64,000 nucleotides of DNA from Pseudocercospora fijiensis CIRAD86 (lineage: Eukaryota > Ascomycota > Dothideomycetes > Mycosphaerellales > Mycosphaerellaceae), in contig NW_006921533.1 in the NCBI RefSeq assembly GCF_000340215.1, positions 4,180,979 through 4,244,978 on the forward strand, given 5' to 3'. How positions within the stretch are numbered: the stretch's first letter is position 1; each line of letters opens with the position of its first letter. This document shows positions 1-64,000 of this stretch, in pieces. Position numbers and translations under genes: made by a program. The notes below the pieces were generated by a model. That model did not search any database, had not been told where the DNA came from, and worked only from the letters and a program-made list of their open reading frames with translations.

Positions 1-1329
1 AGCTCGTTTAGCTGTTTCTACCTCGACTATAATTAAATGCGTGTTAGGTTAGCCTGTTCGAACACACGACGGCGGTCCAATTCAAGGACTAATTCCTATC
101 GCAATTTAGGGCGTATTTCGGAAATCTAGATAGAGTCGGTCTTAGCTAGCAAATCGTCCTTAAGGGTCTTCAAATAGGCCTTAAATAAGCGAGCCGATTA
201 ATTAGTCTTTTGTTTAGCTCGAAGGTATTAGTCCTAAGCGTATTGTTGCCTTAGTATAGGATTTCTAAGGGTGTCTAGCATAATAGTCTTGTAGTCTTGC
301 TACTAAACAGCGGTCTGATTAGTAAGGGAGTCGAAATGGTTATCCTAGGTGCGTTTTAGGTCTCTATTAATGTATTGCATAGTATAGACGACTAGCGAAT
401 AGTCGTCTAGCAGGGCCCTTAGTGCATTCCGCTAGTTCAATTCACAATTACGTATGTAATTATTGTACTGCTTGCGGCTAGAGCTATTAAATACGGTATA
501 GTCTTTAAGCTTAGCATCCTTCTTTTGAATAGAAGGTACTACTACTAGTTCTAGTCTAGCAGTAGTTGTTAGGGCTTCCTACAGGCGGCGAATCTCGAGG
601 AGATTATCCTTTAGCTATTGTTCTTAACGTAGGGCAGTAAGCCTGTTTTAGGTAGCTTCTTAGAGTCTCCCTACTAGTTAGGGGCTAAAGGCTAGTTAGC
701 TATATCGACGGTTAACAATATTGTTAAGAATGTCGTCGACAGGCAATTCTAGGTCGTTACCTAGAACTATAGGTTCTTCGGCAGGCCTAGTAGCAGGCTC
801 TTTAGCAGGCACCTTAGCAGGTGCTTTAGCAGGCACTTTAGTAGGTACTGTGCTACTAGCATTGTTATTGCTAGCGCTGCTAGCGGTAGTACGGTTGTTA
901 TTGCTTCGTAATAAGCCGGCTATTGTAATAGTCTAGTATACTTAACTTAGGGTAATAGGCCGTATAGAAGGCCTTGCTTGATGATTAGTACGGTTGTTTC
1001 GATAGAATAGTACGTATAGGTCCCGTTCTTCGGGCGCAATATAGTTAAATCGATAGTTTTCGTAGCTATACCGCCAAAAGCTTAAAATAAGGACTATCTA
1101 GCTGCTGCCCTTAAAGGGTGGATCGAATACTATATAAGAAGGGTTATATCAGCAGGTAGATAGGGTAGTAGTGAATTAGTTTAGTATTCGATAGAGATCT
1201 AGGAGGAGAGGGAGGAAGGCAGGAGAGTTAGCCTAACGCTAAGCACTAAGCCCTGCCTAAGGCATCAAGACCCTAGCTTCACTCGGCCTAGTTACATGCT
1301 AATTACGTATAGCCTCTTTGGCCCTAACA
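1..1329 (-). mobile_element. Ty3 chromovirus copy C, cut by the window edge
   Basis: This is a reverse-strand copy of the retrotransposon found complete at 4041-11091. Positions 1-150 are the reverse complement of the gag region near 5290-5420, and the similarity runs outward through the gag start to one LTR at 1133-1329. The rest of the element (zinc knuckle, pol, second LTR) lies to the left of the window. It is RIP-mutated, with no usable gag frame. The open frame at 721-936 lies on the strand opposite gag and is a shadow. The five bases after the LTR are CTAGT, but the partner target duplication is outside the window. Confidence 0.85.
1133..1329 (-). repeat. LTR of Ty3 copy C
   Basis: About 197 bp, the reverse complement of the LTRs at 4041-4236 and 10896-11091. 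Its outer end reads GCCCTAACA, the complement of the TGTTAGGGC start of the family. It includes the conserved pyrimidine-rich block (CTCCTACCTTCC-like) seen in every copy. Confidence 0.85.
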
Positions 1330-3975
1330 CTAGTACTCGTAGTAATAGTACTTAACCGATGTTTCCGCTTTTGTTATTACTACTTCTCCTGCTTAGTCTA
1401 GATATAGAGCTTAATCTCGTAGACTAATAATAACTTTGTTACTAGTTTGTAGACCGTTAAAGCCTATCTAAGTAATCGAAGCGCCTTACTTGCTAGCTTC
1501 TCTAGTTGATTAGTTACTTTATTAAAGTCTATATAGAGGAAGTAGTTAAAATAGTCCTAGGTCCGATCGATACTACTATCTAGTAGCTCGTAGGCGTTAA
1601 TCCGGTCGACAATCTAGTCTATAAATATTATCTCGGCTTCGAGGAATTCTTAGTTAGTCTAGGCATCCGTAACAGTAGTATATAGGGTAGGTTCACTATA
1701 GAACTATATCTTAGTTGTACTCGTAAGCTTAACTTCTATATACTAAGTATAGATCAAATAGCGGCAATAGTATCCCTATGCTTTTAGGTCTAATAAAGCT
1801 AAAGCTAAAGCTAAAGCAGGTGTTAGTAGACGTTGCGAGAGGCTCCGAGATCTAGCATTTAGTATTCGAGTTGCTAGCTTATACTAACTAGTAGCATTGC
1901 GTACAGCATTAGCCGCCTTAGGTATAGAGGGGAACGTATTAAAGCCTCGTGCTGTACTCGCGGAGCTACTCGTAGCAGCGGCGGCTACTAATTGCTCGCG
2001 AACAAATTGCTCGCTTAGTAGATCGGGATTAAGAAGGCCGTATTGTAAACAGAATCGGTATTTACTATATATCTTTACATAGTCGACGCCTGATTTAGTG
2101 CAATAGGTGCCCCAATTAGTAGGCATTGTTAGTTGTTAGATAAATAGAGGTAGAAATAGTAGAGGTTTAAGACGGTTATAGATAAAATCGAACTAGAAAA
2201 AGCGACTCGCTATATACTTGCGGCCGGCTCGTAGATCGGAGATTAGTATACATTATTTGCAAACTTAATTAACCTAGCTTCCTAATTCCGAGCCGCCGCT
2301 AACTAACTACGTGCTGCTAATAGCTTATCTAACTCTATTAGTTCCGGCTCTAACTCTATAGCTATATACTCCCTAGCTAACCCTTAAAGAAGTAAGTAGG
2401 TAGAGCGGTAAAGGCGCTCTACATTATCGCTATTCTCGCTACTACTTACTAGATACGAGAAGCTATAAATCTACAATACTGTCTTACACTAAGAAAGCGT
2501 AGCTTCGGGCAGGTAGGCTTTAAGATCTAGGAATTAGCGAGTCTATTAGCGAGTCTATAGCGAGTCTATACTATAGAATCTAATATATACCGAATCCTTA
2601 AAGGTCTTGCTCTATATTATCAAGTGCACCGTTAGGCATAGGAATACCTTAATAAGAATACCCGCTAAGCTCTAGATAATAGTATAGAATATACGGAATA
2701 CCTAGCACAACGTATAGTCGATTGGCCTGCTTCCGGATACGATAGCTATTCTAAAGGTGAACAAATTCGAGGACTTTATAACGTATAATTAGTATATAGA
2801 TTGCAAGGAAGGCAATCCGATCCGCTAGCAGTTTAGCATCGTGCAGTAACTCGCGTAGTAACTCGTAGAAATAGCCCCTCTAGCTATTTAGTGCAGGTGC
2901 TTGCTAACGCTACTATGCCTTAATCCGCTAGTTTATCTTGCTCGTACCGTATTTAAAGCAGTCCTCGAAGGCGAGCGGTTGTTCTTGTTCCGGGTTACTA
3001 CGAGTCGTAAGGCGAGTCTTATAGTAAGCGTCCGCGGCTAGAATCGTTTCTACCCTACGGTCTAATCGAATAATCTATAGCATTATACTACTATTCCGGA
3101 TCGTTGTAAGGTATTAAGCTAGTATAGAGACAGCTGTCCGGCTAGTAATGCCTATATAGATCTAGACAATATAACGCGAGTAAATATTAATCGCTGCGTA
3201 GATCTGTATCCCTTAATGCTCGAATTTATAGTAAGCATCTATTAATATTGCGTAACTAGGGCCGGGTATAATAATCGCTCTATAGTGCTCTCGCGCCCGC
3301 TCGCGGCAGACTCGCAACCCTTTAGGATTTAGTAAGGAAGCTATACGATACAGCCGATCTCTACTAATAATATTGTATTTAGACCTAATATAGGTATATA
3401 GATACCGTCGGCTAAAGGACTCTACTATAGACTTCTCGAGCTCTTCCTATAAGACCTCTACTATCTGTTCTTCCGCTTCTGTCTATCTATCTATTAACAA
3501 TGCCTTCTTTAATCTAAGCTCTTAACGTATCCGTTAATACCTCCGCTAGCTAATCTTAAACCTATCCGCCTATAGTACTCGAACCGCCTCTTTATTAGTT
3601 AACCGTAGAACGTAGAAGGTGTATGCGACCCGGATCTTTAGTACCTTAATATCGTTAACTCGGTAATAGTAAGCAGAGTAGCTATAATCAATATTCTACT
3701 CTTTGAGCCTTCGTTTAAGTATATTAAGGGATATCTAACAACCGGTCTCCTATATAAGGTGCTATACGATTGCTTCCCGTATAGTACCGCTATAAACTTA
3801 AGATGTTATCTAAGCCTTCTATAGCGATAAATCGATACGTAGAGGCATTCTACGAGTTAATAGCGAGTATATTGCGAGTCGTAGAAGGTTAAATACGAAG
3901 AATTAGGTAGTAATAGCGGTAAGAGGTATAAGAAACCCCGCATTGAGCCTCTAGTATATATAGGCCTCCCTATAT
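1330..3975 (-). mobile_element. Remnant with an integrase-core (rve-like) gene
   Basis: On the minus strand a long degenerate frame runs from about 3960 down to about 2560. Reading through RIP stops, the best segment (3240-3100) gives DAYYKFEH.GIQIYAAI and then YSRYIV.IYIGIT. This resembles the integrase catalytic core (D at the start of the first strand, then a D/N-x-YSR segment) of fungal integrase-core proteins. A basic, helical N-terminal part precedes it at about 3300-3960. A small open frame at 1884-2126 (80 codons, Ala/Ser-rich end) lies downstream on the same strand and may be the C-terminus or a second gene; I do not recognise it. No terminal repeats were found. The element class (Ginger-like or other) is not settled. 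A short GCTAAA microsatellite sits near 1795-1816. Confidence 0.5.
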
Positions 3976-4040
3976 AGTTCCCTTTATACTTACGTTCGAA
4001 GGAGTATAAACTCCGGAAGTACTCGATACGATAGGGGAGT

Positions 4041-4236
4041 TGTTAGGGCTAAAGAGGCTACACGTGATTAGCATATAACTAGGCCGAGTGAAGCTAGGGT
4101 CTTAATGCCTTAGGCAGGGCTTAGCGCTTAGTATTAGGCTAACTCTCCTACCTTCCTCCCTCTCCTCCTAGCTCCTTATTGAATACTACTCGTACCTACT
4201 ACTACCCTATCTACCTGCTAATATACCCTTCTTATA
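4041..4236 (+). repeat. 5' LTR of Ty3 copy A
   Basis: 196 bp, starting TGTTAGGGCTAAAG and ending in the RIP-altered CCCTTCTTATA. Preceded by target duplication GGAGT at 4036-4040. Confidence 0.92.
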
Positions 4237-4490
4237 TAGTATTCGATCTACCCTTTAAGGGCAGCAGCTAGATAGTCCTTATTTTAAGCTTTCAGCGGTA
4301 TAGCTACAATAACTAATCTAACTATATTACGCCCGAAGAACGGGACTTACACGTACTATTCTATCGAAACAACCGTACTAATCATTAAGCAAGGCCTTCT
4401 ATACGGCCTATTATACCGAGTTAATCGCACTAAGCCGATATCTACTAATTCCGCTATATCCGCATCTTAGGGGCTTACAATACATTATTA

Positions 4491-5840
4491 GTGTTACCCC
4501 TTACAATAGCCGGCTTATTACGAAGCAACAACAACCGTGCTGCCGCTAGTAGCGCTAGCAATAACAACGCTAGTAGCATAGTTCCCGCTAAAGTGCCTAC
4601 TAAAGTGCCTCCTACTAAAGAGCCTACCGGAGAGCCTATTAAAGAAGAACCTGTAATTCTAGGTAATGATCTAGAATTGCCTATTAACGACATTCTCAAC
4701 AATATTGTTAACCGACGATATAGCTAGCTAGCCTTTAGCCCCTAACTAGTAGGGAGACTCTAAGAAGCTACCTAAAACAGGCTTACTACCCTACGTTAAG
4801 AACAATAGCTAAAGGATAACCTCCTCGAAATTCGCCGCCTTTAGGAGGCCCTAATAACTAACACTAAGCCGACAGTAGGCCCTTCCTTACTATCAGTCCT
4901 AATCTAGAAGAATGATGCTAAACTTAAGGACTGCACCGTGTTTAACAGCTCTAGTCGAAAGCAATATAACGACTATATCCGTAACTGTAAGCTTAACTAA
5001 CGAAACGCACTAAGGGCTCTACCAAATAACTATTCACTAGTCGTCTATGCTATACAGTACATTAACGGCGACCCAAAACGCACCTAGGATAACTATTTTA
5101 ACTCCCTTAATAACTAGACTGCTGTTTAGTAGCAGACCTATAAAACTATTATACTAGACACCCTTAGAAACCCTATACTAAGGCAACAACACGCTCAGGA
5201 CTAGTACCTTCGAGCTAAGCAAAAGACTAATTAATCGGCTCGCTTATTTGAGGCCTATTTAAAGACCCTCGAAGACGACCTCCCGACTAAAACTAATTCT
5301 ATCTAGATCTCCGAAATACGCCCTAAATTGAGATAGGAATTAGTCCTTAAGTTAGACCGCCGCCGTGTGTTTAAACAGGCTAATCTTATACGCATTCAGT
5401 TTATAGTTGAAGTCGAAACTACCGAACGAGCTATCTAGCTCTAGTAACGACTAGAATTAAGGATCCGACCTACTAGCAACCGTAGCAACCGTAGCCGCGG
5501 AGGAAACCAAGGTTCCTACTAAGACAATAATGCTAACAATAGGAATAGTAACGATCGTAGAAGAAGCCGTAGCCGGCGGCTATATAGAGGAGGCCGCGAT
5601 AGGGGCCGTAGAAGGGGCTCGTATCCCTATAGTACTAATCGCTCGGCTAATAACAGCGGTAACAGCTATAGCAATCCCCTAACCGGACTAAAGTGCTTCA
5701 ATTGTGATAGCACTAGCTATCTACTAGGCTAATACGACAAACCTAAGGACTAGGCCCGAATCGACCGTACTGCCGCCGAACACCGAAAGCACCTTTTAGC
5801 AGCTAACGCTACCCCTATAGGCTAACCTTCTTATTAGTCG
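4491..5840 (+). pseudogene. gag remnant of Ty3 copy A
   Basis: Gag would form the particle and bind RNA. The frame opens near 4491 with an Asn/Ala/Ser-rich stretch followed by Lys-Val-Pro repeats. It continues through many TAG/TAA stops to an Arg/Gly/Asn-rich basic segment (about 5470-5680) and ends with a zinc knuckle at 5693-5745. The knuckle reads CFNC then Y where the family has His, and its last Cys is also mutated to Tyr here (TGC to TAC). This is a textbook RIP change, because copy B keeps that last Cys. The antisense open frame at 4475-4702 is a shadow of this region. Confidence 0.8.
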
Positions 5841-5899
5841 AAAAAAGAGTAAGCGCCGCACTAACTGTTAGCCTTGTACGGCGTAAGACTATCGACATT

Positions 5900-8800
5900 G
5901 TACTAGCTATTACACGTATCTGTCTCGTATCGGATATATATAGGACTAACTATAAGACTAAGGTTATACTAGATCTAGGAAATTTAGTTAGTACCCTTAT
6001 TAGCTATCGCCTAGCTAAGCAATTAGACCTTCAACAACTGCCTAGGACTAACCTACTAACCCTTGCTTAGTTTAATAACGCTCGGCACTTAACCTATAGG
6101 GCCTACTATGTCTATATAGCCCTAAAGGACGACCTCGGCAATAAGCGCCTACTGAACTTTACTGCCTACGCGGTAGACATAGACAGCCTCCTATCTAACA
6201 TTGTTATTAGCAACCCTGTTCTCAAGTACTATACTATAGTTATAGACTTAGGCAGCTAGCAATAGCGATTTAGAATCGCTCGGAAAGAGGATATTAAACA
6301 CATCGATATTAGCGAATGTCCTAATAATATTAGGGTCCTGTTTATTAGTAACCTAACACTAGCCTCCGCCTTAGCTAATCTAACTGCCGACCTGCTCGGT
6401 AGTAATAACGATGAACCTATGCCCCCTAATAGCATAGACCCTAAACAGCTTAAGCGTATACCGGAGCCTATTCGAGAGACCTATATTAATGTGTTTAAAC
6501 ACTACTTAGCATCGACGTTGCCTATGTTTAAGGAGACGGATTATAAGATTGACATTATAGAGGGCAAGGAGGTTCCTTTTAGCCCCCTCTACAACCTTAG
6601 TGAACGAGAGCTTGCTATATTGCGTAAGTACCTAGAGGAAAACCTAGCTAATGGCCGGATACGGTATAGTAACAGCCCTGCTAGTGCCCCTATCCTGTTC
6701 GTACTAAAGAAGGATAGTAGCCTACGCCTCTGTGTCGATTATTATAGGCTTAATGCTGTTACTATTAAAGATCGCTGTCTACTTCCTCTTATTAATAAGA
6801 CCCTCGATTGCCTTTCTAGTACCTACTACTATACTATATTAGACATCAAGGATGTATACTATCGCATCCGTATCCGTAAGGGTAATAAATAGAAAACAGC
6901 CTTCCGTACCCGCTATAGCTATTTCGAGTATCTAGTTATGCCATTTGGGCTAGCAAACGCCTCTGCAACATTCTAGTCCTATATTAATCGGGCCCTATTA
7001 GGCCTATTAGACTATCTCTATATAGTTTACCTAGATAACATCCTAGTTTATATACACTTACCTAACATTGCGGAGCACTAGGCTACAGTCCGTAAGGTAC
7101 TCGATCGCCTACGAGCCTATAGACTATATTGCAAGCCTTCTAAATACACCTTTACTACTAAAGAGGTGTCCTTCCTTGGCTTCCTCGTATTAACCGAGGG
7201 TGTTAAGGCTAATCCTAATCGGATTAAGACTATTACTAAGTAGCCGACGCCTACTAGTATTAAAGAGCTTCAATTATTCCTAGGTTTTACTAACTTCTAC
7301 CGTCGATTTATCGAAGGTTACTCGCGGCACGTAATGCTACTAACTAAGCTTACTAAAACCAAGGCCAACCCGACTAGAGAATTCAAATAGACTAATAGAG
7401 CACAAGCCGCTTTTAACGGTCTAAAGCGACGCTTTACTAAAGTCCCCTTGTTATACTATTTCGTACTAAACAAGCAGATCCGAATTGAGACTAACGCTTC
7501 ACAGTTCGCTATATCGGCTATTATGTCCTAGCAATTAGATAATAACTATTACTAGTACCCGATTGCCTTCTTCTCGAGGAAGATAATTAATACAGAGCGT
7601 CGCTACGAGATATATAAGCAAGAGCTCCTAGCTATTATCGAGGCCTTTAAGCACTAGCGCTACTATCTCGATAGTGCTTAGCATACTATTTAGGTCTACA
7701 CAGACTATAACAACCTCCGTAGCATTACCAAGGTTACTAGGGTTATAGGTCGATAGGCTAGATAGGCCGTCTACCTCGCTAGGTTTGATTTTAATATATT
7801 ATACCGGCTAGGCGTAAGTAACCCTGCCGATAGCCTATCGAGGCGACCTAATTACGACAGCGAAACCTAACACATTAATTCTTTATTTCCAACCCTGCAG
7901 TATAAGATTGCTATAGCCCGTGTTGTTAATAAGCAAGCGTAGGATAAGCGGCTTACCGGACTCCGCGACGGCTTGAAGCATATTAATACTCTTGCTATAT
8001 TAATAGTGCGTATTAAGGCAAGAGCCAAGGATACAGATAGGAGAAGTTATAATAACTCCCTAGTCGATATCGCTATATACAGTAATAGCGATTAAAGTAC
8101 TAATATAGTTGATCCAGCTACTAGTGCTATTAGATGTATATAATGCGTACCTCGTTCGATAGCGAGGGTACTATTAAATGACCTTGCAAATAGGGATAGT
8201 TAATCGTTTATAGATAAGCTATTACGGGCTTAGTAGAGGGACGCCTTTGCTGCTAAACGTATAGACAAGCTTATAAGTAGGCGAAAGACTCGATCTAGTA
8301 AGAGTAATTAGTCGATCGACGACAAAGGTTACTTAAGGTTTAAGGGCAGATACTATATCCCCGCTAAACAATCGATTAGACAAGAACTTCTCAAGCGACA
8401 CTATAATAGTAAGCTTGCCGGTTACTATAGCATAGAGAGGTCGCACGAGCTACTATCGCGTATATACTACTAGCTAAATAGTAAGCGGGATATAAAGGAC
8501 TACGTAAATACGTATGCCGTGTATCAACGTGTTAAGGCACTAAAGCATTAGCCTTTTAGCGAGTTGTCCTTATTGCTAATCCCTTATAAACCATTTATAG
8601 AGCTTATAATGGATTTCATTATAGGTCTTCCCCCTACTAAGCGAAGAGGAAGCAAAGACATCTTTAACGCTATCCTAGTCGTTGTAGACCGGTTTACTAA
8701 GGGCGCTCGATACATCCCGGCGCGGAAAGATTAGACTGCTATTAATATAGCAGAAGCGCTATAGAACAATATCTTCTGTACCTATTAGGGGACCCCTAAA

Positions 8801-9745
8801 GGGATAGTCTCCGACCGAGGCTCGACATTTATATCTTATTATTAGAGTGAGATTTGCCTACAGCTAAGACTCAAGCATCGCCTATCTATAGCATTCTATT
8901 TATAAACAGATAGTTAGACCGAAAGGCAGAATGCTACGCTGCAGCAGTACCTACGCAGCTACATTAATAAGAACCCTAATAACTAGGTCAATCTCCTATA
9001 ACTAGCCGAATTCGTATACAATAACAGTGTCTACTCATCTACTAAGGTGTTACCTTATTTCGCTATAATAGGAAGCAACCCTGCGCTGCTATAAGACCCC
9101 CTATCGCTCGAGGCCGAGCGTAAGGAAAGGGAAGCGCGTTAAGTACCCGAAACACTAGCGGCTATTAAGAGGGTTCAAAAGATACGAGAGATTCACGCTA
9201 AGTTGGCTAACAAACTAGCAAAGGCCTAGGCATATTAGAAGGCCTACTATAACAAACACTACACGCTAATAACTTTCAAGCAAGGCGATATAGTTATACT
9301 AAGCACTAAGAACCTCCGTATCCGTAAACACCTATTACCTAATAGCAAAACACGCCCTAAACTAGCACTAAGGTACATTAGTCTATTCCGCATTCGAGAA
9401 GTTAAGGGCTCCTCCGCATAGGCCTATTAGTTGTAGCTTCCTCCTTATTATACTATCTATAATACCTTCTATATATCCCTCCTTAAGCTATATTACCTAC
9501 GCAAGGGGGATGAAGCCCCTACTAAATACGAAGACATACTAGCGGATAGTAAAGAGCTATAGTCTGTAGAACGTATCCTAGATTATCGGACTAGGCGAGG
9601 TAAGAAGGAGTACCTCCTAAGATAGCAAGGCTATTTACCTAAATAGGACTCGTAGGAGGCCGAAGACTCGTTTAAGGATATAACTAAGTTGTTAGATAAG
9701 TATTAGACTAGTATAAAGAATAAGAAGAAGGCTAAGGGCCTATAA
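5900..9745 (+). pseudogene. pol remnant of Ty3 copy A (PR-RT-RH-IN-chromodomain)
   Basis: Parts in order, read through RIP stops: retropepsin-like protease (about 5930-6260); reverse transcriptase, whose best open stretch is 6419-6892 (157 codons) and which contains LRKYLEENLANGRIR and TILDIKDVYYRI, followed by FGLANA and the YLDN form of the YxDD motif near 7030; RNase H (about 7440-7900, with ET.ASQFAISAI); integrase (about 8390-9200, with HHCC-type N-terminus, VVVDRFTKGARYIP and IVSDRGSTF); and a chromodomain at about 9560-9740 (ERILDYRTRRGKKEYLLR). The chromodomain would target new copies to modified chromatin. It is clearly inactive. Confidence 0.88.
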
Positions 9746-10895
9746 TGTCGCCTAGGAACAATACTACCCCCGGGGTGCTATTAGCTAACTAATTAGAGGC
9801 CGACAAACTAGGACAATAAGACTATACTAGGCGCGCTACGACGCGTCTATTAATTAATCGTATGCTCTTTTAAGGACTCCACCTCTTCGCTAACGCGCCC
9901 TATAGGTCCCCCTCTTATTCCCTTATTCTATCGGGGCCTCGAGGCCTAGGCAATCGGCGAAGACGACACGGCCGGCGCGGCTATGTTAGTAACGGTGTTA
10001 CGGAGTGTATTATTAGTCGAAGAAGGAAATCGAAAGCAAGGTAAAGTTAGCGCTAAGACGACTAGTGCTACTATTGTCAACATTACTTGCTATTGTCGCT
10101 GCGCCTATAGATATAACCTTACCTATACTACGAGCCTAAGGCACCTTTAATCAAAACTTTGATTAAAGCTTTAAGCCTATTAAAGGTTTAATCAAAACTT
10201 TGAGGCTAAGTCAAAACTTTAACCAAGTTAAAAGATTAAGCGACTAATAGACTAACTAAGGGCAAAACTATAGAGCTAAGCTAGCTAGGGTCGATCTTGC
10301 GGACAATAGGTTACTCCTCGATCTATCTAACCCTTTAAGCGAGGCGAACCTCTACTACTGTACTTATAATAGCCTTTACCTATAGAAACCAGACGAGCTA
10401 TGTTTTTTAAAAAGATAAGATAAGATTAACACTTGAAGGCTACTAAACCTAGCTAATTAGGGCTAGCGAAACTACGAACAATAAGAACAATAACCCTCGG
10501 AAGCGAATAAACCCTCGGGAGCGGACATTGCTAGGTCTTTTAAGAGTAGACGCAAAGAACTCGGTACGACATTACTTAGAGCGGAGGTAGGGCTGCAATA
10601 CCTCGTACGTCTATCTATTATAGTAGGGAAGACGCGCTCGTATTATAATTAGTCGATAGCCCTTAATTCTTATAGCTTTATATCCCTTACTTTATTATAT
10701 ATAAGGATAGCGCAGTTAGAGTTGTATATTGTATTGTTTAGAGGTGAGGTTTGACATAGTTACATAATTAGGTAGTTAAGTGTTCAATTTAGCGCGGGCT
10801 AAGTAGCTTATTAGATCTGCTAAGTTAGTAGCAATAGAGGTTGAGACTAGGACAAAGACCGGCTACGAGGGCGCGGCCTTTAGAAGGGAAGCGTA

Positions 10896-11091
10896 TATTA
10901 GGGCTAAAGAGGCTATACGTGATTGGCATGTAACTAGGCCGAGTGAAGCTAGGGTCTTAATGCCTTAGGCAGGGCTTGGCGCTTAGCGTTAGGCCAACTC
11001 TCCTACCTTCCTCCCTCTCCTCCTAGCTCCTTATCGAATACTACTCGTACCTACTACTACCCTATCTACCTACTAACATACCCTTCTTACA
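10896..11091 (+). repeat. 3' LTR of Ty3 copy A
   Basis: 196 bp, beginning with the RIP form TATTAGGGC and ending CTTCTTACA. Followed by target duplication GGAGT at 11092-11096. Confidence 0.92.
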
Positions 11092-11096
11092 GGAGT

Positions 11097-13790
11097 AAGG
11101 AGCAAACGGATACATTCTAGAAGTTCTTTATAGAGGGGGCATTATACCGTTATACGACTTCTCGACTTAAAGGTTAACTAGTAATTATCTACAACTTCTA
11201 CGGTTTAATCTTAAAATATCCGAAACTAGGGAATAGGAACTTATCGCCTACGAACTATCTCTATTCTAAACGGTATCGGGAATCTTAAGGAGAGAGGAGA
11301 GTTAATATAGATATAGCGTTCTAGAAAGAGGTACGTCTTCTAAAATGCCGGCTATAGCTGCCGGCTATAGCTACCGGCTATAGCTACCGGCTATAGATTC
11401 CGGCTACTTTAATTAACCGTAGAGATCTAGCTAATTATTATAGGCTACGCTTAAGGAAGCTCTAGGATTAAAGGCTACCGATTTCTCCCCTAAAGACTTT
11501 AAGTAACTAGTAAACGAAATGCTAGCTATAAACGGTCTTCCGGAAGACTTCTACGAAAGGGAGTCTATATAGAAGATATACCTATATCTTATAAACTACC
11601 TTCCCCTATTTCTCGGCGCGATAACCTAGCGTATTATATTCGAAAAGAATAAAAAGGCTACGTTAGACGATATTCGGGAGATCCTCCGTAATACTCGCCG
11701 AGTAGCTATTACTATCGATAGCTAGTTAAGCCGGACTATAAGAGCCTCCTTCCTCTCGATTATACTATACTTTATTAATTCGGATTAGAAACTCTAGGAA
11801 CTTATAATCGGATTCCCTAAAATTCTAGGTTCCTATACTAGTAAGGATATAGCGAAGCTTGTCTATACGGTAATAGATAGGGTTAGCGTAACAACGAAAC
11901 TAATCTCGATTACTACGGACAACGCTAGTAATAATCGAATATTGTATAAGGCGTTATATATACAATTCACTCGTATATATCTTTAAAATTACTAATTATA
12001 TCGATAGGGTCGAGTACGTAGAGGAGATTATAAGGTCTACAATCTAGCTTAATCTTCCGAATATTAAGCTCGCTACGATTCTAGATACGTACGATAATAC
12101 GTACGACGATAACGATAAAGAGGAGCCTAGTAATAGCCCTAGCCCTATTAAATCGGAGCCGACGTCGTTACTAGTTATATCCCTATAGAAGTTTCCCTAC
12201 CTCGCTTATATAGTTCAAATCGCGATCCGAGCCCTCTTTAAGACGCTTAAAATTGTACTATTAAACGACGACTAATAGAAGATCCTAGATAAGGATAAAG
12301 CAAAGTCGAAAGTCGAGAAACTCGTTATAGTAATAAGATAGGATAAGGCAGAGAGCCTCGCTCTCGTTTTATATAAGGTATAACTTTTGTCCGTAGCCGG
12401 CACCTATAGCCGGCAACCTAGTATAGTTCTAACTCTTTTTCTCTAGCTTCGTCGTCTAGTAATATATACGAACTCGAGCTTATAGAGATATAACCGATTC
12501 GAGGCTATTTAAAAGAACCTAATCGAGCGCCCTAAAACCGATGCCTAGAATATCGTATAGAATAAGCGATAGCAAAAGCGGCCTCCTTAGCGCCTACTCC
12601 GTTTTACCTAAGACGTTAAGACCCGGTTCGATTCGACTTTCTATATAGTTACGAGGGGATATACTTTATATACCGCTCTCGAGATCTATTAGAGTTCTAA
12701 GGGTATTAAGTAGCTCGGCCTTACTACCGCCGAATAGCGCTAAGCAGAGTATCTTGTCGATATTAGTAAGCATTACGCGTAGGTTACTACTACGATTAGA
12801 AGAATCCGAGGACCGACGATCTACCTTATCTTTACGTACTATAACTAGCTCTTTAACGAGCTCGAGGAAACCGTAGCTAAGCTAGCTAAGAAGAGCGTTC
12901 TCTAGAAAGTAGCTATAACGAAAGCTATAGACAGCTCCTATACTAAGTTGTATAAATATTATAGTACTACCTTTAAGTCGTTCGGGGATATCTATAGCGT
13001 TGCGTACTTGCTTAACCCGGTAGAAAAGGATATATACTAATAGAGGCCGGAATAGAAGGCGGACGAGGTATAGCCGAAGCATTACTAGACTATTCTAGAA
13101 AAGATATTCTACGAGCGTCGGAAAGAAACTAGTCTAAATACAGCTCCTATAAAGAAAAAGAAGGTTTAGAAGGCTCCGATATTATACCTATTTCGTAGGT
13201 AGGAAGTAGAGGTAGAAGAGGAAGCAACTACTAAAGGGAATAAAGAAGAGTTCGATCTCTATCGGCGCGCGAGTAAGTATAAATCCGTAGGCTCGGAAAG
13301 AGGGCTAATAATCTCTAGATCTTACCGGTCTTCTAAACGAATTCGGAGACGATATTCTCGCTATATAGTAGCGGTTAGAGCCTAAGTTTCTAACGATAGC
13401 GTCGGTCGCTTAGGACGTCCTCGCTATCCCGAGCGTAGGTATAGGCTATAAGAGGTCTTTTAGTATCGCTCGTTACTAGGGCCGCTTTAATCGAATATAC
13501 TCGCCTACTACCTTCGAATCTATTATAGTATTCCGATACTATCTCCTCTACTAGAGTCGCTAAGGTAGGTTACTAAAGATTATACTAAAGGAGTTAATCG
13601 AGGAATTAGAAAACCTTAAGATCGAAGAAATCTAGGAGCGCGAAGAGAATACGAAATTTAGTCTAAGCGAAACCCTAATTAGCGATAACGAAAAGGAGGA
13701 GGGCGGAGGTAGAAGGCGATACCGGGTCGAGAAGCGGAAACGTATATAGGCTTAGAGTAGCTTTAAGGAGACGAAGCGTTTACGTATAAG
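11097..13790 (+). pseudogene. hAT transposase remnant, copy 1
   Basis: A cut-and-paste transposase of the hAT superfamily, read through RIP stops. The central part (about 11700-11950) shows the hAT signature of a first catalytic Asp segment, then FINSD.KL.ELIIGFPEIL, GSYTSKDIAKLV and ITTDNASNN. The C-terminal dimerisation region (about 13330-13530) gives FPTIASVARDVLAIPSVGIG followed by ERSFSIAR. Two likely introns are visible. The first is 11331-11422 (GTACGT, branch TTAAC, TAG); the second is 12378-12446 (GTATAA ... CTCTAG). Both contain GCCGGC-motif arrays. The protein is typical for the family in length, but the copy has dozens of stops. Confidence 0.85.
11331..11422 (+). other. Putative intron of hAT transposase filled by GCCGGC repeats
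   Basis: It starts GTACGTCTTC, ends AATTAACCGTAG and has a TTAAC branch site. Between these lie five tandem copies of a unit close to GCCGGCTATAGCT. The equivalent in copy 2 is 37579-37657 with fewer repeat units, so the array length varies between copies while the splice signals persist. Confidence 0.65.
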
Positions 13791-13962
13791 GTAATATAGC
13801 CGGCGTATATAGCCGGTATATATCCGAAATGTGTTTCGAATTCCTAGGACCTAAACAGACTAGTTGCTATAGCAACCGACCCCGCTTACTTACGGACTAT
13901 TTCTAATTCTCTATTCGCTCTTCCTCTCCTTCTTCTCTTTCCCTATATTCTTAAAAACAAAT

Positions 13963-14810
13963 ATGCCTTAAGGATTCGGCTCTTCGGGCCTTCCTAAGCC
14001 GGCTACTTCCCCTTCTTTAAGCTACTATCCTTTATACGAATCTAACGATAACCTACTAAGGCGGTTTAATAGAGGACTATTTGTTCTAAAAGGTAAGAAG
14101 CATTAATATCTTCTTACGATTATATACTTATTAATTTTCTAGGTCCTATCGATATACCCTTATCGCCTAAACGCGTAGATAAATATCTTTAGAGGCTAAA
14201 GGGTAAGGGTAAAGTAAGCTAAGTATAGGGAGACCGTAGCGAGAACGAGATATCGGAAGAGTAAGGCTCTCCGTAGTATATACGAAGGAAGGAGGTTCCT
14301 CGGAAAACAGTACCGAAAAATAAGAAGGCTTTAGGTAGATAGGAGAAAGCTAAAAAGAGTAGGCGGACGAAGACTATCGCGAAGAAAAGTTATCTTTCTA
14401 TTAAAAAAAAGGGAATAAGGTAGGACTCGACGACAAAGAAGCGGCGCTTTAAACTAGATACTATTACCCTTCGCTAGATCCGGCTTTTCTAAAATAAAAG
14501 AGGGACCGAGCTTTTAATCCCTAAGACTCCCTTCTAGCGACTTGTCCGAGAAATTATATTAGATTTTCGGTCTAGTATACGATTTACGGCTAAGGCGATT
14601 AGTACTCTTTAGGAAGCTACGGAGGCATTTCTCGTAACCGAGCTTAAGCTTTTAAACCTCCTTACTATCTATACGAAGCGGGTTACTCTTTAAAATAAAG
14701 ATATATAGCTTCTAGCTAAAATTCGGCGTCGGTTTATAGCGGATTAGTTAGAAATTGTATTTAGTCGTTAGATTAACCTAGGAGGAGGCCTATTTTCGTA
14801 TCCTTTTGCC
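13963..14810 (+). pseudogene. Histone H3-like gene 1 (divergent), hAT copy 1
   Basis: A RIP-damaged gene whose product would have a long basic tail and then a histone H3 fold. It starts at ATG 13963 and has a first intron at 14093-14142 (GTAAGA ... TTCTAG). A Lys/Arg-rich tail of about 100 residues follows (for example TKTIAKKSYLSIKKKGIR). The fold at about 14436-14745 reads RRFKL.TITLR.IRLF, then TELLIPKTPF.RLVREI, AKAIS.L.EATEAFLV and TKRVTL.NKDI.LLAKIRRR, dots being stops or variable residues. These align in order and spacing with H3 helices alphaN to alpha3, including the QRLVREI and KRVT..KDIQL segments. There is no CENP-A-style loop-1 insertion. A C-terminal extension and another GCCGGC-bearing possible intron (about 14800-14860) follow. 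The function is unknown; this is inference from sequence similarity read by eye. Confidence 0.82.
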
Positions 14811-14970
14811 GGCTATAGGTGCTAGCTACATTTCTAATTTTATCTCCGCGCCGTCCCTAAATCTAAGGTACGAAGTAGAAACCTAGCGCTCTATATTTAC
14901 CCGGCTGTTATAGAGACGAGCTATATTTAGATTAGTTTCTTCGTATATCGCGACCTAGCGGGTAGTAAGC

Positions 14971-15275
14971 GAAAGGGCGATAGAACGTTTATAATACGTC
15001 TCTATTTAGACCTAAAATAGTATTAAAAATACAAAGGTCCTAAGGAGCCCTAGCATCCTAACTATAAGGAGATTCTTTAGTATTAGCACTTTGATCCTCT
15101 ATACTACGAGGTAGATAGCAAGCCTACGAAAGGGCGATAGAACGTTTATAATACGTCTCTATTTAGACCTAAAATACAAAGGTCCTAAGGAGCCCTAGTA
15201 TCTTAACTATAAGGAGATTCTTTAGCATTAGCACTTTGATCCTCTATACTATAAGGCAGATAGCAAGCCTACGAG
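14971..15275 (+). repeat. Local tandem duplication in hAT copy 1
   Basis: Two adjacent units, 14971-15127 and 15128-about 15275, both starting GAAAGGGCGATAGAACG. The first carries a short extra segment (TAGTATTAAAA-like). hAT copy 2 has this sequence only once (41211 onward), so the duplication arose in copy 1 after the copies separated. It lies downstream of histone H3-like gene 1, in a stretch that may encode its C-terminal extension. Confidence 0.8.
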
Positions 15276-16235
15276 AGAGAAACTTTAACGAGAAATTCTC
15301 TATAATGCGTAGCGCTATTATATAGCTATAGATACGTACTAAGTCCGGCAACTCGAAGAAGAATTAAGATAGCGTATTAGCGACCGAGGAGGAGATCGAT
15401 AGTATACTAGTAGAGTCGAGGTCTTATAAGCGAAGTATAAGATAATATAGGCTCTTAGTCGTATAGAGTAACGTACTATATAAATAAGTTAAAATAACTA
15501 GGCGTGCTACTCTTATTTACTTACGACCTATATCCTAGGATACTCTTCTCGTACTTTTTATACTCTTTTCTAATACCTTACCTATAAGCGCTCCGCGACA
15601 ACCGAGTAAATATAAGCTATAGGGTTTCCGCTCGGTACCTTAGCCTCCGAGATAGGGCGGAGTTAAATTTAGAGCGATAGCCGGCACTCGTAGCCGGTAT
15701 ATAGAGACGGTAGTAGGCCTTTTCCTACTAAATAACTAGCTTGTTTAGTATAGCCTACCTAATATTTCTTATATTTACTAGCAATAGGCCTAGGTTACTT
15801 ATAAGATTACTATAGCTAGTAAAGGCATTACTAAAGAATATCTATACTATAGTAGGATACTATTATTATACCGGCTATTTATTAAAAGGAGGCTTTCGCC
15901 TATTACTATACCGGCTATATATGCCGGCTATATTTCAAAGTCTACCGTACCTGCCTTTTTTAGCCGTACCTACCTTTTTTAGCCGTACCTGCCTTCTTTC
16001 CTTACTCTAACGTTACTATAATATAGGCTTGCGCGAAGCTTACTCTATTGCCTAGCGATACCGCGATACTACCTCTCTCGCTATATTTAACCTTCGTATC
16101 GATATCTATACCTCTACGCTCTATATCTACTACCTCTGTAATACCCTCGCTCCGCGCGCGCCTTCGTATACCTTCGTAACGCACTTTTTTCCTTAATTCG
16201 ACGACTTTTATAATAGCGAGTCTACTTAACTAAGT

Positions 16236-17100
16236 TACGACGCCTCGTAAGAAGGGACCTGCTACTTCTACGGGTCGCAACAAGATCGGAAATAATAGAA
16301 CGAGTATAGTATATTAACGTAAGAGGGCTGCTACTACTGCCGCTAGCTCCGGTACTAGAAAGGGCGTCGCGAGTAAGGCTCCGCGTAAGACAACGGCGGG
16401 CAAGGCTCTACGTAAGACAACAACTAGCGCTTCTACTACTAGTAGTAATCGTACGAAGCTTCGATAGCGCCTAGGAAGTAAGTCCTATTTATAGCCGGCA
16501 GCGTAGCCGGTAGCGTAGCCGGTAGCGTAGCCGGTATTCTTACTATCTTTTTACTAATCCTTCTTTAGCCGTAGCCCTCCGTAAGATTCGGTAGTATTAG
16601 AAGAGTTCTAAGCTCCTAATCTATAAAGCTCCTTTCTAACGACTTATTCGCGAAATTGCCTAGGATTATAGAACGGACCTTCGCTTCTAAGCCTCCGCGA
16701 TAGGCGCCCTTTAAGAGGCTATAGAAGCCTACCTAGTTCGTATCTTCGAATATATGTTTCTCTTCTACCTCTTTTCGGACTATACTAATACTATTTTAGC
16801 GGTCAACCTTATAGCTATCTACGCGAAGCGTATAACGATTATAGATAAGGATTTTAAAGCACTCGATCAGATTCTAAAAGGCTAGAATGTCTATATTCGA
16901 AATAGTACTAGATAGGATAGATATACTAGTAGGAAGGATATTCGTAGTATCGTCTATAAGCTTTTCTATATACGAAATAAGCCGCTATTATATAGCGCTG
17001 TATACCGCGCTCTAAATACTCTCTAAGTATACCTATATAGTATAGTATGCTTTATTAGCCGTATAGAATAGAAGTCTTCGAAAAACCCGTTAGTACTTAG
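16236..17100 (+). pseudogene. Histone H3-like gene 2 (near-canonical), hAT copy 1
   Basis: The tail (about 16236-16477) is rich in Lys/Arg/Ser/Thr and contains SKAPRKTTAGKALRK, like the STGGKAPRK tail of H3. Intron 1 is 16478-16568 (GTAAGT, branch TACTAATCC, end TTTAG). Splicing gives LGTVALRKIR, matching PGTVALREIR of canonical H3 exactly in phase. The fold continues with LLIYKAPF.RLIREIA, then DLRF.ASAIGAL.EAIEAYLV and RIFE. Intron 2 (16752-16799, a GTATGT donor with RIP-altered G, branch TACTAAT, end TTTAG) joins to VNLIAIYAKRITI and KDF. The reading then extends about 60-100 residues beyond a normal H3 C-terminus, ending in an unclear GCCGGCTAC-repeat region. The start codon is not determined. 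Confidence 0.88.
16478..16568 (+). other. Intron 1 of histone H3-like gene 2, with GCCGGC array (copy 1)
   Basis: A 91-bp intron defined by the flanking protein match: GTAAGT donor, TACTAATCC branch site and TTTAG acceptor. It holds four units of a 12-bp repeat close to AGCCGGTAGCGT. The counterpart in copy 2 is 42887-42977, also 91 bp. Confidence 0.85.
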
Positions 17101-17688
17101 GAGTAAAAAGGCCGACTACGCTGCCGGCTACGCTACCGGCTACGCTGCTAGGTCTTATAAAGAACTAAAAGAAGATAGACATTCTAGTTAATTTGTATTA
17201 GTTTGGATTTTTATAAAAAGAAAACAAGGAAAAAAGGAGGAAGATTAAAGAACCTAATACTTATAGTTATAGGCATTATCCCTGTTCTCTAGACTATATT
17301 ATATACCTACTTTCGCAACTCTACCTAATACTCCTACTAAATATCCTTATACTCTACCTACTAGAAATTCAACTAGGTACCTAGACCTATAGCTACCTCT
17401 ACATCTTTTACTATCTTCTATAGGTTAAAGGACTCCTCTATAGCAGCCTCTACTTCCTTATATAATACGAAGTTACTGCCTACCCTATCCTTAATATCTG
17501 CTAAATAACCTAGAGTTCTAAGGAACGAACTAGCATTCGGCCGTAGTATAGCGAGTAACTAGTAGAACGCCCTAATAGTTCGAACTAGCTACTTATATAG
17601 TTGCTTAGCAAACCAACCTAAACCAAACTAGAGTTTCGGCTTAGCAAACCAAACTAAACTAACCCGAACTACTGCGGGGTCTAGATTT
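17101..17688 (+). other. 3' end of hAT copy 1 with right terminal inverted repeat
   Basis: A GCCGGCTACGCT repeat run at about 17110-17150 is followed by AT-rich sequence without a recognised gene. The terminal block 17595-17683 (CTTAGCAAACCAA repeats, ending CGAACTACTGCGGGGTCT) matches the right end of copy 2. The last 19 bp mirror the left end of copy 2. Confidence 0.7.
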
Positions 17689-17937
17689 AAAGCGCAGCTA
17701 CTTCTAGTACTAACTAGAGGTTGCCTAAGTTTCTAAGAATACGGTAGCTACGCGAGAACGTAAGCTATCCGAAAGCGAAGCGAGTATTTAAAGTATTCGA
17801 AGCCTACTTAAAAACTTCTTCTTTTTCTAAGCGCTTCGAATACTACCTACCTACTTTCCGCCTACTCTTCCCTCGCGCCCTCCTAGTATTACTTAAAGAT
17901 TTTTTCTTTTTTAAACATCTATTAAAAAAACATTACT

Positions 17938-18840
17938 AGTATATCTACCTCTACGTATACCGTAGGTAAGCGCGCTATAGGCGCTAGCCCTACGATACCT
18001 ACTACGCCTACCTAGCGCCTCCTAAAAGTCCTAGAGGGCTATATCTGTTACTTTAAGTATATAACGGCTAACGGTACGTTTTCTCGCTACTTGCTACGCG
18101 TATACGCTTCGCAACTAACTCGCTTTAGTAGACCTAGTCGAGGTTTGTATAGGTAGCAATATAGACCCTACTACTAAGCGTAACTATAATCGCTACTATA
18201 GTAGCTATTATATCTATACTCCTATTACGGCCCGCTCGCTCGTATTGCTACTAGCGCGTATTCGCGCTATACGCGCTACGCGCGACTTATACGACCTAGA
18301 TAGCTACGACTCTATCGAGGAGTTAGACGAGACCTTAGAGATACTCTAGGCCGAGCTAGACTCTATAGTCGTACGTATATTCCTTATACGCTTCGCTTAC
18401 GCTTCGTATACTAATCTCGATATTAGTTATCCTATTTACGCTTAATGTCTTTTATACTAATAAGAATAAAGTAACCCTAGGCGGCAAAGCCCTAGCCCGT
18501 AAGAGGGCCGCTAGCGGGTCCCTTATAGACTTTAACCTACTTAGTACCCTCGAGTATATCGGTACTAACCTAGCCGGTCTAGTAGAAATTAGCCGTTAGG
18601 TATAGTTTTTCCTATAGCCTCGTTTTACTTACGCTTTGTATACTAACTATACTAGAACCTCGCCTAGCGCGTTAGCGCTAAGGCTATCGCTACTATCGAT
18701 ACTACTATAGGTATCGAGGAGGAGGAAGAAGCCTTAGATTCTAAGGATAAGTAGAGTAGGCGGCCCGCCGTCGCCGCGCCTACGCGGCGCTACTTTTATA
18801 TATACTAGGCCGATAGGCCTTTTTTAGTAGTAAAACGAGT
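17938..18840 (+). pseudogene. Unrecognised intron-bearing gene remnant
   Basis: A RIP-damaged plus-strand gene that I cannot assign. Exon reading begins near 17938 (SISTSTYTVGKRAIGASPT in one frame). Three probable introns can be seen: about 18070-18125 (GTACGT, branch CAACTAAC, TTTAG), about 18371-18428 (GTACGT, TACTAAT, ATTAG) and about 18600-18656 (GTATAG, TACTAAC, ACTAG). All three share a TACGCTTYGTA-like stretch just before the branch site. Exons encode an acidic segment (LDSYDSIEELDETLEIL) and, near the end, a run of Glu followed by a basic stretch. It lies between the right end of hAT copy 1 and the chromodomain end of the second Ty3 lineage. It could be host-derived or transposon cargo. 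Confidence 0.4.
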
Positions 18841-18879
18841 ACGTATCTACTATTTTTTCTTAAGTTTTATTTTCTTTTG

Positions 18880-20352
18880 TTTTAATTACTGCCTACGCTT
18901 ACGCTTCGCTTAAGCTTCGAACTCGTCTAATACTATAGAATCTTTAATATAAATAGCTAGTTCCTAAGTGTTATATTCTTTAGGCTACCTTCGCTACTTA
19001 ATAAGGTTATACGCCTTCTACTTCTTTATTTTCTTAGCTACGATTGTTTCTACCTACTACTCGTTACTTTTAGCGATAGGTATACTTATCTTATACTCCT
19101 TACTATCGCGCCTATACTAAGGCTCGAAGAGGGAAATATAGAAAATATTGTAGATTTTCGTACTTAACAGTAGCGCTAGGTAGTACGCCTACGCTCCGAC
19201 TACGTCGATAATACGAAAAGGCCCTATATATTTTAGGCTAAGTTTCTTCTTTAGGACATCTAAGCTAATATTCTTTGTCGATAGTAAGACTAGGTTACTT
19301 ATACTATATATCTTAGTAGTATAGTATATATTATATTACTTAGCCTAGTATTCTACTGCTTTCTACTAGCGTTCTATAAGCGTTTTATATACTTTCTATA
19401 GTCGCTCTATAGCGTTGATAGCTACTAGTGCCCTTCCCTTAGTTAGCTCGTCCTAAGCTAGGAGTTTATTCGCTCTTAGTATTAAATTAGGATTAAAGCC
19501 GTAGAGTATCCTAAAGGGGCTTATATATAACGTAGGATAAACGCTATTATTATAGGCAAACTCCGCCTAAGGCAACAATTTAGCCTAATTATCCTAGTTC
19601 TTAGAGTAATAGTATCGTAGGTATTACTCGAGGGTCTAGTTCGCGCGTTTAGTTTACCTATTAGTCTAAGGATAGAAGGCTATACTAAGTCTGCGCTTTA
19701 TATACGCTTCGAAGTAGAAGTCGCTCTAAAACTAGCTAGTAAAAAGCAATCTACGATCGCTAATAATACCTAATAGCACTCTAAAACGCCTAATTACCTC
19801 CCTTTAAAGGATATCTGTAAGTTCTACTACTATATACTTCTTCGTCGTTAGGATAAAAAGGCTTATTTTTATATAGCGGTCGACTATTATAAGGATCGTA
19901 GTATATATATAGGTACTAAGCTTACTCGGCGGGAGATCGGTAATAAAGTCTATCGTTAATTCTTGCTATAGTCGAGTTAGTATAGGTAGCGTAGCAAGCT
20001 CGCTATATAGGCGATAGCGCTTCGCCTTCGACTATTAATAAATCCTATAGATACGGATATAGGCTATAATATCCTCGGCTATCTTTAGCTAGAAGTACTT
20101 TCGGCGTATTAGGTCTATAGTCTTAGCTATACTAAAGTGTCTAGCTAAAGGGTCGTCGTAGTATATACGTATTAGTTATATACGTAATATATAGTCCTTA
20201 GGGATATATAGCGTATCGCTATAGTAAATAAGGTTACTATAACGAGAATAGCTAGGCGGGAGGTTAGAACTACTTAATAAGGCTAAGCTACCCGACGGTA
20301 AGCTTATCTCGTATAAGTCTCCTCCTCTCGCTTACTCTAGCTATTATAAAGC
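18880..20352 (-). pseudogene. Integrase and chromodomain of the second Ty3 lineage
   Basis: Minus-strand reading through RIP stops. The HHCC-type N-terminus (YYDDPLARHFSIAKT) lies near 20160-20120. The catalytic core follows with TIDFITDLP, then IIVDRYIKIS, GIISDR..LFTS.F and SIAFYPQTN. The chromodomain at about 19090-18900 reads VETIVAKKIKK.KAYNLIK. The order and length are normal for a Ty3 chromovirus, but the frame is broken by many TAG/TAA codons. It is separated from its own reverse transcriptase by the 7.5-kb copy B. Confidence 0.8.
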
Positions 20353-20548
20353 TATTAGGGCTAAAGAGGCTATACGTAATTGGCATGTAACTAGGCTAAG
20401 TAAAGCTAGGGTCTTAGTGCCTTAGGCAGGGCTTAGCGCTTAGCAATAGGCTAACTTGCCTGCCTTCCTCCCTCTCCTCCTAGCTTCTTATCGAATACTA
20501 CCTATACCGACTACTACCCTATCTACCTACTAATATACCCTTATTATA
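20353..20548 (+). repeat. 5' LTR of Ty3 copy B
   Basis: 196 bp, beginning TATTAGGGC (RIP form of TGTTAGGGC). Preceded by AAAGC at 20348-20352. Confidence 0.9.
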
Positions 20549-20832
20549 CAGTATTCGATCTACCCTTTAAGGGCAGTAGCTAGATAGTCCTTATTTCAAG
20601 CTTTTAGCGGTATAGCTACGAACAAGACTAATCTAACTATATTACGCCCGAAGAACGGGACCTATATATACTATTCTATCGAAACAACCGTACTAATTAT
20701 TAAGCAAGGCCTTCTATACGGCCTATTACACTGAGTTAATCGTACTAGACTAATATCTACTAATTCCGCTATATCCGTATCTTAGGAGCTAACAATATAT
20801 TATTAGTATTATCCCCTATTATAATAGCCGGC

Positions 20833-22150
20833 TTATTACGAAGCAATAACAACCGTGCTACCGCTAGTAGCGCTAGCAATAACAACGCTAGTAGTATAGT
20901 GCCTACTAAAGTGCCTACTAAAGCACCTGCTAAAGTGCCTTCTACCGAAGAGCCTGCTATAGGGCCTGCTAAAGAAGAACCTATAATTCTAGGTAATAAT
21001 CTAGAATTGCCTATTAACGACATTCTTAACAATATTGTTAATCGACGATATAGCTAACTAGCCTTTAGCCCCTAACTAGTAGGGAGACTTTAAGAAGCTA
21101 CTTAAAACAGGCTTACTGCCCTACGTTAAGAATAATAGCTAAAGGATAATCTCCTCGAAATTCGCCGCCTATAGGAAGCCCTAATAACTACTACTAGACT
21201 AGGACTAGTAGTAGGACCTTCTATTTAAAAGAAGGATGCTAAGCTTAAAGACTATACCGTATTACTATTTAATAGCTCTAGCCGCAAACAGTATAATAAT
21301 TACATACGCGATTGTGAATTAAACTAGCGAAATGTACTAAGGGCCCTACTAGACGACTATTCGCTAGTCGTCTATACTATGCAGTACATTAATAGAGACC
21401 TAAAGCGTACCTAGGATAACTACTTTAACTCCCTTACTAATTAGACCGCTGTTTAGTAGCAAACCTACAAAACCATTATACTAGACACCCTTAGAAACCC
21501 TATACTAAGGCAATAATATACTTAGGACTAGTACCTTCGAGCTAAGCAAAAGACTAATTAATCGGCCCGCTTATTCGAGGCCTATTTAAAAACCCTTAAA
21601 GACGACCTTCCGCCTAAGACTAATTCTATATAGATCTCCGAGATACGCCTAAAACTTAGATAGGAGCTTATCCTCGAATTGGACCGTCGCCGTATATTCG
21701 AATAAGCTAATCTAATACGTATTCAATTTATAGTCGAAGTGGAAACAGCCGAACGGGCTATTTAGCTCTAATAACGACTAGAATTAAGGATCCGACTAAC
21801 TAGTACTAACCGTAGCAACCGTAGCCGCGGAGGAAACTAAGGTTCCTACTAGGATAATAATGCTAATAGTAGGAATAGTAACAACGACCGTAGAAGAGGC
21901 CGTAGCCGGCGGCTATATAGAGGAGGCCGCGATAGGGGTCGTAGAAGGGGCTCGTATCCCTATAATACTAACCGCTCTACTAACAATAACAATAGCTACG
22001 GCAGTCTACTAACCGGATTAAAGTGCTTTAACTGTAACAGCACTAACTATCTACTAGGCTAATGCGACAAACCTAAGGACTAGGCCCGAATTGACCGTGC
22101 TTCCGCTAAATACCGAAAGCACCTCTTAGCGGCTAACGCTACCCCTATAG
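20833..22150 (+). pseudogene. gag remnant of Ty3 copy B
   Basis: Collinear with gag of copy A. It has an Asn/Ala/Ser-rich start, then Lys-Val-Pro and Lys-Ala-Pro repeats at about 20900-20960, then the body with stops. An Arg/Gly-rich basic stretch precedes the knuckle at 22023-22075 (CFNCNSTNYLLGQC with the His replaced by Tyr and the Gln codon shown as its stop). The antisense open frame 20769-21032 is a shadow. Confidence 0.78.
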
Positions 22151-22220
22151 GCTAACCTTCGAAAAAAGAGTAAGCGCCGCACTAACTGTTAGCCTTATAC
22201 GGCGTAAGACTATCGATATT

Positions 22221-25200
22221 GTGCTAGCTATTACACGTACCTGTCTCGTATCGGACTCGTATAGTACTAATTATAAAACTAAGGTTATACTAGACCTAGG
22301 AAATTCAGTTAGTGCCCTTATTAGCTATCGCCTAGCTAAGCAATTAGACCTTCGACAATTGCCTAGGACTAACCTACTAACCCTTGCTTGGTTTAATAAC
22401 GCTCGGCATTTGACCTATAGAGCTTACTATGTCTATATAGCCCTAAGAGATAACCTCGGCAATAAGCGCCTACTAAACTTTACTACCTACGCGGTAGATA
22501 TAGACAGCCTCCTATCCGATATTGTTATTAGCAACCCTGTTCTTAAGTACTACGCTATAGCTATAGACTTAGGCATTTAGAAGTAGCGATTTAGAATCGC
22601 TAGAAAAGAGGACATTAAACACATTAATATTAGCGAGTGCCCTAACGATATTAGGGTCCTATTTATTAGTAACCTAACACCCGCCTTAGCTAATGCGACT
22701 GCCGACCTACTCGGTAGTAATAACGATAAATCTATGCCCCCTAATAGCATAGACCCTAATTAGCTTGCTCGTATACTAGAGCCTATTCGAGAGACCTATA
22801 TTAATATATTCAAATACTACTTGGCATCGATATTGCCTATATTTAAGGAGACGGATTATAAGATTAACATTATAGAGAGCAAAGAGGTTCCTTTTAGACT
22901 ACTCTACAACCTTAGTAAGCGCGAGCTTGCTATATTGCGTAAGTACCTAGAGGAAAACCTAGCTAATAGCCGCATTCGGTATAGTAACAGCCCTGCTAGT
23001 ATACCTATCCTATTCGTACCGAAGAAGGACGGTAGCCTATACCTATATGTCGACTATCGTAGGCTTAATGCTGTTACTATTAAAGACCGCTGTCTACTTC
23101 CTCTTATTAATAAGACCCTCGATCGCCTTTCTAGGGCCTACTTCTATACTATACTAGACATTAAGGATGCGTACTATCGTATCTGTATCCGTAAGGGCGA
23201 TAAATAGAAGACAGCCTTCCGTACTCGCTATAGCTATTTCGAGTACTTAGTTATGCTATTTGGCTTAGCTAATGCCCCTATAATATTCTAGTCCTATATT
23301 AATCGGGCCCTTTCGGGCCTATTAGATTACCTCTATGTAGTTTACCTAGATAATATCCTAGTTTATATATACTCTCCTAATATTACGGAATACTAGGCTA
23401 TAGTCCGCAAGGTACTCGATCGCCTAAGGACCTATAGACTATATTACAAGCCTTCTAAATGCACCTTCGCTACTAAGGAGGTAGCCTTCCTTAGTTTTAT
23501 CGTATTAACTAATAGTGTTAAGGCTAATCCTAATCGGATTAAAACAATTACTAAATAGCCTATTCCTACGTCTATTAAGGAGCTTTAATCGTTCCTCGGC
23601 TTCGCTAATTTCTACCGCCGTTTTATTAAGGGCTATTCGAGGTATATAATGCTATTAACTAAGCTTACTAAGACTAAGGCAAACCCTTCTAGAGAGTTTA
23701 GGTAGACTAACAAAACACAAGCCGCTTTTAACGGTCTAAAGAAGCAATTTACTAAAGTCCCTTTGTTATACTATTTCGTACTAAGTAAGCAGATCCGAAT
23801 TGAGACTAACGCTTTATAGTTCGCTATATTAGCTATTATATTACAATAGGCTAATAACACCTATTAGTACCCGATTGCCTTCTTTTTACGAAAAATAATC
23901 GATATAAAGCGTCGATACGAGACCTACGAGCAAGAGCTCTTAGCAATCGTAGAAGCCTTTAAGTATTAGCGCTACTATCTCGATAGTGCTTAGCATACAA
24001 TTTAGGTCTATACGGACTATAACAACCTCCGTAGAATTACGAAGGTTACTAGGGTTATAGGTCGATAGGCTAGATAGGCCGTCTACCTCGCCGGGTTCGA
24101 TTTTAATATATTATATCGGCTAGGCGTAAGCAACCCTACTAATAGCCTATCGAGGCGACCTAATTACGATAGCGAGACTTAGTATATCAATTTATTGTTT
24201 CTAACCCTATAGTATAAGATTGCTATAGCCCGTATTGTTAATAAGTAAGCGTAGGATAAGCGGACTTCCGGACCCCGCGGCGGCAATAAATACTATAGCG
24301 GAGTTGTCGTTCTTCTAGTATGCGTTAGAAAGGACGTAGATCGCTCGAGCTATAATAACTCGATTAAAGACATTACTATCTATAGTAATAGCCTATATAG
24401 CGATAGCACTATAGAAGAGGTTGTAGTAGTTCCGGCTGCTAGTGCTATTAGATATATATAATACGTACCTCGTTTAATAGTAAGGGTGCTATTAAATAAC
24501 CTTGCAAATAGGGATAGTTAATCGTTTATAGATAAGCTATTACGGGCTTAGTAGAGGGACGCCTTTGCTATTAACCGTATTAATAGGCTTATAAGTAGGC
24601 GAACGACTCGATCTAGTAAGAGTAATTAGTCGATCGACGACAAAGGTTACTTAAAGTTTAAGGGTAGATACTATATCCCCGCTAAACAATCGATTAGATA
24701 AGAGCTTTTAAAGAGGCACTATAATAGTAAGCTCGCTAGTTACTATAGTATAGAGAGGTCGCACGAGTTACTATCGCGTATATACTACTAGCTAAATAGT
24801 AAGCGGTATATAAAGGAGTATATACAGACCTGTATAGTATACTAGCGAGTTAAAGCACTAAAGCCTATTAGATTACCTCTATGTAGTTTACCTAGATAAT
24901 ATCCTAGTTTATATATACTCTCCTAATATTACGGAATACTAGGCTATAGTCCGTAAGGTACTCGATCGCCTAAGGACCTATAGACTATATTACAAGCCTT
25001 CTAAATGCACCTTCGCTACTAAGGAGGTAGCCTTCCTTAGTTTTATCGTATTAACTAATAGTGTTAAGGCTAATCCTAATCGGATTAAAACAATTACTAA
25101 ATAGCCTATTCCTACGTCTATTAAGGAGCTTTAATCGTTCCTCGGCTTCGCGATTCCTTTAGGAACTTTCTATTACTTTTACGCTATCCGGAGCTATCTA

Positions 25201-26510
25201 TTATATAGATAAAAGCAAGGTACTTTATAGTATTATATATCTCGTAGGCGATATATAGGAGCGATAGTATAACGAAAACAGCCTTAAGGACCTATAGAAT
25301 TATACCTACTAGGACTTTAAAACCTTCTATTAGAACTACGTCGGGGACCCTATAAACTATATACTAGATATAACCCTCGAGTATAAGGTAGCTCGTTAGC
25401 GTAAGGGATAGTTAGTATAGGCCTTCCTCCTACTAAGCGTAGGGGTAGCAAGGATATATATAATGCTATCCTTATTATAGTAGATCGATTTACTAAAGGC
25501 GCTCGATATATCCCGGCGCGCAAAGATTAGACTGCTATTAATATAGCGGAAGCGCTATAGACTAATATCTTCTATACCTATTAGGGAACCCCTAAGGGGA
25601 TAGTGTCTAATCGTAGATCGACACTAATATCTTACTATTAGAGCGAGATTTGCTTACAGCTAAGACTAAAGCATCGGCTATTAATAGCCTTCTATCTATA
25701 GACTAACGGTCAAACAGAGAGGCAGAATGCTACCCTATAGCAGTACCTACGTAGCTACATTAATAAAAACCCCGAGGATTAGGTTAATCTCCTATAGCCT
25801 ACGGAATTCGTATACAATAATAGCGTACACTTATCTACTAAGGTTTCACTATATATAGCTATAATAGGCTAGAATGCTGCTATACTACAAGACCTATTAT
25901 CGCTCGAGGCTAAGCGTAAGGAAAGGGAAGCGCGTTAAGTACTAGAGATACTAGCGGTAATAGAACGTATCTAGAAGATGCGAGAAATCTATGCTAAGAT
26001 AGCTAAGAAGCTAACAAAGGCTTAAGAGTATTAAAAGACCTATTACGACAAGCATTATACGCTAATAACCTTTAAGCAAGGCGACATAGTTATGCTTAGT
26101 ACTAAGAACCTCCGCATCCGTAAACACCTATCGCCTAATAGTAAAACAAGGCCTAAGCTCGCACTAAGATATATTAGCCTATTCCGCATCCGAGAACCGA
26201 AGGGCAATAGCTAGGCCTACTAGTTATAGCTTCTATCTTATTATACTATCTATAACACCTTCTATATCTCCCTCCTTAAACTATATTACTAGCGCGAAGG
26301 CGATAAAGCGCCTGCTAAGTTAGAAGAAGTCTTAGCTAATAGTAAAGAGCTATAGTCTATAGAACGTATCCTAAAGCACCGGACTAGGTAAGGCAAGAAG
26401 GAGTACCTCCTAAGATAGCAAGGCTATTTACCTAAATAGGACTTATAGGAGGCTGAAGACTCCTTCGAGGATATAGCCGAGTTATTAGATAAGTATTAGA
26501 CTAGCGTAAA
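22221..26510 (+). pseudogene. pol remnant of Ty3 copy B
   Basis: The protease region is an uninterrupted 119-codon frame (22221-22580) with the VILDLGNSVSALISYRLA segment, where DxGxS is the retropepsin active-site pattern. RT follows, with an open stretch at 22821-23207 (RKYLEENLANSRIR and TILDIKDAYYRI) and YLDN near 23350. RNase H is at about 23790-24190. Integrase (24660-25990) is interrupted by a foreign 554-bp block at 24863-25416. The core downstream of it (RYIPARKD, YLQTNGQTERQN with stops omitted) is still collinear with copy A. The chromodomain is at about 26360-26500. Not functional. Confidence 0.85.
24863..25416 (+). repeat. Chimeric patch inside Ty3 copy B integrase
   Basis: The block has two parts. 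Positions 24863-25151 (289 bp) repeat 23317-23605, the copy's own reverse-transcriptase segment. Positions 25152-25416 (265 bp) are the reverse complement of 30624-30888, the gag region of the second Ty3 lineage. Together they replace about 66 bp of integrase present in copy A near 8549-8614. Junctions show short shared bases (AAAGC, then GC before GATTCC). The patch is in the sense orientation of both elements. Confidence 0.88.
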
Positions 26511-27659
26511 GAATAAGAAGAAGGCTAAAAGCTTATAATATTACTATTAAGGCCTAGGATTAATGCTACCCCTAGGGTGCTATTAGCTAACTAATTAGAA
26601 GCCGGCAAACTAGGACAATAAGACTATACTAGGCGCGCTACGACGCGTTAATTAATTAGTTACTACTCTTTTAAGGACTCTACCTCTTATTCCTTTATTC
26701 TATCGAGACCTCGAGGCCTAGGCAATCGACGAGGATGCGCGCGCGCGTACGAATAACGGCGTATTAGAAGATAGCGCGCGCGCCTATATTAGTAATAGTA
26801 TTACGGAGTGTATTGTTAGTCGAAGAAGGAAATCGAAAGCAAGGTAAAGTTAGCGCTAAGACGACTAGCGCCGCTATTGTTAATATTACTTGCTATTATT
26901 ACTACGCCTACGGATACAACCTTACCTATACTACGAGCCTAAGGCACCTTTAATCAAAACTTTGATTAAAACTTTAAGACGCCTAAAAGATTAAGCGACT
27001 AATAGACTAACTAAGGGCAAAAACTATAGAGCTAAGCTAGCTAGGGTCGATCTTGCGGACAATAGGTTACTCCTCGATCTTTCCGACCCTTTAAGCGAAG
27101 CGAACCTCTACTACTATACTTATAATAGCCTTTACCTATAGAAACTAAAAGAACTGAGTTTTTTAAAAAGATATAATTAGTTAACACTTAAAGGCTGCTA
27201 AACCTAACTAATTAGGGCTAGTAAAACTACGATAGTAAATAATAGCCCTCGTAATAATAAGAGCAACCCTCGGAACGGACAAACCCTCGGAAGCGGACAT
27301 TTCTAGGTCTTTTAGAGTAGACGCAAAGAACTCGGAACGACATTACTTAGAGCGGAGGTAGGGCTGCAATACCTCGTACGTCTACCTATTATAGTAGGGA
27401 AGACGCGCCCGTATTATAATTAGTCGATAGCCCTTAATTCTTATAGCTTTATATCCCTTTACTTTATTGTATATAAGGATAGCGTAGTTAGAGTTAGACA
27501 TTGTATTAGAGGTAAGGTTTGACATAGTTACATAATTAGGTAGTTAAGTGTTTAATTTAGCGCGGGCTAAGCAGCTTATTAGACTTGCTAAGTTAGCGGT
27601 AATAGAGGTCGTAGAATATAGACAGGCTACGAGGGCGCGGCCTTTAGAAGGGAAGCGTA

Positions 27660-27855
27660 TATTAGGGCTAAAGAGGCTATACGTGATTAGTATATAACTA
27701 GGCTAAGTAAAGCTAGGGTCTTAGTGCCTTAGGTAGGGCTTAGCGCTTAGCAATTGGCTAACTTGCCTGCCTTCCTCCCTCTCTTTCTAGCTCCTTATCG
27801 AATACTACCTATACCGACTACTACCCTATCTACCTGCTAATATACCCTTCTTATA
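27660..27855 (+). repeat. 3' LTR of Ty3 copy B
   Basis: 196 bp, starting TATTAGGGC and ending CTTCTTATA. Followed by AAAGC at 27856-27860. Confidence 0.9.
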
Positions 27856-27860
27856 AAAGC

Positions 27861-30800
27861 GTATACAAAACTAAGGATTATATTAGGCGTCTCGTAGTAG
27901 GGCCCGTTATTCCTAATAATAGTAGCCGCTACCTTTACGGGACTAATAATAAAACTCTTACGTTCCGCTAGCGCTATACTAGCGTCTCGTATCCCTATAT
28001 ATATAATAGAGATGCGATTTATAATTAGCTCGATATCCTCAGGCAGATTTAACTATAAAGCTAGTTTCGACTATAATATAGAAAGAAGGTTGTTTACCGC
28101 CTACGACTCGCTCTTATAGTCGCTACGTCGCGAAGGTACGTTAGCTAGATTTCGTTTACTAGCCCGATACTTAATAGTAAAGTTAAAAGATATAAGGAAG
28201 GTTGCCTATCTTGCCTACCTTCTAACGAGCTACTTTATCTTTATAAAGCCCTTAAGATTAGCGTAGTCGATAACTATATAGATCGTATACTAGGCGCTAT
28301 CGAGATACGGGCGCTAATACTTAAAGGACTCGATAACCGCTAGGAGTTCCTAGTTATAGGTCTTATAATTAATCTCTATAGGGATTATTTTTCGTAACTA
28401 GAAGGCTAGGGGGTACTAGTTCCTATCTTTACTTTATTATAATATAATCCCTACTAAGGCGAACGTAGAGGTATTAGTTTCGATATATAGGAGCTTCGTA
28501 GGATTATAGTATCGCAATATCGAAGCTAAGCTAAAGGCAGCCTTTAGCTAGTAGAACGCTTGCTCCTCGCTTTCGCCCTACGGGACCTACTCTAGCTTTT
28601 AGCTATTTACGGCTGCTTTTAATAGGGCGGTTAGTAGTATAACGATCCGGGAGTAATTAGGGATAAACCTCCGATAGAAGTTATAGAATCCGAGGAAGGA
28701 TTAGACCTCCTTTAGCGTTAATAGGCGAGGCTATTCGTTAATAGCGTTTACCCTACGCTAATCTATCGATACGCCTTTAGTACTAACGATAAACCCTAGG
28801 AATTCGACTTCTTTCTTCTAGAAGGAACATTTCTTCCTATTTATATATAGTACAAACTTTCTAAGCCGCGTAAGGATAGCGCGTATATCTCGTACGTAGT
28901 CCTCTTACGTTTTGCTATAGATAAGGATATCGTTAAAGTAAACGATATAGCAAATATTAACTAGGCTAGCTAACGCCCTATTAATATATCCTTAAAACGT
29001 AGTAGGAGTATTAATATTAACTAGGCTAGCTAACGCCCTATTAATATATCCTTAAAACGTAGTAGGAGTATTAGTAAGCCTAAAAGGCATTACCTTATAC
29101 TCGAAGTGCCCGTACCGCGTACGGAACGTAGTCTTCTACTCGTCGCCTCGCTTAATATAGATATAGTAATACGTATCCTAGAGGTCTAAAGACGTATACT
29201 ATTCGGCGTCCTTAAGCCTATTAAGCGTTTTGCTAATAAGAGGTAGGGGATAACGATTTTTAATAGTAATCTCGTTTAGCCCCCTATAATCGACGTAGAG
29301 TCTTAGACTACTATCCTTCTTTAGTACGAATAGGATTAGCGTACCTACCTCGCTTATACTAAGCTAGATCTAATTATTCTCTAAGGCTAAGCTTAGGTAA
29401 TTATAAAGGTCGCTAAGCTCTCTTCCTAAAGAATAGTAGAGAGGTTTATATAGCGGCTTCGTTCCGGGGATTAGGTCGATCGTATACTCTACGTCTTCGG
29501 GGAGCTTACGTCGCGCTTTAGATATTATAGTAAAGACGTCTTCGAAGTCTTTAAATTCTTCTAGTAAAAAGGAACCCTTAGCGATATCGCGGAGCTAGCG
29601 AACGCTAATCGTATATACGTATAGAGCGTTACGTATATCCTTCTAGAATTCCTATAGTTCCCGTATACGTATCGTACGCGCTACGGCTTCGTTCCTATAG
29701 GTCTAGGTATCCGTCGAGCTATCGATAATTACCTTTTAATTGCGCCTCTAAGGCCTACTAAGAATAATATTAGGGAGGGGTATTTCGAAAGCGTAGAATA
29801 CTCCGGTAGTAATACGTTCTTAGCCTATAGAGTCGGCGATCCGTAAGCGTAGATAATACGCTCTATAGTAGTATCCTCGGTTACTCTAGAAACTATCGGT
29901 ACTAGGTAGTATAGTATTAATAATCCGCTAAGGCTAGTATCGTAGAACGAATTCTTACGATACTATATTAATATTAGCGGTATTATCTAGTAAGTATTCG
30001 ATAGCGACTTCCCCTTCTTATATAATAATTGCTCCGCGTACGCGTCCCGTAGGTACTACTACTACTAAGCTACTTAGTTAAGATTCTATACCTATCCCTA
30101 GCTCTTAGGAGGTGCCTTATCTTTTCCCTTAGCCTTCGGGTCGTTCTTCTTTTCCTTAGCGTTAGCGGCGACCTTACGTACCGTAGGGTTATTGTCTTTC
30201 TAGAAGTAGCGGTTAGGGTATACGTTCTTATAATAGCCTTTCTAGCGATAGCTATAATATTCGACCTTACTAATATCGTATCCGCCTTATAAGTTATCGT
30301 TCTTCGAATGCTTCCCGCCTACTCCGCGGTCGCGATTTAACTATAGCTTATAGGCGTAACTATTAAATCGACGCTTCTTACCGTTACTACCTCTAGTTTT
30401 ATCGTAGTTACGATCCTTGCGTTTACTAGATAGCTTATTAGGGGTCTCGATACGCGTCGTAAGCTCTACGAGTTTGTAACGCGTCGTTAGTACCGTATAG
30501 TATTTAATAATCGCGCTACGAATCGTTAGCTAGAGTTTAACGAGGAGATAGCGGATCCTATATTCCTCGCTATAGTCGCTAAGTTAGTCTTCGAGTACTA
30601 TAAGCTTAAGGGTAAAGCTTTAAACTAACTATCCCTTACGCTAACGAGCTACCTTATACTCGAGGGTTATATCTAGTATATAGTTTATAGGGTCCCCGAC
30701 GTAGTTCTAATAGAAGGTTTTAAAGTCCTAGTAGGTATAATTCTATAGGTCCTTAAGGCTGTTTTCGTTATACTATCGCTCCTATATATCGCCTACGAGA

Positions 30801-31100
30801 TATATAATACTATAAAGTACCTTGCTTTTATCTATATAATAGATAGCTCCGGATAGCGTAAAAGTAATAGAAAGTTCCTAAAGGAATCGCCTCGATTCCT
30901 TAATCGTATCGCCTTTAAAGGGCTTAGGTTCCTTTAAGCGAGGCTTAATAGCCGTAAAACTAGCGACTACGTAGCTTATACTAGGTATAGTAGCTATACT
31001 TAGCGTACTTCTAAAAAGAGGTAGTCGATACGAGAGGGATTTAGCTCTTTAGAATTTAGGCCTTTAAATCGACTCGTCCGCTAATTCTACTTTGTCCTTA
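27861..31100 (-). pseudogene. gag-PR-RT-RNase H part of the second Ty3 lineage
   Basis: Minus strand. Gag ends with a knuckle near 30250-30190 in which every Cys has become Tyr (YYSYRQKGYYKNVYPN with stops read as Gln), exactly as RIP of TGC/TGT codons predicts. RT near 29345-29270 reads [20 protein letters not shown]. The RNase H region extends to about 27980. The gag segment 30888-30624 is the source, or a relative of the source, of the patch in copy B. A 60-bp tandem duplication (28955-29074) interrupts RT. Confidence 0.8.
28955..29074. repeat. 60-bp tandem duplication in RT of the second Ty3 lineage
   Basis: Units 28955-29014 and 29015-29074 are almost identical (starting ATTAACTAGGCTAGCTAACG). 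The length is a multiple of three, so it would insert 20 codons in the RT region. Confidence 0.9.
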
Positions 31101-31984
31101 CTATCGTCGTTATTACCTAAGAGAGGGGTTATTATAGGACCTCCGCCGGCGGTACCGCTACTCGGAGCCGGTATATCGCCTATATCTCTAAGAGTATAGA
31201 AACGCGTATTTTCTCGCTTAGCTTCTTAAGCCTATACTTCTAGCCTAAGTACTTCTTACTTAGCTAGAAATCGTTCGAGCCGTAGGCGGGTCGCTTTTTA
31301 ATACGCCTAATATTCGGCCTCGTATTATTATATCGCCGTATTGTTTTCTAATACTACCGGCGCTCCTAGTATATTATTTTACGCAGTTTCCGCGCCCGGT
31401 ATATTTAGGTTGCTTACGTTTATCTTTTAGAGTTCTATAGGCCGCTATAAAGAGTAGATAGGTTAGAACTATTAGAAAATAGGTATATAGCAACGTATAG
31501 AATACTCTCTACTAATCTTAGTAGTAGATAGTAGAACTAAACCGTACCTTTCTAAGAATAGGGTAGAGCGTTTACTATTAACTAGGCTACGTATAGATAG
31601 TATATCTACCGAGCCGGTAACCGAGTATATCCGTATAAGCGACCGAGCTTTTCTACGTATATACTAAGTAGGCTCTACGCTAGCGGGATAGTACCGTAGT
31701 ATACGTAATAATATTATATAATTATTATATAGGCTTACTAAGGTAGGATAGAAGACTTTACTTACTTAGGTTCTTATAGGCGCTCTAGCGACTACGGTTT
31801 AGTTAAGTATATCTATAGCAATAATAGTCTATATAATATTCTATATTCTATAGTAATAATAGTCTCTTCTAAAGCTAGATAGACCTAAACTTCCTTCTTA
31901 GATTAGCGGTATTTAGCCCTATTATTACTAATAACTACGTCTTATTATCTACAGTTACTAGTAGTGTTGCTAACGTTACTAACA

Positions 31985-33355
31985 ACAGGTTTTACTAACA
32001 TAATTACACCCCCAGGTATAGCACTGTATACTGTACCGTAACACTTGAGGAGCAGTGGAGTGGAGCGCTGAGTGGAGATCGCCTGGCCCATGCTCCTGCA
32101 CCTGCACCTGCACCTGCGCCTGCACCTGCACCTGCATCTGCATCTCCATAGAACTACTGGATATACATCGCAAATGGCCGCACCGCTGCTCACGCTCACG
32201 CTGTGTGCAGTTGATTTGATCGCGCGCTCCCGCATGGCGCATGGCGGAGTCCTCCGTGGGCCTGTCACGCAGCCTTCTGTGCACGGCCATACCCATACCC
32301 ATACCCATAGTTCTACCCATACCCTCCCGCAGTGCAGAGAGCAGATCGGCGCCAGCCTGTGCCCCGTGAGCCGATCGCATCTAGTGGCACACAATCCCCG
32401 CGTCTAATCCGATTACTTGGTAGAGCTGGATCTGCATCATCTCAGTCTGCTTCAACCCTCATCAAGCGTTGGCAATGCACAATGCACCGGCAGAGCTGCC
32501 GCTGTCGCCGGTCTATGTGGGACTCTGCGTCCGCATAGTCCTATTCGTCGGCATAGATCTGCAAAAAGATGCAACATGCAGCCTGTGCCGGCTGGGACAT
32601 GTCGCTAAAGACCTCTTCATCCTCCACTCAACACTCTCGACTCTCGAGATTACATCTTCCAGGGCACGAGAGTCTAGCTGGATGGGAACACCTTGGAGAC
32701 AAGATTGTGGGAAGAAGACCTTGTAGATTCGATGTCTTGATGTGAAGACGCTGCTTCGTTCTGGAACTCATTCCGCTTTCCCTTCGGAGGCCGGCCCCTG
32801 GTAACGTGTCTGTACTTCTAGTGGTCAAAGTAGTGGCGAAATTTGGCCAGTCGACTTGAAAGGGCCAAGGCAGGCTTTCATACACTTGCATGCTGGTCGT
32901 CTTGCGCCAAAGAGGCAGTTCGTGCTATCGATACTGCGTCCCGTATGATCCGACTCGCCCTTGAACCGTTGAGCACTGACCGATGACATCCATGATGGCA
33001 TGGCATGGCATGGCTGGCGAGATTAAGTATTTTGCCGAGACCAGCCTTTCGGAGCTCTCGTGTCGTTTCGCGTCACGACTTCAGACTTCTTGCTCTCCCG
33101 ATCCCCTTAACGAAGGCCGTGGTTATCTCCGCTGAACACCCACCCTGGCAGTCCCCCTGCTCGGTTCCACATCTGATGCTAAATTCAGTGTGGCCCCATA
33201 CAAACCTGCATCGCCCCTCGAACTGCGAGGCTGTCCGATTGGGTCTCGGATTCAGCCGTAGTAGAGCTGAAGGTTAAGAAGCCGACACCTTCACGAGTCG
33301 TCCTTTGCAGCTAAAGGCTCTACAGCCAAACCTTAGCAAGTGAAGGAATACAATG
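31985..33355. other. Unmutated island without a convincing gene
   Basis: CpA and TpG are common here and base use resembles the gene island at 46400-51900, unlike the RIP-mutated sequence on both sides. It contains three simple repeats: CCTGCA hexamers (32092-32148), CCATAC hexamers (about 32287-32325) and GGCATGGCAT near 32997-33012. Several short open frames on both strands overlap each other (for example 32072-32407 and 32628-32891 minus). None has a recognisable domain, good start context or continuation. It could be intergenic host DNA, a 5' or 3' flank cut off by insertions, or a decayed gene. Confidence 0.6.
32092..32148. repeat. CCTGCA hexamer microsatellite
   Basis: About nine imperfect hexamers, CCTGCA with CCTGCG and CATCTG variants. 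This explains the His/Leu and Arg/Cys repeats in the short overlapping frames here. Confidence 0.9.
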
Positions 33356-33439
33356 CCGCTAAGTATACTAAGTAGAAAGGTATATAGACTGCTTCTATAG
33401 ATATAGTTAAATATAGACTAATATATATAATAAGGGACC

Positions 33440-33930
33440 GGTCCGCTTCCGCTTAAGGGAAGAGTTAAAACAGCGCCGTAGACTACGGTTAAAAGGTATA
33501 GAATTGATAGTAGAAGAGGTCTATAACTTAGTGCTACTAGCGAGTCTATTAAAGCTGCACTTATCTACTAAGAGTAAGCGCTAGAGGGCACTTATTAAGC
33601 GTCTCTCGAAGCTCGAGTTAACGGTAAAGGACTTAAGGGTAGACCTAAACCTAGTAAGCTAGTAATAGGCGGAGTTAGCGCGTACTAAAGGTCTAAAGGA
33701 TAAAGAAGGCTCTTATAGCGACGAGGAGGTTATTAGGGTAGCTAAGTTTAATAGCCTATAGAAGGAAGTAAGTAAGCTAAAGAACGAGGTTGTTAAGTTA
33801 AAGTCGGCGCTATAGAGCCTATTAAAGGCTTAAGTGAAGGTGTTACAGAGCCTAGCGTAGAAGCCGCTTCCGGTTAAGGTTGAAGTCTAGTAAAGAAGGC
33901 GTATAAATCCGGCTAGTAGTGCTATATAGG
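33440..33930 (+). other. Possible coiled-coil frame beside piggyBac
   Basis: A plus-strand frame, read through RIP stops, is strongly biased to Leu/Lys/Glu/Val with heptad-like spacing (for example KEVSKLKNEVVKLKSAL at about 33765-33815). It lies downstream of, and in opposite orientation to, the piggyBac transposase C-terminus. It may be a second gene of the element or a remnant of a neighbour. No known domain was recognised. Confidence 0.35.
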
Positions 33931-34673
33931 CTTATAAGTATTGTAGATAGCAATAGGACTATAATATCGACAAGCCTTAGTCGTCTAGTGCTCTTGCCTG
34001 CTATTAATAGGCTAATATTTGAACCCCTAAGCGGTCCTTACGTACTTATAGAGATAGTAACGTTAGCGTAGAAGAACAGCCTTTATTTAGTAGACGGCTT
34101 TGCTACTACGCTCGAGACGACGGAGGTTCTTAGCTATAGGTAAGCTATCGCCTTTCCTAATCTAATGTCGCCGAGATCGAGGTCTACTACTATTATAGGT
34201 GTAACCTAAGATAAATTAACTATAGCTTCGAGGAGGTAGCGGAGTCGGTATACGTAGAGCCCTTATAGCGGCCTCTGTTGCTTCTATCTTATTAAGCTCT
34301 TACTATCCGAGTTAGACTATTTGCTATGCTAGCGATATACGGAAGTCGCGCTAGTAAGTAAGTCGCTAGTCTTTAGTCTACTTCTTATCGCTACGGACGA
34401 GAACGAATAAGTTAATTACTATAGCATCTAGTAGGAAGTAGAATAGTAGATGCTAGCCCTTCCTTAACTTATACTAGGTTAAGCAATAATAGCGTAGCTA
34501 GTTATAGATGTTAATACTACCTATATAGTTATTATATAAGGCGGCAACCTCTAGAAGGTCCTTCTCTTCTTTGCTATCTGTCTTCTAGTATATTCGTACG
34601 TATTTGTCGATGTATGCGTTGTTTCCTACTCGAGGGCACCCTCGAAGCCGTCGTAATCGCTCGAATAGACGAC
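33900..34673 (-). pseudogene. piggyBac transposase, C-terminal part
   Basis: It continues the minus-strand frame interrupted at 44589. It gives LEVAALYNNYIGSINI at about 34540-34490, then LRKG.HPLFYFLLDAIVINL, the conserved C-terminal piggyBac segment (the NDYN..MGGVD..DQL and W.PLFYWLLD..I.N patterns). A shift-free join with the 44597-46250 part is obtained when hAT and one copy of TAGACGAC are removed. The Cys-rich tail usual at the C-terminus is not preserved clearly. Confidence 0.78.
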
Positions 34674-34678
34674 TCGTC

Positions 34679-34698
34679 TAGACCTCGCAGTAGTTCGG
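34679..34698 (+). repeat. Left terminal inverted repeat of hAT copy 2
   Basis: TAGACCTCGCAGTAGTTCGG. Two differences from the complement of the right end, both C/T. Confidence 0.85.
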
Positions 34699-34815
34699 TT
34701 TCCGAACTACCAAACGTATATAGTTTGGTTTCTTAGCGGCGAACTAGCTCCCTAGTTCCGGTTTAGTTTTTTCGAACTATATAGATTCCTAGTTTAAACT
34801 AGAGACTATATTAGT

Positions 34816-35125
34816 TTTACTATAAGGACACTCTTATTCGACTACCGGCTACGATTGCCGGCTATAATAGTAACTCTGTTACATTTACTACGCTCTTTTG
34901 CCGTTACTAGGGCGTAGTTGCTGTTGCTAGGGCGTAGTTGCCGTTACTAGGGCGTGGTTTTGCTATAAGGACACTCTTATTCGACTGCCGGCTACGATTG
35001 CCGGCTATAATAGTTACTAGGTTGTATTTACTACGCTTTATTACCGTTACTAGGGCGTGGTTGCCGTTGCTAGGGCGTAGTTGCCGTTGCTAGGGCGTAG
35101 TTGCTATTGCTAGGGCGTAGTTACC
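34816..35125 (+). repeat. Subterminal repeats of hAT copy 2
   Basis: Two diverged units of about 145-165 bp (starts near 34816 and 34959). Each contains TATAAGGACACTCTTATTCG, two GCCGGC palindromes, and then a run of a 20-bp repeat close to TTGCCGTTGCTAGGGCGTAG (about eight units in all). hAT transposases bind clustered short motifs near element ends, so these are candidate transposase-binding sites; that role is inferred. Confidence 0.8.
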
Positions 35126-35299
35126 GTAGTTGCGAAAGCTTACCTATATAACGTTACATAGGCGGCAATAATTAGGGCTTTGCGACATTCTTATACTTTT
35201 AACTTCTTCCTCTATACCTATACCGATAACAACTACTATACGCTGCGCCCCCGCCCCTTTCCCTTATAATAGTAAGAGAGAAGCGCGCCGCGCGCTAAA

Positions 35300-36830
35300 C
35301 AGAAGATAGAACTAAAGACCGCGAGTTTGTTTTGCCTAAGCGTCTAACTAAAAAGCGTAAGACTAAAGAGGAGTACTCTATAAAGAAGAATTCCGTACGA
35401 GACCGCGAGAGAAAGGACAAGATAGATAAGGATAAAAGAGCTAAGGATAAGAGAAGAAAGGCGCGGAATAAGGCATTCTATCGATAGCTAGCGCCTATAG
35501 AAAAAAGTAAAGGTTGGAATAAGAAGACAACCTAAGAGAAGGCTAAGAGGAGGAAAGAATTGCGGCTAGTTTTCGAGCGTAAAGTTCTAGTAGCGTAAGT
35601 TAATCTAGCTAGCGGCCGTAGCTAGCAGCTATAGCCGGCAGCCGTAGCCGGTAGCTATAGCCGGCATATTTTTCTTTAATACGTTAACTAATAGCATTCA
35701 GACCTATAGCCGCTACCTCTATCGATACGACCGATAGTAACGGAGATGTTTAGATAGCCGAGAACAACAATGCTAAAGTTTAGGATACCGCGATAGAGCT
35801 TAATACTACGAATAAAGGAACTAAAAAAAGCGAGGAGATACTATACGTCGATCTAGTAATAGGTACAGTCTTAGGGCCTAACGCTATAGACGATAAGCGC
35901 TAGGAGTAGATCGAGTATAGTTAAAGAGACGAGATACTAGTAAAGGGCTAAGGCATAAGTCCTATCAATCTAGAAAATTATAGTTAAAGCTACTACGAAA
36001 AGCTAGCAAGGATTGGAATCGAGACTAGTCGTCTTTATATCCTCGATATAGAGTAGAAGTTTCTTTATTAGTATTAGAGCGAAGCCTTTGCGTCTATAAA
36101 GGCAAAGTAGCTTGCGATTAATACGATCGGGGCTAGGTATCTAGGGACGGTAGAAGTGTTACTATAGGAGGAAGGGGTATAGGTAATTATTCTATACTCG
36201 GCATATATAGCCGGCGTTCGTAGCCGGCAGATACTAACAGTTAAATAGAAAGCGTTTCTCGAAGGCAGAGTGCTACTGCTATATAAAATCTTTACTAAGG
36301 CAGAGAGGGCTTATATCCGGAATCTAAGCTACTAGTAGGATAGGTTGGCGTTAGAATTCTCTAAATCTCTATATAAGCCTCCGAAGGATTACCTATTTTA
36401 GCGATACGGCTTTATCTCGACTACTCCGTAGGCACCTAAAGAAGCTCGAGCGCTCTTTAAGGTCTTTACTAAGAAGCGGAAGGAGTTCGAGGATTAGGAT
36501 TAGTTAATAGAGCTATTAGTTAGTCTTAGGTTTCGTAGTTAGACTCGGCCTAAGCATTTGCTTATCGAGTGTCTTATACCGAAAGAGGATAGATTAAGAC
36601 TAAAAACGAGCTTAGATTCGTTAGGTATAGTAGCTCGGTTCCGTTAGTAGGAGAGAGCCGCCGTATAGAAGGCAAAATTCAGGTAGTTAGGGTAGCTAGG
36701 AAAGAAATTCTAGTAGTTAGGCTAGCTAGGGTAGCTAGGAAAAAAAATCTAGTAGTTAGGTAGCTAGGAAACAAAAAAAAAAGGTAGCTAGCTATTTACT
36801 GCCTAGCTGTTCCTAACGATACGATGCTAT
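35300..36830 (+). pseudogene. Unrecognised basic gene of the hAT element
   Basis: RIP-damaged and present only in copy 2. The first exon is extremely Lys/Arg-rich (for example RKDKIDKDKRAKDKRRKARN at about 35410-35470). A probable intron at about 35622-35701 contains three GCCGGC units and ends ATTCAG. The next exon is more acidic and includes YYEKLARIGIETSRLYILDI, with an intron near 36195-36238 (GCCGGC pair, ACTAACAG). Later sequence (to about 36650) is again basic, followed by AGGAAAGAAATTC-type short repeats (36690-36790). No known family was recognised. It may be a DNA-binding accessory protein; that is a guess from composition. 36830-37290 holds a further partly open stretch of unknown meaning. 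Confidence 0.45.
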
Positions 36831-37289
36831 AAAAGAAAGGGTGTTTCTCTATAGCTACTAGTATATATCTACTACTCCTAAGTCCTTACCTTACCGTACG
36901 AGACCTTAAAACATACCGACCGACATTGTATATATACTAGGCGCTATACTAGGAAGGGTAACAACGAGACGACAGTCGAAACAGTCTAGTATACGAGCGA
37001 GATTGCGATAACGTCGAGAGGAGGTCGTATACTTACCTTCGAGCCTATCGAGTCCTAGACTACGATTAGGGCTAGATTTATCCTCTCCGAATCCTAGTAG
37101 TAGGAATTCATTATAGGGTACTACTACCTAGTCCTTACCTTTACGGAGTCTAAGTAGAAGGTTGTTCGGAGATATAAGAATATCGAGTATTAATCCGGAA
37201 ATCTTCGAAAAGGCTAGCTAGGCGTATCTTTAGAAACCCGAGTATATAGAGCAGTTTAATTAATAGGTCTATAAGATATAGTTCCCTTT

Positions 37290-40030
37290 ATACTTACGTT
37301 CGAAGGAGTATAAACTCTAGAAGTACTCGATGCGATAGGGGAGTAAGGAGCGAACGGATACATTCTAGAAGTTCTTTATAGAGGGGGCATTATACCGTTA
37401 TACGACTTCTCGACTTAAAGGTTAACTAGTAATTGTCTGTAACTTCTACGGTTTAATCTTGAAATACCCGAAACTAGGGGATAGGAACTTATCGCCTACG
37501 AACTATCTCTATTCTAAACGGTATCGGGAATCTTAAGAAGAGAGGAGAGTTAATATAGATATAGCGTTCTAGAAAGAGGTATATCTTCTAAAATGCCGGC
37601 TATAGCTACCGGCTATAGCTACCGGCTACAGATTCCGGCTACCTAAATCAACCGTAGAGATCTAGCTAATTATTATAGGCTACGCTTAAGGAAGCTCTAG
37701 GATTGAAGGCTACCGATTTCTCCCCCGAAGACTTTAAGCAACTAGCAAACGAAATACTAGCTATAAACGGTCTTCCGGAAGACTTCTACGAAAGGGAGTC
37801 TATATAGAAGACATACCTATATCTTATAAACTACCCTCCCCTATTTCTCGGCGCGATAACCTAGCGTATTATATTCGAAAAGAATAAAGAGGCTGCGTTA
37901 GACGACATTCGGGAGATCCTCCGTAATACTCGCTAAGTAGCTATTGCTATCGATAGCTAGTTAAGCCAGACTATAAGAGCCTCCTTCCTCTCGATTATGC
38001 TATACTTTATCAATTCGGATTAGAAACTCTAGGAACTTATAATCGGATTCCCTGAAATTCTAGGTTCCTATACTAGTAAGGATATAGCGAAGCTTGTCTA
38101 TACGGCAATAGATAGGGTTAGCGTAACAACGAAACTAATCTCGATTACTGCGGACAACGCTAGTAATAATCGAACATTGTATAAGGCGTTGTATATACAA
38201 TTCACTCGCATATGTCTTTAAAATTACTAATTGTATCGATAGGGTCGAGTACGTAGAGGAGATTATAAGGTCTACAATCTAGCTTAATCTTCCGAATATT
38301 AAGCTCGCTACGATTCCGGATACGTACGACAATACGCACGATAATAACGATAAAGAGGAGCCTATTAATAGCCCTAGCCCTATTAAATCGGAGCCGACGT
38401 CGTTGCTAGTTGCATCCCTATAGAAGTTTCCCTACCTCGCTTATATAGTTTAAATCGCGATCCGAGCCCTCTTTAAGACGCTTAAAATTGTACTATTAAA
38501 CGACGACTAATAGAAGATCCTAGATAAGGATAAAGCAAAGTTGAAAGTCGAGAAACTTATTATAGTAATAAGACGGGATAAGGCAGAGAGCCTCGCTCTC
38601 GTTTTATATAAGGTATAACTTTTGTCCGTAGCCGGTACCTATAGCCGGCAACCTAGTATAGTTCTAACTCTTTTTCTCTAGCTTCGTCGTCTAGTAATAT
38701 ATACGAACTCGAGCTTATAGAGATATAACCGATTCGAGGCTATTTAAAAGAACCTAATCGAGCGCCCTAAAACCGATGCCTAGAATATCGTATAGAATAA
38801 GCGATAGCAAAAGCGGCCTCCTTAGCGCCTACTCCGTTTTACCTAAGACGTTAAGACCCGGTTCGATTCGACTTTCTATATAGTTACGAGGGGATATACT
38901 TTACGTACCGCTCTCGAGATCTATTAGAGTTCCGAGGGTATTAAGTAGCTCGGCCTTACCGCCGCCGAATAGCGCTAAGCAGAGTATCTCGTCGATATTA
39001 GTAAGCATTACGCGAAGGTTACTGCTACGATTAGAAGAACCCGAGGACCGACGATCTACCTTATCTTTGCGTACTATAACTAGCTCTTTAACGAGCTCGA
39101 GGAAACCGCAGCTAAGCTAGCTAAGAAGAGCGTTCCCTAGAAAGTAGCTATAACGAAAGCTATAGACACCTCCTATACTAAGTTGCATAAATATTACAGT
39201 GCTACCTTTAACTCGTTCGGGGATATCTATAGCGTTGCGTGCTTACTTAACCCGGTAGAAAAGGATATATACTAGTAGAGGCTAGAATAGAAGGCGGACG
39301 AGGTATAGCCGAAGTATTACTAGACTATTCTAGAAAAGATGTTCTACGAGCGTCGGAAAGAAACTAGTCTAAATGCAGCTCCTATAAAGAAAAAGAAGGT
39401 TTAGAAGGCTCCGATATTATACCTGTTTCGTAGGTAGGAAGTAGAGGCAGAAGAGGAAGCAACTACTAAAGTAAATAAAGAAGAGTTCGATCTCTATCGG
39501 CGCGCGAGTAAGTATAAACCCGTAGGCTCGGAAAGAGGGCTAATAATCTCTAGATCTTACCGGTCTTCTAGACGAATTCGGAGACGATATTCTCGCTATA
39601 TAGCAGCGGTTAGAGCCTAAGTTTCTAACGATAGCGTCGGTCGCTCGGGACGTCCTCGCTATCCCGAGCGTAGGTATAGGCTATAAGAGGTCTTTTAGTA
39701 TCGCTCGTTACTAGGGCCGCTTTAATCGAACATACTCGCCTACTACCTTCGAATCTATTATAGTATTCCGATACTATCTCCTCTACTAGAATCGCTAAGG
39801 TAGGTTACTAAAGATTATACTAAAGGAGTTAATCGAGGAATTAGAAAACCTTAAGATCGAAGAAACCTAGGAGCGCGAAGAGAATACGAAATTTAGTCTA
39901 AGCGAAACCCTAATTAGCGATAACGAAGAGGAGGAGGGCGGAGGTAGAAGGCGATACCGGGTCGAGAAGCGGAAACGTATATAGGCTTAGAGCAGCTTTA
40001 AGGAGACGAAGCGTTTACGTATAAGGTAAT
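37290..40030 (+). pseudogene. hAT transposase remnant, copy 2
   Basis: Collinear with 11097-13790. It includes ITADNASNN (near 38145) and the C-terminal dimerisation block with FPTIASVARDVLAIPSVGIG and ERSFSIAR (39590-39720). Introns correspond to 37579-37657 and 38613-38681, both with GCCGGC units. At some positions copy 2 keeps C or G where copy 1 has T or A (for example GCGGACAACGC against ACGGACAACGC), so it is slightly less mutated. It still has many stops and is inactive. Confidence 0.85.
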
Positions 40031-40197
40031 ATAGCCGGCGTATATAGCCGGCATATGTCCGAAATGTGTTTCGAATTCCTAGGACCTAAACAGACTAGTT
40101 GCTATAGCAACCGACCCCGCTTACCTACGGACTATTTCTAATTCTCTATTCGCTCTTCCTCTCCTTCTTCCCTTTCCCTATATTCTTAAAGACAAAC

Positions 40198-41060
40198 ATG
40201 CCTTAAGGATTCGGCTCTTCGGGCCTTCCTAAGCCGGCTGCCTCCCCTTCCTTAAGCTACTATCCTTTATTCGAATCTAACGATAACCTAATAAGGCGGT
40301 TTAATAGAAGACTATTTGTTCTAGAAGGCAAGAAGCATTAATGTCTCCTTACGATTATATGCTTATTAATTTCTAGGTCCTACCGATATGCCCTCGTCGC
40401 CTAAACGCGCAGATAAATATCTTTAGAGGCTAAAGGGCAAGGGTAAAGTAAGCTAAGTATAGGGAGACCGTAGCGAGAACGAGATATCGGAAGAGCAAGG
40501 CTCTCCGTAGTATATACGAAGGAAGGGGGTTCCTCGGAAAATAGTACCGAAAAATAAGAAGGCTATAGGTAGATAGGAGAAGGCTAAAAAGAGTAGGCGG
40601 ACAAAGACTATCGCGAAGAAAAGTTATCTTTCTATTAAAAGAAAGGGAATAAGGCAGGACTCGACGATAAAGAAGCGGCGCTTTAAACTAGGTACTATTA
40701 CCCTTCGCTAGATCCGGCTTTTCTAAAACAAAAGAGGGACCGAGCTTTTAATCCCTAAGACTCCCTTCTAGCGACTCGTCCGAGAAATTACATTAGATTT
40801 TCGGTCTAGTATGCGATTTACGGCTAAAGCGATTAGTGCTTTTTAGGAAGCTACGGAGGCATTTCTCGTAACCGAGCTTAAGCTTTTAAACCTCCTTACT
40901 ATCTATACGAAGCGGGTTACTCTTTAAAATAAAGATATACAGCTTCTAGCTAAAATTCGGCGTCGGTTTATAGCGGATTAGTTAGAAATTGTATTTAGTC
41001 GTTAGATTAACCTAGGAGGAGGCCTATTTTCGCATCGTTTTGCCGGCTATAGGTACCGGC
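40198..41060 (+). pseudogene. Histone H3-like gene 1 (divergent), hAT copy 2
   Basis: Counterpart of 13963-14810. It starts at ATG 40198, with TAA (from CAA) as third codon. An intron follows the first exon, with GCAAGA as donor where copy 1 has GTAAGA. After the basic tail the H3 fold (about 40670-40980) reads RRFKLGTITLR.IRLF, then TELLIPKTPF.RLVREI, MRFTAKAIS, EATEAFLV and TKRVTL.NKDIQLLAKIRR. Most dots are TAG or TAA where H3 has Gln (positions of REIRRYQ, PFQRL, ALQEA). This fits RIP of Gln codons in a former functional H3-like gene. The fold spacing equals canonical H3 except for about one extra residue before TELLI. Confidence 0.85.
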
Positions 41061-41371
41061 TACATTTCTAATTTTATCTCCGCGCCGTCCCTAAATCTAA
41101 GGTACGAAGTAGAAACCTAGCGCTCTATATTTACCCGGCTATTACAGAGACGAGCTATATTTAGATTAGTTTCTTCGCATATCGCGACCTAGCGGGTAGT
41201 AAGCGAAAGGGCGATAGAACGTTTATAATACGTCTCTATTTAGACCTAAAACACAAAGGTCCTAAGGAGCCCTAGCATCCTAACTATAAGGAGATTCTTT
41301 AGTATTAGCACTTTAATCCTCTATACTACGAGGCAGATAGCAAGCCTACGAGAGAGAAACTTTAACGAGAA

Positions 41372-42093
41372 ATTCTCTATAATACGTAGCGCTATTGCAT
41401 AGCTATAGATGCGCACTAAGTCCGGCAACTCGAAGAAGAATTAAGACAGCGTATTAGCGACCGAGGAGGAGATCGATAGTATACTAGTAGAGTCGAGGTC
41501 TTATAAGCGAAGCATAAGATAATATAGGCTCTTAGTCGTATAGAGTAACGTACTATATAAATAACTAGGCGTACTACTCTTATTTACTTACGACCTATAT
41601 CCTAGGATGCTCTTCTCGTACTTTTTATACTCTTTTCTAATACCTTACCTATAAGCGCTCCGCGACAACCGAGTAAATATAAGCTGTCGGGTTTCCGCTC
41701 GGTACCTTAGCCTTCGAGATACGGCGGAGTTGATTCTCTATAATACGTAGCGCTATTATATAGCTATAGATGCGCACTAAGTCCGGTAACTCGAAGAAGA
41801 ATTAAGACAGCGTATTAGCGACCGAGGAGGAGATCGATAGTATACTAGTAGAGTCGAGGTCTTATAAGCGAAGTATAAGATAATATAGGCTCTTAGTCGT
41901 ATAGAGTAACGTACTATATAAATAACTAGGCGTGCTACTCTTATTCACTTACGACCTATATCCTAGGATACTCTTCTCGTACTTTTTATACTCTTTTCTA
42001 ATACCTTACCTATAAGCGCTCCGCGACAACCGAGTGAATATAAGCTATAGGGTTTCCGCTCGGTACCTTAGCCTCCGAGATAGGGCGGAGTTG
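41372..42093 (+). repeat. 361-bp tandem duplication in hAT copy 2
   Basis: Units 41372-41732 and 41733-42093, both beginning ATTCTCTATAATACG. Copy 1 has this segment once. It lies between the two histone H3-like genes, in a stretch with no recognised domain, so it is independent of the different duplication seen in copy 1. Confidence 0.88.
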
Positions 42094-42639
42094 AATTTAG
42101 AGCGATAGTCGGCACCCGTAGCCGGCATATAGAGACGGTAGTAGGCCTTTTTCTGCTAAATAACTAGCTTGTTTAGTATAGCCTACCTGATATTTCTTAT
42201 ATTTACTAGCAATAGGCCTAGGTTACTTATAAGATTACTATAGCTAGTAAAGGCATTACTAAAGAATATCTATACTATAGTAGGATACTATTATCACGCC
42301 GGCTATTTATTAAAAGGAGGCTTTCGCCTATTACTATGCCGGCTACATATACCGGCTATATTTCAAAGTCTGCCGTACCTGCCTTTTTTAGCCGTGCCTG
42401 CCTTCTTTCCTTGCTCTAACGTTACTATAATATAGGCTTACGCGAAGCTTACTCTGTTACCTAGCGATACCGCGATACTACCTCTCTCGCTATATTCAAC
42501 CTTCGTATCGATACCTATACCTCTACGCTCTATATCTACTACCTCCGTAATACCCTCGCTCCGCGCGCGCCTTCGCATACCTTCGTAACGTACTTTTTTC
42601 CTCAATTCGACGACTTTTATAATAGCGAATCTACTTAAC

Positions 42640-43510
42640 TAAGTTACGACGCCTCGTAAGAAGGGACCTGCTACTTCTACGGGTCGTAACAAGATCGGAA
42701 ATAAAGGAACGAGTATAGTACATTAACGTAAGATAGCTACTACTACTGCCGCTAGCTCCGGTACTAGAAAGGGCGTCGCGAGCAAGGCTCCGCGTAAAAC
42801 AACGGCGGGCAAGGCTCTACGTAAGACGACAACTAGCGCTTCTACTACTAGTAGTAATCGTACGAAGCGTCGATAGCGCCTAGGAAGTAAGTCCTATTTA
42901 TAGCCGGCAGCGTAGCCGGCAGCGTAGCCGGCAGCGTAGCCGGCATTCTTACTGTCTTTTTACTAATCCTTCTTTAGCCGTAGCCCTCCGTAAGATTCGG
43001 TAGTATTAGAAGAGTTCTAAGCTCCTAATCCGCAAAACTCCTTTCTAACGACTTGTTCGCGAAATTGTCTAGGATTATAGAATAGACCTTCGCTTCTAAG
43101 CCTCCGCGATAGGCGCCCTTTAAGAGGCTATAGAAGCCTACCTAGTTCGTATCTTCGAATATATATTTCTCTTCTACCTCTTTTCGGACTATACTAATAC
43201 TATTTTAGCGGTTAACCTTATAGCTATCTACGCGAAGCGTATAACGATTATAGACAAGGATTTCAAAGCACTCGATTAGATCCTAAAAGGCTAGAATATC
43301 TACATTCGAGATAGTGCTAGATAGGATAGATATACTAATAGGAAGGATATTCGTAGTGTCGTCTGCAAGCTTTTCTATATACGAAATAAGCCGCTATTAT
43401 ACGGCGCTGCATACCGCGCTCTAAATACTCTCTAAGCATATATATATAGTATAGTATACTTTATTGGCCGTACGGAATAGAAGTCTCCGAAAATCCCGTT
43501 AGTACTAAGG
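42640..43510 (+). pseudogene. Histone H3-like gene 2 (near-canonical), hAT copy 2
   Basis: The best preserved of the four histone-like genes. The basic tail contains SKAPRKTTAGKALRK. Intron 1 (42887-42977) splices to LGTVALRKIR, and the fold follows as KSSKLLIRKTPF.RLVREIV, then DLRF.ASAIGAL.EAIEAYLV and RIFE. Intron 2 (43161-43208, donor GT lost by RIP, branch TACTAAT, acceptor TTTAG) joins to VNLIAIYAKRITI and KDF. Each segment has the length of canonical H3. The frame continues past the normal end with about 60 residues (FYIRNKPLLYGAAYRALNTL) and then a GCCGGCTACGCT array that would read as AGYA repeats. The start is unclear, since no ATG survives at the expected place. Confidence 0.9.
42887..42977 (+). 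other. Intron 1 of histone H3-like gene 2, with GCCGGC array (copy 2)
   Basis: GTAAGT donor, TACTAATCC branch, TTTAG acceptor; four exact AGCCGGCAGCGT-type units inside. The exon junction is fixed by the H3 match on both sides. Confidence 0.87.
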
Positions 43511-43984
43511 AGTAAAAAGGCCGGCTACGCTGCCGGCTACGCTGCCGGCTACGCTGCTAGCTACGCTGCTAGGTTTTTTAAAGAACTAAAAGAAGATAGA
43601 CATTCCGGTTAATTTGTATTAGTTTAGATTTTTATAAAAAGAAAATAGGGAAAAATAAGGAAGGTTAAAGAGCCTAATAGTCATAGTTATAGGCACTATC
43701 CCTGTTTTCTAGAGCATATTATATACCTGCCTTCGCAACTCTACCTAATACTCCCTCTAAATATCCTTATACTCTACCTACTAGAAATTCAACTAGGTAC
43801 CTAGACCTGTAGCTGCCTCTATATCTTTTACTATCTTCTATAGGTTGAAGGCCTCTTCTATAGCAGCCTCTACCTCCTTATATAATACGAAGTTACTACC
43901 TGCCCTACCCTTTATATCTCCTAAATAACTAAGAGTTCTAAGGAACGAACTAGCATTCGGCCTTAGTATAGCGAGTAACTAGTG

Positions 43985-44473
43985 GAACGTTCTATAGAGC
44001 TGCCTTATAGCTCTTTTATATACTATGCCGATACCGAGGGAGGAGCTATCCTAGTACTTAATATTATCGAATAGTTCGGTAGGAAAGTATATAAACTTCT
44101 TAAGGAGGAGGACTTCTAGGGAAATCGATAAGTTCTACCTAGATCTAGATAAAGACATTCTACTAAGCAGTTAGGGAATTGAACCGTAAACGAAAGGATA
44201 AAATTTATACCTAAGGAGTGCAGTTTCCGAACTAAACTATAATGCCTTATATATATATATGTGCTTTTAATTAGTTAGTGCCCTTAGCTAATTATCTATA
44301 GATTTAAGGTTATATAAGTACCTTTATACAACTACGTAGCCTAAGTAGGATTCGAAAATTCTATAAGTACTAAGGACTAAAAATGCCGGCTACGCTACCG
44401 GCTACACTACTAAGTCTTACAAAGGGCTTGCTTGAAGCTACGTATACATTCGTATACTTCTTAAAAACCGATA
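43985..44473 (+). other. Segment near the right end present only in hAT copy 2
   Basis: About 490 bp absent from copy 1, where the flanking sequences meet directly near 17562. It contains a short TA run (44230-44250) and a GCCGGCTACGCT pair (44385-44410). No gene or terminal repeat was recognised. It may be an insertion in copy 2 or a deletion in copy 1. Confidence 0.6.
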
Positions 44474-44568
44474 AATTATATAGTTCGAACCAGCTACTTA
44501 TATAGTTGCTTAGCAAACCAACCTAAACCAAACTAGAGTTTCGGCTTAGCAAACTAAACCAAACTAAC

Positions 44569-44588
44569 CCGAACTACTACGGGGTCTA
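44569..44588 (-). repeat. Right terminal inverted repeat of hAT copy 2
   Basis: CCGAACTACTACGGGGTCTA, the complement of the left end apart from two transitions. Followed by the 8-bp duplication TAGACGAC. Confidence 0.85.
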
Positions 44589-44596
44589 TAGACGAC

Positions 44597-46250
44597 ACCC
44601 GGTTGTAAGGAACTAAATAAGGTTCCTATCCTGCTAGATAACCGCCGCTATACCGTAGATTGCCTTACAAAGTAGTATATCGTAGGGAAACCGCGTACTC
44701 TTCCGATTAAGGGTCGGGAAGGTCGAATTCTTCCTTATACTATCTCGTTTTAGTATCCCTAGTTTCTCGAAGGTTTTGCCGCGCTATAGCTAAGAAAGTG
44801 AGCTAGATCGTACGGTACTAGTCGCCGCGATGCCTAAGTACCTTAAGACTGCAAACAATAGTACGTTATTAAATAGATTATCTATATAAATATAGAAGAA
44901 GTATTATAGGAAAGGAAGTTGTAGGATTAGTCGAAGAATAGCCTGCCTAAGCGAGCTTAGCTTAGAGCTAAGCGAGACGGTAGGCGACACGATTAGGCTT
45001 TCGGGTATCTCGGTAGCGCGGTCCGCGCGGTCGGTACGGGCCGTAGTAGTGTAACTTTCCTTTCTTACTTGCTATACTAAATACAGTCCTGTATTCAATC
45101 CGCAACTAACACTACTAGGACTACGGTTCTTACGCTCGCGACGCTTCTTATTACTCTCCTTCTACCGCTCCTTCTTCTTAGCGTCCGTAAGAACCTTTAG
45201 AGTTACTACCGGGTGCTAAGCGACCGTCGAAGCGATAGAATCCGCATCTTCTACCTCCTACTTATATGCCTTCCGAGGGCTCGAGAATAAGAAGGAATAT
45301 AGGTACCTATCCTTATATAGATATAATACATAATATCCGATAGGCGTTAGCTTGCCTCTTATTATAATTATATGCCTAGATTTGCCTATAAACCGGACTA
45401 TGCTCTCGTTAATCGATACGTTAGTACTAGGCACGACAATCTCGCGGAATTTGCTACGCAATATATTAGTAAGCGGTAGTATCTAGGTCTAGGTAGGTAA
45501 ACCTCTTCTACTTAACGAGAGCGCGTTATTCCGGTACTATAAAGCGGCCTTAATCTGCTTAAATCGCTACTCCTTTATATACTTAGCAATACTATGCCTT
45601 AGCTAGTATCTATCTTCGCGCTAGTAATCGGCCTTATCGGACATCTAGATTACGGATATATATATAATCAATTTAACGAAGATCCGCATTGTTAGCTTAT
45701 CTACCGGCTTCTAATTATAGCCGGAAATAATAATCTTATTATCCTTCTTAAATTGCGGCTTATTGCTAGTATACTCGTTAGTGTACTCGATAAGGCGGTT
45801 TATAACCTTATTAGTCTAGAAGAGTATAAAGAAGCGATATTAGACGTCGTCTAGTAACGATAGGTTACTATATAGGTCTATAGGCAAATTGACCTTCCGC
45901 TAGTAAGAGGTGCTAGTTAGTAGCTCGTAGCGACCTTCTATTCTATCTCCTTCCGCTAGATAGTATAATCCGCCTACCCTACTATCTCTGCCTATGCCTT
46001 CGACGTCGTTATCTCCTTCTACGACTACTAAACCCTTATTATCTACGCTACTTAGTATAGGGTCTCCTGCCTTCTTAAAAATCGGCTCTCTTCCTTTAGC
46101 TAACTAGTTAGTATTTAACTTATCGTTATCTATTAAACTAGCGGATATATCTAGCTAATTGTTACCCTTATCGTCGTTATAAGCCTCTTCTACAAAGGCC
46201 TAGAAGCTCGCTATTGTTATATGCTTCTTAGTAGAATTAAGTTTAGAAAT
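44597..46250 (-). pseudogene. piggyBac transposase, N-terminal and catalytic part
   Basis: The minus-strand frame contains the clearest catalytic block in an open stretch at 45258-45461: VPSTNVSINESIVRFIGKSR, then a pattern like PIGYYVLYLYKDRYLYSFLF. This matches the DDE_Tnp_1_7 piggyBac core, in which the D of SIDE is a catalytic Asp. Here the codon reads Asn, so a catalytic residue appears lost, as expected from RIP of GAT/GAC on the opposite strand. A later block (about 44890-44800) reads YIYIDNLFNNVLLFAVLR, the conserved DN.FT...L segment. The acidic N-terminus lies at 46000-46200. The coding sequence is interrupted by hAT copy 2 after NLI.FLTT. Confidence 0.85.
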
Positions 46251-46329
46251 ATAAAGGCAATTAAGTCGTATATAGAGGCCGACAGCGGCGGCAATAGCTA
46301 AGCTACTCGAAGGGGTTTAACGCACCTAT

Positions 46330-46713
46330 AACCGAGTCCAATTGAGGCCTGTTCATTTATATACAGAGCGGCTTCTATATGCTAACTAAGTGGACACTGT
46401 AGGGGTTGATGCCTGTTTTGCCGACGAACGCTCCGAGGCGACGAGTTTTTACAGGGGATATGACAGCTCTTATCGCCGGCATCTGAGCACCCACAGGACA
46501 GGGCAGGACAGCCACACGCGAGCAGGCTGGCAAGCGCAAGCGTAAGCGCAAGCGCACGCAGGTCGGGGCACGACGACGCGCATATTACCATTACGGAGTT
46601 GACTCGCGAATGGTCCGGATGTCGACGTGCTGCTTGCGCTTCTGGCCAACGTCAACGCCACGTCCGGTGCGACCTTCGCTACCGCCGCCGCCGCCGCCGC
46701 CCCTCCACGGGCG
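46330..46713 (+). promoter_or_regulatory. Upstream region of the Zn2Cys6 gene
   Basis: Unmutated sequence between the piggyBac border and the first in-frame ATG. It includes a GCAAGCG-type repeat (46529-46553). In the transcription-factor frame a stop lies at 46600, and no ATG occurs before 46714. No clear TATA box was seen. A piggyBac-like element ends only about 390 bp upstream of the start codon, so part of the original promoter may have been displaced. Confidence 0.45.
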
Positions 46714-48759
46714 ATGACCCATGACAGCATGACTGGGACGTCGAAGAATAGCCGGCCAGGCCACCACGATGCACCGACTACAAAGCGCGGCCGCCCATGC
46801 GACGCTTGCAGACGACGTAAATCTAAGTGTGTCACCGAGGACGGCAGCGCCATCTGCGTCCTGTGCAAGTTCCATGGCCAGCAGTGCACTTACCTGGAAG
46901 CACCGCAGCCCAGGAAGCGCTCTGCCAATCCGAGCAGTGCAGCAGAAGTGCAGGTGCAGTCGCCCACCAAGCGGAGATTCCTCAACCTCAAGCCCGGAAC
47001 CGGTGTGGAAGAATACCATACGCTCCCCGGACCCTCGCTCCTCAAACACACTCTCGGATTGCAGAACCGTCACCACACGGAATACCTCGGACTCAACGCA
47101 ATCCCAGACGTCTACGGTGGCCAAATCCTCGACCCAAGCGACTGCGCGAGCTCCCATACCAAGAATGCGCTGCACGACGACGTGAGGTTTGTCCATCCAC
47201 ATCATGCATTTCGCCTTCTGCAGGACAGCCAAACCGAGGGCTACCGCCAGGAGCAATCTGACGTAGATGAGATTGAAGCTACAGCCTCTGGACACGGTCC
47301 GCATCTCGTGCAACTGTACTTCCGTATTGTACACCCGAGCTTTCCAATTCTACACAAGCATGTATTCCTGGAGAAATACGCACGCTCGCACCGCGAATTT
47401 GCCCCGCCTTTATTAGCTGCAGTGTATCTGCTCGCGTCCGGATACTGGTCTTACGATGAGAAATTGGCCAAGAGTCGCAGGATAGACACCGCGGCCCTCC
47501 AAAATCTAGCCTTCAGTGCGCTGCAAAATACTATGCGGAGACCAAAGCTGTCCACCATTCAGGCCGGTCTACTGCTCTCTCAATGGCAAAAGGCCTTCAT
47601 GGGCTCGCCATACGAGCAGCGCGATCGTCTGACCGTGCAGCTCGTCAATCTCTCACATGGCCTTGGTCTCCATTTGGACTGCTCGTACTGGGACATCCCT
47701 GATTGGGAGATTGGCCTGAGGAGACGTATTGGTTGGGCGCTGTATATGCAAGACAAGTGGACAGCGCTATTGGAAAGTCGCCCATCACTTATCAGTCAAG
47801 ATGAATGGGACGTGGAAGAACTGTCAGAAATCGACTTCCCTGACACTACCGAGGACGACCAGGAAGGCAGTAGCGAGGTCGAGCGCGGCCGCTTGGTCTT
47901 TCAGCACATGGCTCGCCTGTCCGTAATACTAGGTGAGATTCTGAGAACCATTTTCTCGGCAAGAGCGAGAAAGGTTCTCGACGCTGCGCCTAACAGGCTT
48001 GAGCATCTGTTGGAATGGATCAAACCGGTTCAGATCAGGTTGAAGGAATGGTTTCTGACATTGCCTGACTCGCTCAAGATGGATACAGCAGCTTCTATGA
48101 AGCTCTCCTCCGTCGGCTATCTCCGTTTGTCCTACCTCACTGTGGAAGTTTGCATGCATAAGAACCTTATCCGAGCCCTCGTGGCCACAGACCACCCTGC
48201 TCCAACAGTTACGCAAGTCTGCAGAAGCGCTGCCAACGAACGCTTCACTAATGCTACCGACTTCATTCAGCGACTTCAGGCGCAGCATTTGCACTCATTC
48301 TGGTACTTTGCCTCCGCTAAATGTTGTGCGCTGATCCATTCATTTGGTCAGATCCTGGCCTCCACTGCTCTCGCTGAAGAAGAGCAGGTCTTGTACTCAC
48401 GCAAGCTGAAGGAATTCAAATGGGCATTGAAAGTCAACAGTGAGGCAGGAGCAAGCTTTATGAAGCAAGCCTTGATCTTGATCAACCACTCGGTCCGTCT
48501 AATACAGCAAGGACCCGAGAATGGGACGACGAACACAAGCCCCGCGTCGGTTGGATTTCAGATGCCCGGCCAGGAGATGCAGTCGCCCGAACAGCAGAGC
48601 CAATGGCTACCACATCACCCGGTGCAGAATGGCGGGATGCACTACGACGCTTACCACGCCGAGTACCCTTCGATCGATCAGGCAACATTTCACGATGATA
48701 ATATGTTTGGTAATTTTCCGGAAGAATTGAATGGTGCCTGGATGCACGACATGAGATGA
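46714..48759 (+). CDS. Zn2Cys6 fungal transcription factor
   Basis: A 681-residue nuclear regulator, intact and without visible introns. I choose ATG 46714 because the longer open frame begins only at a GTG. The binuclear cluster lies at residues 29-58 (CDACRRRKSKC ... CVLCKFHGQQC, spacing C-x2-C-x6-C-x8-C-x2-C-x6-C), preceded by basic KRGRP, as usual for DNA-binding GAL4-type proteins. A fungal_trans middle domain spans roughly residues 195-380 (LYFRIVHPSFPILHKHVFLE, then AGLLLSQWQKAF and GLRRRIGWALYMQDKW). The stretch LLKHTLGLQNRHHTEYLG resembles the segment after the finger in DAL81/TamA-type nitrogen regulators; orthology is not established. The C-terminus is Gln/His-rich and acidic, a possible activation region. 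Its codons and dinucleotides show no RIP. Confidence 0.93.
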   Translation: MTHDSMTGTSKNSRPGHHDAPTTKRGRPCDACRRRKSKCVTEDGSAICVLCKFHGQQCTYLEAPQPRKRSANPSSAAEVQVQSPTKRRFLNLKPGTGVEEYHTLPGPSLLKHTLGLQNRHHTEYLGLNAIPDVYGGQILDPSDCASSHTKNALHDDVRFVHPHHAFRLLQDSQTEGYRQEQSDVDEIEATASGHGPHLVQLYFRIVHPSFPILHKHVFLEKYARSHREFAPPLLAAVYLLASGYWSYDEKLAKSRRIDTAALQNLAFSALQNTMRRPKLSTIQAGLLLSQWQKAFMGSPYEQRDRLTVQLVNLSHGLGLHLDCSYWDIPDWEIGLRRRIGWALYMQDKWTALLESRPSLISQDEWDVEELSEIDFPDTTEDDQEGSSEVERGRLVFQHMARLSVILGEILRTIFSARARKVLDAAPNRLEHLLEWIKPVQIRLKEWFLTLPDSLKMDTAASMKLSSVGYLRLSYLTVEVCMHKNLIRALVATDHPAPTVTQVCRSAANERFTNATDFIQRLQAQHLHSFWYFASAKCCALIHSFGQILASTALAEEEQVLYSRKLKEFKWALKVNSEAGASFMKQALILINHSVRLIQQGPENGTTNTSPASVGFQMPGQEMQSPEQQSQWLPHHPVQNGGMHYDAYHAEYPSIDQATFHDDNMFGNFPEELNGAWMHDMR

Positions 48760-48841
48760 TCAAAATGTACAAGTCTCACAACGGAATTGGTAACGGCCTT
48801 TGATCACGCCCGGACTTGTGTTGCGATTTAGCTTTCGCGAG

Positions 48842-49426
48842 ATGATGCTACATGCGATGCCTCCCAGACCACATGCTGACTGCGAGTCCGCCTTCTTGAC
48901 CATAGCCCGTCAAGATTGCATCGTGCTTCATAGCGAGTATCCAGAAAGTACGACCGCATTTCCGAGGGACTTTCGTGGCCTGCCAGACAAGTTAGCCGGC
49001 ATGCCGCTCTTCTTCGAGTCCAAAGCCTCGGTTGCAACTGATCTTGATCAGACATTCGATCCTCAATCACGGGTATTAGGTTGGACCTGGATGCGCGGTG
49101 GCTACATTACCGATAGCACGCCGCAGGAGTTTGCAAAGCTCGCAAGAAGAGAATGGCTTTTGGAAGATGGCGGACGCTGTCACATAAGAATTGCGTTGAG
49201 CGCAAGGGCTTGTAATGGCGGCAGTTCCGGTTGGATAGTGTTCGACTCGCAGGCTTGTCAAGTTGATTCTGACAGATTTCTCTATGAGACCTGTCCTTCT
49301 CGAAGTATATCCATAGACAGTAGCTACGATGATACCCAATTCAGTCGCCTTGCCACATTGATACGGTCGTTCGGAGCTGCCTATGGAGCCAGTCTTGTTA
49401 CAACACGCGGTCGCCTACACGCCTGA
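48842..49426 (+). CDS. Hypothetical protein, uncertain gene
   Basis: A 194-codon open frame from ATG 48842 (the frame is open from 48800 at a TTG), starting 83 bases after the stop of the Zn2Cys6 gene on the same strand. No signal peptide, membrane segment or known domain was recognised. The product contains several Cys and Arg/Ser-rich stretches. Base use is like its neighbours and there is no RIP. It could instead be the 3' untranslated region of the regulator, or part of a spliced gene continuing towards 49466-49762, where another short frame lies. There is no strong start context. Confidence 0.35.
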   Translation: MMLHAMPPRPHADCESAFLTIARQDCIVLHSEYPESTTAFPRDFRGLPDKLAGMPLFFESKASVATDLDQTFDPQSRVLGWTWMRGGYITDSTPQEFAKLARREWLLEDGGRCHIRIALSARACNGGSSGWIVFDSQACQVDSDRFLYETCPSRSISIDSSYDDTQFSRLATLIRSFGAAYGASLVTTRGRLHA

Positions 49427-49758
49427 AGCACCTGGAAATTCTCACATGCTCCGCGAGCGATCGCGATGAATCGGTTGCCAAAATGGTCACGTTGGTCCAC
49501 GGATGTCCAAATTCCAACTTGTTGCTCCAACCCAAAGGCGGTGGTTGACACTTTGCTCCAGATGGGCCTCGATGAGTGGAGCTTGGTCAAGGGTTTCTTC
49601 AGCATGAACGATGTATTGACTGACGTTCACGAACTCACGCCAGCTGAAAAAATGTCAATGCTGCACACTGCGCCAGCCCTTATACTGATGAGACGGCCGA
49701 GAGCGCAGAGGGGTCGCGAGTTGGTGTTAGTGGTCGACTCAATTAGGGTAGTGCTGCT

Positions 49759-50394
49759 CTAAAGCAAAAGGCTGCCGAGGAGAAGACCGAATGCGGCCGC
49801 AAGAGATCCTCCATCTCGTAACGACGCCGCACTGCTGGAGCTAGTCGTAGCCGCTGATTCTGTTGCAGTGCCCGCAGTTCCGCTCATTTCTGTAACACTT
49901 GCAGTCGTCTGGCTAGCATTCGATCCGGTGCTGGCAGTGGATGTTGCACTCTCACTGCCTCCCCCAGTGGTCGTAGCGCCTCCGCTCCCCAATTTATCCG
50001 CGCCGGCAGTGACAGTGACTGGCAGACTTGCAACATCACTAGCATCGTACGTGGTCACGCTTGAACCTGGGAAGTTGGCCTCACTGCCTCCGTTGCTCTC
50101 GGTGCAGACTGTTGCGCTGCATTGCTGTGTTCCGGTAAAGGCGCCGTCTGGAGCGGACATGAACATGTTGTAAGTCGAGGGTCCGACTATTAGAGTCTGG
50201 GATGGGAAGAGGCCGCAGTCGCTTCCATCTGTGTTGTCTGGGCATGCGAGTTGGAGGGTTGTGATCTGGTTGCTGACGGCAACGACGGAGCCGACGATGG
50301 ATTGCTGGTCGTAGCTGTAGAATGGAAGAGTGAGTGTGCTGGTCTGCGCGAGAGTCACGCCCAGGAGGGCAGAGATGGCGAATAGAGATGCCAT
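49759..50394 (-). CDS. GPI-anchored Ser/Thr-rich cell wall protein
   Basis: A 211-residue secreted surface protein. I choose ATG 50394 because it begins a signal peptide (MASLFAISALLGVTLAQ) in good context (AAAATGGCA). An upstream in-frame ATG at 50463 would add 23 basic residues before the signal and is probably in the leader. The mature part starts with a small conserved region having four Cys (LACPDNTDGSDCG, then QQCSATVC). A Gly/Ser/Thr-rich stalk of about 70 residues follows, suitable for O-glycosylation. The C-terminus has a Ser/Ala omega-site region and a hydrophobic tail (LAAAFGLLLGSLLL) typical of GPI attachment. Similar small GPI proteins are common in Pezizomycotina walls; the exact role is unknown. 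No RIP is seen. Confidence 0.85.
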   Translation of the reverse strand: MASLFAISALLGVTLAQTSTLTLPFYSYDQQSIVGSVVAVSNQITTLQLACPDNTDGSDCGLFPSQTLIVGPSTYNMFMSAPDGAFTGTQQCSATVCTESNGGSEANFPGSSVTTYDASDVASLPVTVTAGADKLGSGGATTTGGGSESATSTASTGSNASQTTASVTEMSGTAGTATESAATTSSSSAASLRDGGSLAAAFGLLLGSLLL

Positions 50395-50519
50395 TTTCGT
50401 GGGTTTCTTGGGATGAAAGAATTTTCCCAGTGTTGGTAAGAAGCGAAGAGAAATTGAGGTCAAAGGGGCTCGTAGTGAAGTAATAATGGAGTCTTACGCT
50501 CTTATGGGCTGAACACAGA

Positions 50520-50530
50520 TATTTATAAAG
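50520..50530 (-). promoter_or_regulatory. TATA-like box of the GPI protein gene
   Basis: CTTTATAAATA on the minus strand, about 130 bases upstream of the chosen ATG, a plausible core promoter position. Confidence 0.4.
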
Positions 50531-50839
50531 ACATTGGCGCACCTGAACGTTTCAAGAGAGTCGTTCTTGTGGAATTTTCGGTTGCTGTGGCGTGTATAAG
50601 GGGCTTCTATTGCGGATCTCATTGGGCGACATCGAACAATTACGGGAAGGATGCGATGCCAAGCTTTCTCATGCCTCAGAAACCGATTTTTTTCTGGAAA
50701 GTAGTCCTCCGCGCCACTTCATCGCGAAACGCTCAGAGTAGTATTTTGTGACTCTCGAGTCAGCAGTGGTGCGAATTCACAATCCACAATGAGGGCAAAT
50801 CCGCCTTGGGCCTACTTCATGGCGAGCTCATAAACAGCT

Positions 50840-51799
50840 TCAACATATCTTTGGATAATTCGGCGTACCCGATCCCGTGGTAGGATTCCATCCCTCAACT
50901 GCTTTGAATCTGGAGCTGCCACAATCCGGGTTGAAGCCATTCACGATATCATTCAAGATCCAAGGATTGGCGTAGAGAGTTGGATTTATAAAGCCAACAG
51001 GACCTTTTACCCGCGAGAACACCGGCATGTAACCTCCATTCGCTGAAATATATGGATATCCTCGACCTGCGCGATTGTAAATGCCGCCTCCAGCACCAAT
51101 GTTTGTGGCATTGGCGTTTACAGTGTAGCAGGGATGGCCAGGGTCGTGCTTTGCAAAATACTCATCTATCGCAGGTTGTTGGTACGATACAGTCGCAAAA
51201 TAATTGAAGAAGCCATCAGCTGTGGAAAAGTAGGGTATGCAATGCATTAGCCCTCCCTGGCCGCCAAAGATCGACCGGCATAGCGCTCTCCTTGTCGAGG
51301 ACCGTCTGATTCGAATAAAGCGGAGTTGCACCGACGGTCGTGATCCACGGGCACCAGGCGCATTACCGAAGTCATGGTCGGAGCTTGAGACAGAACTTGT
51401 GTGGCCTTGCAAGCCTAACTTCATGAACTCGATGCATTGACGAAGCATATAGTTCTTTGGGAAGTCTTTCTCGGATTCTTCATATGACGCGGATATGACC
51501 CGAGTCGGCTTGTATGCGCCGCATTGCAATTGGCCCTTATATCCGTTTGATGTGCTATCGGGATATATTGGATCGATACCAGGACTGCTGCCGGTGATGC
51601 CATACGCAGTGTAATTGCAATACGGTCCGTCCAGAGCATCCAGGTCACAGCGATTCGAAGTGGCTATAAATATCCACCACGACAAAATCCTGCATTGTCC
51701 AAGATTTGCGACTGGGGCAAGGAGATTTGGAGGTTCATAGCCATAGAAGGAAGCAGCTGAGGGGACTGGCCAGGTGCGCCTCTTTGGAGGCGAAGACAT
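50840..51799 (-). pseudogene. Broken sedolisin (tripeptidyl peptidase-like) gene
   Basis: Family S53 enzymes are secreted acid proteases with a prodomain and a Glu-Asp-Ser centre. This frame keeps LDALDGPYCNYTAYGITG, YKGQLQCGAYKPTRVIS, RQCIEFMKLGLQG and the SSSDHDFG region (oxyanion Asp), then GFFNYFATVSYQQPAIDEYF and GPVGFINPTLYANPWILNDI near the end. Between SSSDHDFG and GFFNYF the family sequence is in another frame (ITTVGATPLYSNQTVLDKES is readable one base over), so there are frameshifts. The stretch holding the catalytic Ser (GGTSASAP) is deleted between MPVFSR and KGPVGF. The prodomain and the catalytic Glu/Asp part are missing upstream. There is no RIP signature, so the decay is by indels. 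The family is typically about 550-600 residues. Confidence 0.85.
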
Positions 51800-51959
51800 G
51801 GCCGATGTTCAAGGGCATCTGGCTTTATTGCTGTATTCAAAATGATGCGCCATGCTGCGGAGATCTCGGACTTTCTGCGTACCCTCGGTTTTTCCGTAGA
51901 CCTACTCGCACTATATAAAATTGGTAGCGATCTAGGCACGGAACGAAAGCCTTTCTTAC

Positions 51960-53650
51960 TTCTGTCCACTTAGGTCCTCTAGTAACGATCCGGGTTAAGA
52001 ACGAGGCCAATTCGGAAGCTATTAACAAGCCGTCGCTATACTAAGAGCTTCTAAGCGAGTATAGAAGCCTTCTTCTAAGAAGAAGGAAGCCCTTGCTATA
52101 TAACAACTAGCCGCTAATGTTAATCGAGCTACTAAGAGACTACGCCGAGAGCCGACTATTAAGTTAAGTAAAGGACTAATAGACGACGAGTTACTAGCTA
52201 AGACCTAGTAAACGCAGCCTTCCGGAGTAGATAATAACGATAATATATTAGCTAAAGAAGAAGATAAAGCTATAGAATAAGAGCGAGAGGTCTTCGAATA
52301 CGTATTATAGTAGATAATAGTTAATCTAGCTAATCTACGGTTGCTACTATCGACTAAGTACTATCCTCGCGAGACAACCGATAATAGCGAGTCCTATAGC
52401 GAAGATGTCTACGACTAGTACGCTAACTAGCTCGTAACTAGCTCTAACGACGACGACTAGAAGTTAGCTAGCTTAGAGATAGTAGCCTTAGCGGATAAGA
52501 TTAAGAGTAAACACTACTTCTATAGTACTAGTATTAAGAAGGGCAATTTCTAACGTACGTACGATATACTATATTCTTAGCATTCTTAAGGCAAGAAGGG
52601 CCTTAGATTGGACTTTAAGTTGTTAGTTAAGCGCCGTAAGACAGTAACTATTAAAGAGCCGCCGGTCCGTAGTATAGGTAGAGCCTTATAGAGCCGTTAT
52701 AACCGGCAAACTAGACCTCGTATAACAGCTACTTAGCAACAACTAGACGCTCTATATACGAGCTAGGCCGAAGTTAAGGGTTAATCTAATAGCTCGGAAG
52801 CTAAAGCTAACGATAATAATGCCGCTTTAGTTAGCTTACTATCCGATTAACGATACGAGTTAGCAAAGCGATAGCCGTATAAGAACAGATACTACTAGAA
52901 CAAGGGTAGTTTGTACTAGTTTAGCGGTCCGGATAGAGCGGAAGATTACTATAAGATCTACCCTAAGATTGCCTCTCGGTAGGTTAGAGGTATAAGAGAT
53001 AGTCGCCTATCGATTAACGATCTAGGCTCCGCACTAGTATTAAAGATATAGAAGAACAGAGGCAGATAGCTTGTCAATCCGTTTAAGACTCTACAGACAA
53101 CTAGAACAGCCGCTGTTAGCTCTACAACCCCTATAGTAATCTACAACTACTATAGGGAGCAATAGCCGGCTCCGTAGAAGCGTTCTCGTAAGTCTAGTCC
53201 GCTAGCGGCTTCTAGTCTAACTATTAGACTGCTATTAAGTCTAATTCTAGGTTTAATCGCTTCCTATTAATCGTATATAGCGGATATAGAATTAATAAGC
53301 TTCTTTAGCTAGTTGCGTAAAGAATTAAGTAGTAGCTAGACCGAGAGATACGTAGATATATCTAATATTAAGCGTATCTTCGCTAAAGAGGGTGACTTCT
53401 TACTTAAGCAGCTAAGGAGGGTCAAATTAACTCGCTAGGTTACTGCTAGACTTAAAGAAGGGCAATACGATCGCTTTATTAATGCGGTAAAGCGATATAT
53501 AGTTATCTAAGTCCGTAAGCAGCGTCTTAATCGCATTAATAAGTCGTCTAACGGCCTGTTCTGTCGTTAGCTATAGAAGCGCTATTTTAGTATAGAAGCG
53601 AGGTTAGGGGTAGATTTCTAGTTATAGGACGGCGGTTTAATAGCTAAACT
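51960..53650 (+). pseudogene. Unrecognised RIP-mutated long frame
   Basis: The RIP signature resumes at about 51960. A plus-strand frame read through TAG/TAA runs most of this span. It has an acidic, Asp/Ser-rich part (near 52380-52450), a segment KNRYYQNKGSLYQFSGPDRA (about 52880-52935, with stops read as Gln), then RLSINDLGSALVLKI, a basic stretch near 53160-53200 and a C-terminal part with LFCRQLQKRYFSIEARLG (about 53557-53605). I recognise no family. It is probably a gene of a mobile element, since RIP acts on duplicated sequence. Confidence 0.4.
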
Positions 53651-54189
53651 TTAGCTTAACTATTGTCGCTTGCTATTCTACTAATACTACGTATTTTTGT
53701 ATAGTATAAATTAGAGGTATATTAGATAGATATAGTCTCGGCTCTCTATACTTATAAGAATAAAAAACAATGCGTTGTAGTATTGCGCTAGTATCGAGTT
53801 AAAGTCGTTAAATTCAGCTCTTCAAATCCGGACCCGCAAAGCTAAACCGCCGAGCGGAAGCCGAAATTTCGGCTATCTCGGCGTAGAGTAAGCGCTAAGA
53901 AGTCGCAAACTTCTAATATATTGCTAGCGCTATATCTTTATAACAACTGTATATTTTTTAAAACAGACAATAGGAGGTTGTTTAGCAGCATCGATAGTGC
54001 TATTTCCTACCGAAGAGATAATATAGATATATTGTAGTAGTATTATAGTAATGCCCTATTAGTCGTTATAGATTCGGGCTTTATAAGCGGGTACTCTCCG
54101 GATTGCGACTCGATCGCGACTCGATCGCGATACGAATATAGCGATATACTAACGGCGCTAGTTTAAATAGTCTTAAGGTGCCGCTAGCG
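53651..54189. other. RIP-mutated stretch without a recognised gene
   Basis: It contains the palindrome GCCGAAATTTCGGC (near 53856) and a doubled CGACTCGATCG near 54105-54125. No gene or element end could be supported. Confidence 0.4.
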
Positions 54190-54591
54190 ATTAAAATAAT
54201 TCCGAAACTACTAAATTCTAGGCTCTTCTGTCGCAATAGCTACCCGTAGCGTATTAGAGGTATGCCGATTAGGTATCTTTATAGATTTAACTAATTTCGA
54301 GTAGATTACGGACAGTTAAGGCGACGAGGAGATTGTTACTATACTACCGCCGAGAGGTATAGAAGGGTATATCGATACTTCTACTATATCGCCGTCGTTA
54401 GCTTATTCGAGAAGCTTATCGCTATAGCTAGCATTACCTAATCTATAGTATATTAAAGCTATTATAAAGGACTATACTACTAATACTGCGCGTGCTATAG
54501 TAGAAGAAATAAAACAAGAAATAGAAGACTTAAAGAGCCGTATTGCTAAGCTAGAGATAGTCGTTAGTATAAGCGAGTCTATAAAGGATTA
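54190..54591 (+). pseudogene. Short frame ending in a coiled coil
   Basis: The plus-strand frame reads FIDLTNFEQITDSQGDEEIV (stops read as Gln) at about 54280-54340. It ends with a charged heptad-like helix (EEIKQEIEDLKSRIAKLEIV, 54512-54570) and a TAA at 54589-54591. It converges with the mariner-like gene, whose end is about 10-15 bases away. It may belong with 51960-53650. No family was recognised. Confidence 0.4.
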
Positions 54592-54599
54592 AGTATAAT

Positions 54600-55650
54600 T
54601 AATGTCTCTAACCTACCTTCTAAAACTACGCTTCTACGTTGTCTTCTATATTCAACTCGTTTACTACGTGTCTTATAAACTGTCCGAAGTCTATAAAGCA
54701 GTTAGCCTCGTAGATGTTCTTCTTAACCTACGCCTTTAGCGACGAGAACGATAACTTAATAGGATTAAAGTTAGGTAAATAGGGCGGTAGCATCTTTAGG
54801 TAGATATCTACTTATCGATATAGTTCTCGTACGCCGTTAGTACGGTAGATTAACGCGTTATCTATTACTAATACTATACTAGGCTCTATTTGTAGCAAGA
54901 CCGTATTCTTAAGCTAGCTCTCGAACATAGCGCTAGTAATAGAACCTTAGTATATAAGCGTGCCTCGAAGATATCTATTTACGCCGATAGTAGGCAATAC
55001 ACTCTACCTCTTCGAACGCACTATCGAGCCCTCTTTATAGACCGGACGGTTAATAGGACTGTATCTATATTTCCGCTATCTAGTGCGCTTATTTAACGCG
55101 CTCTCGTCGACAGTTATAACTCTTTCCGTAGATACACCTATTTACTATATTCTAAAGTTGTCGCGCAACTCGCTATTCTACTCGTAGGCGATATAGAAGG
55201 CCTTCTTTCTCGTCTAGTTACGAGCCTTTAGTACTCGAGAAATCGTCGGTTAGCTTATAACTACGCTAAACTCGTCCTATAAGTACTATATTACCTTATC
55301 TTAATATACTGTCGGTCGATCTATAAGGAACTCGAAGATGCGCTATAGTAAGAGCTAGATTAGTTATACGCGACTTTATAAGAGCCGGAAATACATACAT
55401 CTTTATAGATTAGCAAAAGCCTTCGAGGGCGGCCTAATTTAGCTAAATCGCTAATATAGAATACACTAAACAGCTTATAATTGTTATAGAGCTTGTCGAC
55501 AGTCCTTCTAGCGATATTTAGGACCTCGGAAATAGCGACATTAGATAGCGAGCCGTCGTTAAAGAAGCGCTTAATCTTATTAAGTTAATCGTCTAGTAGG
55601 CGCGCTATTAGCAATACCTTAGATAGCTCTATACTATTGAAAATGCGATA
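54600..55650 (-). pseudogene. Tc1/mariner-like (DDE_3) transposase remnant
   Basis: Minus strand, N-terminus near 55650. The helix-turn-helix part includes YLQDEFSVVISQPTISRVLK (stops read as Gln) near 55310-55250. The catalytic domain gives VDESALNKRTRQRKYRY (55118-55068), GTLIYQGSI and VLVIDNALIYRTNGV (about 54880-54830), then LPPYLPNFNPIKLSFSSLK (54793-54737). These are the first Asp (VDES), the D in IDNA and the third acidic site region (PDFNPIE, here NPIK, so the catalytic Glu appears altered by RIP) of the IS630/Tc1/mariner superfamily. Length and order are normal. Terminal repeats were not found. Confidence 0.82.
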
Positions 55651-56195
55651 ACATAGTTTATATAGTATTTAGATATAGTAGTAGAGATCTACGAGTGCTA
55701 AGAATACCGGGTTGCTAACTAATTATAGTAACAGCTAGTAGGAAACTAAAACTCGGCTCTCTAACGATATAGCGTATTATTTTAAATACTATAATACTAA
55801 TCGGATAAAACGGTCCAATCTAGATACAGACCGTAGCTGCACTGCTTTTAAGGCTAGCCTATTACGTTCTTAATCTCCCTTAGCGCTATAAGTTATTTAG
55901 CGGCTAATAATGTTCGTCCTTAAGATATTAACTAACAGATCTACGAAAACTCCTACGGGGAATGCGTATCGATAGCACCTCGATAGGCAGACCCTATAAG
56001 CCTAAGGCTGCCAATTTCTATATCGGGAGTTTGCTTTAGCCTCCTACTAAGTGCGAGTAGATTAACCTAGAAAGTAAATTCGAGGTAGCTCTAGTATACC
56101 CTATAGGTTCCGTACTACCCTATAGAGTGCCCTATAACTACTAAAATTAGTATACAAATCGGGATATTGCAAACACCCCTTATGTAACCTAATTA
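55651..56195. other. RIP-mutated stretch without a recognised gene
   Basis: Includes repeated ACCCTATAG motifs near 56095-56130. No domain or element end was identified. Confidence 0.35.
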
Positions 56196-56199
56196 CCTT

Positions 56200-58900
56200 A
56201 GATTTCTACCGTTCCGAACAGCTATAATCGCTCGAAAACGACTAAGTCTACGCCTGCACCTTAGTACTACCGCTTCTACCGCTTAGAAGCGACAACCTCT
56301 CCTTAGATCCGTCGTTTTAGTAGTCTAATTAGTATAGGAGATAGTATACGAGAGGATTGATCTATCCGGTACGGTTTAGGTAGTATACCTACGTATAACC
56401 TTCTACGAGCGCGTTTCGAAGGTATTATAGGCTTACTAATTAAAGGCTTCTAACGACGAGGTTTATAAGAGCTACCTAATAGCTATAGTAGATCAATTAA
56501 ACTGTCTTTACTAGGTAACTATATAGGTAATAAATGTAGAGCTATAGATAGTGCTATAGTAGGTTGCTCTATAGTAGAAGGTAGCTCTATAGTAGAAGGT
56601 AGCTCTACCGTAGAAGGTAGTAGATTACGAGGTAGAAATAGCTTACTTAGTAAGGGCAAATCGTCTAGTAAGGAGGATAGCAACGGCTATTAATGCCTTA
56701 ATGCCTCGTCGTTATCGTATTAATCACTTTTACTAGCGTCCTTTAGTAAAGATAGCGGCAATCGACTAATTAGCGTTAATTGTAGAAGGTCTATATCTAA
56801 GAGGCTATTAAATAGGTTATCCTTAACCTCGTATAGTACGTCTTCTTTACTGTCTTCGACCTAAGCAATAAAGCCGTTCTTATTAGGTAGACCGTAGACT
56901 AGCAAAGAATAGCCTTCGACAATAATACGAGGCCTACATGTATCTAGAAGGTTAGTATTAGTTAAGGCAACTAATAGAGGCGGAGGTAGCAATACGGCCG
57001 TATAGAAGACTAGTTGCCGCAACGGCCTATCGTTAACACCTCGCTACTTAGAAGCACGATAAGGTATTAATTTAGCCTCTTTAGCGCTACGTTTAAACTA
57101 GTCGTTTATGTAATCGTTTATTAACTTCTAGTTTATTAAGGCGTAGTTAGTTACCTACTATAGGAGGGCCTCGTATTGCTAAGCGTCGTTTAGATTAGAA
57201 GCCTACGTATCGTAGAAGCGGAAGAAGGCCTATATAACTGCTTCTTATATAGAATAGAAGTATTCCTTAACTCGGCGCTTTCGTAACACTCCTAGAGCCT
57301 TATTAATATTAACGTAGGTCGCTTTATCTAACTAGTTGTCGTTATCGATAACAAGCCTAGTATTATACTACTTAGGGTATACAAGATTGCTGTTTGGACC
57401 TTAAAAGCGGCTCTTATATAACTAACAACGTCGTAGCGTAAGAATACTCGCACTAGTAATATAGAAGCGCTAGATATACTTGCAAGGCAGGTAATAGCTA
57501 TACTAGAAGTAGTAGAAGCATTTAGTATATACGTCGTCGTATAAAGCAGGTAGAGCTATCCGCTAAGTAGGCTTGTTATTATCCACATCCTTACAACACT
57601 ATATAAGCTTATTAGCTATCTTCTTCTGCACCGAAAGTAGTAGGTGTTTAAAGGCTAGAGTGTTGTATTTCCGCTATATTAGTAGCTAACCGTAGGTGTC
57701 GATAATACCGTTTTGTCGTACGCGCTCGCGGATATAATCGTCGAGTTAGAATAGGTGCATTATAAGGCCTAGAAACAGTTAGTTGTTGTTAGTAGTTGTA
57801 GTATAGAAGGGAAGAAGAATATAGTCGAAGGAGCCGTTCTAAGGAATTCTAGCTATTCTAAAAAATGTAGAAGAGGGCTTCTTTTATATAAATTCGGATA
57901 ACATTGCAAATAGGGGACGAATACGCACCTCGTAAGCTCTATTTGCGTATCTAACGCTTATCTCGGCGCTTTAAGTGTGCGTAATAGCCCTCTAGTAGAC
58001 TAGTTGTTCGAACGGCTATTAAAAGGGGATCTCCGAGCCGTACCTAAGTCGCCTATCGATCGCTCTTAGAAGCTATCTACTTCTTCTTTAAATAGTCTAA
58101 TTTCTCGACCGCCTTTAGTATATTATAGCTTAGTAGGTCGCTCTATATAGTCTTAATAAACTGCTAGTATTCTTCTTAGTCTCTTGCAATAAATAATGCG
58201 TTAGTTATAGCCTTAAAGGTAGTTAGAAAGCGCTTAAAGTGCTTCTCGAGGGTTTTAATAAGATAGCGTTAGTAGAGGCGCTAAATAATACTACAATCTA
58301 TAAGGCCTTAAATTATACCGAGTTACTTACTCGCTAAGTCGTTAGTAATCAACTATAGCGGTATCTAAGAAGACTGTTTAGTCTAGTTCAAATCGTCTTA
58401 ATCTTTAGCTTTACTAGAATAGCCGTCGTTAACGTAGAAGTGCTTCCTATATCTATCGTATTCGCTAACCTTCTTAATCTAGTCGGATTGAGCTATTTCT
58501 CGAAGGGTTAAGATTGCTATCTTAATTAGGTATGCCTACTCGTAGTCTAGAAGGAAGTAAGCCGCTAGAAGCTATTTAAGGTAGTTATTACGGACGTAAA
58601 CTATCGATAGAGGCTATTTTAGCTTATTCGTATAATAGGTCGAGTCTAATAGAAACAAAGACCTATAGTTACGAAGGGCTCGAAGTTGCTAGTTAGAAGC
58701 CTAAATAAGGCCTCTATATAGCTTTCTATTAAGTCTACGAGACTTAATTATTCGTACGAGGCCTCGTCTACTACTAAATTTAGCGCTTAAGTAGTCGTAT
58801 GCCTACTAAAGTTAGGCTATAACCCCTATTTCCGCACTATCTCTTCGCTTATTACTTAATCGATAAAGGACTTCTCGATTAGCGGTACTAACGCGGTATA
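56200..58900 (-). pseudogene. Mutator-like (MULE) transposase remnant 1
   Basis: A long degenerate minus-strand frame. Near 58665-58610 it reads RSLFLLDSTYYTNKL, the start of the MULE DDE domain (LLDSTYKTN). Near 58020-57965 it reads AVRTTSLLEGYYAHLKR, like the TTS..E..H..LK segment that follows the catalytic region in FAR1/MULE proteins. Near 57525-57475 it reads CFYYFQYSYYLPCKYIQRF, compatible with a SWIM zinc finger whose second Cys and His have become Tyr. A further part to 56200 is rich in Leu/Pro/Ser with LPSTIELPST-type repeats (56560-56630). RIP stops throughout; no terminal repeats were recognised. Confidence 0.7.
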
Positions 58901-59028
58901 AGGCGGAAGCCGAGGAGGCTTAGCGCTAAGTACGTAGCGACCCTAGCCTATAAGTGCGCCCGAGATCTACGCTTAGTAAGCGCGGATACTTCTAATCTTT
59001 TGTCGCGGCGTAAGACGCTAGTAAACGG

Positions 59029-59110
59029 GCGTACTAGTGCAGCGGTCTAATATAGTATCCGCGCTTTACGGTCTATAGGTTAAGGTCGCGCGTTCGATTC
59101 TCGGCGTGCG
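59029..59110 (+). tRNA. tRNA-like sequence, probably a pseudo-tRNA or SINE head
   Basis: 82 bases with tRNA features. It has an acceptor-like start GCGTACT (GCGCACT in the duplicate at 59558) that can pair with GTGCG at the end. The D-arm is TGCAGCGGTCTAATA; in the duplicate it is GTATAGCGGTCTAATAC with a perfect 4-bp stem. A CCG/CGG stem surrounds the anticodon loop, and a T-loop GTTCGATTC forms a B-box. The A and B boxes fit an RNA polymerase III promoter. The length and extra bases suggest a long variable arm. The loop could read CTT, but stems are mismatched, so I assign no anticodon and consider it inactive. Confidence 0.45.
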
Positions 59111-59269
59111 TTCTTAGCCGACTAGGCTAATCCTTAGCAGACGCGGCTTCGGAGGTGCCTAATTGCCTTAGGCGCGCGACTCGGCTATAGGCGCACCTGC
59201 CTTAGAGGGGTTAGCTTATAGGCTTGTTTGTTTGTTAGATTGCGACGCAATTCTAATTAGATACTTAGC

Positions 59270-59382
59270 TACACGTTCGGGTACGGGGCATTAGATTTTA
59301 TTAGCTCGGCTATACGTTCGGGTACGGGGTATTAGAAGATTTTATTAGCTGCTCGGCTATACGTACGGGTGCGGGGTATGCT
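59270..59382 (+). repeat. Three tandem units after the tRNA-like sequence
   Basis: Units of about 40-46 bp sharing GGCTATACGTTCGGGTACGGGG, apart from small differences, and ATTAGATTTTATTAGCT. They lie in the body downstream of the tRNA-like head, as tandem tails do in some SINEs. Confidence 0.75.
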
Positions 59383-59599
59383 AAGGCTAACTAGCTATAG
59401 GGCCGCAGCTAAGAAAAGGGAAGCGCGTATAAGGCGGAAGCCGAGGAGGCTTAGCGCTAAGTATATAGCGACCCTAGCCTATAAGTGCGCCCGAGATCTA
59501 CGCTTAGTAAGCGCGGATACTTCCGATCTTTTGTCGCGGCGTAAGACGCTAGTAAACGGGCGCACTAGTATAGCGGTCTAATACGCGGTTTCGAGTAAT

Positions 59600-61185
59600 T
59601 ACTACGGCGCTAGCGTCGTACTATACTTGCTTCTATTTAGGCCGTCTTATTTCTTCTACTAACTAAGCGACTAACGTTAAGCCTAGAAACAGGTTAATAT
59701 AAGGCCTATAAGGTACTAAGAATCTACTTACTAGCTCGAAAATCGAGTATCTCTTTCTATACGGCCTTTATACTATTATTAACTACTAGACTATCGACAA
59801 ACTCGAGACTATACGAATAGCACTTATTTAGCGGCAAAAGCATTACGTAAGCCGGTCTTACGACCGTTAAACTATTAGGTAGACTACGTAGCACGCAGTT
59901 ATCGAGAAACTCGCTAAATTCGGCTCTTAGTCGCTTCTCGTAGACCTCGATAATAGTTAACTTCGCGCGATAGTCGAAATAAGGCTTCGTATATGCTATA
60001 CGCTTCCGCTAAGGCCTCTTACGTATCTAAGTAGTTATAACGACTTCTAGAGCCATTTCCGCGCGCTAATAGTCTATATAGCGCTTATAGATACGATACT
60101 TAAAGCTAAGTCGTCGATATAGTCGCCTATTACTATTATTCGATAGGTAGTTCGGCCGGTTCTTATAGTACTATACGTTCGATACGAAATAGCGGTATTC
60201 GTCGTATTCGAAGCCTTCTATTCGAATGCCCTTATTACTACTAGTAGGGTAGAAGAATAGGCGCCTTCGATCGTATAGATTTAGTAGAAATAGGCTCTTA
60301 AACTATAATAATACGCTTAGTACGAGATTATTACGGTTTACGAGATATACGTACCGGCCGCTTAACTTCTAGCTTACTAAGCAACAACTCTATATCCTTA
60401 GGCGATAGGTGTTTAGCGTACGAAGGCTTATATATAATAAAGAGCGTAGAATTAGCGATAGTAAGGTTAAAACAAAGGCGGTACGTAATACGAGGAAGAG
60501 GTAGAATAGGTCGATAAACAAATAGGTAGAAATAGTCTCTAGATAAGGTCTAGTTTAGCTTTATTATAAGCAGGCCTATACTATGCTATTATAAGGCTTC
60601 AAATTAGCTCGAAATTAGACCTCTTAGCGGTCTATATATAGCCTATTAATAACTATAGAAGTAGACAAGCGCTATAGCAAACCTAGCCGCCGTAGCGGCG
60701 CGATCTATACCCTTGTTTAGGTTAATATACTTATATCTCCTCCTACTTATTAGTAGTTATAAATCTTATAATCTAATAACAAGGTTGCAGAGATCGAGTT
60801 TAGATCTAGATATATTATAGGGGTAGATATATAGCCGGTATAACCGTAGTCTTCCGTATAGTCGATCCCTTCTTCCTACAATTACGTATAGATAGAACAG
60901 TTAGGTAGTGTCCCGATAGACATCGTAGGCCTATATCTAAGGCGCGACTATTCGTAAATTAGCTCCGGCTATTTATAAATTAACGGACCTAGGGCCGCTC
61001 CGGTCTCGGTAAGACTATATTGTTAGTAATCTATATAGAACAACATCGTATAAAGACCTATAATGCCTATACTAGCTGTTTAGTAGAATAATAACGTAGG
61101 AAAGAAGAATTAAGTAAATTAAGTAAATAATAGACGTAGAATTCGACACTATAGCTAATCCTAACTGTTCTAGGCATACTGCCTG
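59600..61185. other. RIP-mutated stretch, no recognised gene
   Basis: A minus-strand frame near 60050-59800 is fairly open (EVVITTQIRKRPQRKRIAYT and EVYEKRLRAEFSEFLDN with stops read as Gln). It may be the N-terminal part of Mutator-like remnant 1 or a separate gene. Nothing else could be supported. Confidence 0.3.
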
Positions 61186-61189
61186 CCTA

Positions 61190-62620
61190 GCAAATAAGGT
61201 TCTACGACCCTCGCATTAACGTATAGCTCCTACTATACGATCTTAGTGTATTCTAGCATTACTACTAGCGCTGTAGGTACTAGTAGAGCCCTCGGAGCGG
61301 GCGGAGGTCCTTCCTAAGTAGGTAAATAAGTAGATACAGGGTTTCTATCGCACTACCTATACCTATAATAGCTAGAGTAGTAGTCTACGTTATCTTTAAC
61401 GCACTTGCACCTCCTGTAGGCCGTTTTGCATATGCAGCCCTTGCGTAAACGTTCTCGTAGTGCTAGTAGCGGTAGAATAGGCCTCCCCGGCTTAGCCTGT
61501 CTTATCGCTTCTTGCTAGTTAATAGCGGCCTGTCTAGCGGCCTGTCTAGCGGCCTGTCTAGCGGCCTGTCTAGCGGCCTGTCTAGCGGCCTATTTAATTA
61601 GCTTAGGTCTAGTTGCCTTACGCCGAGTCGACCGTGCAAGCCGCTTATTAATCCGCTTAAGTAGCTCTAAGGTACGGTAAGTGCTAGTCTCGTTGCTATT
61701 GTAATTAGTCCTTAGTATTCGCTAGTGCTTCTCGAATATACGAATAGTAAGAATGCCGGTTATAGACTCCTTAAGTGCTAGCATCTAGTATATACAATTC
61801 AAGCTATAAACCCTTCGATAATACTAGGTGCAATCTAATAGCGTATAACTATTAGACTTCCGCTTCTCGAGCTCGGCGCGTACGAGAGCCCTTCGCTCGG
61901 CCGCTTTACGTAGAGCGAAGGTACTAATATAGCTAACAACTTCGGTATAGAAGGGGTCGTTAAAGAATACTGTTACTAGTCGTATAATCTCGAGTCTAAC
62001 TATTGCCTTATAGCGGTTAACCTAATAGTAGAAATAGGGTACTATTCGGTTAACAAAGCTATAGATATCGTTCCTATAGGTCGTTAACTATGCCTTAATA
62101 CTAGTATAGCAACCTTTAACCGGCGACGTTGTTATATTGCTAAAATAGCGTATTCTATCGATCTAGTATTTAATACACTATTCTCGATAGATCTACTAAG
62201 TATCGGCTACGTATTAATATAGTATATACTACGCCTCGTTGTCTAAGTAGTTACGAGCTAGTTTACTATTGCTAGCGGCAATCTTGCCCTCCTTAAGATG
62301 CCGATAGTTGCTAGTAAACGAGTCGATAGACTAAGAGTCGATAGCAGCGCTAAATAGGTCTATAAAGTCCTATACCGCTTAACTTAATAGCCTACGCCTT
62401 GTTAATAGATTAGGAGGTCTAGTACTAAGGAAGGCCTTCGCATTAGCTTCTACTGCGCGTTTAATATGCTAGCGACAGAGCTAAGTACGTAGGTAAAGCT
62501 AGTCGCTTGCTAAGGCCTTTATTAATGCCCTATTACGGTCGTAGATAACAAGACGAGGCTCTTCTACGCCGTATTCTAATAACAACTCCTATGTGTAGCC
62601 TGCCTCTAATTAGGCTCTTA
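61190..62620 (-). pseudogene. Mutator-like (MULE) transposase remnant 2
   Basis: On the minus strand near 62580-62520 it reads LEYGVEEPRLVIYDRNRALI. This is followed by LCR.HIKRAVE (62480-62450), the conserved second Asp and the CxWH block of MULE DDE transposases. The domain continues to about 62200. The C-terminal part has an ARQA repeat (61592-61524) and a Cys-containing end near 61440-61390 (KGCICKTAYRRCKCV). The N-terminal half, including the first catalytic Asp region, is missing: a CTACCTT microsatellite starts at 62637. It is distinct in sequence from remnant 1. Confidence 0.75.
61524..61592. repeat. 12-bp tandem repeat coding ARQA
   Basis: Six units of AGCGGCCTGTCT. In the MULE frame on the minus strand it encodes repeated Ala-Arg-Gln-Ala. 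The Gln codons here are still CAG, so the repeat is not RIP-mutated. Confidence 0.9.
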
Positions 62621-62636
62621 TACGATCCTTTAAGTG

Positions 62637-62724
62637 CTACCTTCTACCTTCTACCTTCTACCTTCTACCTTCTACCTTCTACCTTCTACCTTCTACCTTC
62701 TACCTTCTACCTTCTACCTTCTAT
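62637..62724. repeat. CTACCTT heptamer microsatellite
   Basis: About 12 nearly perfect units of a 7-bp repeat. It marks the break at the 5' side of Mutator-like remnant 2 and produces the Tyr/Leu/Pro repeat of the open frame 62591-62800, which I do not consider a gene. Confidence 0.93.
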
Positions 62725-62739
62725 CTTCTCCTTTCTACC

Positions 62740-63360
62740 CCTAATTAGCGTTATTCGGATATCTCGGGTTCTATATATAGTACACTTGAAGGCTTCGTAA
62801 AGAGCCTAAAGCATAATCGCAAACCCCGGGCGTTTCTGCAGTTAGGTTATATACTTTATAAAGATGTATTCTATTACTATACAATACCTATATTATATCT
62901 CTAAAATCGGGTAAAACGGTTCCTAGAAATTACTGCACTCGACAATATAAGCACAATTTGAAGTATATTAATTAAGAGATGCGCTCTAGATAATCCGAAA
63001 ACATAAAAGTCATTTTTGTATCTAGCTACTTATATCCGGATGCTGTATATAGACCTATAACACTACGCTTTCTCGATAAAACTAGATAAGCGAAATCCTT
63101 TAGAATTGGCCGCTAAGAACCCTCTAGCTATCCGCGTAATTATATGTGTTGTAGTTTACTAGTGCTCGCACTCCTCCGCCGAAAGCCCGAAATTTCAATC
63201 TGTATATAAAACAAGCTAACTAAACCTCTGCAGCTAGTACGCTAGTGTCGGGATTGAATGTAATAATATTGTTAGCTATGTTTATGTATTCTAGGGTGCT
63301 CTAGGGTATTCTAGGGTATATAGAAGTGCTATCGTAGTCGGATATATACAGCTTTTTATA
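62740..63360. other. AT-rich spacer with weaker RIP signature
   Basis: It contains more CpA and TpG than its surroundings, no recognised gene, and a short CTAGGGTATT/CTAGGGTGCT repeat at 63289-63322. GCCGAAAGCCCGAAATTTC near 63179 recalls the palindrome at 53856. Confidence 0.4.
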
Positions 63361-63405
63361 GTAGTATTAAGGCGACAAACGCGACTCCGCCTATATAGAA
63401 GGGTC

Positions 63406-64000
63406 GTGTTCTGTATTGTGTATACTAGTTATAATTGTATAGGCCTATCTAACGAGGCCCTTGCCTTAAGTCTTGTATACTATCTTAGCACTACCGAAAA
63501 CGAGGCTTTAAAGAGTATAACTAAGACCGCCGAAGTCCTTCGAGATACGCTCGAGGCGTATGCTATAGCTAAGGTCCTAGTAGGCTGTCTAATCGAGGTC
63601 GCGCAGCCTAAGTATAAAGAAGATAGAGTAGAAGACGCGATATAATGCGTATATATGTCCGTATACCTATATATGTATATACCCGTACATTTACTAGTCC
63701 TATTTAAGCGATTCTAGCAAATACGTAGCGTATTCGAAACATGCCGCTTCTACGGTCTTCTAGAGTTACCCTCCGCCTATAATATCGCTTAATACGACTA
63801 ACCGCGCGCTATCGCAGATCTCGCTTTGAATTAGCGTAGACAATCTACTAATAATCCGCAAATACCGCCGACGTACTATAACTATAGCAGACGATAATAT
63901 CGAGATGCCTAATGCCGATAAGCTGCCCCTACTAATATTAGATCTACCTAATAACTTCGACTAGCAGCTCTAGTAGGCTATAGAACAACTTACTTCTTCG
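63406..64000 (+). pseudogene. Unrecognised frame at the window end
   Basis: An open frame of 79 codons (63406-63645) contains a helix-like stretch (AEVLRDTLEAYAIAKVLVGC). It ends at TAA 63643-63645, and a further plus-strand frame near 63890-64000 reads DNIEMPNADKLPLLILDLPN. This could be the beginning of another element gene continuing outside the window. No family was recognised. Confidence 0.25.

What the first reader, a model, noticed from the sequence alone, without database searches (positions are those of the whole stretch)
34679..44588. A hAT DNA transposon carrying two histone H3-like genes
Within clear hAT boundaries (inverted ends, 8-bp TAGACGAC on both sides, hAT transposase) lie two genes downstream of the transposase whose products match the histone H3 fold. 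The same two genes, in the same order and orientation, are in the second copy (13963-17100). They therefore moved with the element and are not two chance insertions. Known families: hAT transposases with a C-terminal dimerisation domain; core histone H3. Inference: the element may have used its own H3 variants to influence chromatin, silencing or centromere-like packaging of its DNA or target. I know of no described hAT with histone cargo, but could not search.
Basis: partly seen in the sequence, partly recalled or inferred. Interest (0 to 1): 0.95.

Follow-up and report, generated by a model that had tools for sequence, protein, structure and literature searches.

The report
Histone H3 genes riding a transposon
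This is a fungal jumping gene (a hAT DNA transposon) that carries two genes derived from histone H3 and has spread them through the genome, where the copies are now broken, most likely by the fungus's repeat-mutation defence; the element is almost certainly one already published, but at least one of its histone genes was probably still a working gene while it rode the transposon.

Summary
Window 34679-44588 is a 9.9-kb hAT element with 20-bp inverted ends and two H3-derived genes (folds about 40691-40983 and 42978-43280). Both match the host's H3 strongly (91 and 85 bits; 200 shuffles reached at most 25.4). Of 20 other copies, chosen by their 5' end, 17 carry gene 1 and 15 gene 2. In 12 of 13 copies with both ends the 8-bp target duplications are identical.
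It fits the H3-carrying hAT of Pseudocercospora fijiensis of Dhillon et al. 2019 (784 H3-like copies in 471 elements). A different H3-carrying hAT was reported in Pyrenophora tritici-repentis in 2013.
Added here: the "16-residue insertion" of gene 2 looks like a 48-nt intron, and a second predicted intron precedes the fold, so gene 2 is no simple retrocopy. The gene-2 fold shows moderate evidence of purifying selection between two element subfamilies (transversion dN/dS 0.27-0.31, p 0.003-0.008). If contig numbers equal scaffold numbers, 11 of 12 subfamily-2 copies lie on putatively dispensable scaffolds. A chromatin role is untested.

The parts
34679..34698 (+). 5' terminal inverted repeat of the hAT element
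   Evidence: copies were chosen by this end; 8-bp target duplications in 12 of 13 copies with both ends
34666..34673 (.). TAGACGAC, probable left member of the target-site duplication, displaced by 5 bp (TCGTC) from the element end
   Evidence: Sequence; flush flanks differ in this copy
35300..40000 (+). transposase region, broken by stops
   Evidence: hAT dimerisation motif at 39604-39711 (E 0.004) and RNase H-like match at 38033-38218 (E 0.025), both below the curated cut-offs
40577..41002 (+). H3-like gene 1 (fold about 40691-40983), no intron at the host's exon 2/3 junction; 6 in-frame stops; true start not determined
   Evidence: tblastn 91 bits; PF00125 E 1.1e-21; frame with stops
41375..42094 (+). 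direct duplication of about 360 bp between the two H3 genes
   Evidence: dup_A and dup_B cross-match at 96.7%
42640..42886 (+). H3-like gene 2, exon with the basic N-terminal tail (contains SKAPRKTTAGKALRKT)
   Evidence: translation with stops shown
42887..42977 (+). predicted intron 1 of H3-like gene 2 (GTAAGT...TACTAAT...TTTAG), contains a GTAGCCGGCAGC minisatellite
   Evidence: sequence; same donor in 4 of 4 subfamily-2 copies printed, acceptor visible in 3 of them
42978..43160 (+). H3-like gene 2, first part of the histone fold
   Evidence: tblastn 85 bits; transversion dN/dS 0.27-0.31 between subfamilies
43161..43208 (+). predicted intron 2 (48 nt) of H3-like gene 2; the published '16-residue insertion'
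   Evidence: GT donor intact in 5 of 15 fetched copies that hold the place and in neither window copy; branch-like CTAAT, TTTTAG acceptor
43209..43290 (+). H3-like gene 2, last part of the histone fold
   Evidence: tblastn
44569..44588 (+). 3' terminal inverted repeat
44589..44596 (.). TAGACGAC, right member of the target-site duplication
11092..17683 (+). second copy of the element in the window, 5'-truncated, carrying both H3-like genes
   Evidence: BLAST of element segments

Best explanation
This is a hAT DNA transposon of about 9.5-9.9 kb that carries two histone H3-derived genes between its inverted ends and multiplied them with itself, after which RIP, the fungal repeat-mutation defence, most likely filled transposase and histone genes with stop codons; before that, at least the second H3 gene likely worked as a gene of the element. 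Shown here: the ends and target duplications, the H3 homology, the fixed order of the genes across copies and across two diverged subfamilies, stops that are almost all TAG or TAA, and transversion-based constraint on the fold of gene 2. Inferred: the host is Pseudocercospora fijiensis; an H3 gene was captured by the element in an ancestor; gene 2 is spliced; the H3-like proteins would enter nucleosomes and help the element, for example by loosening chromatin over its own copies.
For: Ends and target duplications. Of 20 copies chosen by their 5' end, gene 1 is in 17 and both genes in 15; three (L035, L037, L039) lack everything after part of the transposase region, and L034 and L043 lack gene 2 (L043 ends in masked letters). 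In 20 of the 40 5' ends listed a PF00125 match lies 5.7-6.4 kb downstream on the same strand (22 of the 150 matches were entered by hand, the rest checked by eye; a lower bound, as 622 of 772 candidates were not scored). H3 matches of 91 and 85 bits against at most 25.4 in 200 shuffles. Of 150 PF00125 matches 148 contain stops, and one of them a TGA (counted by eye). Fold of gene 2 between subfamilies: transversions synonymous 11 per 49 sites, nonsynonymous 10 per 167, ratio 0.27, p 0.003; fixed differences only, 17 against 4 copies: 10 per 49 and 11 per 175.5, ratio 0.31, p 0.008. Controls: a transposase piece 0.31 (p 0.03), its C-terminal part 0.56 (p 0.30); two stretches upstream of gene 1 1.35 and 2.28. 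The six indels between L003 and the window in the H3 coding alignments are multiples of three (one in gene 1; five in gene 2). Literature: Dhillon et al. 2019.
Against: Gene 1 shows no significant constraint between subfamilies (4 synonymous, 7 nonsynonymous transversions, ratio 0.47, p 0.19), nor does the tail of gene 2 (1.19, p 0.70). Fixed against polymorphic transversions do not differ significantly (Fisher p 0.41). Three coding stretches were tested between subfamilies, so the p-values need a factor of about three; comparisons with the host H3 (gene 1 0.55, p 0.04; gene 2 0.48, p 0.008) and between the genes (0.62, p 0.08) are less telling because the host branch is itself constrained. 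Subfamily 2 is represented by four copies for gene 2 and one for gene 1; L049 is one base out of step, so at least one copy has an indel that breaks the frame. Only two of the 150 scored PF00125 matches are free of stops, and both are ordinary host genes. No expression or chromatin data.
Confidence: 0.62

Rival explanations
1. Dead passenger: a housekeeping H3 transcript was captured by chance (transduplication), gave the element nothing, and was amplified and destroyed by RIP (the published reading).
For: Gene 1 lacks the host intron at the exon 2/3 junction; all scored element copies are broken; constraint on gene 1 not significant; authors' own analysis.
Against: Gene 2 has two predicted introns, one where the host H3 has none. 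Its fold is about as constrained as a transposase piece between two subfamilies that both carry it.
Confidence: 0.35
2. Two separate captures (compatible with the best explanation): gene 1 from a processed H3 transcript and gene 2 from an intron-containing H3 gene, possibly of another fungus.
For: Gene 1 has no intron where gene 2 and the host have one; gene 2's predicted intron is three bases from the host's. The two genes differ at 39 of 72 compared residues.
Against: Duplication inside the element followed by intron loss or gain gives the same pattern; no tree was built because the copies are broken.
Confidence: 0.35
3. The H3 genes belong to a separate element nested in an ancestral hAT copy.
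For: None found; the 360-bp duplication between the genes was the only candidate.
Against: 15 of 20 copies and L003 of the other subfamily hold both genes in the same order. I saw no inverted ends or target duplications around them, but ran no dedicated search.
Confidence: 0.03
4. Chance matches of repeat-mutated sequence to the H3 profile.
For: None.
Against: 91 and 85 bits against at most 25.4 bits in 200 dinucleotide shuffles.
Confidence: 0.01

Closest known systems
H3-carrying hAT of Pseudocercospora fijiensis (Dhillon et al. 2019, PMC6710886)
   Same: Almost certainly this element: about 74-Mb genome, 9.5-9.9 kb, 20-bp inverted ends, 8-bp duplications, two H3-like genes per full-length element, stops of the RIP kind, original three-exon H3 of 136 residues on scaffold/contig 6.
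   Different: The paper reports no introns in the H3-like copies and explains the 16-residue insertion as a mutation; here both interruptions in gene 2 look like introns. The dimerisation domain it could not find gives a weak match here. Its Table 1 compares element H3 with the host H3; I saw no test between element lineages in the parts read, and the word 'subfamily' does not occur in the main text.
hAT with H3L in Pyrenophora tritici-repentis (Manning et al. 2013, PMC3538342)
   Same: hAT element with inverted ends that carries an H3-like gene neither canonical H3 nor CenH3.
   Different: 5.6 kb or 2.3 kb, one H3L, mostly intact and with ESTs; Dhillon et al. found no similarity between its sequence and their hAT consensus sequences.
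Pack-MULE-type transduplication in plants
   Same: Transposon spreading captured host genes (as discussed).
   Different: Pack-MULEs are Mutator-like and mostly carry fragments without a transposase (recalled).

Membership tests
hAT DNA transposon | Short terminal inverted repeats | tested here: met
   20-bp ends; 5' end in all 20 copies (chosen by it), 3' end in 13 of 20
hAT DNA transposon | 8-bp target-site duplication | tested here: met
   12 of 13 copies with both ends; the window copy has a 5-bp offset on the left
hAT DNA transposon | Transposase with C-terminal dimerisation domain | tested here: inconclusive
   Window 39604-39711 matches PF05699 at 17.3 bits, cut-off 21.4; not in the genome-wide list; PF04937 has no match in the element
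Core histone H3 | Histone fold matching H3 | tested here: met
   91 and 85 bits by tblastn with the host H3; PF00125 E 1.1e-21 for gene 1
Core histone H3 | Conserved H3 N-terminal tail | tested here: not met
   Tail of gene 2 is basic with one H3-like stretch but otherwise different; tail of gene 1 is divergent
CENP-A / CenH3 | Best match to the centromeric H3 and longer loop 1 | tested here: not met
   75.5 and 58.2 bits against 91.3 and 85.1 for canonical H3; the four loop-1 residues extra in the host CENP-A-like protein are absent
Dhillon et al. 2019 element | 9.5-9.9 kb, two H3-like genes, RIP-type stops, original H3 on scaffold 6 | tested here: met
   Lengths 9537-9921 bp in the 13 copies with both ends
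Dhillon et al. 2019 element | H3-like copies intronless (retrocopy) | tested here: inconclusive
   Met for gene 1 at the exon 2/3 junction; gene 2 has two intron-like interruptions, but splicing is predicted, not shown

The most novel reading that the evidence does not exclude
The H3 genes are long-standing genes of the transposon itself: a hAT lineage that encoded its own H3 variants, kept them under selection while it split into subfamilies, and used them to alter chromatin over its copies or targets. H3 capture by hAT elements in two fungal orders would then be a recurrent strategy rather than an accident.
Probability: 0.35. Interest if true: 0.8.

Novelty: already known. Interest (0 to 1): 0.4.

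Why it matters
The element itself is known. If the signs of selection on gene 2 hold up, the story changes from a housekeeping gene carried by accident to a transposon that keeps a histone of its own. The mostly intact H3L genes of Pyrenophora tritici-repentis would make that testable.

Tried and rejected
Profiles PF05699 and PF04937 over the whole genome did not pick out this element's transposase; single open pieces gave only sub-threshold matches. Centromeric H3 origin was tested and disfavoured. Nesting in a separate element was considered and found unsupported. Look-alikes of the 48-nt intron were sought in the sequences held (not in the whole genome): 23 matches with at most 9 mismatches, 22 with the gene-2 flank on the left and one (L052) at the very edge of its stretch, so no sign of a mobile intron. 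Cross-species comparison was not possible: no fungal relatives are held and a full-length query would need reading through stops, so the large protein search was not used. No structure was predicted because every element copy held is broken. Two literature searches returned nothing; three others gave, besides the two known papers, no further hAT with histone cargo in the rows listed (6 of 6, 12 of 73 and 15 of 90 papers), except that led to a 2026 paper that cites Dhillon et al..
Full report
What is there. Window 34679-44588 is a complete hAT-type element. Its 20-bp ends are inverted repeats. Twenty other copies were fetched, chosen from the 40 places that match the 5' end; a right end was found in 13 of them, and 12 of these 13 have identical 8-bp flanks. 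The window copy is slightly irregular: TAGACGAC abuts the right end, but on the left it lies 5 bp outside the element. Lengths of the 13 copies with both ends are 9537-9921 bp, and a duplication of about 360 bp between the two H3 genes explains most of the difference.

The H3 genes. The host's intact H3 protein (L001, three exons, 136 residues) aligns to the element at two places with 91 and 85 bits, while the best of 200 shuffles gives 25.4. The host's CENP-A-like protein aligns less well (75.5 and 58.2 bits), and both element genes lack four of its loop-1 residues. Gene 1 is present in 17 of 20 copies and gene 2 in 15 of 20. Three copies lack everything after part of the transposase region within the stretch fetched; L034 and L043 lack gene 2 only, and L043 ends in masked letters. 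In the genome, the PF00125 search had 772 candidates of which 150 were scored; 148 of the 150 contain stops, and of these one contains a TGA, the rest only TAG and TAA (counted by eye). These are the stops that RIP (C to T at CpA) makes; the dinucleotide test itself is published and was not repeated here.

Already known. Contig 1 is 11.88 Mb, the genome 73.94 Mb, and the intact three-exon H3 lies on contig 6. These agree with P. fijiensis CIRAD86 (about 74 Mb, largest scaffold 11.8 Mb; passages of PMC4981457) and with Dhillon et al. 2019, of which I read abstract, background, results, part of the discussion and methods and passages. They report 784 H3-like copies in 471 elements, 20-bp ends, 8-bp duplications and RIP in all copies but the original. 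Manning et al. 2013 (passages and the first of two parts of the transduplication section) describe an H3-carrying hAT in Pyrenophora tritici-repentis with mostly intact H3L and ESTs, and themselves raise altered chromatin as a possibility. A 2026 paper on the genus cites the 784 copies (passages). The species name remains an inference from these matches.

What is added: introns. Dhillon et al. report an insertion of 16 residues in the second copy and no introns. That insertion is 48 nt at window 43161-43208. Of 15 fetched copies that hold the place, 5 have an intact GT donor there; the other 10, and both window copies, do not, through a change of the RIP type. It has a TACTAAT or TGCTAAT branch-like motif and ends TTTTAG. 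The host H3 has no intron there. A second interruption, GTAAGT...TACTAATCC...TTTAG (42887-42977), lies three bases from the host's second intron; four of four subfamily-2 copies printed have the same donor, and the acceptor is visible in three. Gene 1 has no intron at the exon 2/3 junction. Splicing is predicted, not shown. The 48-nt stretch has no transversion between 17 and 4 copies in 48 sites, fewer than expected from synonymous sites; L052, left out there because its match is partial, differs at 8 of 48. I have no explanation.

What is added: subfamilies and constraint. Locus L003 belongs to a diverged subfamily: 82% identical at gene 1, 86% over the end of the transposase region, 72% at the first exon of gene 2. 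Both subfamilies hold both H3 genes, so the genes were most likely in the element before they split. RIP makes only transitions, so I used transversions. Fold of gene 2: ratio 0.27 (p 0.003) for one pair and 0.31 (p 0.008) for fixed differences between 17 copies of subfamily 1 and 4 of subfamily 2 (L052 dropped). Gene 1: 0.47, p 0.19; tail of gene 2: 1.19, p 0.70. Against the host H3: gene 1 0.55 (p 0.04), gene 2 0.48 (p 0.008); gene 1 against gene 2: 0.62 (p 0.08). Yardsticks: transposase pieces 0.31 (p 0.03) and 0.56 (p 0.30); two stretches upstream of gene 1, in arbitrary frame, 1.35 (p 0.77) and 2.28 (p 0.90). Polymorphic transversions (2 synonymous, 6 nonsynonymous) do not differ significantly from the fixed ones (Fisher p 0.41). 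Indels between L003 and the window in the H3 coding alignments total 21 nt in gene 1 (split 1+20 by the aligner) and 9, 12, 3, 3 and 3 nt in gene 2; L049 is one base out of step in the gene-2 stretch, so that copy has a frame-breaking indel. I read this as moderate evidence that gene 2 was a working gene inside the element, with gene 1 undecided.

Mechanism. Most likely an ancestral hAT captured H3 sequence, at least one derivative stayed a working gene of the element, the element multiplied, and RIP then broke the copies. What the H3-like protein did is unknown; incorporation into nucleosomes on element copies is the simplest guess and is untested. A passenger that gave no benefit remains possible.

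Verdict. A real and striking object, almost certainly already published; interest rests on the revised reading of gene 2.

Noticed in passing
G000 C11, C12, C17, C20, C23: Subfamily 2 of the element (12 places at 89-100% identity, next match 80%; 40 of 604 candidates scored) lies on C23 (5), C20 (3), C17 (2), C11 (1) and C12 (1). If contig numbers equal scaffold numbers, 11 of 12 are on scaffolds outside the core set 1-10, 12, 19 given in PMC4981457.
   Followed up: partly
window 43161-43208: The 48-nt predicted intron has no transversion between the subfamilies in the copies counted, although the flanking exon positions have 25 fixed ones; unexplained.
   Followed up: partly
window about 42900-42953, 43520-43573, 37594-37642, 38628-38654 and others: A GTAGCCGGCAGC-type minisatellite recurs in intron-like and spacer parts of the element.
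   Followed up: no
window 41375-42094: A direct duplication of about 360 bp that some copies have once and others twice.
   Followed up: partly
window 34666-34680: TAGACGACTCGTCTA at the left junction is a 7-bp inverted repeat around one base; the extra TCGTC could be a repair scar of transposition.
   Followed up: no
L047 1698-2220 (G000:C5): An intact CENP-A-like gene of the host, two exons, 154 residues as predicted from GT-AG borders.
   Followed up: partly
window 46627-48759: Long open frame in a GC-rich island with a Zn2Cys6-type motif (CDACRRRKSKC, recalled) suggesting a fungal transcription factor.
   Followed up: no
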